Assembly: GCA_024699855.1 (NCBI GenBank)
Contig: JAMPIQ010000001.1
Location: 8,990,001-9,054,000 of the forward strand
Origin: Aphelenchoides besseyi
Taxonomy: Eukaryota > Nematoda > Chromadorea > Rhabditida > Aphelenchoididae
Length of the DNA stretch: 64,000 nt
Direction of reading: 5' to 3'
Of this stretch, positions 1 to 64,000 are shown in pieces. The translations under genes and the position numbers were made by a program. Under the pieces are notes generated by a model. It saw only the letters and a program-made list of their open reading frames with translations, was not told the origin of the DNA and made no database searches. Positions within the stretch are counted from its first letter, which is position 1; each line of letters starts with the position of its first letter.

Positions 1-2030
1 AGAGTCGCCAGCAAATCTCTTTGGCACAACAAAATCTTTCGATAATCGTGAGTTTACAGCGCGTTGTCGAGGCTCACGACCACGAATCAACGTAACATCC
101 GCTTCTTTACGAGCCTTCTTTTCTGATGTGCCTTCGAATTCCTCATCGGAAGTGTTTTCGCTATGTTCCTCTACTTTTATACTTTTCTCCTTCTAAATAT
201 CAGTGTGAAATAGATTGGACAAAACTCCAGACTCACTTCTTCCTCTTCATCGGACATCGAACCGGCGGACACTTTGGATTGAGCGCGAGTTCGTTTCAAC
301 GAACTTTTGACAGGTGGAGCAGGAGTCGAAGTTTTTGATTGTTCTGTTTGACCGGTCGGCAGCTAAGAGAGTTAGAAATATTTGAAATAACAATTCGTTC
401 ATCACATACCGCTGCTAAAGTTGAATCGTTTGATTGGATGTTGAGAAATTGATCGATGTCTGCCATGTCGTATTCAACTGCATTGCTGATGTCCCTGGAA
501 AAACATAAACACATATTTTCATACTCGAACTCACATTTCGACTGGTCCATGAGTTTCGGTTTGTACGGGACGAACCTTCTGCGGACTCAAAATCGGTCTT
601 GGTGCCGACTTCTTTCCTTTCTGTCGTTTTCCACGTCGTGTTACAATACGTTTTACCGCTGCGAATGCGGAGTTCGAGTCATCGTTCTTGACTTCGTCTT
701 CTAAACCACCCGACTCGTCAACGGCCATCGCTTCTCCATCAGAACCGCTGATTGCACTTTCTGATTCGTCGATAAACGCTGCCGGACTGATACTGCGATG
801 TAATCGCTCATTTTTCTGAAGAATATTAAAATGGTATGTATTTAAAATCGAACCTTTCGATAATTTTTTCTGGTCGAACTTCTTCGGGCCTCAATATGGT
901 TTTTGCGAATCGACGCGTGTCGATCTTTCATATGAGCTTTCAATTTCTCGTATCTGAAAATTATTTGTGAAATATAGTAGATTCCTTTTTTACGTTGCAA
1001 ATCCACGAGTGTCGCAGAAATAACAGCGATTGGTGGTTTCTGTGTCCGAATGATGAGTCAAAGTCATGTGGTAGATCAACGCTTCGAAGGTGTCGAAGGG
1101 TCGAATTTGTTTGCACGGCGCATGTTGGCACGTCAACGAACTCAACTCGGTAAAATGAACGATGTCGTCGGGCAGTTTTTGTAGAACACGAAGCTAAAGA
1201 CTCGAATAAATTTGACTGTCGAATGAACACAAACCTGTTCATTGGTCAACGTCGCTGCTCGACCATCGACTCGTCGATTTCTCAACTGCATTTCACCGTA
1301 ACGACTCGATTTCTCCTGCGGCATCACGACCACAACTCGATCGTCCGGGACTTGTGACGAAATCGCCAACTCGGTCGGCATCTCAACCAAACGTTGATAG
1401 CCGTCGGAGAACTCGGTGATCGGCGTTGGGCGTTGAGATTTCGGCAAAGTCAAAACGTCCAGTGGCTTCTGAAATCTGTCTTCCAATTCCACGGTGTTAA
1501 AACAAACCTTTGAATGTGGCAATGTGACTGTTGCTTTTTTTGTTCTTTCGTCCAAAATCGACTCCAAATTCGTTCTGCCTGACTTAACCGGACCGTTGGT
1601 TTCTGAAAATGAATCCAGAAGTTTTTCCCAAAATTTATTCCTCACCTCCACGTTCTTCGCGTTGTCTTCGCAAATCGGACTGAAATTTCTTCGCCAACTC
1701 CAACTCCTCAGTCAAATCGCCGTACATTGAACGACAAGAAGTTCGTTTGTGCGAGACGAACGTGACGATCGAACGAAACATCTCTCGGCAATACCTAAGC
1801 GAGGATGTTGATCAGAAAATTTTTGATTTTGCAAATTTTTCGAAAACACCGAAACTCGAGGTTTTGTTGGAAGTTTACAGTTTGTTGGACTTCTTGCCAC
1901 GGACAACTCACTTGCACTCGTAGATGACATCGCATTCTCTATCCAGCAAATGCCTAACTTCGTGGGTTCCGCTCTCGTAGTACCGGATCAGCCTGCCGCA
2001 GCCGTCCGATTTCGCGACTCCGGAAGACAT
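1..2030 (-). CDS. C2H2/C2HC zinc-finger protein, ZNF800-like (3' end off the window)
   Basis: Spliced gene that is still open at base 1. The start chosen is the Met at 2030 (MSSGVAKSDG...); an acceptor sits just upstream at about 2064, so a further 5' exon is possible. The first exon ends in a Tyr-Glu-Cys-Lys that joins, across an intron ending near 1791, to YCREMFRSIVTFVSHKR..C, a C2HC finger. Two more fingers follow: one with C-x4-C and H-x4-H around 1060-1130, and a canonical C-x2-C-x12-H-x4-H finger split by the intron near 960-1000. Basic and acidic low-complexity sequence follows to the edge. The finger with the Val-Ser-His-Lys-Arg core after an acidic 'ECDVIYEC' stretch recalls vertebrate ZNF800, a nuclear transcription regulator. 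Zinc finger is certain; ZNF800 orthology is inference from memory. Confidence 0.68.
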
Positions 2031-3002
2031 TTCACGGTTTGCTTGACCGGTACCGAACTTCTTCTGCAAATGAGAGAATTGATTGGAAATTATAAGCACT
2101 CGAAATTGGATAAGAGAAACACGAAGACTAAATGAAATGGCCGTTTTGACTGCACATCGATACCACAAAATAGCGAGCAGGCAGCAAGCTCATTTGAACG
2201 CAAAACTCGAACGTCCCGTCTCAGTTCGTCTCGTCACGAAACTTCCGAGAGCCATGCGCCTGAAACACAAAGCCCCAAACTTGCCGGCGAGTTAAACGCC
2301 AATTTTCGTGGATTCGCAAAGTGACTTTCGTACAAGAATGGTTATCAGTTGATTGAGGAAGTTGAGTGGAATAAAAAACTCGAAACTCAACCTGTTCTGC
2401 GACCACCGAAAAGCTGGACGAGAGGCGATAGTGAACGGATTTGGGAGTTGAGGTCAATACAGAAAAATACAGAGCTGAAGAATCAGTTAGCGCGTCTCCA
2501 ATTTTGAGCAGCAGCCAGCCCGCGTCGTTGAAACGCCAAAAATCCGCTCAACTTAACAACCATCGATTTTGCCTGTGAAAATCAAAGAGCCAATCAATCT
2601 CCTCGGTCGCTGAGGGATTAATTATGAGAACATGGCTTTTGTGTTTTTGAGGAAATTGGGCAGAGAGTATGACTTCTTAGCATCGTATTGGGCATTCAAA
2701 TCGGGGACCGGAAGGTTGAGATATCGTTTATCTCTTGTTTGTTGTTAATTAGGAACTTGAAGTTTATTTCAACACTTGAGTTTCTGTTTGATTAAGTTCT
2801 TCTAATTAAACTGTTTACTATTTGAAATTGCACAAACAATCGTTGAGTTCTTGTTCAATCTCTCCTTTGAACAAAACAGCGGTGATAGGAAGTGTATTTA
2901 TTTAATCAACACTTAGCCCCGAAGCTAATTTAAATTATCACAACAGTCTGATCAAACGGGAATCTAACAGCGAACATATCAGAGCTTGTAGTTGTGGAAA
3001 GT

Positions 3003-3504
3003 TCATTCGTAAAGCCACGATTTGAATGCGGATTCGTAGTTGTGCAATTCGTTATCCGAGAACCAGTGTTTGATTTCACGGTTTGCCGATTCAACGGAAT
3101 CCGAGCCGTGACAGATGTTACGTCCGGTTTGAAGACAGAAGTCGCCACGAATGGTTCCTGGAGCGGATTGCAACGGATTGGTGGTGCCGAGAATCGTGCG
3201 TCCAGTTTTGACGGCGTCCAAACCTTCCCAAACCATGGCAACGATAGGTCCTGATCCCATGTAAGTCACAAGTCCTCCAAAGAATGGTTTGTCCTTCAGA
3301 TCTTGGTAGTGAACCTGAAAAACTAGAAATCAGAAATAAAACGTGAAAACTTGTTACCTCAAGATGCTCTTTCGACGGTTGAGTCATTTTCAAGGCGACC
3401 AATTTGTATCCGCGGTCCTCGAAACGTCCAATAATCTTAGCAACTAAGCCACGTTGGACACCATCGGGCTTGATTGCAATGAAGGTACGTTCAGTGGTCG
3501 ACAT
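3003..3504 (-). CDS. Nucleoside diphosphate kinase (group I)
   Basis: Two exons, 3504-3358 and 3314-3003, with a 43-nt intron, give 152 residues, the usual length for group I NDK. It transfers the gamma phosphate of a nucleoside triphosphate to a diphosphate through a phosphohistidine. The N-terminus ([19 protein letters not shown]), the nucleotide-binding '[13 protein letters not shown]' loop, the active-site '[10 protein letters not shown]' (His phosphorylated in the family) and the C-terminal 'WLYE' are all seen. The enzyme is complete with no missing catalytic residue. The frame stays open 68 codons upstream of the Met, back to an acceptor-like site at 3708, but no spliced start was found for an extended form, so the usual family start is preferred. 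Confidence 0.96.
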
Positions 3505-3659
3505 TTCGGAACAGTTGTAATCGTCGTCAAGCTGCAAGTATAACTTTCGGTACATGCACAACCATCCACGACACCGCGAACGAACTGCGACCGTAGAGCA
3601 GAGTGAATGGACCCAAATAAATGAGTACTCCCCAAGAAACGTGCAATAATTGCGGCTAT

Positions 3660-3887
3660 CTACTGGGCGTTTGAATGTCCAAATGAAACAGAGACCACGG
3701 ACACTACCTTTTTTTCATTAAATAATCCCTCGTCTCTGTATTCGAAGGCAAAATGCTTGGAATATTTTTCGCTAACCACATCCTAATACGGAAAACATCG
3801 TACCTTTGAGCACGTTTTCTCAGACACAACCAGAGACATGGTCGACGAAAAGACGATTAGAAGCAGGAAGAGTGAGCGGACGGTCAT
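3660..3887 (-). CDS. Small secreted ORF with an in-frame stop or a 21-nt intron
   Basis: Starts [18 protein letters not shown], a good signal peptide, followed by a Glu-Lys-Thr-Cys stretch. After 28 codons comes GTACGATG...TATTAG, which contains an in-frame stop and is itself a 21-nt GT...AG segment of seven codons. Beyond it the same frame stays open (..[17 protein letters not shown]..) to a stop at 3660. The mature product would be about 40 residues. It lies about 155 nt upstream of the NDK start on the same strand, so it could be the upstream cistron of an operon or its 5' leader. Family not recognised. A 21-nt intron is shorter than any other seen here, so a stop, an error or a longer alternative intron are all possible. 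Confidence 0.35.
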
Positions 3888-4280
3888 TCCTGCTAAACGG
3901 GATTAGATAACCAGACGAACTACTCTAATTGCAATTAATTAAACACACAAATCAGAAAATGGTTTGTTTTAAGGGAGAAAACGCACGGTAAACATCGATG
4001 GAGTAGGACGAGAAAGTGAAAATCGAACAACCGAACGACCTTCGAGCCGTCAATTCGACTGGCAAAGTGCGAGAGACGCCAACGAGCAGTGAGAAAACGG
4101 TTGGTGTTTGTTAGGTCAAATGGGCTCTCAAAATTGTTGTTTTTAGTCGTGGCTTTCTATTTTGGAAGTCAAGATTTTGATGAAAATCACTATTTACGAT
4201 CAAATTTACTTGATCAAGAACCAACCAGTAAACAGTAAGTAATCAATTTTTCTTTCATTAAATTCTTTTTATTGTTAGTT
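3888..4280. other. Intergenic/promoter region between divergent genes
   Basis: Lies between the minus-strand secreted ORF/NDK pair and plus-strand ELP4, so it should hold both promoters. The sequence just before the ELP4 start (TTGTTAG then TT-ATG) looks like a splice acceptor and may receive a spliced leader. No ORF or RNA gene was recognised. Confidence 0.4.
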
Positions 4281-5258
4281 ATGATTCGCATAGGTGATCT
4301 CGCACGTTTGCCCGGCACTCGAATTCAAAATCGATGTGCAGTCACATCGACCGGATTGGATGCCATAGACAACCTGATGGGCGGTGGACTTCCTATTCCG
4401 AGTCTCTACGTGATTAGCGAAACGAACAGCAAACGGTTTGCGTCCTTCTTTCAACGGTACTTTCTGTCCGAAGGATTGGTTGCCAAGCACGAGCTTCTCG
4501 TCCACTCGCCATCGACTTCAACGAACATCAGCGAACTGCTTGAAAACCTGCCAAGTTGCTCGACCAATTCGACCAACGAAAACGAATCAGCAAATGTCCC
4601 GGACGCAGAAATGCGAATTGCTTGGCGCTACAAAACGATGCCCGCAATGAACTCGTCGTTGAGTGCAAAAGACAAAACAAAATTCGATTTGACGAAACCG
4701 ATGGATTTTTCCGAAGCCACAATCCGAACACTTTCAACCACAAGCTACAAATCACTTTGGACTCATTTGTATCGTTTAAGCAAAGAAGAGCAATTTGCAA
4801 AACAAAAAGACAAAAACATTCTTCGAATCCTTCTCACCGACTTTGGTTCGCCGTTCTACGAAGATCCGGAGAACTTTCGACCTTTTCTCTTTCAACTTCG
4901 TTCTCTTCTTCAAACCGCCAATTTGATTGTGATGCTCAACGTGGATGAATCGATTCTGTCAACCGACGACTCAACGGCTCTGTTGTCCGTTTCAGACGCC
5001 TACTTTGGACTTGAGATACCGGACGCAGAGACGAAGAAGAACATGGGTCTTGAGGAACGATACGACGGTCGATTTCACGTACGAAAACTACCGCTTTTGA
5101 ATTCGATTTCAACCAATAAACCAGATTGTGTGGATCTGGTCTTCGAGAAGCATCGTCGTTACATCGAAATTCGAATTCTTCATCTGCCCGCAGTGATGGG
5201 TGGTGCAGCAGAAGAGGCGGCCAAAACTCCCTGTCAACGTATCTTGGACCAATTCTGA
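4281..5258 (+). CDS. ELP4: Elongator complex protein 4
   Basis: Intron-free ORF of 325 residues. ELP4 is part of the Elp4-5-6 hexameric RecA-like subcomplex, which helps Elongator place cm5/mcm5-type modifications on wobble uridines of tRNAs. The N-terminal 'LPGTRIQNRCAVTSTGLDAI' with 'MGGGLPIPSLYVI' is the PAXNEB/ELP4 signature: it occupies the P-loop position of RecA folds without being a classical Walker A. The central 'LRILLTDFGSPF' and 'LFQLRSLLQTANLIVML' match the RecA-core strands. The start is the Met of MIRIGDL, directly after a TTGTTAG acceptor that may be a trans-splice site. AATAAA at 5293 is the likely poly(A) signal. MTG1 follows 140 nt downstream on the same strand. Confidence 0.93.
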   Translation: MIRIGDLARLPGTRIQNRCAVTSTGLDAIDNLMGGGLPIPSLYVISETNSKRFASFFQRYFLSEGLVAKHELLVHSPSTSTNISELLENLPSCSTNSTNENESANVPDAEMRIAWRYKTMPAMNSSLSAKDKTKFDLTKPMDFSEATIRTLSTTSYKSLWTHLYRLSKEEQFAKQKDKNILRILLTDFGSPFYEDPENFRPFLFQLRSLLQTANLIVMLNVDESILSTDDSTALLSVSDAYFGLEIPDAETKKNMGLEERYDGRFHVRKLPLLNSISTNKPDCVDLVFEKHRRYIEIRILHLPAVMGGAAEEAAKTPCQRILDQF

Positions 5259-5397
5259 TTTACATTCTGTTATTTTTGTTGATTTTGTTTGCAATAAACG
5301 TTGTTTATTAAACGACGAATGTTCATAACCAAATGTTGTCCGATCTTTTTATTTCTCTTTCCTTCACTTCAACTCGAATAGAATACTTTCAGTCATA

Positions 5398-6565
5398 ATG
5401 TTTATCAATTTGTCGAGATGCTCATACGAACCTGTTGTTTGTTTTCGCTCTCTCTGTACCGGTCCAGCAGTTGTGGAGCACACGCCCATCGAAAGTCGAA
5501 GCCAATTTCGATTACCGAAAACTGCCGAGCAAACCAAATGGTATCCGAAGCATATGGCCATTCAATTTGCTCGTATGGAACATCGATTAAGAAGCATGGA
5601 TTTGATTATCGAGGTGACCGTTCCCTAAAAAACTTTTGATTGGTTGTTTAGGTGCACGATGCTCGAATAGCATTGACCGGACGGAATCCCGAGTTTCAAT
5701 CGCGACTCTACGCCGTTCGCCCGCACATTCTCGTCTTCAACAAAATGGATTTGATAAACAAAAAGAAATACATGTAACTTTGTTTATTCCAAAGCCACGA
5801 TCTTTCGTTTTTTAGTGCTTCCGTTGAGAAACATTACAAGAATTTGGGAGTCAAGCACGTTCTCTGGACCGATTGCAAACATCGGAAGTCAAGAGCTTTG
5901 AGTGAACTACAAACAATGATGATGGATTGTTTACAAAGCGAATATCGTTTCAATCGGTCCGTCAAAACCGAGTACATGATCATGATAACGGGAATACCGA
6001 ACGTCGGCAAGTCCTCACTCATCAATTCGATTCGAACAAAAAATCTCGGAAAGACCGTAAATGCCGTGTCGGTTGGAGCTCGACCGGGTGTTACCATCAG
6101 ACTTCAAAATCGTGTTAAGATTTTCGACAAACCTCCAGTTTACATTCTCGATACTCCGGGAGTATTGGATCCGTATACTCGGCAGGTCGAAGACACAATG
6201 AAGTTGGGTTTGTGTGAAACAATCCTGGAAACTATGATTCGTCAAGAACACTTGGCCGACTACTTACTCTATTGGTTAAACAAGTGAGTTGAAATACACC
6301 GCTACTGACCATTCAGTCGAGTTTCAGACACCAAGATTACTCGTATCTACGGGCGTTGAAGTTGAACTGCCAACCAACAGATGACATTCAGCAATTGCTC
6401 TTGAAAATCTGTCAAGAACGAAACATTCGAGTTCGCACCTTAGTACCCGGTCGAGGATATGAAGATCGTTGGGATTTTAACGCAGCTACCGAAATTTTTG
6501 TTGGTACTTTTACGAACAACAAATTGGACGATTGCTTTTTGGACCGAGATCGTTTAGTGGATTGA
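5398..6565 (+). CDS. MTG1: Mitochondrial ribosome-associated GTPase 1
   Basis: Four exons (5398-5613, 5652-5773, 5816-6283, 6328-6565) give 347 residues with introns of 38-44 nt. The GTPase motifs are circularly permuted, as in the YlqF/MTG1 family: G4 'NKMD' comes first, then G1 'GIPNVGKSS', G2-region Thr in 'GARPGVT' and G3 'DTPG'. MTG1 acts in large-subunit mitoribosome assembly at the inner membrane. The N-terminus is basic and poor in acidic residues, consistent with mitochondrial import. AATAAA at 6567 serves as poly(A) signal, and the gene ends 107 bp from the convergent 3' end of the processing-peptidase alpha gene. All diagnostic motifs are intact. Confidence 0.95.
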
Positions 6566-6671
6566 AAATAAATTTTGAAACTTTTTATTCACAAACAAAC
6601 TGACAACAAATTAACAGAATTTAAAAACAATTGGCACTTGTTCTATCTAAGTCCGGGAGTTGAACGTGATG

Positions 6672-9600
6672 TCAACCGAAAACCACCGATCTTGTTGGGT
6701 CGAGTAAACGCGGGGATCGCTCGACGACTGCTCTGTCGAAGTTCTCGTAGTCCGGCAATCCACGTAGATCACCGTAGCCCACAATGCACGGCTTAGTCAT
6801 CAGCATCCGTTCGGTCACTCGACGAATGTCAACGGGTCGAACGGCATCTAAAAGATCGATTTTATTGAGCTGCTCATTTGCATAAAAAACAAAAGTTTTG
6901 GTTTTTGGTGCGAAGCTTATTGTTTGAAACAACGTTCTTTTGGTGCGATCAAACCAAGTTTCTTGACGAGATGACTGCCGCGAACAGCACGAATACGCCC
7001 ACTGGACAATCGCCAAGTGATCTTAAAGTCGACGAGTTGCCGGTGGGGACGATTTTGGCCGGACGTTTTAAATTAACCGAACTCGTCCAATCGCATCCAC
7101 TTCTCGGTCTCACGTACAATGCAATCAATCAAGAAGGCCAGGGGTTTGTGGTTCGCGTTGATGCCGAAAAGAACGCGCTTTCATTTGTACGTTCGGAAGC
7201 CGGGTTCTTGCAAGCGGTTTGTTTCCATTCGCCTTTCAACATGAACTTCGATTTCCGGTCTTGAAACTGAACGCTCACAATCATTTCGTTCAGCTAATGC
7301 ACGGAGCGAAACATCAAACGGTCATCTACTTCGTGACTCGCTATCGCCCCGGTCCAACTCTCAATCAATGTTTGGGCGCAATGTCAGATGGAAAGTTCAA
7401 AGTTGGAACGGCCGCTCGTGTTGCCCATCACATCATCAAAGTAAAGTTATTGCGATAGAAAGAGTACGTTTTCGTTCGCAGGCTATTCAAATTGTTCACG
7501 CCCTTAACTATCTTCTTCGCCGCATTGATCCGAATGTCATTCGCTTTGATGTGCGTAGTCGTTCCATTTATTTGAGCGACTTGAGCAGTGTACGCGTGGA
7601 TCCAATCAAAATGAAGATCAATGCCATTGTCCGTTGGTCTGGGGCTCAACTTTACGCTCCAATGCAACATCATAATGGCGGTTAGTTGGTTGTTGTTAAC
7701 AAATTAAAATTTGATTTTGTAGGCTCAATTAGCACTCGTCACGATGTCGAAGCAGCGGTCTTTCTTCTCGTCGACATGACCACCGCTAAATTGCCGTGGG
7801 AATCGACTCCAACCGACCAAATGGGACCCGTGAAACGCAAAGCGGTTACCGATCAGTCGCTCTTTAACGGATGTCCAGCTCAGTAAGTCGAATCAAACAT
7901 CAGAAATCGACTGTTCAACCTCAGATATGCGGCAATTTACACGTACGTTTCGTGTTTGACCGATGCGGACAAATTGGATTACGATTCAATCTTCAAGAAG
8001 TTGGAAGAAGCGTGGAAACAAGCGGGAGTAAAAGATGCCGAAAACGATAAATACGATTGGGAATCTGTGATGCGTGCTCCGGATCAGCATGGCTATTGAG
8101 TTGTCAAAGATGTTGTTTTTTATAGGAAATAAAATTGTTTTTACCGATTTTGCGTAAATAATCCTGTGGTTTTCGTCGCTCGTTGTGTGCCAAAACCTGA
8201 CGAGTCATATCCTCGAACATCACCGGTCGTAGTTCCAAATTCATCATAAGCCTGAAGCAGAAGTCGTTCGATACCCACTATGAAACAACCAACTGGGATT
8301 TGAGTTGCGTTTTCGCTCGTTGCAATTCGCCATCGCTCACATCGGTTTCGTTCAAACGGAAAAACTCGGTCAAAATGATCTTCGAACCTTTCAATAGCTG
8401 AAAACAGAAACTGCACTTGTGATCGGTCATGGAAACCAACGTTTTCTGGCGGTTGACTTGAACGAATACAGAAAAGACCCGAGTCGGCATACGAGTAATT
8501 GAAAGCCGTTGAATTGTACATCCAATGATAATGGTGCATCACATCGGTGTACAATCGACTGTACATTCCTTTTCCCGGACCACCGGCACTAAAGCTTCCA
8601 CCACCGCCCAGAAGCGATTGAAGAACACAAAAAGCAACGAAATCGTCGTGTCGCACCGAAACACCTTCGAAGCCGAGCATCAAGTGCGCCAAATTTGGAA
8701 AGGGATGAGGACCACGGGCCATACGTGATAAGTCTCGTTTTTGCTGGAATTTCGGAGTTTTAATAGCCATCCGATTTCCAACGAATTACTCGCAATTCAC
8801 CACCCGTGTATTGTGCCAAAGAGCGATCAACAGGCGGTAGTTTGTCGACGAGTAGCGAGTTATTTCGCGACCAAATTGTGTTCTTCGTATCAAAAAGTCG
8901 TTCACACCATTCGACTAATTGCTCGTGATTTACACCAACAGCTGAAGCCCTCGGACTGATTGTATCGTATTGAAAACGAACTCACCGCCAACGACTATAC
9001 GATCGGGAGTGTGATATTGACTGATAAACGAATACAAGTGTTTGATATCGACATTATCGATTGAGGAGTTGTCGCAGAACTTGGAGAATCCGAGAGTGTT
9101 TCCGCGGAATCCGGCCTTAATTGTGAATGAAAATTGAAGTACAAGAAAACTCACCGTGTGCGCCCAGTCGATGAGTCGGTTTTCTGGTTCTGGATCCTTG
9201 GCTGCGGCTTCATTCTCGAATTTAATGATTTGCCGGGCGTAATCGACGGAATGAGACGTGAAAACAGGACGGTGAACTGTATCAGCAATGATCTTTAAAA
9301 TGTCTTTTGCGTGGTCGACATGACATGAAGAGGCGTAGATGCACGTATCTTTTGTTGTCTGACAATCAATCAGTGCACCTTTCTGTTCGAGGATTTCGTA
9401 GATGTGAGCGTTCGTGTCGTAATTCTCACTCCCCTAGAACAATGAAAGTGAATTGTGGATGAGATTCAGGCTACCGAAAATGCAAGTTTCTCGATGAAAT
9501 GCGATATTCCCAACGGATAGTGAGCTTCGTAACGGGAACCGGCGTTGATACCAACTAAAACCACCGAATGCAAGCAAATTGATAGTTCGAATACAAACCT

Positions 9601-9854
9601 CCAATGGTCACATAATCGCCAAAAGTTGGTTCGGTGACCACTCGCAATCCGTTGTCCAAAGTTGTCATTTTGGCGTCGAATAACTTCACGGATTTCGGAT
9701 CCACATAAGCCAACCGTTCGTAGCCAGGAAGCGGATCGGTGAGTGGAATCGTGAGGAAATGACGATGTAAACGTTCGTTTGCACTTCTCGACTTATCCGA
9801 CAGCCTTCGTCGCAGTTCGAAATACGGAAAACGATGGCGAAGAAGTTTCGCCAT
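6672..9854 (-). CDS. PMPCA: Mitochondrial processing peptidase alpha subunit
   Basis: Non-catalytic, substrate-recognising subunit of the matrix peptidase that removes presequences. The first exon begins at 9854 with an Arg-rich presequence. Then follow 'SRYEAHYPLGISHFIEKLAF' (the degenerate zinc-motif region typical of alpha), 'HAKDILKIIADTVHRPVF'-type core sequence, and the flexible glycine-rich loop 'GGGGSFSAGGPGKGM' (about 8590), the hallmark of the alpha subunit. The later 'ELQRAKTQLKSQ' joins across a short intron to 'LMMNLELRPVMFEDMTRQVL'. The exon ending at 8145 joins in frame (codon split 1/2) to the last exon 6847-6672 ('AVRPVDIRRVTERMLMTKP'). That last intron, 6848-8144, is 1297 nt against about 45 nt for the others and contains a whole gene on the opposite strand. 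Confidence 0.95.
6971..8099 (+). CDS. Tau-tubulin-kinase-like pseudokinase, nested in the PMPCA intron
   Basis: Exons 6971-7216, 7258-7440, 7482-7680, 7723-7882 and 7925-8099 give 320 residues in one frame. The fold is read from CK1/TTBK landmarks: 'GTILAGRFKLTELVQSHPLL' at the glycine-loop position, 'FVTRYRPGPTLNQCL' at the hinge, 'TAARVAHHIIKAIQIVHALN' for helix E, and the C-lobe 'YAAIYTYVSCL'. Catalytic residues are gone: the glycine loop is not GxGxxG, the VAIK Lys position reads VVRVD, the HRD loop reads LRRID and the DFG position reads SDLSS. A scaffold or decoy role is inference. The first intron (7217-7257) ends TTTCCG rather than AG. Poly(A) signal AATAAA at 8128. The gene lies wholly inside the last PMPCA intron, on the opposite strand. 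Confidence 0.82.
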
Positions 9855-10213
9855 TTGACTAAAAAACCGAAGAAATTTCGAAAAGGGAACTAGTCGATTT
9901 TGCTAGAAATTTGATGTCACCAACAAGTCAGCGGTCACTAAAATGTTATTCAATTACACCAACTCCACAACGAAAAATAATCGGAAACGCTCAGTTTCCG
10001 TCTATTGATGGAACAGTTGAAAAGCGGGATCTTTCGTTTGAAAATCCTCTTGTTAGCGTCTCTTCAGATTTTATGTACCTGATCTGAAGGGTCTTCTGCG
10101 AATGATCGTTTTAATGTTGAGGCTTCTGATTTCATTGTTGAACTGTTATTTGTCGTTATTCGTGCTTTTGATTGTTTTCTTGAGTTCATTTTCAGATCTC
10201 CGTTGTTTTCAAA
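9855..10213. other. Divergent promoter region
   Basis: Lies between the start of PMPCA (-) and the coiled-coil gene (+). A pyrimidine-rich tract ends in TTTTCAG shortly before the plus-strand Met and could be a cis or trans splice acceptor. No other feature seen. Confidence 0.35.
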
Positions 10214-10755
10214 ATGTCCGCTTTGGAAGGAAGAAAGTGGCTTGAAGAAAACGTCAACCAACTGATTATCGCCGTTACAAAGGACCTTCTGCACGAAGAT
10301 AACGTGATAAACGATCTGAAATCCGTGTTGTCGGGTTTCCAGGGCACCAAACAGAAGCAGGAGAAAATCAGCGAAATTTCGAATGAAATCGTCAAGAACT
10401 TCAAAGCCAAGGCCCACGAGGAGATCATGACATCGGAAAAAACAACAAAGGTGTTGGTGAGTGAGTTCCTTCTTTTCTTTCTATTAGTCTTTAAATTCAG
10501 GAGAAACGAGAGGAACTCGAGAAGGACAACAAATCGTCTCGAGCGGCTTGGAGAATCAACGGTGATCCCGTTCACGACACTTTCGCCCAACGGCATTCGG
10601 TTTACGTCGAGCATCTGGAGAATTTGAAAGAAGCACGAAAGAAGTTGGAAGTGGAAGTTGAAGTAGATGATTGAATTCACTATTTCTTTATAATCATTAG
10701 TTTTCAGAAGAAGAAGAGTGAATACGAATCGAGAGCTGCAAAACGAAAACTGTGA
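10214..10755 (+). CDS. Coiled-coil protein, unrecognised
   Basis: Three exons (10214-10456, 10501-10662, 10708-10755) give 150 residues. The product is highly charged and helical with no membrane segment or signal peptide. The N-terminal third ('MSALEGRKWLEENVNQLIIA') could be a small helical bundle; the rest ('LEKREELEKDNK', 'EHLENLKEARKKLEVEVE') has heptad-like spacing and ends in a basic KRKL tail. The length and pattern would suit a small structural subunit of a complex, but I cannot assign a family. It is transcribed divergently from PMPCA. Confidence 0.75.
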
Positions 10756-11256
10756 CTTTGAGGCCTAGAATATGATTTCAGCTTATCGTGTAAATAGCGC
10801 TTCTGTTTACGTTAAATGAATAAACTTGTCTACACGAATCAGAATGCAATTCCACTTTTTTGTTTCTGGTGTGTGACCATTTGCAATAGAAGACGAATTT
10901 GTCTTCATTGAGATTAAGAAGTTGTTCAACACACAAAAACCGTCTGTTTTTCATGTTCAATTTGCCGTCCAGCTGATCGGCCATTTGCTCGTGGCAATTC
11001 GGTGAGTGGCCAGTTGTTCTCGTTTTGACGAATGTGCCAATTGCTTTCGAATTGAGAGACTGCGGTCCGGCGAACTGGCCGGATCTGTGGAGTTTTTTGT
11101 GCGAAGTTCATTAGTCGAATTGGAGGATTTTTGCTTTCGAAGTGTGATTTTGATACATGACTTGTGCGTCTTTCTTTTCATTAGGTTCAAGGAGTGTCTA
11201 TTTTTTCATAGATTTGAACTAATTGATGTAAAGTTGCAAGTTTGTTTCGACTAATA
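10756..11256. other. Intergenic region
   Basis: About 500 bp. It contains the AATGAATAAAC poly(A)-like stretch at about 10815 for the coiled-coil gene and presumably the promoter of the membrane protein that follows. Short minus-strand ORFs here lack introns, family motifs and start context. I see no RNA gene. Confidence 0.4.
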
Positions 11257-12662
11257 ATGGCGACTAAAAGTGCAGTTTGTTCACTTCTGTTATTTTTATT
11301 TATTTGTCTTTCCACTTCTTATGCTCAATTCTCCGCAATGGACCGAACTCAACAAGGTAGTTGAACTGCAAACATAACCGTTGAACAGCGCGTCTTTAAG
11401 AACTAAACCTCATGGATTGGTCAGCTGGTTTTCGGATGGCTTATTGCCAACATGCAACCATCTTGGAGCTGATCGAACCCTTCAAAGAAGCCATGGTGCG
11501 AATGGCCAATCGATTTTGTAAAAATGCAACGGCTTGTCGTTTGGAAAGACCGTAACCTTCAATTCGTATACACCAATTGGCCTTCCATTTAGAGTCACTT
11601 TTACCAAATATCATGTGGTTTTGTTAGATGGATTTCCGAAACGCGAAAACCGTGCTGTTTCATTTCGTTTCTTCATCGTTTTGCCTTACGACTCTCGACC
11701 GTTGAATAAGAAGATTGAGAAACCGTACTTGTCAATCAAAATTCTTACCGGTAAGATTGCTGTTGAGGAAATTAATGGGTAAATGTTATCAAAGAGATTC
11801 TGCGCACTCAATCAGCAGAACTCACAAATCGACTTGGATGGCAACTAATAAGTCGTGATCGGTATCCACGCTTCGATCAAGTCACCACTTTCATGAATCG
11901 AATGCTGATTCCAATTGGTGTTGTCGCCGGACTGTTGATGTTATTTCTTGCTTATTGGCAAAGCACAATAATGTAAGCAAAGTGTTGAGCACGATTTACA
12001 AGACAAAATCTCAGAAAAGGCAGCTCGATTTACTCGTCCGAAGGCTGGATGGTTAGCGGATCAACTGGTGGCAAGAATGCGGCACTGCGGTAAACTGTGA
12101 GCTAATCAGAAGTTATACTTGTGTTTAAGACGAACGATGGAGATCATCGCCGAACAAGAATATCGTTTTCATCACACGGAAAAACATCGGAAATCGGGTG
12201 AAGATATTTTCGTTTACACGGCCGTTCCACGAGAAGATGGACGAGTTCTACCGAATCAACAAAAGAAAATCGAACTCACGGCCGCCGAGCTTCCACGCAC
12301 GAATGTTTCTAAACAAAGCAGTTCGGCAGCTGAAGACGAAGAGAATTACGATTCAGAGATGCAAGACACTGTTCCTGAGATTGTGGTCATGCATGCAAGA
12401 GATTCCTCGCGCGACACAATTGACGAAGATCGTGGCGGTAGACGAACGTCAGGAGCTGGGTGAGAAGTTTGTTCAGTAGATGTTTAACAAATGTTGTTTC
12501 AGTCATCGACGGCAATCCCGTCGTTTTAGTGCTTTCGACACGTTGAAAAACAAGTCACGAGGCGGTTTCTTTGGTGGTGGTCGTTCACAACCCGAAAGAC
12601 ATCGGAGATGGAAGAGTGGAAACATCATGTTGAACCAATTTTCAAAAGACGGAAAACTTTGA
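11257..12662 (+). CDS. Type I membrane protein, unrecognised
   Basis: Spliced. Exon 1 encodes a strong signal peptide (MATKSAVCSLLLFLFICLST). The lumenal part, about 150 residues, includes 'YCQHATILELIEPFKEAMVR' with a second Cys pair ('RFCKNATACRLERP', one N-glycosylation site) and a strand-rich stretch around 11585-11750. A single membrane helix follows ('MLIPIGVVAGLLMLFLAYWQ', about 11905-11965). The cytoplasmic tail is about 190 residues, rich in Glu, Ser and Arg, ending in a basic, Gly/Phe-rich region ('KSRGGFFGGGRSQPERHRR'). Exon junctions near 11545, 11750-11820 and 11970 were inferred from GT/AG and frame. No family recognised. It ends 131 bp from the convergent MPP-beta gene. Confidence 0.65.
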
Positions 12663-12793
12663 GTTGCCATTCTTTTAGCCGGTAGTTGACTCCCAATTGA
12701 AATTTCTTGAGCTTTTCTTTCATCAAACATCAATTTTTATGAAATAAACCGTACAACAAATGAAAGTAACTAATCAAAATAGAACACAACCGG

Positions 12794-14466
12794 TCATTCT
12801 TCCGAAGTCGGCGGTTTCAGCCAGTTCTTAATAACCGCTGGATCGGGCCAAAAAGTTGTAGGACCTGAAAACAAACTTGAAGAAACAGCAACGTCAAACA
12901 TACTTACCAATAACTGTGTAAGCAAATTTCTCGCCAATATAATACTTGTTGCAAACATCTCGCACTGATTCGGAAGTGATTGCCTGCAAATCGAAGTCAA
13001 CATAAAAATCAACAACCGATGCTTACGCTGATTCTTGCTTCTAGTTCCGGTGGGGTCAATCGACGCCCGTAACACATGATTTGTCGTCCGATATCTTCAC
13101 AAATTGGTGTCGTACCGTCGAGTGTGAGCATCATACTCGAGTACAAAGATTTCTTGGCTCGTTGTAATTCTTCTTCCGAAACCTTTACATGTGCTAAATA
13201 TTGCCATTCCTTGCAGACCATTTCAGCAAACTGTCCAGCTGCACTTGGCAGTGTAATGAAGTAAATACCCGATAATCCAGTATCCTTGTAATTTGTAGCA
13301 AATGACATGAACGACTCCACTTCTGGAACTTCAATCATTGCGGATGCTAAGCGAGTTGGTGCGGACAATCCGGTTGCCATTGTTCGATCGTACTGACCAA
13401 CAAGTGTGTGAGCGATCTGGAGCGGCAGATTGTCTTCGTGTGTCCACGAGGTTCCTTCAACGGCCAACGCTCCAAAAACCGTTTCCATCTCGGGATTGTG
13501 AACCAATTGCTAGAAACATATCATAGCAAACAGAAGATTGCTCCAACTTACATGGGAATCATGAAAAACACCTTTTTCATAATCAAGCACATGCTCTGAA
13601 CCCCGTCCAATGTGTCCAAAGTATTTTTGAGCCAACGCAACCAGTCGATCGTGTTCAACTCCACCGGCCGCTGCCAACAACATTCGCGGTCCTTTGTAGT
13701 ATTGATTTACATAATCAACAAGATCGTCACGAGTTATTGTTCTTAACACAATTGTGCGTACTACAATCCAACTTACTTAATGTTTTTCTCGGGACCCAAG
13801 ATCGTGTATGAAAGTGGTGTCTTGGCGAATGCTCCGGCATGTAACTCATCGAAAACTAACTCTTGAAGATTTCGGTTTACTTCTTCCATTTCGCGTAGAA
13901 TCACAGATCGTTCCCGTTCGACTTCTGTCTTCCCATAGACACTATTGAGCAAAATGTCCGATAAAATTTCCACCGCTGAAACCTAAACGTTTAACAAACT
14001 CGAATGTAGAATGAAACCTCGTTCTAAATCGTAATCAAAACATTTGGCATAATAGACGGTGTTTTCGCGTGACGTATACGCATTCAGATGAGCTCCCAAA
14101 TTCTCGACTTCCAGTTCCAAATCCATTTGTGAGCGTTTGGTTGTTCCTTTGAAAGCCATGTGCTCCAGAAAGTGCGCAACTCCATTGTTTTTGTCAGTTT
14201 CATACCTTGATCCCGCATCAATCCAAACTCCAACCTGAACTGCAAAGATTAAAAGAACTTGCTTTCAGTTCACTTACCGTTGCTGTTGGCAATTGATTGT
14301 TGTAGCTGGCAACTCGAAATCCATTCACCAAAGTTGTTAGTTTTGTTTCCGGAGCTTCGACGATGATCGGCGATCCGGTATGCGGCGGGAAGACGTTCGT
14401 GTTGATTGCAGAGACATTTCTTTTCGTTGAAATAAGTCGACTAATACGCGGTAATCGTTTTAGCAT
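12794..14466 (-). CDS. PMPCB: Mitochondrial processing peptidase beta subunit
   Basis: Catalytic, zinc-binding subunit of the matrix processing peptidase (M16 family). The N-terminus ([17 protein letters not shown]) is a presequence. The inverted zinc motif HxxEH is visible as '[12 protein letters not shown]' (about 14145-14190), with the downstream zinc-site region '[16 protein letters not shown]'. Further on come '[20 protein letters not shown]', '[10 protein letters not shown]'-type beta core and the C-terminal '[20 protein letters not shown]'. Intact HxxEH favours MPP-beta over a non-catalytic bc1 core protein, although the two are closely related. It lies about 2.9 kb from the alpha-subunit gene on the same strand, with two plus-strand genes between. 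Confidence 0.94.
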
Positions 14467-14684
14467 CTTAATTAAGGCGGATAAACAAAATCCACTAAGC
14501 TTTTTCGATTACATCAACGAAATGTAAATGAAACGTTTTGACTCAAAATAAGCGAAACAATTTTCTGTTTGAGATTCTTGTGAACAGTCTTTTACGTGAA
14601 ATCACTCTTACACTTTCTTGTACAACAGTTATCCACCGAGTATCTTTTATTGATATGTATACTTGACGAAATCTAACAACACAA

Positions 14685-16779
14685 CTAAACACTAATGCTG
14701 CCTTCTCGGAAGTTTGTCTTCCCGACCAGCGCGTTAACGAGCGTTGAGTCGCCGTTTCGTGTTCCTTCGATTGCCGACTTCAGAATCTCTTCCGTTTTCT
14801 CTTCGTTCTTTTCGTCCAACAAAACGCCCTTCGCAGCCAATGATTCGACAGTCTTCTCGTAGTGAGTAAACTGAAAGGAAGAATCAGTCAAGAAACACAG
14901 ACAGAAAACTCACGTCCAAATCACAGGCAACTGCAGTTTTGAAGAAGGGAACTTGTTCTCGCGCTATTTGTGTCCAACAAGCATCGTTTCCAATCAGTGC
15001 AGCCACCGGCAACTTGTTTCGAACGAACGTGTCGAACTCGACGATCGAGTAGCCGGCCGAACCATCACCGTAGACAATCACAACCGGACGATTGGGATAC
15101 ACGGTTTTTGCACCCAGAGCAAACCCGCCTCCAACTCCCAACGTTCCAAACGCGCCGGGATCCAACCATTGCAACGGACCTCGTGGTCGCAGGATATACG
15201 CGGCACTTCCAACAAAATCACCACCATCAGCAACCAAAATTGCATCTTCGGGAATGACCTGCAAACTGAACTCTGGAGATTGCGATGGGCCATCTGAATA
15301 CCTTGTCCAGCTTGCCCAAAAGATTCAATGGATTGATTCCTCCATCTGCCGGTTTCTCTTCCATCTTCTTTTGATTTTTCCGTTCTGTCGCTTCGTTCCG
15401 TTCTCTTAATCGACGAATCCATTCGGCCGATGTCCCCGTCCACTTGTATCTGTCTTCCAATTCGTTTCGAACTGCAACCAAAGTGCTGGCAACGTCCGCT
15501 TGAAGAAGGTGATCTCCGTGCCAGAAGACGTCTGAATTCTGAAACAAACTCGTCAATCACGTGGATACTTCTGTGGTCGCCTTTTTGAGCAGCTTTTCAT
15601 CTCGGTTGATGACAACGACCTTCGACTTTGTCGACAACAACTTCCCGTAGTCCAAACGAAAATCTGCCGCAGTTCCCGCCAAAATCACAAGATCCGCTTC
15701 TTCCAGCGCCGTTCGTCTGTTTTGCCTCATTTGTAGCTCCGATTTCTGGCCCAACAATCCTCGACACATTCCACTCAAATAGCACGGCAATCCCAATTCG
15801 TTGACTGTTTGCTGCAACTCCTTCGCTTTGATCGGTGGCAAAGTGGCTTGAGAACCCAAAAGCAAAAGCGGTCGTTCAGCTTCGGCGACGAGTTCAGCAA
15901 CCGTCGTGACATCTTTGAGCGAGGCTCTGGGAACATCCACTGGAAGAGGACGAACAGATTGTGGTTCAAAAGCTCGTCCGAACTGCCAAGAAATGTGAGT
16001 CAGACAGTAAAAATTGTGCCATTTCTGTAACTCACTGATCAGAAGAGCGGTTTTGGATAACAGACCTGTCGAAGAGTGTTGGCGTTCGGAACAATGCAAT
16101 CACGAAAAGCATTTTTGTAGGGATACAAGACATCGATCGGGAACTCAATGAAAACTGGACCCGGAGTACCCGATTGAGCAATTTGAATCGATTTCTGAAC
16201 CACCGGTCCGATGTCTCTTAAACGCGTAATTCGAGCCGTGTGCTTACAAATGGACTTGAAGATCGAGAGCTGGTCGATGTCTTGCAGTGCTCCTCGATCT
16301 TTCATCAACGTTGGAGCTGCACCGCCAATCAGCAACAACGGACTTTCGGCCATCTGTGCATTTTTGACCGCAGTGATTGTGTTCGTTACTCCTAAACGCG
16401 TCAGTCAGTTCAACGTTGTCTCGGCTCCTCACCGGGTCCCGATGTCACGGCGGCCACTCCAATCGACTGCCTCAAGCGAGCAACCGCATCAGCGGCGTAG
16501 ACGGTCGTTACCTCGTGTCTTGTGTCCACGATTCGAATTCCCAACGACTCACAAGCGACAATGATCGGAGAAATGTGACCGCCGCATAACGTGAAAACCT
16601 CTTGAACTCCGTGCGCCTTCAGTGCTTCGGCAACCAACTCGCCGCCATGTCGTTTACTTTGCTCATCGACCTGAAGCAAAAACAACTTCAACTCGACTTC
16701 GACCACTTACTCGGAAGAAATCAGAAACCCAATGTTTATTGTGAGAAGAACGACCAAGAAACCTTTTGAGAGCGTGCAT
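14685..16779 (-). CDS. ILVBL: 2-hydroxyacyl-CoA lyase 2 / acetolactate synthase-like, copy 1 (intact)
   Basis: Thiamine-diphosphate enzyme; the mammalian ILVBL protein cleaves 2-hydroxy fatty acyl-CoA in alpha-oxidation. Exon 1 (16779-16711) encodes a basic N-terminus ([20 protein letters not shown]) and joins across a 40-nt intron to '[20 protein letters not shown]'. The catalytic Glu of the ThDP-dependent family sits in '[16 protein letters not shown]'. The C-terminal ThDP/Mg site is '[18 protein letters not shown]' followed by '[16 protein letters not shown]'. An unusually short 30-nt intron near 15542-15571 joins ..ATTE to NSDVFW.. in frame. The gene ends 'FREGSISV'. Poly(A) signal AATAAA lies just outside the duplicated block, so this copy uses new 3' sequence. 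Confidence 0.94.
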
Positions 16780-17029
16780 TGCGAGACTGAAACATTTCGA
16801 TCAGTTGGGTCTTTTAAAGGAGCGTGAGGGTGGAGAGCGATTTCTGGTCGAACAATTCGTTCACTTCGCTCGGCAAAACAAAGAACGAACGAAGGTTTCT
16901 CTTCTTGCAATTAGCGAACAAACAAACGCAGTTCGCCAAAACGTTCAAGATCGCAATTAAGACCGAAAAGTTGGTCTTTCTAATCACAATAAACGCATTC
17001 ACCTCCACGATCACTTGAACAATGCAGAA

Positions 17030-17482
17030 CTAAAATGCAGAAGTGGAAGGCTCCAGCAGCAACTGGAAAAAAGAACGAAGGAAAAGAGAAACGAGAGAAA
17101 ATGAAAAGACAACGCGAACTTTCAACTCTGCGGTTCGCTCCAGCCCGTAAAACGCGTGGAAGTGGAAGGGAGCTCGGGGTTTAAAATCGACTGGTTCGTG
17201 AAGTGTAGTGTTTGGCGATGAGATGATCGATAGGGAGACACAAAAGCGCGAAAGTGCAAACTGAAGCTCCCGGGAAGGTCTGAGATCGGTCCACAGCTCT
17301 TCGGAGTTTGTGCCGCCCAGAAGGCGGACGTTCCAATGGACGTGATCCCGCACCAGAAAACATCCATGCTCATCGGCTGGACAAGAAGCATTCTCGGAAT
17401 GTGGATCCAATAGCCGGTGATCGGAGCATGTTCGGAACTCGGGATCGGACAGCGATTTGAGTGCGATGATCATGAAACCCAA
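17030..17482 (-). CDS. Uncertain ORF upstream of ILVBL, inside the duplicated block
   Basis: Open frame of 150 codons (MGFMIIALKSLSDPEFRTCS...) with mixed codon choice, several Cys and His residues and one 'NTT' site. The other minus-strand frames over the central 270 bp are also open, which weakens the case. In the second block the same ORF is 39034-39504, where one missing A changes its C-terminus. No family recognised. It could equally be the shared promoter region between ILVBL and the divergent membrane-protein gene. Confidence 0.25.
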   Translation of the reverse strand: MGFMIIALKSLSDPEFRTCSDHRLLDPHSENASCPADEHGCFLVRDHVHWNVRLLGGTNSEELWTDLRPSRELQFALSRFCVSLSIISSPNTTLHEPVDFKPRAPFHFHAFYGLERTAELKVRVVFSFSLVSLFLRSFFQLLLEPSTSAF

Positions 17483-17546
17483 TTCAGACTACTCCGTTGC
17501 CAAAACTTTTTTCATTTTGTTGGTTGACAATGAAAACTGCGGTTGT

Positions 17547-17694
17547 TGAACTTCAAGTAAACATAATTGGGCAATTCTTCAGTTTCGTTCGCCAAGAGAT
17601 TTTGGTAATTTCTTATTTTTTGACGCAAATCCGTGGAATCGAAAAGAACTGAGAGTTGATTATGGAATCGATCATTAGACTTCCCGATATACAC
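17547..17694 (-). pseudogene. Orphan exon at the duplication breakpoint
   Basis: After a good acceptor (TTTCGTTTCAG, ending about 17695) an open frame reads VYIGKSNDRFHNQLSV.. and 'STDLRQKIRNYQNLLANETE', helical and coding-like, then runs into the duplicated block, where it stops at 17512. No adjoining exons were identified on either side. It may be what is left of a gene split by insertion of copy 1, or chance. Confidence 0.3.
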
Positions 17695-17902
17695 TGAAAC
17701 GAAAATCGCATCAGATTTTTGATAAAAGGTAGTTTATTTCCATAACAAAGACACTTTCGGTTTGCAAAACAAAGAGAGTTCAATGTGAAATTTCAACAAG
17801 GAGGCATCACAGCAACAACTGAATCAAAAGCTGGTTGTTCGTTTACTATAAGATCATAAATACTTTACAAAACGTAGAAGGGTGAAATGAAGGCACGCTC
17901 GT

Positions 17903-18218
17903 TTAAACGTTGTATTCCGTCCATTCGTTCAAGCAGTCGAAGACCGCTTTAGCGTATCGAGCGTTCATTCCAATCTTGTCCTTCAGAAAGTCGACGAAAA
18001 CGTCTTCCTGTTTGTCGAAGAGCAGAAACTGACCCAACAGATGGTACGCTTTTGTAAAGTTCTGAAATGTAAAATGGACATTGACAAACTTGTAAAATTG
18101 AACTTACGTTCTCCTCGAGTTTTTTTGCATAAGTTGGACCCACACCAGCGATATCAGTCACTGGTTTCTGCTTCATAGCTTCCGAGACAAAATTCTGATG
18201 CTTCTGTGATGTAGACAT
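17903..18218 (-). CDS. BANF1: Barrier-to-autointegration factor
   Basis: Two exons (18218-18108, 18061-17903) give exactly 89 residues, the length of BAF. The N-terminus '[20 protein letters not shown]' aligns with the conserved BAF start. The helix-hairpin-helix DNA-binding part is '[15 protein letters not shown]' and the C-terminal half is '[18 protein letters not shown]' with '[10 protein letters not shown]'. BAF dimers crosslink DNA and bind LEM-domain proteins and lamin at the nuclear envelope. The Ser/Thr at positions 2-4, phosphorylated by VRK kinases in other animals, are present. The call is firm. Confidence 0.96.
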
Positions 18219-20058
18219 CGTAAATGAAGAAATTGAGATTCTGAAAATCGACCAGCTTAAAAATCAAATTGCAATCTGTACACGAAAATTAGCTGAAAAA
18301 CTTGAAAGTGTAAGAACGATGTTGAAATCGACATTCTCACATGAAATGACTCAAATTTATAGGAAAAAATAAAGCGACGACGCTGTTACGAAAGCCGCCA
18401 AAAAGGCGTTGTAACAGAGTGTTTTTGCTTCGACTTTTCATTTCACGACAAAGAACTCTTTTCCGCACATTCACCTTCAAAACAGCGACGACAATGTTGA
18501 GCTCAGTCTCAGCATAAAGAGGATTCAGTTTGTCGATCCACTTGTTCATGTTGACTTATGAAGATACTCCATCTTCAAAGCAAAATGAGATCACGTTCAT
18601 TGATGTTTGTTCGGAAACATGAGAGTTAAAAAGCTCGAGTCCAATCCACGAATTCCAATCCTTTCAACTTAAAATTGCCGAGAATCTTTTCTTCTAGTAA
18701 ATAGACCGTTTCATTGAAATTAAAAAAATCAGTAATAAACATGTTACAAAACAGTCTTAACAAATATCTTTATTCAAACAGATAAACCATATTTAGATCG
18801 TAAAGAATTCATACGGCTAAGTGGCCAATTTTTTGTGACTTCTGACAACCATGAAATCACAGTGGTAGAGATCGTTGGCTGATGGTTAACGTTCCACTGT
18901 TGAATAAGGGCTTGATTCGGAACATAAAAAGCCCATAACATAGTGCCCATCGTTTGAACACGAGCTGTATACATCGTCGTCAGTCGTCAAATTGGAAAAC
19001 ATCGCCACTGACGAGTTTAGCACCAGAGTTCGTCTAAATAAAATAATAAATATCACCTACATAGCTAAACCACACCACAAATAAAATACTTCCCGCCACT
19101 ATGAGCTCGCGAAAAAACCCCTGACCAACTTTTCTTCCAGATTCCGAAATATATTAGGAATAAACTTAGCATAACAACGCAGTCAAAATGGTCTGCTTAT
19201 TAGCTTCGAAATCCGTAATTCACGAGACCTTTTCGATAACTGAGAACCAAAATTGGATCATCGTCATTCGGCGGCGCCTTTTTTAACCAATCAGCAGTCT
19301 TCCGATCCAAGTTTAATTGGCGTCGGCCTCCCCAGCACTCAGAATTGGAACAGCACAACTTTCACTAAAAATAAAGTTCTAATACAAACAGCAAAAAGTT
19401 AACAAACCTAAAATTTGAGTTCGCTGACGAATTAAAAAGCGGCATAATGAGAGAAATCTAAAAGTTAAATTTTATTGTAATATACAGAGATTTTTATGCG
19501 CGTATTTCAATCTTATGATGGTATCGAATTAGTTTTTGTGTTAATTCACGTTTGCAACAATCGAGATTATTTAGATTGACATGATCTCTGGTAATTATAA
19601 AATCACATAAAGACATACAAATTAAACACAAGAAACAAACTTTGTGCACAGCAAAATGCATCGAAGAAACCTTACACATGATGTCAAAAATAAGAAATAG
19701 CGCGCAAATTTGAACGCTTATAAAAAATTTGGCTAGATAAGAATTCGCTGTTATTGCTAGATGTATACGTCAAAGGTTGTTGTGCTGTAGAATAAAGAAA
19801 GGGCAATTGCATTTTGCTGATATTGCAATACTGGCTTAGCGATGGTTAGATTGATCAATCCAAGCAAAATGAACAGTAACTGTACCAATCGAAACAAACA
19901 GCTTTTCATCGTTCGGTTAGAGATACGTCACCATCATTACAAACAGTTGAAAACAAATTCAACGTGTCTTTGCATTCAATTAAAATTTCTGAACTTATGT
20001 TTATGTAAATTAGCAAGGCCATAGGTTTTGGCTTCAACGTTTTCGGTTATTATCGTTC
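18219..20058. other. Long, AT-rich region with no supported gene
   Basis: About 1.8 kb between BAF and the next plus-strand gene. Small minus-strand ORFs occur at 18337-18549 (starts MNKWIDKLNPLYAETELNIV before a GTGAAT donor-like site), 18774-18974 and 19494-19679. None shows a recognisable domain or a credible exon chain. I looked for tRNA B-box, U6, 5S and spliced-leader sequences and recognised none. Confidence 0.4.
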
Positions 20059-22039
20059 ATGATGCCGATACATTGGTCGGTCTTTTTCGTTTTTTGTTTT
20101 TTGATCAACTTTGCACTTTGTCGTTCAACAAATCAAATCACTGAAATTGTAAGTTTGGTTTTCGTCTACTTAACAACCATATGCTTAGACTGAAAGCAAC
20201 GTTACTTCTTGGTCGTCGACTAGTATACCAACAACACAATCTCAGTTCTTTTCGGAAACTCCAATGGCTTCTGTTGCCAAGGCAAATGTGAGGTTGGTTT
20301 GCCATTATTTCTATTAACTTTTGTTCTACAGCAAAGTTCCGGACACAACCATCTACTTGGTCATTGTGATCGTTGTGATCCTTCTGTTGAGTAGTTGCAG
20401 CATAAGCGTTCTGTGTTGGTACTGTGGGTTCCTTTATAAGAAAGCGGACTCTAAGCCTAACAAGAAGTGCGTCTGAAAGAATCCTGTGATATTTTGTCGT
20501 CATTGATATCAATCGATGCGTCTCGACGAGCTGAACATTTCTGTGTAAGTCATTTTTGCCGTAATTCTGATATGGCCGAAATTCGCTCCGGGTTATGGTC
20601 CGCTGGTTTTACCTTGGAATTGTGAGCTGCAATAGTCGAGTGAGCAAGTGATGGGCTTGCAAACTCTTTTGAAAGTTGCAGGTTCAATTCTTTCTGTTGT
20701 CGAATGCAAGTTGCTGTCTTGTATCCACACAGCGAAAAGGAAAAAGAGTAAATAGTAGGTGACTACGAGGGATCCAATCGACTTTTTTTCTCACTTTTTG
20801 GAGTCGTTTTGGTAGAACGTAGCACTTGAAAGAGACAATCGATGAAATCGAACCTGCAACCTCCAAAAGAGTTTGCAAGCCCATCGCTTACTCACTCACT
20901 ATTGTAGCTCACACTTCCAAGGGAAGACCAGCGGACCATAACCCGGAATGAATTTCAGCCAAGTAAACCGGCCAATATCTCCATAATGAAGATAAAAAGA
21001 AACAGACTTCACCACGATGATTAGTATAATCGATACTATGATTTCAGCGATTTTAGTCTTTGTGGTTTTTGGCCAAAATCTCGGCCATATCAGAGTTACG
21101 ACAAAAATGACTTACACAGAAATGTTCAGCTCGTCGAGACGCATCGATTGATATCAACGACGACAAAATATCACAGGATTCTTTCAGACGCACTCCTTGT
21201 AAGCCTAAGAAAAAGGAGGTGAAGAAGCCACCGGTCAAAATGAAAAAGGAACCTGGGGGAAAGAAAAAGCCAAAAGAAAAAGTTAAAAAAAAGGAAGTGG
21301 AGTTAAATTTGGAAGACAAGAAGAAGGTAAAAGATCGTAAGAAACCGAGTGGAAATCAGAAAAAATCGTCCGACAAGAAAACGAAGGCGCGTAAACGACC
21401 ATCTGCGCAACGTTATAAAAAGGTCGGTTAACAACATACTAATAGAAAGTTTTTCTTTGCAGTGCCAACCACTTGAGTACGTTGAAGTGAAAGATCCGTC
21501 AATCAAGTTTCTTGCTCAACAAAAACCAGTTCGTGGTTATCAGTTACGACCTGAACAGTTTACGCACAAAGGCGCGGCAGTTATTCCACGGTTTATGAAC
21601 GTCGACATAGTAATTCACATGGCAATACGTAAAGACTAATTGATTGATTTCAGAGCAAACCACCTGAGAAATCGGACAAAACCGTCGAAGATTCCAATGT
21701 GCAACTAACATTTGATGATCAACTCAATGAAGTTTACGACATTGGATCCGAAGTTGAGATCGTGACAAATGAACGAAGACCACGGCGAAATGTCTCAGCA
21801 CTTCAACCAACTCATGCGACTGTTACAAACAATAACTTGAATCCGCTTGAGAACGACGCCAAAAGTACTCCACGTTCGGAACAGCGAAGTCAATCAAATG
21901 GATTCTACGACGGTAAATCGACATTAAATTTCGTTGTTGATTTCAACGTTCAGATCCGGCTCGTTTCAATGAAATTCGAGGGCGACAATCACGACGTCGT
22001 GACTCGCCCGCCAAAAGCGATCAGTTGCAATTGATGTGA
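20059..22039 (+). CDS. Type I membrane protein with Lys-rich tail, carrying a transposon as an apparent intron
   Basis: Exons 20059-20148, 20189-20292, 20332-20466, 21188-21422 and from 21463 keep one frame. Signal peptide MMPIHWSVFFVFCFLINFAL; a short Ser/Thr-rich ectodomain; membrane helix 'TIYLVIVIVVILLLSS' then Cys pairs; a strongly basic tail (many KK, KPK repeats); then 'LTFDDQLNEVYDIGSEVEIV' and an Arg/Ser-rich end (stop 22037-22039). The same FDD..NEV.DIGSEV motif ends the mucin-like protein at 34741-36079, so the two are paralogues of a family I cannot name. A 739-bp foldback element lies within what was a coding exon. If splicing uses its termini, 27 nt (nine codons, including the target duplication) are added in frame; if not, translation stops at TGA right inside the element. 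Confidence 0.78.
20452..20460. repeat. Target-site duplication (left), TAAGCCTAA
   Basis: Identical to 21200-21208 on the other side of the foldback element. Nine base pairs is the usual length for Mutator-like (MULE) insertions. Confidence 0.9.
20461..21199. mobile_element. Foldback, non-autonomous DNA transposon (MULE-like)
   Basis: 739 bp, almost entirely made of two long inverted arms. The left arm starts CAAGAAGTGCGTCTGAAAG and the right arm ends with its complement (CTTTCAGACGCACTCCTTG); pairing continues over roughly the first 130 bp, then again for about 110 bp around 20581-20690 against 20835-20950. The right arm has about 125 bp that the left lacks. There is no coding capacity. The 9-bp duplication on both sides (20452-20460, 21200-21208) identifies the ends and suggests a Mutator-type transposase. 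The termini double as splice sites: donor GTGCGT at 20467 and acceptor TTTCAG at 21187. The long hairpin could also yield double-stranded RNA. Confidence 0.93.
21200..21208. repeat. Target-site duplication (right), TAAGCCTAA
   Basis: Second copy of the 9-bp duplication. Reading directly from one copy to the flanking exon without the element also gives an uninterrupted Lys-rich frame, which confirms the ends. Confidence 0.9.
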
Positions 22040-22462
22040 AGAGCTTTTTGCATAAAGGATTAGTACTTGACGTGTTAGGATAAAACGAAAAGCAGTGTTA
22101 GATCATAAATGTTTATCAAGGCATTCAATCGACGTTCAACAGCCCGATTTGTGTCTTACATACACAAGTAGCAAATTTCAAAGAACCTTCACTTGTAATA
22201 AACAGAGTGATAGAATGCAAAAGCGTTTGTTACCTGAGATTTTAAGACAGTTTTCAATTTGAATCCTATATCAACACACCGTTGATTACTAGTCGACACA
22301 CGGATTGAACTTGTGCTGCCAGGAAAATTGTATCATTTTAACAAGCTTCAAAAATCGTGTGAGGTTGTGCTGACAGTCGGAGTTGTTCGCTGTGAGTCCA
22401 ATCAACTCAATTTAATCGTTTGTATTTTACAGATATTCACGACACTCCCCTGACTATTTACG
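22040..22462. other. Intergenic region
   Basis: About 420 bp with AATAAA-like sequence near 22196 (TAATAAACAG) for the upstream gene and a pyrimidine/TTTTACAG-type acceptor at about 22431 ahead of the kinase Met, possibly a leader splice site. Nothing else seen. Confidence 0.35.
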
Positions 22463-23710
22463 ATGGCGAATAACGCTCAAAATGTCCAATCGAATAGTGA
22501 ATACACCGATCGTTTACCGAATGTCGGTGATGTGATTTTTTCCGAGACAAATCGGTCGTACACTCTGAGCGAAGTGATCGGTTCAGGTGGCTATGGTACG
22601 GTCTTCAAGGCAAACAGAGACATGAGGTACCCAACTTTACTTACTTTGCTTATTCTCGGTTTCAGGTCCGTTGCATTGAAAGCAGAGAAAATGAGCAAAA
22701 CGTTGTTGAAAGTCGAAATTGCGGTTCTCAAAACGGCAAATCAGCGTCGTTGCAAACATTTTTGTCAGCTGTTTGATTTTGGTCGAACATCAAAAGACTT
22801 CTTTTTTATTGTTCTAACACTGTTAGGACCCGATCTAGCGAAATTGCGAAACGCAATGCTCAATCGTCGGTTTTCGTTGAGTACGGCAGTCAGAGTCGCT
22901 ATGCAAACTTCATCAGCCATTGAAGAGCTGCATACAATGGGATTCGGTGAGCTTAAGAACAGTGGGTTTAAAGCGAAATTGCAGTTTCAAGAGATGTTAA
23001 GCCGGCGAATTACGCTATCGGCAATAAAAACGACAAGCTTCATCGCATCGTTTACATGTTCGATTTTGGATTAGCTCGTCAATACGTCGACAAGGCGAGC
23101 AATCCAAATAACTCAATTCTTCTTATTTGTTTTTTGTAGTCCATGAATGTTCTTCCAGCACGTCGTGATCCCGGTTGGCGTGGAACCACTCGTTACGGAT
23201 CGTTACGGGCTCATTTGAAGAAGGATTTAGGGCGCAAAGACGACTACGAAAGTTGGTTGTACATGGTGAAAGCTAAAAGAACCGAGTTTAATTAAGCGGA
23301 GAGTTTAGATTGTCGAGATAACCAAAGGAGAATTGCCGTGGCGTATGGTGATCGGTAAAAAGCTCTAAGGGTATCTAACTTCTTGTTTTTTAAATCGTAA
23401 CGGTGTTTACGAAATGAAACGAAACGCTCGTAAGACGCGCGAACGATTTTTTGGCAGCTGTCCACCAACTTTCAATCGTCTGTTGGAGATGATCGACGCA
23501 CTCGACTTCGAATCAACGCCGAATTATCAAAAGATCAGAGAACTCTTGGAACAATGTTGCTATGAAAATGGGATTTGTCTGAACGAGAAGTACGATTGGG
23601 AGACTTGCTCAGTACATTCGATGAATTCGTTTACTCAAAATCGTGCCGAAAAGTCGCCGTCTGCTCAACAACGCGCCAACTTCGAGCGGTCGGCAAACCG
23701 TCCGTTATAA
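22463..23710 (+). CDS. CK1-group protein kinase, tau-tubulin-kinase-like
   Basis: The glycine loop 'GSGGYGTVFKA', catalytic Lys in 'VALKAEK', 'EIAVLKT', the TTBK-type 'LLGPDLAKLRN' and helix E 'STAVRVAMQTSSAIEELHTM' are present. After an intron the catalytic loop reads SRDVKPANYAIG (Ser for His of HRD; Asp and Lys kept), then 'MFDFGLARQYVD' with DFG intact, 'WRGTTRYGSLRAHLKKD' and 'DDYESWLYM'. It is probably catalytically active. Two introns are odd: the one at about 23096-23140 starts AAG|GCGAGC (GC-AG type), and the one after 'LPWRMVIG' (from about 23353) has no AG before the expected resumption 'NGVYEMKRNARKT'. C-terminal tail Ser/Asn-rich, ending at 23710. Substrates unknown. Confidence 0.85.
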
Positions 23711-23842
23711 TTGGTTGTTTTTGTTATAAATTTTTAAATGAAACGACGACTTATTTCATTTTGTCTTGGACACGAAAGAATAAAACTTAAAAAACAGGGG
23801 AATACAGCAAAGAAGGATAAATTACATGGTAGGTAGTTATGT

Positions 23843-25480
23843 CTATCCAATGATATCTTGGAATATCAGTTCGTCGTCGGAATCATATTCATCCAAATCT
23901 TCGGACTCCGATTGGTCGAGACTTTCTTGATACTCTGCGTGAATGAGGAATCTGATTTTCCCGTCCTCGTAAGCAATAATCGAATCAGACTGCTGATTAC
24001 ACGGACAGATCTTCAGTGATGGATCGTCTATTGGACTGCTAAGCAAATCGAGCTTTTTGCTGTCGAAAAAGTGATTCTCGAGAACACAGTCAATACCGCT
24101 AATATCATATTCATCTTCGTGATAGTAAACGAAGGGATAAACGTGAAGTCGAATATCGAATACGATTTGCTTCAAATGCTCGTTGAACTTCAAAGCACGT
24201 TTTCCCACGCAATGCAACTTCTCAAGATAATCTTTCAGCGTTTTCTGTGGATTGTTGACATTCTAAGTATTAAGTTATTCATTAGCATTACACGATAAAA
24301 CTTACAAGAAAGTCAATTGCTGAGAAGTAGTAGAGGCGCTCAAGATTGGGCAGAAATTTCAAGACGTAAGAAGTCAGATGTCGTTTGTAGTTGAACATGA
24401 AATCTCCTTCAATAATCAAATCCTTAACGGACGGCTGAATTGGACACTTATCGCTAAAACAAATTGTTTTTATTATTAACATCTTTTGTACTCGTCACCT
24501 GAATGTTATTGCCGATTGTTGAGCGTGATTACCGAGACTAGGGCTTCCCAAGTCCAAATGCAAACGACTGATTTTGTGTCTGAGCAAAACGTCCAAATCG
24601 ATCTGTAACGCAAGTTGTAACTAGAGGCAATCATAAGCAACTGACCTTTTGAAATCGATTACCGAACTCGGGTTGCACGTGTCTGTATTCGGTCAATTGC
24701 ATTGGTTGTATTTTGCTCAGGGATGAAAGCAAATTGAATGGACATTCGAGATAAGTGAGTGTCGGTGACATTTTGAACAACATCTTTTTCAATTCTTTAT
24801 GGTTATGATTGACAGGCGTACTGATTGATAGCTCCGGTGTGTTAAGGATCTTTTTCGCAATATCCAAATCGATTTCCGATTTCTTTTCCCCATATTTGTT
24901 GATGTTAAGACGACGAAACGGATTGAAATTTGGCTCCGGAATTAACAACGACAAGATCGCTTTTCCACTTTCATTTCCGTAGTAACCGAACGGTCGACAT
25001 CTCGTCGGATAAAACGACCAATCATTTTCATCGGAACTGTTCGCATCCTCGAGTTGCATATGAAGACTACCGGCCTTAAGGTATTCTCTTGCCGTATAGA
25101 CAAAAGACTTTGATATCAACTGAAAGGTTTTTGGTTCGCCGTAGTTTTCGTCAATTTAACTTACCAATGCTCGAGTAGTCGAAGCCGGATTTCCTTGGAA
25201 GTTCCATCTTTTTACGTAATGCGCAAAGAAGATAGATCTGGTCAACGGATTCAGACATGGTTTGTTCTTCGTTTCGGCGATCTCCATTTTGCTGCAAAAG
25301 TAAAAGTCAAGAACAGTGATTGCAAAATGCGTGGAACTTACGAAATAGTCGACTCTAAGAATTGATAGCGTAAGTCGGTTGTTTTTTGCCGCAATCTTCG
25401 GAAAACAGCAACGATATGAGGTCGCAGTTTCCAATCGATCTGCAGTCTGACATCAGGAAATACAAGCACTAAAACAAACG
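23843..25480 (-). CDS. Large acidic protein with leucine-rich stretches, unrecognised
   Basis: At least five exons on the minus strand join in frame: 'LRPHIVAVFRRLRQKTTDLR' (about 25400), 'NPLTRSIFFAHYVKRWNFQG', a long exon with 'LKKMLFKMSPTLTYLECPFN', then 'HLTSYVLKFLPNLERLYYFS' and a last exon ending 'SEDLDEYDSDDELIFQDIIG'. The spacing of Leu/Ile with Asn/Cys ('LTYLECPFNLLSSLSK', 'LPNLERLYYF') is suggestive of degenerate leucine-rich repeats, as in the C-terminal half of nematode F-box proteins, but I see no clear F-box. The 5' end is not fixed: an acceptor lies near 25470 with no obvious Met exon upstream. Confidence 0.5.
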
Positions 25481-25840
25481 TTCCAGAACAACAAATTCAG
25501 TACGAGAATGCGCAAAGACTGTTTCAAACCTCTTTCTATTGAAACTGTCTTTTATTGGGTTTGCTTGTTGGAATCCATTGATGTCTTAATAAGATTTCAA
25601 GAGCAGTTAATTTGAGAGCTACAGTACTCCTTGTGACTCATGAGCAAACAGAAAAGATTTGAAGTTTGAGCAATTGTTTTTTTATTGACAGAATTGAGTC
25701 ATTTCGATTGTCGTTCCGTCCAAACAAATCGCGAGATTTGTGGTTGAAAGAAACGTCCGCAGTTTCAGTTCGTTTTGATTGAACTCTTCGCTTCGACCAA
25801 CTTTAAATTCGTTCAACTTCTGCAGTTTATCGCTATTCAA
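25481..25840. other. Divergent intergenic region
   Basis: Promoters for the minus-strand leucine-rich gene and the first transthyretin-like gene. TTCTGCAG ends at about 25824, a plausible cis or leader splice acceptor 17 nt before the Met at 25841. No RNA gene seen. Confidence 0.35.
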
Positions 25841-26354
25841 ATGCTATCCGACAGCTTGTTACCCATTTTCTTGATCTTTATCACTGGAACTCAATCGATT
25901 AACTTCGGTCGAAAACAGAGCGCCGGCGCAACTGGCCGTTTGCTTTGTCACGGTGCTCCCGCATCGGACACGTTGGTGAAACTTTATGAAAATGATTTAG
26001 TCAGTGCTGACGATTTGATGGATATCGGTCATACCGATGAAAATGGATACTTTAAATTGACGGGTTTCGAATATGAGTTGCTTTCAATTAGTCCAAAGCT
26101 GAACATCTGTAAGTCTAAACAGCCCTAGGACTTCAATAAAATAGTTTAAGATTTTAATTGCGATGACGGTCTCATTGTAAGTTTACATGGTAATCAAAAG
26201 TGAACGTAAACTTTAGCCGTGTGAACGTAAGATTTCGATTTATCTTCCGAGCACATACGTGACGACTGGAGATCGTCCAGAACGTCTGTATGACCTCGGT
26301 GTTTTGGAGTTGTCAGGACGATTCGACGATGAAGAGCGCGATTGTATTCATTAA
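25841..26354 (+). CDS. Transthyretin-like secreted protein 1
   Basis: Signal peptide MLSDSLLPIFLIFITGTQS, then 'INFGRKQSAGATGRLLCHGA', the first strand and GxLxC motif of the nematode transthyretin-like (TTL/TTR) family. 'VKLYENDLVSADDLMDIGHT' and 'DENGYFKLTG' follow, then across two short introns 'CDDGLIPCERKISIYLPSTY' and the end 'DRPERLYDLGVLELSG'. Four Cys in the usual places. These beta-sandwich proteins are secreted and nematode-typical; individual roles are mostly unknown. The Met at 25841 is chosen because it begins the signal peptide. A paralogue lies 830 bp downstream in tandem. Confidence 0.93.
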
Positions 26355-27186
26355 TGTCTTGTTATGTTTTCTTGCAAATATAAAGTGCGCATGTTGCATC
26401 ACGAGCATTTGATTGAGGAAAACATAAAGAACTAATGAGGACTTTCAAATGAATGCGAACCTTCAATTATATAAGCATTAAAAAAAGAAGTCAAACAAAT
26501 CGCGAAACACAGTAATGAGTCATTTTCTCGTTGTCTAAGTGCAAGATTACAAGCCTCTCAAGTCGCTGACCGTAAACTGAGATGACTAACTGGTCGGTAG
26601 TCTCGTGCGCGACTGCTAATTCCGATCGAGAAGTCACATTGCTGTTGAGTCATCAGAGACGATGATCAAAAACAGGAAGCAAACCTTCATAAATAAAAGC
26701 TATGTGTTATTGTAAAGCAAATCAGTCGAATATTGGACCCCAGACTTAATGTTCTCAATCAGCTCTTGCGTTTTTTGTTTGCGTTTCCCGACTTTCAGTT
26801 TTTGACAATAACCATCGAATTGAAATGTAAATATTCGGGAAGGTTGTTTTTGGGATCAACAACTCAGTTGAACAAAAACAACTTTTTTGCCAGTAAAAAT
26901 TCGATTCCCAATAATCATTTGGTATCTAAAACGTTTATTTACCACCCACAAACTTGTTCATTCACTTTCTCCGACCGTTCGCGCTGTAAAGTAAACGGCA
27001 AATCACAACTCTCTGCCTGCATTTTACATCGCTTATTTTGTTGTGTTTCTTCGGTTGCGCAACTTCATAACCTCCGGCTGACTTTCTTCGCCCAACTTCT
27101 TTAGAACGTTTAGTTCGTTGTCCGTGCGGGTGTGCAGTCGTGTCTTACATTTTAGTGTTTTCAATCGTTATCGTGTTTAGTCAGAA
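26355..27186. other. Intergenic region between tandem TTL genes
   Basis: About 830 bp, AT-rich. A plus-strand open stretch around 26733-27104 lacks an ATG-led domain or repeat and is not supported as a gene. It presumably holds the promoter of the second TTL gene. Confidence 0.35.
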
Positions 27187-28145
27187 ATGTCGTTATGGAC
27201 TACTAGTTTGCTTCTTGTTGCTTTTTTTGGCCTCTCGACGGCCATCAGCATTGGACGAAAACAAAGTGCTGGAGCTCGAGGACGTCTGATGTGTGATAGC
27301 AAACCGGAAGCTGGTGTGCTTATTAAGGCATGAGGTTTTTTCGCTATAGAGATCGGATATTTTTGTCATAGAACTAAAGTTGGAAAGACTTTCTTAAGAA
27401 ATGAGTTGAAGAATCGTGAATTCATTGTTAGAAATCTCTGTTAGAGTTTACTACGGTACAGTTTGATTCTTGAAATTGTGGATTCTGGCGTTAGATAGCC
27501 TGAGATTTTGAATTCCCTCAAGATAAGCAGCTCTATAGGATATTTTGCTCTATGACCAAACATCCGATCTCTGTGTCAAAAGAACATTTTGCGATTAGAT
27601 GTACGACGATGATCGGGTATGTAACGAATGATATACAAACGTTTATCAAATTTCAGGGACTGGATTTGGGTAATTTCGAGTTGAGGACCTAAAGTGCAGT
27701 AACTCCTTTTATTTAGACGACTTTATGGGCGAAACAAAAACCGATCAAGACGGTTACTTTGAGCTCAGTGGACACTCGCATGAATTTACGGTCAGTTCAA
27801 AGTGCGGTCTGCAGTTCAACGGTTGATTTAGTCCATTGACCCGAAAATAAACATCTGTAAGTTGATAACAAAGTAGAAACGAAATCTGCATTATAGACCA
27901 TGACTGTCACGACAGACTGATGGTATGTTGCAACGTTCATAAACATGACGCTGCACTCTTTTAGCCATGCCAAAGAAAGTTCTCGATCATGATCCCTGAT
28001 TCGTACATCGCAAGCGGAGAACGACCATCTCGTTTTTACGATGCCGGTGCGATTAAAAGCTGCGGTCCATCATTGACAATTAATTTCAGGCACAATAGAA
28101 CTTAGCGGAACTATGCCGGGCGAAACAAGAGACTGTTTCCATTAA
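27187..28145 (+). CDS. Transthyretin-like secreted protein 2
   Basis: Signal peptide MSLWTTSLLLVAFFGLSTA, then 'ISIGRKQSAGARGRLMCDSK' matching the first TTL gene almost residue for residue. Exon 1 ends 'AGVLIK' at AAG|GCATGA, apparently a GC-AG intron of about 331 nt (27328-27658), joining to 'GLDLDDFMGETKTDQDGYFE' through another short intron. The end is 'CHDRLMPCQRKFSIMIPDSY' and 'SGTMPGETRDCFH'. It is a tandem duplicate of the gene at 25841. The first intron is seven times the usual length here and has a weak inverted repeat (GAGATCGGAT at about 27350, its complement near 27560). Confidence 0.92.
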
Positions 28146-28389
28146 TTGAATCATTTTTGCAAACTACGAAAACCTATGTCTAAAGATTCTTAGAGATCTA
28201 ATAAACTTACAACCATTTCTAACTTCTGATTAATCAGCAAATTTGATCAAATTAGAAAGCGTACAATAGAATTAAAGAGCACGAAAACTCTTCAGAAAAT
28301 AATATTCAATGATTTGGTTTACAAAAACTCAACCAGATTCACAGCTTTCAGGGCTGCTAATCAGTGGACAACACTCAATAGAACTTTGA

Positions 28390-30490
28390 ATGACTTTATT
28401 TTCTCTCTTTCAAATTCGGGTGTCAATTCAACGTTTCGACCGAAAAGCGAACGGTTGTTTCTGCTTGGAAATGTTTTCTTTCCAGAACTTTGATCTTAAT
28501 CCACTTCGTCACTTTGCTGTACCTCAACGTTGGACCATCTATCAGTTGACTCTTCGTTTCATCTTTCATGTTTATTTTACAATCGTTCACTGGATCTTCG
28601 CGTTTTGGAACGTCCTTCGTTCTCGTCGAATTGTTGCCGAGCCAACTGACGAGAGTGATGCCGACCAATGGCTTATGATGCCCGCTGTTCAATTAGCTGA
28701 AGCAATTCGACATCGAGAAGTAAATCTTGACATTTACAATTCCAAATCTTGTTTTAGGTCTCTGCTTTGACAATCATTCGTTTGTACATTCAACGTATCA
28801 ATCAAGTTGACGCCGTGATCAATGGTCTGATATTTTCATATTCTATTTCATCTTCCTTTCAGCTGTCGTACGTCGAGACTTTGAACGGGCAGAGCAACGT
28901 GCAATTGAAATCGATGAGTCTTTAGCGTGGTTGCACTCAAACATGGAAGAATTTAAAGGAGTGAGTGTAGTTAATAAAACTTAGGGTTATTCTTTCGCTT
29001 CAGATTGCAAATAAAAAACCACTTCTTGGCGTTCCATTCAGCGTTCAAGATAAAATCTTCACTGAAGGAATGACCACAACTTGCGGCATGTTGTGTTTCA
29101 TGAACTCTCCACCACGTCCACGCGATGCTATTGCAATACAGCGGTAATTTGCACTGCAAAGAGTAGTTAATCCTATTGATAGTTTGCGAGAAGCCGGCGC
29201 AATTCCTGTTTGTATGACATTGACGTCCGAAGCCGGACTTTGGATTGAAGCGACCAATCCAATCTACGGAAGTACTCACAATCCGTACGATTCACGTCGA
29301 AATGCGTGCAGTGGCGAGGGTGCATTGGTCGGAGCTGGTGCAATTCCATTTGGATTGGGATTCGATTTGGGAGGCAGTGTTCGGGTTTCAGCGCTTTTCA
29401 ACGGGATTTTCGGCTTCAAAACTGGACCGGATCTTATTCCGACTGTTGGAGTTGCTGGAGCGGAATTCGAAGGTATTCGAGCTGAAATGAACACAATGGG
29501 CTTGTTGACCCGTTATGCTGGAGATTTGGACTTAGTGTTGAAAATTCTTGCTGGCCCCGAAAACGTTCATTTGTGGCACTTGAAACGTCCAGCAAAGATG
29601 CAAAAATTACGCGTTTACTATCTCGACGGCTTTGGCTTTCCATTCACGTCGGGAGTCGATCGGGACATTTTGACAGCTTTGGATTTGGTTTGTACTCCAA
29701 AAAAGGTCGTGCTTCGTGAAGTTTTTTAGGTCAAAGCTCATTTTGTTACGCATTTTGACGTTCAAGTTGAGCCGTTGGATCATCCGCTGTTTGGCGACAG
29801 TTTAGCAATGTGGATGGCATGCATAAGAGATCCAGTATCTCGATCTGCTTCAAGTATTCTTGCTGGCTATGCGGTTTGTTGTGCTGTTTATACAACCAAC
29901 TAATTGGTTTTAAGGTTGATCGTGAAATTGACTTCTGGTCAGAATTTGGACGTTGGTTGGCTGGCGGGTCGACACACACCACCGCCTCATTGATGATGTG
30001 TTTTGTTGAGCAAGTGCTACCAAAAATGAGTCCGGAAGAGCGCAAATTTGTGAGTTGAACACTTTAACGTTAATTTTGTTGTTCAGCACGTGAAAGAACG
30101 CGAACGTCTATGCCACGATTTAACTGCACTTTTGGATGAACGAACCATTTTGTTGTTTCCGGGATTCTGTCGCTCCGCCTACTTTCACAATGAGTTGCTC
30201 TTTAGTCCGCTGGATATCTTGTACACGTCAATGTGAATTCCATTTCTGTTTTGCTAATTAGTTTATGTTTTAGTTGGAACATGTTGGCACTTCCCGTCGT
30301 TACCGTCCCAGTGAGTTTGAATAATCAAGGTATGCCGGTTGGTGTTCAAGTTGTTTCGGGACCACAGAACGATCGTTTGCTTCTGGATGTCGCTGTTGAA
30401 TTGGAATATGCATTTGGCGGTTGGAAGCCACCAAAATCTTCGATTCGTCCAAAAAACTACCGTCGTTTTTCGTTCATGTCCAGTAATTAA
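28390..30490 (+). CDS. Fatty-acid amide hydrolase 2-like amidase with altered active site
   Basis: Amidase-signature family; FAAH enzymes cleave fatty-acid amides at membranes. A hydrophobic N-terminal anchor ('LTLRFIFHVYFTIVHWIFAF') precedes 'MPAVQLAEAIRHREVSALT'. The catalytic Lys is in 'LLGVPFSVQDKIFTEGMT'. The nucleophilic Ser is in 'GLGFDLGGSVR'. The usual GGSSGGEG loop, which supplies the cis-Ser, reads NACSGEG: one residue is missing and the first Ser appears replaced by Cys. The C-terminal 'NMLALPVVTVPVSLNNQGMP' and 'GVQVVSGPQNDRLLLDVA' are typical. The start could be 28390 or the Met at 28471. Introns are short. Because of the altered loop, activity is uncertain. Confidence 0.88.
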
Positions 30491-31078
30491 TGAAGCAGTA
30501 AACAATTGGTTACAAGCATTGATATTGTTGTCATATTATTCTTGACCCAATTTGTTCACACAAAATTAGCGATTGTTGTAAAGATAAGATCTAGTTCTAA
30601 CTATTAAGACAGGAATCTCACTAATGAAACAACTATGAACAAGAATAATAGTTTCCGGGCACTTATGAATGTAAATCAAGATCATTAACACGCATTTTCG
30701 AGTTGGTTGCTGTGAACATCGCACTGATCAGCTTGCTTGTTTTCAGATTCATTCTATGCCCACCTCTTTGTCCTTGGGGTTTGTGTTGTGGGGGTCTCCA
30801 GAGTGTGTAATTGACCTTCTAACACCGTTTGATGCCAACGGCTTTCGAGCGTCGTGCAGCCATCTTTCGACCACCACTAATCCCGACGATTACTCATTCA
30901 CAATCGATTTCAATAGATGTCGATGAGTGTGCAGAAGCCGTGAGAGCATTTCCACTTTCGGTGCTCGGTAATTGGTAGAAAAGCTGCGTAGTGTCCACCC
31001 AAAATTGAGTGTCCAGCAGTCGAATTATTGGCAATCTTCGTCGCTGCGTTAAATATTCGCACAACAACCCAGTTAATT
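30491..31078. other. Intergenic region left of the Tc1/mariner-like element
   Basis: About 590 bp with no credible ORF. Contains a G/C-richer patch near 30770-30880. Nothing recognised. Confidence 0.35.
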
Positions 31079-31080
31079 TA

Positions 31081-31855
31081 CAGGGTGTCTCAGCCAAAAG
31101 TCCGATTTTCGCGAGCTTATTACTCCGTTGTTAATAAACCGTTTTTGATGCGGTTTTTTGTATTCAGTAGCCAGTTCCTGGAAATTTTGTTTCTTATCAT
31201 TTGTCTGTTAGAATTCCAGTCAGAATTCATCGAAAAATGAAAAATTCTGAAGTGACAGCTTTTCCGATCAATCAAAATTTCATTCTTCTTCGTTTGTTAC
31301 TTGCTGTCATGAGTTGGTCACCCCAAGAAAAGGCATTTTGTGTTCTTGAGTTTGCCATGTGCAAAAGTCCGAGGACTGTTCAGCGCCGTTTTCGAAGTCA
31401 CTACGATCTTGCTGTTCGTGCGCCTGTTCCCGATGCTAAGAATTTTGCGCGTTGGGTGAACGAGTTTTTGGAGCGCGGTCACTCCAACAGGCAACAAAGA
31501 GAAAATTCACGGTTTGTCTGGTTTTCGTTCTTTATCTCTTTGTTTCTTAGCACGGCGCGTACGGAGGATACGGTAGCAGAGGTTCTGCGCTCGATTCGTG
31601 AAGATCCGAACCAGTCTGTTCGCGCACTTGGACTTGCTGTAGGGATTTCCAAAGACTGTTCACCGTATCTTGAAAGTGAGTTTTTTTTGTTCTTTTTAAC
31701 CTGCTTGAAATCCTCAGGATTCGAATTTTCATCCTTACAAGATGAGGATCATTCAGGAATTGACACCCGCTAATTTCGAAAGTCGCATCAAAAACGGTTT
31801 ATTAACAACGGAGTAATAAGCTCGCGAAAATCGGACTTTTGGCTGAGACACCCTG
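31081..31855 (+). mobile_element. Tc1/mariner-superfamily element, internally deleted
   Basis: Perfect 72-bp terminal inverted repeats (31081-31152 and 31784-31855) starting CAGGGTGTCTCAGCC, each flanked by TA (31079-31080, 31856-31857), the superfamily's target duplication. Total 775 bp. The interior encodes only the N-terminal DNA-binding part of a transposase, so the copy cannot mobilise itself. The identical repeats suggest recent insertion or spread by a related autonomous copy elsewhere. Confidence 0.95.
31237..31773 (+). pseudogene. Transposase N-terminal fragment (DUF4817-type helix-turn-helix)
   Basis: Open region with 'SWSPQEKAFCVLEFAMCKSP' and 'RTVQRRFRSHY', 'ARWVNEFLERG', then after a 39-nt GT-AG segment 'TARTEDTVAEVLRSIRE' and 'SVRALGLAVGISK': the double HTH of IS630/Tc1-like transposases. 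A one-base frame change follows ('..TVHRILK' is in another frame), then after a second GT-AG segment 'HPYKMRIIQELTPANFESR', where the copy ends in the terminal repeat. The DDE catalytic domain is missing. The two intron-like segments match host introns in size and ends, unusual for this superfamily. Confidence 0.85.
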
Positions 31856-32052
31856 TAGAATATCTAGTCGCTGATCAAACAAAAATACCTTAGAAGGCTC
31901 TCGACTAAGTAAAAAGATACAACGTTCGACGAAAACATGTCACTAACTTGACAACTTTGCCGATGGTCTCAAGAAGATCGCCAAAAGTCGGCATTTGAAG
32001 TTGCGAGCAGTCGGCTTTCTGTTTCCGAATTCGTTTTTTTCTTTTGGCCAAA

Positions 32053-34520
32053 ATGTCCGAAAACAAACCGGCGACTTTCACCAACCAAGCGAAACGTCGA
32101 AATTCGGTAAGCTACAATTCAGTTCGCAGTATTCCGATCGTTTAGATTCTGAAAGTTCGGAACCCGGAAGCAAGTGATGAGAAGCACAGCGGAGACGACT
32201 GGCTCAAGACGTTGGTTGATGAAACGGATGCCAACAACATGACTAGAAACAAGCGAGTTTCCTTTCATCAGCGAATCGTTCAGTGAGTTCATCCACTGGC
32301 TTCCGACCTTCGTGTTTAGACGCTTCGATAGCAATGGAGTTTTCAATCAGGAACAACATTGGTCGAGTTTGTCGAGTGTCTCCACAACCGAAGAAATGAC
32401 TCGTGAACAGAAGACGAAGAATGAGGACCGAAAAGCGTTGGCACAAAAGAAGACCCGCAAGTCGTTGGGAAACGACGACACACAGAACTTCCTCAGTGGA
32501 ATCAACAAAGGTAACCAACCTACATGTACTTTTATGCGATCGATTTCACTGCAGGATCAACGTCATCAGCAAATTTGACCGGCCAGTTCGGACACCGAGA
32601 ATCACCGAACGAAACGATCTCCGATGACAACACTCAACTGCTTTTCTCCAAACCAAAAACATCGGAAACCACCGCATCAACGGCCTTCTTTTTCGAAGGA
32701 ATTCAACAGGGACGTGGCTCTCGACAGCCTTCTGTTGCACCCGAAAGAGTGCACGAGGATCCTGCTCCAGTAGGTTGATATCCACTTCTTTTGTTCCATT
32801 GTCTTTTCAGTTGGATGAGACGGACAAGACGGATCAACTATTCGAGAGTATTCTTCACGACAATCATCCAAACGAAACGATGCCTCTGGATCTCTCGATC
32901 ATTCCACCGTCCAATCCAAACTTCTTTTCTCCAAATCGAGAGCGTTAATCGGGTCGAAACTTTCGAAGGACCAACAAAATTCACGATGCCCGATGTGATT
33001 CCTGTCGCCGATCAAACTGTCCATCAAATTCAAGAGGAAGCCAACACCGAAGACTTTGAGTTGTACGCGTCAAGAAACTCACTCTTCATGACCACCAACC
33101 ACTCAGTTATTGGTGCGGTAGGTACCTCGCTTGTCGTCCTTTTACCTTCTCTAATGCAGGAAAAAGAAGAATCGCAAGTTGTGAACGACGAGCTGCCCGC
33201 ACGAATGGAGTTGGCGTTGACTTTGGATGAACGAAGTTTGAATCCAACGTTGATGATCGACGATGAGCAGTTTTGCAACGATTTCAATAAGGTGAGATTA
33301 AAAACGAGCGCATTAGATGTTTATGTTTAGACGGTTGATATAGGCGCTGAGGAGACCGAAGAAAGCGAAGAAGCTGCGAAAGAAGCAGCTCAAAACAAGA
33401 ACCATCGACAATCACACGTCGGGAATCGAACTCACGTTGTTCAGTCGCCAGTGATCAAACCACAACGTCTCAACGATCAAACGATTACGTCTCCGGCGAC
33501 CTACGTGGTTCCTTCGCCTGTCAACAAGCCGAATCGACTGGAAGAATCGTCAGTCACGGACAACGATTCGAACTCAACTCTCTACAGATCTAACGAACCA
33601 AGTCGATCGGCAGACGACACTTTAAATCAATCGACATGCCCGCCCTTGAAACAACTTCGGATCTCTCACGACGATTCCGCATCAACGAAATCGATTGCGA
33701 TCCCAACTTCACTCCAACAAACTCCAAATCGTAGTGGACGTAAAAGTCAGTTGCATGTCTCAATTCACGAACCGACAGCTGATCTCCAACCGACTCCCGT
33801 TCCTCATTCACATCGTCAAATACTCAATGCCTTCAGCCAGAATCGTTTCACTCCACGACCACTATTCCCGGAAGTTGCAGCAACGCCGTTGAATCGTCGA
33901 GTTCCGCAAACGCCGTTGAATTTCATCACGGGATCGGCACTTCGTTTGACTGGAACTCCCGTTCATCGAAATGTCAACGAATCGAATTTGATCTTCGGTC
34001 CCGTCAAATTGAGGTGCATCGACGCAATCAATTGGGCTCAAGAACCGTTGCCACCACCAATTGAACGAAAACCGTCGATCTACGTGCCATTGCCGATCGA
34101 CCAGCGTTGCGATTTGAACGATCCACGATCCAAAGACTCGGATTGGTTGAAAGCTCGTGAGTTTCTTGATTCGAGAAGTCGATTCTTTTTGTCGATTCAG
34201 AGCGTATGGTTGTTCGTGTGATCAACAAGTTCGAAGGGGATATGCGTTTGGCTCGAGATCACATCGTCGAATTGCACGCGAAACACGTCCAGAAGATCAC
34301 ACCTCTTCATGAGCGCTCGATGAAATCACTCGAACAACTGAGACAACTGGAGAACAAGTACGAACAACGATGGACCTTCCGCAACCAACTGATCGAAGGA
34401 ATTCGAAAGAAGAAGGACGAACAAAATACGAAACATATTTCGGACATAAAATGTCGATTAGCCGAAGCTCTGAAGCAATTCCAATCCGATTGGTCTCTTT
34501 TTGAAAACTATCCAATTTGA
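32053..34520 (+). CDS. KNL1: Kinetochore scaffold KNL1 (Spc105/Spc7)
   Basis: Scaffold of the KMN network that recruits PP1 and the Bub checkpoint proteins. Both PP1-docking motifs lie within the first 60 residues: SILK ('RRNSILKVRNPE', split by an intron) and RVSF ('NKRVSFHQRIV'). A long, Ser/Thr/Asn-rich unstructured middle follows with degenerate MELT-like pieces ('ARMELALTLDE', 'TMPLDLSIIPP'). The C-terminal part is coiled coil ('HVQKITPLHERSMKSLEQLR', 'EQRWTFRNQLIEGIRKKKDE') as in the Spc7 domain. An N-terminal pairing of SILK and RVSF is diagnostic. Near 32948-32972 the frame shifts; a 25-nt GT...AG segment would restore it, otherwise there is an indel. Start is the first Met before the SILK exon. 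Confidence 0.88.
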
Positions 34521-34740
34521 CTTTTTCTATATTTCTGCTATTTTTAATGGACAATAAAGAAGTAAATGACCTTACACACATTCGATCAGTTAGTAACAAA
34601 TGCTCGACCTATTGAACCCTCAAACAACGTTATGCAAAACTACTGAAACATTCAAATGGACAAGAAGATTCATTTTGGGCCCACTTTTTCGAACTGAACG
34701 TTTCGTTCGATTATTGAAGTGCGAACGTGAATCTGACGAC

Positions 34741-36079
34741 ATGAAGGGCTGGACCGCTGCGTTCACCTTTTCGCTCATGTGTGGACTGCTGATTGGCCAA
34801 ATGAAGTGAGTTCGAAGACCATGGAATCATGTCCAAACTGGTGTTCTAGTGACGGCCAACTGTCGATACTAGAAACCGTCTTCGACGGCAATTCGACTGA
34901 AAAACAACTCAAGGACATGGAGGATCAACAGGTTTATTGAACACACAAACTTCAGTTCTAATTTGAAATTCCATCTGAAGGATTCAACACGTCGACTGAG
35001 ATTGTGAATTCGACCATGACCACTACGCAATTACCATCGACTAAAACCACGACTGACGGAACGAATGGAACAACCGCGGAAACCAATGGGACGTCCACTG
35101 AGCATGTCATCACTTCTTCGACGATTTCACCGAATGAGACCACCGTACCGACTGCGAATAGAACTGAAACGGCAACTCCGACCATCACGACCGAACAGCC
35201 ATCGAACGAAACGACTACCGGTGCGAACATCACAACGACTTTGCAGCCAAGCACTAGTAGCAATATCACAACTACTATCCAACACAACACCACTCTTCCA
35301 AGCTCTACTACGGTTGTAACTTCCACGACTACTCCGGAAACGACCACATCAACAAGCTCTTCGACTAAATCAACCACCTCACCTCCGCCTTTGCCAGTAA
35401 GTGAAAGCAGTCAACCCACTCACGAGACTTCAGACTGCAAAGCCGCCAACTTCAGAACCGTCAAGCAAAACCGAAGAAGAGTGAGTGCCCGAAATGGAAA
35501 TAACTTCGATCTTTCAGCTCGAACACCACTCTAATCATCATTATTGTTGTTGCGGTAGTTGTCATTTTGGTGATCAGTTCGGTTTGTTTTCTCGTTTTTG
35601 TTCTCATCCGCCGTTCCAATCGTCGTGCCCAACCAGCACCCACTCAAACGGGCACTACCACCGTTACTGCAAGTAAAACTCCCGCTTCTCAATTGAACAA
35701 TCGTCCACGTAATGCGCTTCCCATTCCATCTCAACCGTCGTTCTTTAATGCCGAAGTGTTGCCAGCGAGCAAATTCAAACATCGTGGAGTTGTGGTCCTC
35801 TCAAGCGACGAACAAACCATGATTCCGGTGAGTTCTCTGTCAACCAACCGTTCTATTCAATCGACTCAGCCGCACAGCGAAGAGGAGACAACCACCGACT
35901 TGCAATCGATCGGACCGAACGAACCGCAAATTGTTTTCGACGATACGATGAACGAAGTTCATGATATTGGTTCTGAAGTTAAGATCGTCATGAAGAACGG
36001 AAAACCGTTGCCTCGCGAAGCATCAAAAACTGCTCGCAAGAAATCGGATGTCCATTTGAAGGCCATTCGTGAAGACTGA
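34741..36079 (+). CDS. Mucin-like type I membrane protein (DIGSEV family)
   Basis: Signal peptide MKGWTAAFTFSLMCGLLIG; an ectodomain of about 130 residues that is mostly Thr and Ser with many N-x-T sites (dense O- and N-glycosylation expected); an intron at about 35399-35432; a membrane helix 'LIIIIVVAVVVILVISSVCF' from about 35531; then a cytoplasmic tail ending 'IVFDDTMNEVHDIGSEVKIV' and a basic stretch. The FDD..NEV.DIGSEV motif and the topology match the gene at 20059-22039, so the two form a family not known to me. One exon junction (about 34930-34985) could not be resolved in frame. Likely a cell-surface or cuticle-facing protein; function unknown. Confidence 0.78.
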
Positions 36080-36703
36080 CATTCTCAATAAACATTTCAC
36101 TTGACATTGGATATCAAAAGATGAAAATATTAAAAGATTTTTTTAACAATACTGTAACTATCAGGTTTAATTTGTCAGTTTGTCGTTATCAATGTCCGAA
36201 TTCTTTGCTACGAACATGTTCCATTGAGTCGTCAACTTGTCGTTTGCTACGTTTCTTCTGAGGTTCTTGTAAAGGACATTTTTGTTCGCAAGTAGCCGGC
36301 AAATAACTGAGGATAAATTTGTAGAAATCAATAATTAAACTAAAATTACAACCTGTTTCCTTTTATCATAATGGAAAAACAAACTGATTTGCATGCAACC
36401 CTTTGGACAATCGATTTACATCAAGTGTAGTGTTGTCCATGGTCTCAACGAGGGACAATCGTCGTATCCGTTCAATCTTGGGGAACAACCACAACAACTA
36501 CGAGTATTGATCGTAAATTTGTTTGCAGAAACTCTTCATGGCACGTGTAATACCACTTTTCATGTTTTTTATGAAAATGACAGATAATCAAATAGGTAAA
36601 TTTAAATTGCGTTTGCTATCTATCAGCTGGAAAACAAGTCAAAAAGTCAATTGACAATCGAGGGCTTATTTTAATAAAAGTAAACAATTAGATATACATA
36701 ACA
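36080..36703. other. Intergenic region left of duplicated block 2
   Basis: About 620 bp, AT-rich. Short Cys- and Lys-rich minus-strand reading frames exist (about 36180-36310 and 36430-36490) but do not join into a credible gene. ATTAAA at about 36672-36677 on the minus strand could be the poly(A) signal of ILVBL copy 2. Confidence 0.35.
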
Positions 36704-39568
36704 AACTAAACACTAATGCTGCCTTCTCGGAAGTTTGTCTTCCCGACCAGCGCGTTAACGAGCGTTGAGTCGCCGTTTCGTGTTCCTTCGATTGCCGACT
36801 TCAGAATCTCTTCCGTTTTCTCTTCGTTCTTTTCGTCCAACAAAACGCCCTTCGCAGCCAATGATTCGACAGTCTTCTCGTAGTGAGTAAACTGAAAGGA
36901 AGAATCAGTCAAGAAACACAGACAGAAAACTCACGTCCAAATCACAGGCAACTGCAGTTTTGAAGAAGGGAACTTGTTCTCGCGCTATTTGTGTCCAACA
37001 AGCATCGTTTCCAATCAGTGCAGCCACCGGCAACTTGTTTCGAACGAACGTGTCGAACTCGACGATCGAGTAGCCGGCCGAACCATCACCGTAGACAATC
37101 ACAACCGGACGATTGGGATACACGGTTTTTGCACCCAGAGCAAACCCGCCTCCAACTCCCAACGTTCCAAACGCGCCGGGATCCAACCATTGCAACGGAC
37201 CTCGTGGTCGCAGGATATACGCGGCACTTCCAACAAAATCACCACCATCAGCAACCAAAATTGCATCTTCGGGAATGACCTGCAAACTGAACTCTGGAGA
37301 TTGCGATGGGCCATCTGAATACCTTGTCCAGCTTGCCCAAAAGATTCAATGGATTGATTCCTCCATCTGCCGGTTTCTCTTCCATCTTCTTTTGATTTTT
37401 CCGTTCTGTCGCTTCGTTCCGTTCTCTTAATCGACGAATCCATTCGGCCGATGTCCCCGTCCACTTGTATCTGTCTTCCAATTCGTTTCGAACTGCAACC
37501 AAAGTGCTGGCAACGTCCGCTTGAAGAAGGTGATCTCCGTGCCAGAAGACGTCTGAATTCTGAAACAAACTCGTCAATCACGTGGATACTTCTGTGGTCG
37601 CCTTTTTTTGAGCAGCTTTTCATCTCGGTTGATGACAACGACCTTCGACTTTGTCGACAACAACTTCCCGTAGTCCAAACGAAAATCTGCCGCAGTTCCC
37701 GCCAAAATCACAAGATCCGCTTCTTCCAGCGCCGTTCGTCTGTTTTGCCTCATTTGTAGCTCCGATTTCTGGCCCAACAATCCTCGACACATTCCACTCA
37801 AATAGCACGGCAATCCCAATTCGTTGACTGTTTGCTGCAACTCCTTCGCTTTGATCGGTGGCAAAGTGGCTTGAGAACCCAAAAGCAAAAGCGGTCGTTC
37901 AGCTTCGGCGACGAGTTCAGCAACCGTCGTGACATCTTTGAGCGAGGCTCTGGGAACATCCACTGGAAGAGGACGAACAGATTGTGGTTCAAAAGCTCGT
38001 CCGAACTGCCAAGAAATGTGAGTCAGACAGTAAAAATTGTGCCATTTCTGTAACTCACTGATCAGAAGAGCGGTTTTGGATAACAGACCTGTCGAAGAGT
38101 GTTGGCGTTCGGAACAATGCAATCACGAAAAGCATTTTTGTAGGGATACAAGACATCGATCGGGAACTCAATGAAAACTGGACCCGGAGTACCCGATTGA
38201 GCAATTTGAATCGATTTCTGAACCACCGGTCCGATGTCTCTTAAACGCGTAATTCGAGCCGTGTGCTTACAAATGGACTTGAAGATCGAGAGCTGGTCGA
38301 TGTCTTGCAGTGCTCCTCGATCTTTCATCAACGTTGGAGCTGCACCGCCAATCAGCAACAACGGACTTTCGGCCATCTGTGCATTTTTGACCGCAGTGAT
38401 TGTGTTCGTTACTCCTAAACGCGTCAGTCAGTTCAACGTTGTCTCGGCTCCTCACCGGGTCCCGATGTCACGGCGGCCACTCCAATCGACTGCCTCAAGC
38501 GAGCAACCGCATCAGCGGCGTAGACGGTCGTTACCTCGTGTCTTGTGTCCACGATTCGAATTCCCAACGACTCACAAGCGACAATGATCGGAGAAATGTG
38601 ACCGCCGCATAACGTGAAAACCTCTTGAACTCCGTGCGCCTTCAGTGCTTCGGCAACCAACTCGCCGCCATGTCGTTTACTTTGCTCATCGACCTGAAGC
38701 AAAAACAACTTCAACTCGACTTCGACCACTTACTCGGAAGAAATCAGAAACCCAATGTTTATTGTGAGAAGAACGACCAAGAAACCTTTTGAGAGCGTGC
38801 ATTGCGAGACTGAAACATTTCGATCAGTTGGGTCTTTTAAAGGAGCGTGAGGGTGGAGAGCGATTTCTGGTCGAACAATTCGTTCACTTCGCTCGGCAAA
38901 ACAAAGAACGAACGAAGGTTTCTCTTCTTGCAATTAGCGAACAAACAAACGCAGTTCGCCAAAACGTTCAAGATCGCAATTAAGACCGAAAAGTTGGTCT
39001 TTCTAATCACAATAAACGCATTCACCTCCACGATCACTTGAACAATGCAGAACTAAAATGCAGAAGTGGAAGGCTCCAGCAGCAACTGGAAAAAAGAACG
39101 AAGGAAAAGAGAACGAGAGAAAATGAAAAGACAACGCGAACTTTCAACTCTGCGGTTCGCTCCAGCCCGTAAAACGCGTGGAAGTGGAAGGGAGCTCGGG
39201 GTTTAAAATCGACTGGTTCGTGAAGTGTAGTGTTTGGCGATGAGATGATCGATAGGGAGACACAAAAGCGCGAAAGTGCAAACTGAAGCTCCCGGGAAGG
39301 TCTGAGATCGGTCCACAGCTCTTCGGAGTTTGTGCCGCCCAGAAGGCGGACGTTCCAATGGACGTGATCCCGCACCAGAAAACATCCATGCTCATCGGCT
39401 GGACAAGAAGCATTCTCGGAATGTGGATCCAATAGCCGGTGATCGGAGCATGTTCGGAACTCGGGATCGGACAGCGATTTGAGTGCGATGATCATGAAAC
39501 CCAATTCAGACTACTCCGTTGCCAAAACTTTTTTCATTTTGTTGGTTGACAATGAAAACTGCGGTTGT
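36704..39568. repeat. Duplicated 2.86-kb block, copy 2
   Basis: Direct repeat of 14683-17546, about 22 kb away, one base longer overall (+2 in a T run, -1 in an A run). At the right end the sequence runs straight on into an intact signal-peptide exon (Met at 39552), whereas copy 1 breaks off after 17 coding bases. This flank is therefore the older one and the block most likely moved from here to 14.7 kb. Confidence 0.97.
36706..38802 (-). pseudogene. ILVBL: ILVBL copy 2, frameshifted
   Basis: Same exon structure, start (38802) and end (36706) as copy 1 and, apart from one run, the same sequence. In the coding run at 37603-37609 there are seven T (A on the coding strand) instead of five. The frame then reads '..[13 protein letters not shown]' and stops, removing the C-terminal ThDP-binding domain ('[14 protein letters not shown]'), without which the enzyme cannot hold its cofactor. 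No alternative splice at the following 30-nt intron restores the frame. The change lies in a homopolymer, so a sequencing or assembly error must be considered; if real, this locus is a very young pseudogene. Confidence 0.8.
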
Positions 39569-40514
39569 CGTCTTTCTTTTTTGGATTTTAAGTTCCGCTC
39601 AGAATGTTCCCGCTCCAGCATTCATTGTTGCTAATCCGTCATCCCGAAACTCGTTAATTCTTCGGACGCATGGAATAATCACGTCAACTAAAGGAAATGA
39701 ATCGAAATAGTGAGTTTGTATTGGCCATTCAATACAGATGTTTCAGTGTCTTTGATCGTGAGTTTATGTCAACAAGAAATCGAACAGACTTCCAATTGGC
39801 CCCGACTAAAGACTCCAAACTTCCCAACGGAATAGAAATCATTGTGAAAGTTTTGGAACAATATCAAGATTACGAGTAAGTTGACTTCTCTTGTAAACCA
39901 AAAACTTGATGTTCGGATTAATTTTGCAATTTGAACAAACGAAAATTGTTTTCCAACGTCACAACGAAACAAACTTTGTTACTCTCGATGGTAGTTATGA
40001 TTATTGGAGAACCAATCGAATCAATTTGTTTAGAGGAACAACTCGACACACAGCGAGCTTTTGTCTTCTCGTTGAATATTCTGCCCAACTCCGCGTTGTA
40101 CGTTGCAGCTGGACGTCAGAGATACTACAATCTGACTAAGAAGTTCACGTTTTTCGATCGCTTTGTTCAAAAGCTTCCCGTTCGCTTTGGCTTTGACATC
40201 AAAATGCCGGCAACCTCCGTTGTAGTTGTTTTCAAATTCGTAAGTTCACGAGTGGATCAGTAATCTGTTGAATTTTAGAGTGAAATCGTCGAACTCGAAA
40301 TTTCCAGTCGCTCAAAACAAAAAGCAGAGGATAAGAAGACAGACGACTTGGTTAATGGAATTGTTCCCGCTCTGTTGTATGTTTGCTTTTTTCGATCCTG
40401 AACTGTCTATGTTTTAGAATTGGAATTGTGCCTCTCGTTGTTGGGCTTTTGGTCATTTACCATTACACTCGAATTCGCACTCGTACTCCTCCAATGTCGA
40501 CCGTAACGGGCTGA
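39552..40514 (+). CDS. Type I membrane protein, unrecognised
   Basis: Signal peptide MKTAVVVFLFWILSSAQN, whose first 17 nt lie inside duplicated block 2. The ectodomain (about 200 residues over several exons) includes 'VFDREFMSTRNRTDFQLAPT', 'GIEIIVKVLEQYQDYE', an 'NET' site and a strand-rich stretch 'AFVFSLNILPNSALYVAAGR' with 'FVQKLPVRFGFDIKMP'. A Lys/Glu-rich juxtamembrane piece precedes the helix 'IGIVPLVVGLLVIYHYTRIR' and a very short tail ending TVTG (stop 40512-40514). The exon from about 39950 to 40060 has two competing frames, so the model there is uncertain. It is divergent from ILVBL copy 2. No family recognised. Confidence 0.65.
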
Positions 40515-40671
40515 ACAAACTCCGCAATCTTGAAACTTTGTTGTTAGATCGGAAATGAAGAGTTCACTTTGCATTTTTGTGGTTTGATTGGCTTTGTTTA
40601 TCTTTCGCTCATTCGTTCTTTTCGTTGTTCAGTTGACAGAACACCAGTTGTTCTACTGAGTACGTCACAGA

Positions 40672-41074
40672 ATGTTAAGTAAAATTGAACGTTACAATGA
40701 TGCTTGGTCATTGAAAATTTTCAGGTTTACAACAACTTTTTGCCATTGCTGTCAACGTTATTCGAACTCTCGTTCAGATCCTTAAAAGTTTCTTGGAGAC
40801 GATCGTTGGTGGCGAGAACAAAAACGCACGAAATGTGACGATGGACGAAGTCGATGATCTTGTTTACTGTATAAATGTGCTGTTTTAGCCTCAAGTCGTT
40901 AAACCATCTGCCGAAGTTCCGCATTCCAAACCGCTATCACCTTTCAGTCCGAACAATCTGACGTTGCCCACTCCGCCATCGACTCCAGATTTCGTTCGCG
41001 TCAATCCTCGTGATCCACATTATCAAACGCTGGCGATGTTTGGCAACGAAGATGTTTTCAAAAAGAAAGAGTAG
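40672..41074 (+). CDS. Small protein with hydrophobic N-terminus and Pro-rich tail
   Basis: Three exons (40672-40678, 40725-40861, 40889-41074) give 109 residues in one frame. The first 30 residues ('LQQLFAIAVNVIRTLVQILK') form an amphipathic or membrane helix; then an acidic linker, a Pro/Ser-rich part ('PLSPFSPNNLTLPTPPSTPD') and an end 'HYQTLAMFGNEDVFKKKE'. CAATAAA follows the stop directly. The start is a 7-nt first exon, chosen because it alone keeps frame with a Met; a longer upstream exon is possible. No family recognised. Confidence 0.55.
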
Positions 41075-41342
41075 GAAAGACAATAAACTCGTTTCATTTG
41101 TTTTTTATTTTCTTCTTTGAACAGGTACGAAAGAGACGTTTCAAACGGCTTCCACCCAACTGACGACGAGGTATAAGTAGCGGAGAAAATGAACGGCGAT
41201 TCTCTCCGGGAGCGAACGGAAAGATCGAAATTTTTCGAACTGAATTCATAGGAAGATCCAGTGGACAGTCAAAAGAGGTCAATTGGCCAACGAATTGAAT
41301 GACACTCATTTCGAATTGCTAAGAAAGTATACGCAAACCGTC

Positions 41343-42357
41343 TTAATCACGGAAGAGTACCTGATGTTCTAGTGGAGTTTTGTAGATTTCAGGAAACAGA
41401 AAAGCAATCAGTGAGTCGACAAATGAGTTCAGTTCCGTTAAACGTCCACAGAGCAAAAATGACCCTAATAATCAAGAATATTGAAAGTTATGCAGAAGTC
41501 ACTGACCATTTAAATGATGTCGATGAGAATCAATTGCACTAATTAGTCCATCCATCGGTTGAATCACAAGCAAAACTGCACGTTGGCAAACGAGCAAAAG
41601 AAGGAAGTTTTGTTGGCGACAGTAGAGATCAGGACTAAACGGAGATAAACGATGGTGAACAAATTTGTTGCGACCTACTGTGTGATAGCTACTTTCAAGT
41701 ATTTGAGCAACAGACGACGTTGATCGCCATAAACCGAACAAAAGTCGAGTTCTTTAAATTGATTTCCTGATACACGAATCGCATTTGGAACCGTGAAATT
41801 CGTTTTTCCGCCCCCGGTTGAACGTTCATGATCCTCGTTTCCTTGAACTATTCCATTCATTAGCGCGTTGAGGACGTCTGAAGGACACTGCTAAAATAAT
41901 CAATTAGTTACGAAAACAAATACCTCCGACCATTTTGACGTCGTTTAGCTCCTGAAGTCCGAAACCACCGCGAGAATACAACGAATCAAAGAAGTTCGTG
42001 AATCGGGCACCATGTCTGTAGATTCCTTCGGCTGTTCGAATACAAATCAAAACACACGCACTAGATTGAACTAAACGACCACCCAAAAGCGATTGCGACA
42101 ACTCCAACGGGGTGAACCATAAAACAATAGACGTCTATAAAACTAATGAGACGGAAATATTGTAAACTTACGTTACAAATCTGATGACCTTTTAGGGTTG
42201 GAAGCAAATAGCAGTGATGGTGGACGGTAGAAGTGGATTGAGATCCAGTTGAGTCAGTTGGATTTATTGTCACATTCATTTGTTCGCAAGCAGCAGAACG
42301 CTCAATTAGTTGATTTCCCATTTCTGATGAAGGTACTGCCGCCTTTCGCGGGCACAT
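41343..42357 (-). CDS. Putative papain-fold cysteine peptidase / deubiquitinase-like protein
   Basis: Exons joined by hand: 42357 down to about 42175 ('MGNQLIERSAACEQMNVTIN' part), 42135 down to about 41933 (including 'ELSQSLLGGRLVQSSACVLI'), about 41893 down ('CPSDVLNALMNGIVQGNEDH') across a 41-nt intron to 'LGRNKFVHHRLSPFSPDLY', 'LLLLVCQRAVLLVIQPMDG', then 'DSHRHHLNG' and across a last intron 'SFLLCGRLTELNSFVDSLIA' to the stop at 41343. A Cys in the early 'QSSACVLICI' helix and a late strand-loop 'DSHxHxxxG' followed by a helix is the arrangement of papain-like deubiquitinases, where Cys and His are catalytic. I cannot name the family. Function is inference from this pattern only. Confidence 0.5.
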
Positions 42358-43394
42358 TAGTGTTGGAATGGTTTCTACAACTTAGTGTTTCTTTTTAGAA
42401 ATTTGCATATTTTAACAGATACTAACAATGTGCTTGATTTTGTGATCGTCTGATTGAAGAACTGGAAATGAACGATCGCATTTGATGATCGACTGTAAGT
42501 TACTAAGATATGTTCAGATTGTAGTACGAAGACTTCAAAAAGTGTTTGATCTCGATGTATTTTTTAACTATGAACTTTGTTCTACAACCGTTGAAAACCC
42601 GAAAACCATCTGTGAATTTATACATGGGCTATAAATCGAGAACTACTTTCTGATGATACACAAGTCGGCTAATCAACTGACTGAACCTTAAAGGTCGACG
42701 ATTACTATTAGATAAAATTGTTGTTTTGCATTGAAAACATTTAGTTGTGAGTAACAAGTTTACATTGAACTCTTACAGTTTTTAGCATTTCGACTCGATG
42801 TGAACTATCACCCGATCAATAAGTTCATTTGCTTGACGGGTAATCACCGATGCAAATCCTCGTGTATTCCCACAATCATTTCACTGTTTTCAAGCATCCG
42901 ATCTTTGTTTGGACGTTTTGTTCGTCATTGATGATTGGATCGGTTTGAGTCATGGTTCAATTTTCGGGTTTCATTTGGTGTGCAAGTGTCCAATAAGCAG
43001 AAATTGACGTGGAACTGAACGACATCGATGAGATTTGCATTTTTTGTACAATTCAGACCACCAAGTTTGTGTTGTTGTTTTTTAGAAGTCGTAAATGATG
43101 GGTGGGACCGAGCGTTTAAATCACGTGAAAGCTGAAGTTACCATAAGCGAACGACTGTATGTCAGCAAGTGAACCGTATATAAAAAGAAGACAAAGTATT
43201 TCATCCGAAGAATTTGTTTTTAGTCGTTTAGTGTTGAATTGTTTTGTTTGACGAGTTTGTTTGATCGGAAACCGGAGGCTGTGGGGGTTTCTTAGAAGAC
43301 ATTTTAATTGATCTACAAGCGCGAAATGTACATAAAATACCGTCAAATTGTGTCCATTAATGGAGTTGTTTTATGGTGTTAAAAACATGTTTGC
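42358..43394. other. Divergent intergenic region, about 1 kb
   Basis: AT-rich, between the cysteine-peptidase-like gene (-) and the first MFSD8-like gene (+). Open frames here are short and without domain pattern. TATAAA-like sequence near 43177 lies on the plus strand. No RNA gene recognised. Confidence 0.35.
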
Positions 43395-45630
43395 ATGCAA
43401 ACATCTCCGGAAACGTTCTTTGTTCTCACGCACGTAAAATACTGCGGTCAAATTTCGACGTTCTTTAGAGTTTGCAAACAAACGCGAGACGACGCTTCTC
43501 AAAGTGATCTGATTAGCTGCGCCTTGGATACGAATGATATCATTGATTCTTCATCGTCGACTACTCCAAATGAAGTACTTGCTCGTGTTCTTGTGCCTGA
43601 CGAGAAATGTGATGTAAAAGAAGCTAATGATCAGCATTGTAGGCACACAGCCTGTTCACAGTTCATTATCGTTTCATCTTAGCCATGAGACTGCAAACGA
43701 AAAAACCGATCTATGGATCGGAAACCAATTGGAAATCCATCTGGATTATTTCGACGTTAACTTTGTGTGCCATGATTCAATTTACTCTCTTCTTCAGCTC
43801 AACTTATTCTTATTTGCTAAGCGTAAGTTTGACTTTTTAGTTAATGGAATAGCAATTCATTTTTAATCACAATCGGCAATAGCGATGTGATGCGAAAATT
43901 AACACGTCAAACCATTCGGTTTTTAAGTGTAATTTTAGTTTCCAGTCATATGTTTATTCTATGATTTTCAGCTTGATCCATCAGTTACCGAGCGATTCTA
44001 CGGTGGCGTAGTGGCAGCCTACAGTGCTGGACAGATAATCGGCAGTCCCATGCTCGGTCGAATAGCAGACAAAACGAAAACTGTTCGCATCCCAATTGCT
44101 ATTGGTATCATCTTGTCATTCGTTGGCAATGTTCTTTACATCGCTGGCTCGGTTGTTCCGGTTTCTTGGTCAAAGTACCTGGTACTTTTGGGTCGTTTTG
44201 TCGTTGGTTTTGGTGGATCGAATGTTGGAGTCATGAGAAGCTATGCGTCGATGGCAAGCAGCAAAAATGATCGATCTCGCGCAATTGCACTTATCAACGG
44301 CGGTTATTCGACGGGTTCGGTTATTGGTCCATGTCTTCAATTACTTTTCACTCCATTCGGTATGTTCTAAGCAAAGACTTTCATGTTTAGTGGATTTCAG
44401 GTTATCCGGGAATTCAAATCACTGGTAAATTGCATTTATCGACCTACACGTCTCCTGCTATTTGCGCGATGGCAATTAACGCCATTGGACTTCTTTGTTT
44501 GTACTTTTGTTTCGAAGAACAATACGCCGGAATTGTGGACAAATCAAAGGTATGTAATGATAACCCAACTCTTTCATGTTTGATTTGCAGTTGAAATCCA
44601 GTGAAGACAAAAAGATAAAAGTGCTGCCGAGCTATGATGTTCTTGCCGTTTTTGTTGTTCATCTTGTTACTTTTGCACAACGTTTTTCATTCACAAATCT
44701 CGAATCGTAGGTTAACAGTTCGAAAATAGTTTTAAATAGTATTTCAGAATAAGCGGACCGTTGGGAATGGCAATGTTTTCATGGAATAAACAAGAAACAG
44801 TTGAGTATATTGCAATTGCACATGGAGCAGTTAGTTTCTTAACACTTCTCGTTAACATGGCATATTTCACGTTTAAAATGGAGAAAATGTATGTTACGAG
44901 TATCAACTTAACAAATCGTAACGTCTTTTAGTCTGGATTTCCGTATTCAATGCATAGTTGGTCTTTTCGGTCTACTAGCATTCCATTTGATTTCGTTTTC
45001 TTGGCCATTTCTACCACATTCATTGACCACATACTCTCAGAAAGGTAGTCAATCAGTTTGAGTAGCATTTCTGATACAAAGATTTTAGAGTATGACGCTG
45101 CAATAGCTAATGGCACTGAAGTTGTGGGTTGCAATGCTGATCGATTTTCTTGGTGTGAATCAATAAAACCGGTGAATGTTTGGGTCTATTACGGAGCTTA
45201 TGTTTTGTTCATTGGCATTTGTTATCCATCAATTCAAGTCACAATCAACACTCTGTTTTCGAAAGTGCTCGGACCGAGATTGATTTCCACACATCAAGGA
45301 TTTTTACAAGTCACGAGCTCATCGGCAAGATTAACAGGACCTTTGTTAATCACCAACTTGTACACATCGTTTGGTCCACGATATGCGTGGTATTTGGAGT
45401 TCCTGGTGTTGGGTCTCACAATTGCAGTATTCTGCGGGCTTTTTAAACGAATGATTCCACTCGAATTACCCGCTCATATTTCGAACTTAAGCACAATTAA
45501 AATTCAACCATCGGATCAAAACAAGCTGTCCGTTAACAGTTTTACTAGCCACAGCTACAGTTCACAGTCCACACTGTCAGATTGTGAGACGAATCAAGAG
45601 AGCGTTCAGACGACGAGATCCATGATCTGA
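43395..45630 (+). CDS. Major facilitator transporter, MFSD8/CLN7-like, copy A
   Basis: Twelve-helix MFS protein. An acidic cytosolic N-terminus ('SDLISCALDTNDIIDSSSST') joins across an intron to 'MRLQTKKPIYGSETNWKSIW' and helix 1. The MFS signature between helices 2 and 3 is 'GSPMLGRIADKTKTVR', helix 4-5 'LLGRFVVGFGGSNVGVMRSY' and 'LINGGYSTGSVIGPCLQLLF'. The second half has 'FSFTNLESISGPLGMAMFSW', a lumenal loop with Cys and an NGT site ('NGTEVVGCNADRFSWCESIK') and 'HQGFLQVTSSSARLTGPLLI'. It matches the CLN7 family of lysosomal transporters. Translation may instead start at MRLQTK if the TTAG just before it accepts a spliced leader. A paralogue lies convergently 126 bp away. Confidence 0.85.
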
Positions 45631-45755
45631 TCATTGATTCCATATATCTTTGTACATAGTCAGTAAAGTTTATTAGCTATCAATTGAGGTGCTCAAAATA
45701 TACATGAAGCGAAAAGGGTTAATTGATGTTAAGAATAACCGGTATTTTGAATTGA

Positions 45756-47886
45756 CTACACAGTCGAAATTTTTATTGTTTGTTTTTCATCAGCAACGCA
45801 AACATTCACTAACTTTTGGGTTTTGATCGAGTTAATGAGCGGTGGAACTGGAAACTGTTTTTCGGGTATTTTCAAGGGAACCATACGATCGTATAACTTG
45901 AACCAAAGAACAACCACTGTGCTCAAGACCGCTATTTCCAGAATCCACGAAGCTCGAGGTCCCATCGAAGTGAAAAGATTCGAAATTAAAAGCGGCGCAA
46001 TCTGTAAACGTTGTTTTATTTGAAAACTCGAACTCTTGACTTTATTCTTGACTAACCAAACGTGCACATGATCCAGTAGTCATCAGCAATCCCTGTTCAG
46101 CAGACATCCTTCTTGGACCTATTATCTTACTTCACAAATTTCAATTCACTCACATTGAATTCTTGGACTTACCTGAATATTGTGTTCAATGTTATGTTGA
46201 TGGACGGAAAACAAGTTCCAATGAATAAAACATAGGCAACGTAGTAGACCCAAACGTTCATTGGTTTTGTTGTTTCACACCAAGCAAAACGATCGACATT
46301 ACAACCAATCAATTCGGATCCATTGGTTATTGCAGCATCATACTCTAAAGGGAACTCGTAAAAGATATGAATTATAAGCTGAACCTTCTTGAGAATATGT
46401 GGTCAAAGAGCCGCCGAGAAATGGCCATGAAAACGTGATTAGATGAAAGACGATTAGACCGCAAACGGCAGAAAGACAGGCGATACGGAAATTCAAACTG
46501 AAAATAACAATCCATGTTCAACCAATAATCTTTTGCATACATTTTTTCCATCTTAAACGACACAAAAAGCACATTAATTCCAAGAGCCAAGAACGAGAGA
46601 CAACTGTGTGCTATTCCCATTCGAAAAACGACTTGTTCTCTTGTCCACGAGAACACCGTTTGTCCGATGATTGGTCCGAGTCTAAGAATCAGAATGAAAG
46701 AAACTTGAAATTTCGATTACGTTTCCAAATTTACGTAAGTAAATCGCTGTGAGAAGATCGTGACATGAACAAGAAAGATTGCAAGCAAATCGTATTTCGG
46801 TAGCTTTTCCGTTTCATCTGACTAATCGTATTCATGGACTACAAATTTAGTGTACTTCAACTTACGTTGTTGCGTTTAGTTTTTGGCGCTAGTCCCGCAT
46901 AATCTTCGACAAACAAGGTCCATAAGGCGATCATACCACAAATCTAAACGTCTCGTTTGAGAACCCTTCTGATTTAACGCACGTTTATGACGCAGGCAAA
47001 AACACCGGGAATTGTGTACATCGACAACCAAAAACGACCGTAGATATGCCAACCGGGATAACCGACTGATGTGAATATGACGATTATTGCTGGTCCCGTC
47101 ATCGAACCGATCGCTACTCCACCAGTACACAACGCCAATGCCCGACTTCTTTCTTCTGAAGTTGAAGACATTGAAACAAAACTTTTTAGCAACGAAATGT
47201 TGCCTAAAGGATAAGAGTAAGAAATCTGCGTTTTGTCTTACTCGATCCAATACCAACAATAAATCGAGAAAACATAACAATGTAACGACTATGCTCAGGA
47301 AACAGTTGTGCAAGAACATAGGCCATGTTACCAATAAGACATAACACCAGGCATATATTGACGGGAATTCGAATGTTCTCAAGTCGATTACTCACAAGTC
47401 CAAGTATTGGAGCTCCCAGGATTTGTCCACAACTAATTTTAACTAAAGATTTTTACTCAACGTAAATTTTACCTGTAGGCTGAGATAATCAAACCAAAGA
47501 ACCATACGGTTGTGTTGGGATCGAGCTAAATTTAATGTTATTTTGATCGGAAGGAAAACTGATAAGCATTCTTTGTCCACGTACACGAACGGAAGTTCGC
47601 GTCGATCATTCGATTAATTGCATGATCTTATTCCTTCAAATAAACTCACTATTTGAAGATATGGCCATGTCGATGAGATGTAGAGAGAGAACTGTAGCGC
47701 TGAGCACGTAGCCAAAGAAGCGGCAACAGCAATCGATTTCCAAGGCGTTTTTACTTTCTGTTCACTCTCTTCATCATATTCTTCATCGTTGGAAAAGAAA
47801 ACACCATTGGCAACATCTACGGGACTTGCTGACTGCTCATCGACTGTCCCTTTGCGTAACGACGATCTTCTTCTTTCCGGTGACAT
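45756..47886 (-). CDS. Major facilitator transporter, MFSD8/CLN7-like, copy B
   Basis: Minus-strand paralogue of the neighbour. The N-terminus 'MSPERRRSSLRKGTVDEQSA' with an acidic patch leads to 'TPWKSIAVAASLATCSALQF'. Then 'APILGLVSNRLENIRIPVNI', 'MFSRFIVGIGSS', 'SEERSRALALCTGGVAIGSM', 'GIAHSCLSFLALGINVLFVS', the lumenal loop with conserved Cys ('GSELIGCNVDRFAWCETTKP') and the end 'MGPRASWILEIAVLSTVVVL'. Residues and intron positions (for example inside 'FKMEK') agree with copy A, so this is an inverted duplication that kept its introns. Both appear complete. Confidence 0.85.
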
Positions 47887-49387
47887 TTTGTGCTCAATCG
47901 ATTTCGATCAAAAGTCTCGAGTGTGCTGAAAATACGAACATTAACACTGTTGCTATTGGTTAAATTTTTCTGGACGGTGGAAACTCATAAATCAGCAGAA
48001 AGAAGACTATTTTGCATTTGCGGTTCGTAGCTCCTGCCAAACTGATAGGTAACGAGGCAAAAAAGGAGCGGTTATGAGCTCTTCAATCAATGACATTTAA
48101 AATACTTGTAGTGATAAAAGCAAAAACTTCTTTGCACGCAACAAATCGGATTAAAAATCAAAAGCAAACAAACATTCAAGTTGAGCCGGAAATCAAACAT
48201 TGAAGTTTGAAGAATAAAGCTTGCAAGACAATCCAATTGGACGTTAAGAGAGAAGATAAGAACAACAAACACATGAAACAACAGACACCTGTCGTTGATA
48301 AAAACGTTGAAATGGCAAACCGCGTGAAAACACACAATCGAAGCGTTTCATGAATTAAAACGGAAGGCTTTTAAAAGCTCTAATCATTGACTAATGATAT
48401 CGAACGTGTCCCACTTGCTTGTTAACCCGTACGTCAGCCTCGGTTTATAAGCTCATCGTCCGTTTGTGCTTCGGTCGTGCTCAAGTCCGCCCTTTTTGTC
48501 TGATCATTGCATACAAAACCACAAGTTCCATTTTGTTGATGACAGTCCTCGAATTGACGTAACAGAGTTCACAACTTTTAAAAACTAACTAACAGGTTCG
48601 ACTCTCACGATTTGCATGAAATCAACAACAAATACTCTCGGACAAAGGTCGCCAAAACAAAAACTGTCCGGAACACTTCATCGCAATCAAATGCTTAAAT
48701 AACCGACTTTTGCTTGAGTGTTCTAAAGATCGGGTTTCTGTGAGCAATTTGGAAGTAAGAAGTCTTAACAATCTAAGTACTGATCTCAATTATTAGACAA
48801 TGACAGGAATCTGTCGTTAACTAAAGTCATTACTTCGGTTTTAACAGTCTTACACACTCACAAACTGTTAATTGAAGACACAAACAACTGCATTTAATTG
48901 TTCTTTCCAGCATCTTCAACTCGAATCCAAAAGAGTTCGATGCAACACAACGTCCGATTGCTTCCGAATGCTAAGAAGCTTGTGGTTGTCTGTGAGTTGA
49001 TTTCCCACTATCGTAGTTCATAATAGACGGCTTCTTGGGGGCAAAGTTAAGTTTTTGTTTTGTGTTCTGCAACTTTATTATTCCGACTACTCAGAATTGT
49101 ATTAATAACGAGAATATATGTCATGTTCCTCAAGAAAAACTGATTAATTTTGAATCTTGAATTGGCCGTTCTTGGCCTTAAACTTCAAATTCAATTTTAC
49201 TTTTGAATTTCTAGTTACGCTGCAGTTCAATCTTCTGTTTCTCCACTTAATTGCCGTTTCTATTCTGCGGAACAACAGGTGTTATGACTTGCTTTTGACA
49301 CATTTACGGTCGGTTGTCATAGGGGATATAAATTAGAGGGTTTTCGAGTTCTCAGTTACTTTTTGAGATTTAAAAGATTCGGAAACA
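47887..49387. other. Long intergenic region, about 1.5 kb
   Basis: Upstream of copy B of the transporter (-) and of the 7TM receptor (+). A Met-led stretch at 48941-48990 followed by CTGTGAGT looks like a first exon with a donor, but no matching second exon was found. No RNA gene or repeat recognised. Confidence 0.35.
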
Positions 49388-50544
49388 ATGAACTGGTATC
49401 AGTGTTACGGTTTAATTTATCTACTAGTGAGTGTAATTAGTTTGCCACTGCACATATTGGTTGGGGCTGTAGGTTTTGTGGCTTCTTGAAATCTTTATTG
49501 CTTATTCTAGTGCGTGTATAGAATGCCTTCATTTCGTCGTCGAATTGTGCTGCCAATGGTTTTCTCTTTATCGATATGTGATTCATTGCAACTTGTAGTT
49601 CACGCTATTTCTGGCTGTGTAGTATTGGCAGATCTTCAAGTCGACAAGACAATCAACATCGTAAGTCTTGGTATTCTTTCTTCGATAATCCATTCTCTAG
49701 ATTATCGGGATGACAATGGAAGGATTATGGTAAGTACAAGAAAACAAAATATCAACTGCATTTCTATCATTTAGGTGTGTAACTTTGTATCAACATGTAA
49801 CTTTAGCTTTGAATCGAATGTACGTAGTTACACGAAAAGGATTGTCTGCAGATACGCCTCTCAGTTTTATCGATTGGGTTAGTATTCTACAAAATAAGTT
49901 TATTTGATTTATAATTATAGATTCCAATTCAATTGAGTTGGATTGGAGGATTGGTATACGCTCTGTGTTACGTCTACGAAGGACGAAATACTCATTTCGA
50001 CAAGAACTTACTTTCGTGGACCGGTACTTTGCAGTGGAAACCGTTCAATTTGTTATTGCTCTACATCAAATTCTCTCTCTTGGGTGCTGGGCTGATTGCG
50101 TGTTTTGTCGTTGTAATTTCGATGATGTTGAAGGTGAGCTGTTCTCTACTGCGTCTTTACAAGTACGATTTAGCGTCGTGATCAAAGTACCGATCGTCGA
50201 CTATTCAAACCTCTTGAAATTCAGTTGTTCGCACAGACATCGACAATCTTTGTGATTGCGATCATCTACACGGTCATGTGGTATGTGATTCCACAAGGAT
50301 CGGAAAACTTGCACATTTTGGCTCTTGTGAACTTGGATCAAATCGTCATCAACGCACTATCTCCATACTTAAATTTGATTATGAGCGGGTAGTTGGAGTA
50401 AGAAAAACGAATATAATAAATGACTTCAGTGAAATTCGAAGATCGGTTTTCGGAATCATCACTTGCGGTCGAAACAACAGTTCCAACACGATGTTCACGA
50501 AAGTCGCCCCAAGCTCCACTTTGCTTAAACCAATCAGTCCATAA
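49388..50544 (+). CDS. Seven-transmembrane receptor, serpentine type
   Basis: Starts MNWYQCYGLIYLLVSVISLP. Helices can be followed: 'RRIVLPMVFSLSICDSLQLV', 'SGCVVLADLQVD', after an intron 'TMEGLWCVTLYQHVTLALNR' (end of helix 3 reads NRMYV in the DRY position), 'IPIQLSWIGGLVYALCYVYE', 'LLYIKFSLLGAGLIACFVVV', 'STIFVIAIIYTVMWYVIPQG' and 'LDQIVINALSPYLNLIMSG', the last resembling the NPxxY helix. A donor in GG|GTAGTT joins to a Ser/Thr-rich tail ('EIRRSVFGIITCGRNN') that ends at 50544. This is the layout of nematode chemoreceptor-type GPCRs; the exact class is not clear. Confidence 0.82.
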
Positions 50545-50806
50545 TCCGAATGTGTTGTACAAATAAACTTTGTGTTGAAGCGTTCAATCGAAAGCTGAAA
50601 CTTTGTGTCAACAACAAGTTTTTTTCGACTATTTCCACAAAAGTTACAATGAAAATATCGAAGTCGATCAACATAACGCCGCTAAGTCCACTCAGAAGAC
50701 TCCATTTTTGTTTGAAGATCGTTCGTAATTCATCGTTAAACTTGTAAGTTCACCATCAAATGTTAGCTGAAAGCTGTTCAGAAACGTTCAAGCGTCCAAA
50801 TGTTCA

Positions 50807-51908
50807 ATGAAAATGACAAATGAAATTGCCGTCGAGCAGACTTCTACATCAACGGTAATTTTAAGTTTTTTAATGTTGCATTTGTTGTTTTAGACTGAAA
50901 ACTCAAAAGACGCATATTCGTCTCCAGTTTCCGATGCAGCAAAAGACTCGACATTCCGTCGTGCCTTCAAGTTTTACAAACAACGTTCTGCCGCCGTTGA
51001 CTTGAGTGGGGTCGTGGATTTGCGTGTCTCCAACTCAGCCATCGGTCTCAAATGCGTTCCGATCAGAACGACACTCAAATTGGAGGGCATTCCCGGTTTG
51101 AGGTCGATAGTCGATTCGATCAGAATTGAACTTCTCGCACTTTAGACCAACAGATGAGTGGAGTTTGAGTACTTTCGATTCTCGACCCGGTTTGTTTGTT
51201 CTCAACAACATTTTCACGCAAACTGGACAATTGGATTGGCTTCAACGATCATTATTGGAATTCGCCGAACCTCCAAATGTTACGAATTTGACTGTTGATG
51301 GATCGTACAGTGGAGTTGGTTGAACACTTCTTTCCACCCATTCAAGAGGTTTTAGTCGAACGTTTTTCTGGAGAAAGGCGAAAAGTTACGTTGGATCACG
51401 ATGGGAAACGATTACGATTGGACAGCGAAAACATACGCTGATCAACCCAGAAGCCCAATGCCCAGTGAATTGGTCAAATTGGGAGCGGCAGTTTCAGAAA
51501 TTTTGGAGCTTGGCAAACTTGATGTTGATGCTGCGATTCTGAATTGTTATCCCGAGAAAGCGACTCTTTCGGCCCACGTTGATCGGTAAGCAGTCATTCA
51601 CTTATTTTTGTTGAAGACTTGATTTCAGTTCCGAACGTTCAATCTCACGACCGTTGATTTCGTTGAGTTTCGGTCAATCGGCGATCTATTTGACCGGTGG
51701 AGTGGATTTGGATGATCCCGTCGATGCGTGTCTTCTGCAGTCGGGTGATGTGCTAGTGATGCACGGCGACCAGCGATTGGTTTATCACGCTGTTCCTCGC
51801 ATTCTACGGACCACAAAGTTCACTGATGATCGTGGAGTGGTAAACGAAAAGGTTCTCGATTATGCCAACAGATGTCGAGTCAACATCACGTTGAGACAAG
51901 TAGATTGA
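50807..51908 (+). CDS. ALKBH1: Nucleic-acid dioxygenase ALKBH1
   Basis: Fe(II)/2-oxoglutarate oxygenase that demethylates nucleic acids (tRNA m1A, mitochondrial m5C oxidation in mammals). N-terminal 'STFRRAFKFYKQRSAAVDLS', 'GLFVLNNIFTQTGQLDWLQR', 'LRWITMGNDYDWTAKTYADQ'. Iron ligands: HxD in 'LSAHVDRSERS' and the distal His in 'RLVYHAVPRI'. The 2-oxoglutarate-binding Arg lies in the final 'RVNITLRQVD'. 'PLISLSFGQSAIYLTGG' is characteristic of ALKBH1. The start is the Met at 50807; an overlapping 8-codon upstream ORF (ATG at 50800) could reduce translation. All catalytic residues are present. Confidence 0.94.
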
Positions 51909-52064
51909 TTATCGTTGTTGTTAAGTTTAAATAAAAGAAGTTTATTGAGTTGATGGGAACTTCCATAAAAATCGAAGTTTGTACAAAAAAATGTTTCGCT
52001 AAAGCAAAAATGAAAGAACGATCGCGATTTGTTGGCAAAATGGAAAGCATGGCAATCGATGGTT

Positions 52065-54884
52065 CTATTCGTTTACGATCCAACAAGCAATACACGACGC
52101 TAAAAGCGCTGCCATCAAAACGAAGCAATTGAAAGCCCGGTTCCCTGCCGACATTGCAGCCGAAGAAGCACAATCTGAATAAAAAGCGGTTGGCAAAAGC
52201 ATAAAAATAAAAATGAGCTGAAATCTTTCAGGTGTGCAAAAATGGAAACGTTACGTACATTCATCAGTTACACAGGCAATCTGTTTTCCATCACTGCTTA
52301 ATCGATAGCCCATCACACAGCCGTGAAGTCGAGCTGAGGTTTTGTTTGGTCCGGGACGTGGACAGCAATGTGATCGTGGATTACAACCGTCTTCTGTCGT
52401 TTCGTCCGATTGCTCTTTATTTTTGACCAGCTCCGCACTTTCTTTCTTTGCTTCAACTGCTGCTTCACGTTTCGCTTCTTCGAGTGCTCTTCTGAGTAGT
52501 TCATCGTGATCGTCAACTTCTTCCGACTCTTCGATTTTGCTGTGCCTGTCCGTGGATTTGAATCGAAGTTCTCGTTGTTCCATGGAATTCAAATCGAACG
52601 GCAGATTCCCGGATTTTGGCGGACCAAAAGGCGGCGATTCTTCGACACTCGACTGCGTTGTTGGAATCACAGTAGTGGATTGCAACGAAATGAATTTACT
52701 CGGCTGTTGCGCCGGCGGTCCAATCGGTCGAATGTTCGATCGAAGTGCAAATTGATCATTAGGCAGAATGTGTTCTAGAATTAACTTTGTTTCTGTGCTT
52801 ATGACCAATGAGTACCCGTGTTGACATCAAACGGTACTTCCGCTTTGGTGTTCGGTGCTGCTTTTGCGACAATCGAATGTGGTGGGCCGAAGAAAGAAAC
52901 TTCGTTTTGATTCTCGTAATCCTGTTCGCCAAACAAACTCGCTTCCACAGACTCACGTTCCGGTTTTGTCGGATTTTTGTAGCGACGAGCAGTTTCGAAG
53001 TTCGGAGAAATATTTTTGGTTTCTGAAAACTCCTGGATTATCTGCGAAACCGGTAGCTTTCTACCGCTTTCCGTATCCAAAAGGGCGCCCGGAAACTCGT
53101 GCTGATAAGCGGAGTTGGAAATACAAGGAATGACTTCACGACGTGGTTTGCATTCCGAACAATTTCGATGGCGACTTCGAGTCAAGGTCTTCTCGTCGCA
53201 CTCACTCCATTGCGACCATTCGTTTCCGGGAGTTGCATCTCTTTGCCAAGCTAAAAGATACCTTCGAATCTCATAGGTGAATTGAAAGCTTACAGTTGTG
53301 CATACACTTGGCCATTTCAATGTAATCCACGAGTTCTTTCTTCTCCGAAACGTAGATGTCAGGTCGAGAGATGCGAGTGAAACGCGAAAGATAACAATTT
53401 TCTGAGGGCCAATCAAAGAAGTAGCTCGCAGAAGCGCATTCAAATCCGTGGGTTCGCTGAAAACAAAAAGACTTCAATTTCGAGAGAATATCGTACGGTT
53501 GCTGACAAGCACTTTCGAATGCACTCGATTTGTGTTGAAGCAGTCAAAATTGCACCAGTACCCGAAGCTCTTCGATCCAACGTATGTTGTGGCATTCGAT
53601 GGATTACGTCGTTACATCCGGGTGGAATTTCGTTCGCTGAAAGCAAGCATCTGACTTCGATTCAAAAATAAGCGAATACCGGGGATACAGAACTTTTCGA
53701 AGTAGATGCTGCTTTTCAATGGCGTGTAATTGAGAGGTCCATTGGGTGAAATAGCCGAGTCGTAGATCTTACAACGACCATTCGATCGATCGAAAGCACT
53801 GGCACGACAGGGACGAGAAAACGGCGTACCGTCCAAGTGAGCATTCAGTTGGCAGATATGCAAACAAGCACTGAAAATGTAATCAATGAATGGCTTGTGA
53901 AAACTCTAAGTACTCGGGAGAATCCAATTGAATTCCGAGAAGCGGTTTAGTTTCTTGATTAACTTCTATTCCGTCAATTAGTTGGACACGAGCGGGAGCA
54001 GCGTCAGGGCAAAAGATTGTCGGGTTAACCGGAGGTAACATTTGAATCGGACCGTTGTTGACGCTTGTCGATGTTTTTGTGATTGAAGGTAGACGATCAG
54101 GATTTGGCATCGGTTCAACAGCTCCAATGTACGTGTTTGCAGCGGTTGGATTCAAAGCGGAATTAGAAGAACGGCAATTCGGATCAACTTGAACGTACGT
54201 GGTTCCCAACGCCGACAACAACGACGGTTCGCAGTACATTCCCGGTAAATCGTTGTTTCTGAAGTTGTATGATTTGAGGGCCTGTAATTTTAACTTACGA
54301 AAACATTCGTAGTGGATCTCGTAGATAGTCGTCAAGTGAGTTTTTGGATGAATAGCGTCGATGTCTTTTTCTGTACGAATTGTCGAATTGAATATCTAAA
54401 TTTCATGCTCACTTTTGATGTACGTACAGTACAAACCTTGATCCAACATTTCGTCCGCAGCCAACTGTCCTCGTTGCCCGCTGTTTCTGTCCATGTCGAA
54501 GACTTCACACGAATTGGTCAGCATGTCAAATTGATAGCCTCGACATCGTGATTGAGATTGCTCGCACAGTTGTTGACAATCGTATTCGGAAGATGGAGAA
54601 CGACGATCGAACGGTTGAACACACGACAACTTTTGATTTTCGAAACGTTGAGCACACTCACTAATCTGTTGGAGTCTTCCGTCCATCGAATTCGCAACAA
54701 AAGTGTGAGATGGGGATGCCGCTCGAGTTCTACTGGCAGAATAAGGACCATAAGAACCAGTGAAAGCCGGACCGTAAACTCCCGGATTGTAACCGAAGGC
54801 TCCACCGCCTCCATAACATCCCTTGGCCAATTTATAGATCACAGCGAAGACAATCAGTCTGAACATTCTACAACTCGTAGACAT
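52065..54884 (-). CDS. Secreted PAN/apple-domain protein with a thrombospondin type 1 repeat
   Basis: Signal peptide 'MFRLIVFAVIYKLAKG' followed by a Gly/Tyr-rich stretch. At least three PAN-like Cys modules: 'CQQLCEQSQSRCRGYQFDM' with 'CEVFDMDRN'; 'CLHICQLNAHLDGTPFSRPC' with 'GRCKIYDSAI'; and 'ECIRKCLSA' with 'FECASASYFFDWPSENCYLS'. A thrombospondin type 1 repeat starts 'EWSQWSECDEKTLTRSRHRN'. The rest is Pro/Ser-rich with an Ala/Glu/Lys helix and Cys-rich end. A last exon may end in a hydrophobic tail (about 52065-52160, 'NCFVLMAALLASCIACWIVN') like a GPI signal or membrane anchor, but its junction is uncertain. Likely an extracellular matrix or cuticle-associated protein. Confidence 0.75.
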
Positions 54885-55840
54885 TTCCCTTTGCTTCAAT
54901 CTAAAGGTCAGGGAGTTCAGAGTAAAGCTGAGAAAGAACTTACGATTTGAAAACCTGCCAACCGATCAAATCGACAGCACGCAAATCGACTGATCGTGCC
55001 GAAAAGTCGATGAGAGAAACTGAATAACAAGACGTGCGGATTTTCTAATGCGCTGATGACTCAAAATCATGTACGTGAATCGAAAGTTAAAGTTGGGAAA
55101 AGCGGTCGTTCACTGTCAATTTTCATCTGCACGATGAATACAACGAGGCGGATGATCGGTCTCGGTCCACAGACGACCAAAAGAGCTGAACGTCGTAATC
55201 CACGGGATTTGGTGTTGTGGACGAAAAGAGAAATCCGAAGCTTTTAATCGCCAGCAAAACCGGCGATCTCCAACTTGAAATCAAACTGAAAGCTCCGACT
55301 ACTTTCCATTTGAATCGATTTGTTTGTTCCGATACGTGAAGAGTTCTCGAGTGGTTCAATTCGATTAGTCGGCCTCGTTTTCACTTTGTTGAAGGACAAC
55401 AAAAGACTTAAATTTATTCGGTTAAAAGTAATAATAAAGCTTGGCAAAAGGATTGTAAAGGACATTTATCACAGGAAAAAAACTGTGTATTTAAAATATT
55501 TACACTTCGAAACGCAATGACCATGGAACCTGGAGAACTAAAGCCGAGAGGAAGAAGAAGGCGATCAACTGAAAGGCACATTGGGAAAAACATTCAAACT
55601 GTCAACTTGTGGCACGTTACTGAACGGCCATTTTGCAGTTGAGATCTTAGATCACGAAATAAGACGGTGATTATTGGAGGACTAGTCGGACGGATAGAAA
55701 AAGTTTTGGGGGATACCCGTGCGCTGAAATTCGGACGAACAAATGGGTTTTTTGTGTGTAGCACCAAAAACGAAAGACTGAAAGAAAATGCACGAGAATC
55801 AGAGAAGTCAGTCGAGGCAATTAAGGAAACATTGAACGGT
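54885..55840. other. Intergenic region, about 950 bp
   Basis: Between the PAN-protein promoter and the 3' end of the SAND-domain gene. Both strands have short Arg/Lys-rich frames, none with domain pattern. No RNA gene seen. Confidence 0.35.
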
Positions 55841-57620
55841 TCACATCAAACGCATTTTCTTGATCTCCGGTTCGGTTTTCAACATCGGCGATTCGAAGAC
55901 CTGCGAACGGCGTTTTGCAGTTTCGATTTTGAGTTTTTGTTCGGCTTCTTTGCGTTGAAGTGCCAAAGCGACTGAAAGAGAAGAGTTAGTTAAGGGATTA
56001 TGGCCTTGTGATCTTACGTTGCAATTCTTTCGAAATCATCGACGATTCCAAAGCGGATTGAACGAAACGAGTGCGAATTTTCTCGCCAAAAACGGCGCCC
56101 AAATCCAATAGATTTGCCATTCCGGACAAACGACGAGCAGCTGAAAAGTCTGATCGTAAACTGCGGGTTCTTTCAGTTAAAACCAACCCAAATCCTCTTC
56201 CTCGCTGGTGCTCTCGCGTTTCGAAAACATTCCACGAATACGGTCAACAGAAACGGTGATCGCGTCGAGAAGTTCGTCTAAGATTCCGACTTCTCGCATT
56301 CGACTCCAAAACAGAGTTGGTTCTGAAAGTTCGTTTAACTTCGTGAACAACTTCCAATTCTTACCGTCTTCCATGACACGTCGAAGCGAGCCAACACTAA
56401 ACATGTCGTTGTTTAGATACGGAAGTTGCGCAGTCGGTTGGGTCATAGGCGGAGCGGCAAATCCGTTTTGTTGGACACTTTGCGCCATAAGCAATTGCTG
56501 AACAATGTTTCCCAATGGTCCAGGAGCTTGCGGTTGTTGTTGATTTGCATTCATTTGCATTGCCACCATAGCCATCTGAAGAAACGCACTTGTTTCAGCC
56601 GGTGTTTGCGCTTTGTTGACTGCTTGCATCAGATTGTTTACAAGTTGTTGTGGTGGTTGAGGTTGTTGTTGAATGAGCATTTGTTGCTCAAGAAAGTGGT
56701 TGAGAATCTGCGAAGTGTTCGCATCGGACGGCGGCAAACCGTTTGCATTCGAAGTGGCGGGATGTGCGGGAAGTTGGGCTTCGAACGTGTGTTGATTGAC
56801 GTTAACGTGCAAATTGGACGGTGGACTGCTGACCGATGGTGTTGCACTGTTGCCGCCACTGGTGGTTGTGTAGGAAAGCTGATCGTCCGATTTGACGTGA
56901 TGATCATCTGATTTGGCCAAACGCGTAAGTGGATTGTTGTTCAACGAGTGAATAGTTTGAGAGACATACTCATCCAAAGCAGACGAACGTTTTCGGTTCA
57001 AATACTCACGAAATCTGGAATGCCAATTAGAACTTAAAATTGATGGTGTCCACTAACCCGTTCTCGTCGTTGAGATCGGTTCCGTTGTTGTCGGATATTG
57101 AGTCGAGAATGTTGAACGACTCTATGGCTTCACTCTTGCGATTCTTAATGTAGTTCCGACTTTGGCATTTGAGACTGCAGTTCGTGTCATGACGATAGAA
57201 ATCAAGAGCCTTTGTTTCCATCATCGTACTGAAAAGCGATGCGATTAGAAATCAGCGGAAACAAACAAACCGCAGATTGTAACGACCGAATCGAATGCTT
57301 CCTTTCCAATCTTTCTGTTTGTCCTTTTCGGCCTGAATTGTAAATTGTCGCGGAGTGATCATCTTGTTATCCACTTCAATGCAACGACGATGAATTCCCG
57401 GACACGTGAAACGTTGCATATGCAATTTAGCGGTAAGCAAACCACAACGAACTTCGTGAATTGGCGCATCTTCGGGAGTCTCGGTCGGAACTTCAGCTGA
57501 GTCTTCGATTTGGCCTACAATTCCGTTCTTCATAACGTTCGGAGTGCCAGGAGGCGTCGATGCCGACGAATGAGCATCGGAGTGCAATTCCGCTGCGGTC
57601 ACTTCTTCGTTTACGAGCAT
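55841..57620 (-). CDS. SAND-domain transcription factor, GMEB-like
   Basis: The SAND domain begins 'EVRCGLLTAKLHMQRFTCPG', continues 'CIEVDNKMITPRQFTIQAEK' and the DNA-contacting KDWK core 'QKDWKGSIRFGRYNLR', then after an intron 'LDFYRHDTNCSLKCQSRNYI', the zinc-binding Cys/His end typical of glucocorticoid-modulatory-element-binding proteins. The middle is Gln/Asn-rich ('MLIQQQPQPPQQLVNNLMQA'), an activation-type region. The C-terminal part 'AARRLSGMANLLDLGAVFGE' and a short coiled coil 'LALQRKEAEQKLKIETAKRR' end at 55841. Start is the Met of MLVNEEVTAAEL just after a TTTTTCAG acceptor (cis or leader). Confidence 0.88.
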
Positions 57621-60600
57621 CTCGGGTAGTCGACGCGGAGCAATGCTCTGAAAAAGATCACGTAATAAACGGATTTCGAGACGACCGTACGATCGCGTAC
57701 CGACGCGAAGTTGATAAGCAAAAAAGAGAGAAGAACACCGCACGTTTAAAACGCAAGAGAAAAAAGCGCCAAAAGTTGATTGGAAACCGCGTGAAATGTT
57801 CAAGCCTACGATTTTTGTAAACGAAACTCTGCACGCAAACGAAACGGCTTTTTGCCCCTCCGTTCAAAGGTCCATTTTTGCGCAATCGACGTCGAAATAA
57901 ATTTTACTCATGCGTCTCGTACAAAGGCGGCGAGAAGAACGCGAACGAGAAAAACGTTTGGATCGTGGGTCAAATTCGAAAAAATGACCAGCGCAAGGCG
58001 GGCGGCGTCTGGTAACGTGCAAACAACACACGCAATAAGATTTCACTTTTTTGCGGCGTGAGTTTGCGTTTTACCCCGCGAGCACATTTTGGGGTCACGA
58101 CTTTTCCACGGTGCTCTACACCACTCGTACAAAGTCGGGTATCAGCGCGTTGAAGCGAGTGACCTGAAAATGTGTGGGCAGAACTGGAACGTGTACTGTA
58201 AAACAATCAGCAAAAAAGGAGTAGAGCCGCGAGATTGCGTGACGTGATCGTTAATGAGGTCAACCGCATCTTCTTTGTGTATCACGTAAAGAGCGGAACG
58301 CGATTGAGGAAGTGACGGACGCAAAAGCATCGAATTGAACACGCGCATTAGGTCAAAAGAACGTTAAATCTCGTGAACTGTGACGATTGTTGAGCTCACA
58401 AGTTCTAATTGTCATTGCTAGCTGATCATAAGATTCCAACGTCTATTTCAACGATGATCCTCAACATCGAGTCGTTGAACGAACAAGACGTTAAGTGAAA
58501 TTTTAGAATCGAAAAGCGAACATTGAGAACGTTAAGACACCTAAACGCGCTGCAGATCCCCCAGAAAATGAGCTGCAGGTGCCCGGAATTTGAATGAGCG
58601 GCTAAAACGAATGACGCAAATTATGCCATTCAGTTTCCCAAAGCGCGCGGCGTCACTTTTTTTGCGCAACAAAAGGCGTTTGGGATCGGCACGTATAACT
58701 CGCACCGCATAGGAAACGTGGAGATCTCGAAGAAAACCGCAAAGACTGCACCAGACGTTCAACTTTTTTACAACGTCCGCGTTGGTGTTGTCGGAGCGGC
58801 TGTTCGAACGTGAAGCAGCTGTTTGCGCGTTCAACTTCCAAAGACGCAAACTCGTCGCAGCGAAATAATTTGCGTCTTTTGGCATTTTTGGATCGACACG
58901 AACGCTGAGATTTTGGCGCGATTCCCTTGGACGCGCCTCTGATCAGTCAAAAGAAGCCTTTTGCTGGCGTTATGGCGCGTGAAATTGCCAAGACACGTCC
59001 GGAAAATCCGTTCGCGAAGACGGGACGCGCAGTGGAGTGCCGGACGCATGCAAACTTGATTGCATCTGCCGCGAATTGCGTGTTTTGGGACGTGGACCAT
59101 CTGCCTTTCTTCTTAAGTGCCAACTGGTCAGCGTTCGCGCGAGCTGGAGGCCGGGCAGATGGACGAAAATGCAAATCGACTTCGTAAATCAACGGATTCC
59201 ACGCGTTCGAAGGCCACAACATTGCATAAGAGTCGAAGACGATCGCAAACTCGACTGACCGTTTGCAGCGTGAGGTCCAAATCGGCGGTTATTTCGAGCG
59301 AAAGAAAAAACAATACGAACGCAAGAGGAAACCGAAACTCCGCCCTCTTCTTGCCCAGCACGAAAGGCCGCAAAGTGGTGACCCCCCGTTCTTCCTCGCT
59401 GCCTCGAGCGTTTGGAATGAGCAGTCCACTTTTTACGCCCGTCGAGAAGTTTTTGACCGCCGAGAATCTCCGCGCAAAAATCGACGACCACGACGCACGA
59501 GCCAAACACAAACAAAACGAAGTGTTAAATTTTTGATGCAAAAATTGGAACTTCGAGTTCGGATGCGCAAACACGTCACGACATCAAAAACGAGTGTTTT
59601 ACGGTAGCGAATGAATACGCTTCCCGACGACTTTTGCGGTCCTGTTGGCGCCGGCCAAGAGACCACGAGGTCGAGCAGTCGAACTGATCGCTTATTGCGG
59701 TGAATTGCGTACTAACGATACGTTTTGTAACGTCACTTCGAACTTCAGTTTTTATCATGCGCACGATTGAAATCTTTTTTCGACTGATCGACGCAAGTGA
59801 CCGTTGGAATCTTCGCAAACAGTCTAATCTTCGGTCCACTTTTATTTTTAGCGCACGCTCTGCGCAAACATCGTTTTTTGTCGTTGGAGTGAAAGTTCGT
59901 GAGTCCACTCGACGAGGACAAAAGAAAAAGTTGAAGGAATCACGATCTTCTCAAAAATAGAAAATTTTGAGGACGCGCAATCGCCTCGTCATCACGAGTT
60001 TGCAAATTGGTTTTCCCGCCTATTGATCTTTTTTGGTCACGCCAAAAGAGAGAATTCGAATTTGTGTTCGCGCCTTATGGTCGCAAAAATCACGTCAAAA
60101 ACCGACGAGTTGACAGATGGGCCGACAAAGAAGACGTTCGTTTCGAACGGCTTCCTTTTCTGAAGGACGTCAAAAAAATAAACATCTTCGAGGTCTCAAC
60201 GTGCTGATCGCCCGATCCATCTGCTGACCTCTCGCCGCAGGTGACGAATCACGTAAAATCTCAAAAGACGGCGCGAATCCCACGACGGCACGTTAATTGC
60301 TTTTCACACAAAGGAAATCCGCGAGATCTCATCCGGCGGGTCAAAAAACGACGTTGCGCAACGTCCGTTGAATTTGAATTTAGAGCACCAAAATCGATAA
60401 GATGTCGCGAGCAACAACGTTCAAACACCTCCACTTCTACGGTAGTAGTCGTCCTTGAGGAAAAGTGAATTAAAGGGATCGGCAAAGACGTGTGCCGTCC
60501 ATTCCAAGCAATTGGCTGATACCTGCGCGGATCGGCAATTTGATGCGCTTCAGCGACCAGGACCGAAAAAATGCCGTTGGCGCGCAAACTCGTCGGCGCC

Positions 60601-63600
60601 GTTGAGTTTGTTAGAGCGAACGTTGAGTGATCGTTCGCTTGAAAAAAGTGGTCGTCGAAAACATCTGCAAAATTGTCGCCTTTGTTGCTGAATGTCCCTA
60701 CGTCTGAGTCAATCGTTGGGTTTCGAAATGCGTAGGGTGAAAAATGGAATCTCCGATTTCACGCGCCGAGTTTTTTCTGGAGCACGGAGATCGTTACAAA
60801 TCGCTTTGTCGTCTGACCTCACCGCGGGGACTCTCGTGAATGCAGGTCACTAGATGAGCGACGTCGAAATTGGGAGCACGTTAAAGAACGCCGTTTCTCT
60901 GGAAGATGACACGAATTCCCGCATTGTTCTTCGAAAACGGGGGCACGCGGATTCGTTGATGAACCGAAGAAAATGAGTCGCAACAATCTTTTTTGCAGCC
61001 GCCAAATCATTTGGACGCCTCGCGCCAAATTTGAAATTTCAGACGACGCAGAACGTGCGTAAAAACGCGAAAATCGACTGCGAAGAAAAAAGCCGTGGAA
61101 AAGTTGGTTCAAATTTTCGAACGACGCCAAGGACGTTTGGCCGCGCACTGGACGATCGACGTCGATAAGATTCGAGGGGAAAACGAGAGGAACTCCGACA
61201 CGTTAACCGTAATGTTTTTTGGTGTTGACGGATGAGTTTGACGGCTCTGCACGCGAATCCAATTGCACGAGTTGAGGACGTCGCTCTACGGTAAAAAACA
61301 CAAATGGCATTGAGCGTACGCAAAAAACTCGAGGCAAAAACAAACGACTGACATTGAGAATCGAAGCAAAAACAACGCGAAGACCGCAGGCCTACGGTAA
61401 TTTCGCATCGACTGATTAAAACCGCGATTAGCAGCGACAAAAAGCCGTAAATTACGCAATGAACCTGAATTCTCATTTCCGCATAAATCCGATTTCCGAC
61501 GTCAATTTGCCCACAGACCGAAAGTATACTTCGGAACTACAAACGCGAAATGACCGTTGGACTGACCCCAACTAGTCGATCGCTTTTGTCGGCCATTCAA
61601 ATGATATGATGCAACATGGCCAATGAGAAATCGAAACTACGTTCGAAGTCATCGAACGGGGCTTAGCGGCGTTATGTGGGCGGACATTACCGTAAGTGAT
61701 TTCGGAAATCCTTTCGCCTCCGTTCAACCAACGTGATCCCAGCGGTCAGCGGCAAAATCAGCGAAAAAACGGCCAATTTGCCAACTCGACCGTCTGTGTC
61801 CAAATGCGAACGCTGTCGGAGGATGTGCGGAGGTCAGTGGGAAGTGGACGGGAAGAGCAGCGGACTGGTCGTCCCAGATGCCGAAAACTCATAACTCGTA
61901 ATCGTAAAGCAGAAGACACACGCAAAACTACGGTACAAAAATGACAACACTTCCAACAACTCCCACTGCTGATCTTGGTGCTATTTTCGCAACAAAGCCG
62001 ATTTGATGGCCGAATTGGCGAGGCGAATTTAATCAACAAAAAGACTCGAAGCCCAAGTTAAGCTGATGGCCATGACGTGACTGTTTACGCCGATACCGTA
62101 TGGCGAAAAGGACTTTGCGGTTACGATCGAGAGAACCGGAACGCTCAGGTGTTAATGAGATGCGCACTTCAAAAGCCCGACAACGTGCAAACAAGTCCGA
62201 CGGCCTTGAGGGGCGTACGACGATTCTTTTGACCGCACCGCGCGTATTTGGGGCCATGAATTAGCGGAAATTCGAGGAACGTGGTGACCAACCTTTTAAA
62301 TTGCGTTTAAGCTTCCAACCGCAAATCCGAAAGACGCCGCGCGTCTTCTGTCCGGAGTTTTGATTCGCCGCAATCGAGCCGCCTGTCGCTTTTTTGCTGC
62401 AAATTGAGTTTGCCGATCACACGAGAAGAAATTGAATTTGAACAAAGAAAAACGGTGAGCTCTCTGGCCGCTAACTACGTGGACCCGAAAAGGCGGACAA
62501 TTGGAGGGCAAGAAAACTGCGTTTTCGCTGCGCGACTTCCGCCCTCCGGAACTCATAAACGAGCGTTGTTAGCCGTTGGGGTCCAAAACAAAACTCTTCG
62601 GCCATCTGCTGCCTCGGCAGATCCACACGCGAAGTTCCGAAGTGTTCGAGTTTGCGGCCGCGAAAGGCGTCTCGCAACCAATCCAACTGCTCAGGCCGCA
62701 AGACAACAAAATTAACGTCTTCGCGTCATCCAAAAACAAATCCTGAGGTTTGAACCTGAAAAAGTTACCAGAATCCTCAGAAAATTTGTCAAAGTTGCGT
62801 TTTAATCGCTGGAGCCCAGAAATGTCCTTTAAGTGCATTAACTGCAAATCCCTCAGCTGTCGATCGGCTTATTGTTCGGAAGGAACGTGTGAAAATGAAA
62901 TCATTGAGGACAATTAAAATTAGTTGAATTCGACCACCTGACCGCCAATTCGATCGCATCATTTTGTTTCTCGGATTTCGTACAGTTCGCTTCAACGCTC
63001 CTCGAAACGTGATTACAGACCGCTTGTAACAACTTTACGATTGGGAATTCGAAGCAGAACACGCTGTTTGTCATTTTGCAGTTAAAATCATTTTCTCGGG
63101 CCTATTTTTATGCCAATCGACCACTCGAGTACGAAAAATCCCCTGGAGATTAAAAAGTGACCGCAAACGACCGTTGGCTATCCCTCCAAAAAACGAGTAA
63201 CAGCCGGGAACACGCTCGAGACAGCTGCCAGCGGTCAGTTTGCTTTTGAGTTCCGTACGACGTGGCACGAGTTGTTCCACAGGAAGAAACGTGAAATGTG
63301 CCGTTCACTTGCCGGAAATTACGCCTTTAAAGTTTGGACGGGTTTGCATTGGGAATCGTAAAGTTTGTTTTTTGAGTGACCGATGAATCAAGGATCAAAT
63401 CGTAGTACGAAGAAAGAGATTACTCTTTAGTTTGAGCGCACGTGTCAGTTTTTGTTCGGCCAACTGTCGTTCAGCCGAAAGAACGTGGCCAACGGTCAGC
63501 AGCCATCAAGTTCGTGCCACGCTCTCGGCGGGCTTTTTGTGCCAAAGCGGAACGTGAACGGAAAGTCGAAGTTTGTGCCAGTTGTTCGTCACACGAGTGG

Positions 63601-64000
63601 TCACTCGGACGGGGGTCGAGCCGAGTGATACGACGGGCGGCCATGTCGAAATCTTCGCTGGGAACGTTGAAATTACGAATCCACAACAACTGCCAGGAAA
63701 CGGCGTCCACGAAATTTGAGGGCAATTCTCCAACAACAAAGATTGATTGTCGTAAACGCAAAGAAAATGTCTAAAAGGAAACAATCTATTTCACGTGCCA
63801 TCTACTCGAAAGTCATGAGCAATATATTCGAATGTCGGTGTACACAAATGACTAGACGGTTGATGTCAAGGTCGCAGCAACCGATGTATTGTTGGTGAAC
63901 TTGGAGTTGTATTAAATGATTAATTTATGAGCGTTGTGAGTTGACATACAAGATACCAATGAATATTTTCGATTGATTTCTGAACAACAAAAGTCACATC
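57621..64000. other. 6.4-kb region with no supported gene, CpG-rich texture
   Basis: Overlapping open frames occur on both strands but they are Arg-rich, mutually antisense and lack ATG-plus-splice structure, domain motifs or poly(A) signals: the pattern expected from CpG-rich, stop-poor DNA. Words such as TTTGCGC, GGCGCG and TACGGTA recur. It is by far the longest gene-free stretch here. It may be a large upstream regulatory region of the SAND-domain gene or of a gene to the right, a non-coding RNA locus or repeat-derived DNA. I recognised no tRNA, rRNA, snRNA or transposon end. Confidence 0.5.

Follow-up and report, generated by a model that had tools for sequence, protein, structure and literature searches.

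The window analysed here is a 64,000-nucleotide stretch of the Aphelenchoides besseyi contig JAMPIQ010000001.1, and all coordinates below are counted from its first letter. A small gene on its forward strand was modelled with a first exon at 20062–20148, which encodes a hydrophobic N-terminus and matches the public protein P0002, and a second at 20189–20292, placed by the frame model. The third exon is in two parts. The left part (20332–20466) encodes a transmembrane segment and ends with 6 nt of a 739 bp foldback element lying at 20461–21199 on the forward strand; the right part (21188–21422) begins with 12 nt of the element, followed by TAA and a lysine-rich stretch. The remaining exons are at 21463–21609 (identical in the public protein P0001), 21654–21912 (with the DIGSEVE tail motif common to the paralogues) and 21954–22039, where the frame model places the stop codon. 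An alternative end of exon 2 at 20287, with the GT at 20288, was rejected because it gave early stops in the frame of exon 3; the end at 20292 is required.

When candidate splice sites in the terminal repeats of the element were joined, the sequence model of seven exons gave a single open frame of 350 aa; the frame is kept through all downstream exons, as the first-pass annotation had reported. The predicted product has the layout of a single-pass membrane protein, with the hydrophobic N-terminus, transmembrane segment and lysine-rich stretch followed by the tail. The other five modelled introns are 39–44 nt long, in agreement with the earlier figure of about 40 nt. Unspliced reading into the element meets a stop after two more codons.

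Three paralogous loci, two of them near-copies, were found in the same genome. Their predicted proteins have a transmembrane segment and then a similar tail. It is in this tail that the similarity is firm, with 17/27 residues matching in L065 and 22/67 in L067; whole-length identity is only 26–28 %, with a few residues invariant on the transmembrane side. Since segment and tail stand together in one predicted protein, the paralogues support, though they do not prove, the view that the flanks of the element belong to a single coding exon of one gene, which bears out the earlier description of an insertion in a coding exon. Searches with the host protein returned one A. besseyi record for each query, P0001 at 100 % identity over 60 % of one and P0002 at 98 % over 58 % of the other. 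In the public annotation the gene is divided at the element: P0002 runs into exon 3 in a different frame and then stops, and P0001 begins at Met 21241, differs from the window in the short lysine-rich stretch, is in frame afterwards and continues into a downstream kinase. These split models suggest that the element is also present in the assembly behind the two records, with no junction annotated there. The fusion in P0001 of the host tail with the downstream kinase gene, which lies in the window from about 22463, is probably a misannotation.

The element runs from CAAGAAGTGCGTCTG to CAGACGCACTCCTTG and is almost wholly inverted-repeat sequence, with arms of 134 nt that are 94 % complementary (some flank counted in) and two more inverted pairs inside, so that the 739 bp foldback structure recognised in the first pass was confirmed. 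The left arm of the terminal repeat was taken as 20461–20579 on the forward strand, up to a break past position 119 that is common to the window copy and the copy at L042; the right arm, its inverted-repeat match, is at 21081–21199 on the reverse strand. The RNA fold of the element and its flanks was predicted at −454 kcal/mol, whereas 20 shuffles averaged −193 (sd 6). No recognised coding capacity was found in the 739 bp window copy.

Other copies were sought in a genome of 47.4 Mb in 31 contigs. With up to three mismatches, the end motif was found at 62 sites against 59 for a reversed-pattern control, so most weak sites are attributable to chance. Twenty-two end sites were assigned to elements, giving 15 loci with the same end type, of which seven are two-ended (the window copy, L039–L043 and L045) and eight have one recognisable end (L044 and L046–L052). 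Left out were L053 and L054, whose end motifs have two mismatches and lack TNA, L068 and L069, which show no similarity to the element, and all three-mismatch sites except both ends of L045, the total of 62 being barely above the control; L049 was counted although its segment is 93.5 % identical to that of L048. The copy at L047 is interrupted by an insert of about 3.1 kb. This locus was considered as a possible autonomous copy and rejected, as the translations of two frames in the insert read, by eye, as a nested LINE-type retroelement and not as a transposase.

The element is bounded by an exact 9 bp repeat, TAAGCCTAA, at 20452–20460 and 21200–21208, which had been taken as its target duplication. 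Among the six other two-ended copies, however, five have an exact 3 bp TNA duplication, the sixth (L043) has none, and a duplication of 8–10 bp, as expected of a MULE or Mutator-like element, was found in 0/6. The target is CTNAG at four of the seven two-ended sites, the window site included. At L043, the inverted repeat (2915–2930 and 3783–3798) extends about 8 nt past the usual ends on both sides. The repetition of TAAGCCTAA is thus real, but it is best read as a TAA duplication (20458–20460 and 21200–21202, each inside one copy of the 9 bp repeat) in a CTAAG target that probably already held an AAGCCT hexamer repeat. On this reading, the residue that the insertion would leave after splicing is 6+12+3=21 nt and not the 27 nt first proposed. 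Membership among the MULEs was rejected on the target duplications.

A wider search pattern, TNA followed by CAAGGAGTGC and a loose tail, matched at least 110 sites, compared with 8 for the control. The relatives at L060 and L061, located with PF03221, carry inverted repeats about 320 bp long, both starting with CAAGGAGTGC, the same first ten bases as the element, and targets of CTTAG and CTAAG respectively; L059 is a third such element with one end degraded. Past the first ten bases the repeat has diverged yet can still be aligned in copies with the CAAGGAGTGC end type. Long open frames are present in L060 (474 codons), L061 (397) and L059 (474), and a profile search with the L060 frame found Transp_Tc5_C (2.4e-13) and HTH_Tnp_Tc5 (3.7e-7), with DDE_1 below the cut-off. 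The three are mutually 99 % identical across 2.7–2.9 kb, and this near-identity, together with the long transposase frames, suggests recent activity of the Tc5-type family. Because of the TNA duplications and the Tc5 transposase encoded by relatives that share its first ten bases, the window copy is classed here as a non-autonomous Tc4/Tc5-type element and not as the MULE-like one first named. The shared termini and target indicate that it was presumably moved by a Tc5-type transposase encoded elsewhere in the genome. The element and its relatives resemble Tc4 in fold-back structure, CTNAG target and TNA duplication, Tc4 recognizing CTNAG and duplicating TNA and its first description calling it fold-back in the title (available text of PMC11071193 and a reference cited there).

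The proposed intron is 20467–21187 on the forward strand, 721 nt long, with donor GAA/GTGCGT and acceptor CTTTCAG/AC, exactly as first noted. Splice sites were scored with a small gene finder trained on 215 kb of the same genome, using 101 donors and 101 acceptors, the donors pre-selected by score. The acceptor scored 7.3, above 88/101 training acceptors and within the top 0.32 % of AGs in the 215 kb. The donor is weak: on the first, unsoftened matrix it scored 2.0, below 101/101 of the pre-selected training donors, and 17 % of all GTs scored at least as high. The stricter donor threshold of the gene finder excluded weak donors, and the donor matrix was softened before pairs were ranked, which favours this donor in the ranking; on the softened matrix it scored 3.5, against 3.2 for the weakest own donor of the host gene. 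With that matrix the terminal-repeat pair was the first of 161 frame-keeping pairs (donors from about 20341–20560, acceptors from about 20900–21422). C at +4 occurs in 7/174 predicted short introns, and GTGCGT in none of those seven.

Both signals lie within the inverted repeat, and the near-symmetry of the two ends that had been pointed out was borne out. Across the 15 loci the end has the form TTTCAG in six and TTGCAG in nine. The splice pair is present in seven of the eight scored ends, the exception being L052, of the TTGCAG group, in which the acceptor AG is lost. The terminal repeat of this MITE subfamily is GTGCGTCTGAAAG or GTGCGTCTGCAAG, each carrying the candidate donor and acceptor. 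The autonomous repeat, GTGCTTGTC, differs in having no usable acceptor at these positions and only a weaker frame-keeping pair elsewhere, scoring at best 6.1 against 9.6. Splicing at the terminal repeats with a 3 bp duplication created new stops in 0/2304 contexts (every pairing of four left with four right end forms, any N, each of the three frames and all two-base contexts free of stops) and in 0/1296 when three end forms were used. A frame-keeping pair as good as that of the consensus end (9.57) arose in 0.5 % of 3000 mononucleotide shuffles of the 60 nt repeat and in 0.33 % of 3000 random window 60-mers treated as repeats, figures to be read as a post hoc test in a genome that holds many transposon families. 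At L041 (3728–3738), the last base of the element and the TNAG target form an outward donor, GTNAG, which with the terminal-repeat acceptor defines a potential 11 nt exon that was used by the gene finder.

The arms of the window copy differ at four of their first 119 positions (5, 42, 99 and 105). Three of these differences occur in no other aligned arm. The remaining one, a G-to-A change at position 5, recurs in L050, falls on donor −2 and lifts the pair score from 9.57 to 10.82. Provided that the arms were identical when the element inserted, these differences would mean that the window copy is not brand new and that the frame has stayed open since.

The rough gene finder placed nine of the 15 loci: two in coding exons, one in a pre-existing intron and six outside predicted coding sequence. 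L041, L042 and L047–L050 received no clear placement. Outside coding sequence, L045 begins 28 nt past a predicted stop codon, and L039, L044, L046, L051 and L052 are outside predicted genes; the copy at L043 is within an existing short intron according to a Kazal-domain reading frame, where the gene finder itself had called an exon. The second exonic copy, at L040, interrupts a coding exon of a gene of the C2H2 type (zf-C2H2, 8.5e-6), with a candidate intron at G000 C2:9119974–9120820, and three paralogous C2H2 exons are unbroken across its insertion point. Its terminal-repeat junction is also in frame and is predicted to add TRNALLV between EKL and SCCYAEHMKN. No homologue of this C2H2 protein was found in public proteins at E≤0.001. 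By eye, the frame seems to shift relative to the paralogue L062 at an A run farther downstream, so the host gene may be decaying or the assembly may be wrong at that run.

Taken together, a slightly better than even case can be made for exon insertion followed by splicing at the terminal repeats, and the element is a good, though unproven, candidate for a transposon-made intron. On this reading, a Tc5-type transposase encoded at another locus presumably moved the non-autonomous Tc4/Tc5-type foldback element into a CTAAG site in an exon of a small membrane-protein gene, past the part encoding the transmembrane segment and ahead of that encoding the tail. Splicing of the pre-mRNA would use the GT lying 6 nt in from the left end and the AG lying 12 nt in from the right end, so that the message would gain 21 nt (seven residues) and the tail would still be made. 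Given the 3 bp duplication and the location of both signals in the inverted repeat, insertion into an exon at any CTNAG should have the same outcome, whatever the phase or orientation. Use of these sites by the spliceosome is what we infer from the sequence, and several observations weigh against it: the weak donor, the choice of other pairs by the gene finder on the intact locus, the position of both sites within the predicted RNA stem, the split public annotation, and the C2H2 gene at L040, which may be broken farther downstream and for which the search found no public homologue.

The most serious alternative, though on our assessment an unlikely one, is plain disruption giving a loss-of-function allele, in which the transcript would run into the hairpin, stop two codons in and be degraded or silenced, and the splice-like ends would be due to chance. 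The divided gene models, the low donor score and the location of both sites in the stem are all consistent with this, as is the finding that seven of the nine placed copies are outside coding exons. Against disruption, the downstream exons are all still open and keep the family tail motif, and equally good frame-keeping pairs were rare in shuffles (0.5 %, judged post hoc).

Removal of the element at other sites, such as 20424/21130 or cryptic host sites, is less probable again. The pair 20424/21130 ranked second among the frame-keeping pairs, and it was the choice of the gene finder on the intact locus under the stricter donor threshold; when softened, the gene finder took the terminal-repeat donor, but with other acceptors than the terminal-repeat one. 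A possible competing donor, G/TAAGC (21199–21204, forward strand), is formed by the last base of the element and the target, and its score of 3.54 equals that of the terminal-repeat donor. Against 20424/21130, its pair score is lower (8.8 against 10.8), and its use would change how the transmembrane exon ends and retain about 70 nt of the element. Tc1, another Tc1/mariner-superfamily insertion in a nematode, was reportedly found by Rushforth and Anderson in 1996 to be removed by splicing from Caenorhabditis elegans pre-mRNA, a precedent for the main reading as well. The sites used there are said to be cryptic and varied, which differs from the fixed pair in the terminal repeat for which removal is proposed here. 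Among the papers listed in a literature search on Tc4/Tc5, none on splicing of these elements was seen.

Nematodes trans-splice leaders, and the 3′ half of the gene could come from a separate message, with the terminal-repeat acceptor taking the spliced leader and translation beginning at Met 21241. The strong acceptor and the start of P0001 at that methionine fit such a message, but a promoter would be needed in or near the element and the tail would be made without its transmembrane segment, and we regard this as improbable. A MULE-like element with a true 9 bp duplication is the least credible reading, since the exactness of TAAGCCTAA at both ends and the 9 bp duplications of foldback Mutator-like elements in Meloidogyne (PMC3169594, available text) are set against the 3 bp TNA in five of the six other two-ended copies (none in the sixth) and the Tc5 transposase of relatives sharing the first ten bases. 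The Meloidogyne element Tm1 has similar foldback ends and MITE-like members in a plant-parasitic nematode; it differs in its 8–10 bp duplications without target preference, its other terminal motifs and its Mutator-like transposase (PMC3169594, as far as the accessible text describes it).

The first-pass description of the element as introner-type held for its mechanics, splice sites being carried at seven of the eight scored ends, but not for the scale of intron gain. Many introns at new positions were not found: of the 15 loci, nine of which could be placed, only two were assigned to coding exons, and the family is therefore not an established introner family. The introners of Aureococcus, in which both splice sites are inside the element and 12 bp are added, have in common with this element terminal repeats, a target duplication, internal splice sites (here candidates) and extra codons; the families there differ in making many introns, from five copies up (PMC9860276, accessible portion). 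Hairpin introners have been proposed in Amoebophrya (PMC7789003, accessible portion). In a survey of 3,325 genomes, introners were reported in only two animal groups (PMC9860276, accessible portion), and the main text of that paper has no word starting with ‘nematod’. A literature search in which subscription journals were thinly covered, mostly at the level of titles, returned no recognised paper on the present element.

Tentatively, the family may represent an introner at birth in a nematode, a possibility for which the odds are against rather than for: a Tc4/Tc5 MITE subfamily with splice-competent, phase-neutral, stop-free and orientation-independent ends, whose exon insertions would survive and which would already be in two genes. 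The origin of introns in animals is thinly documented. If the element is spliced, it would provide a simple example in which both the transposon family and the target rule are known and the arithmetic of 6+12+3=21 nt with no new stop would account for tolerated exon insertions. It thereby becomes possible to test whether splice signals arise in the ends of a transposon family before it turns into an introner family.

Elsewhere in the window, a direct duplication of 2.87 kb was found at 14678–17546 and 36700–39568, the two copies being 99.9 % identical, 22 kb apart and each holding a nuclear RNase P RNA (17212–17503 and 39234–39525). An inverted repeat of about 380 nt, 70 % identical, at 44870–45251 and 46182–46559 is possibly an older foldback element.
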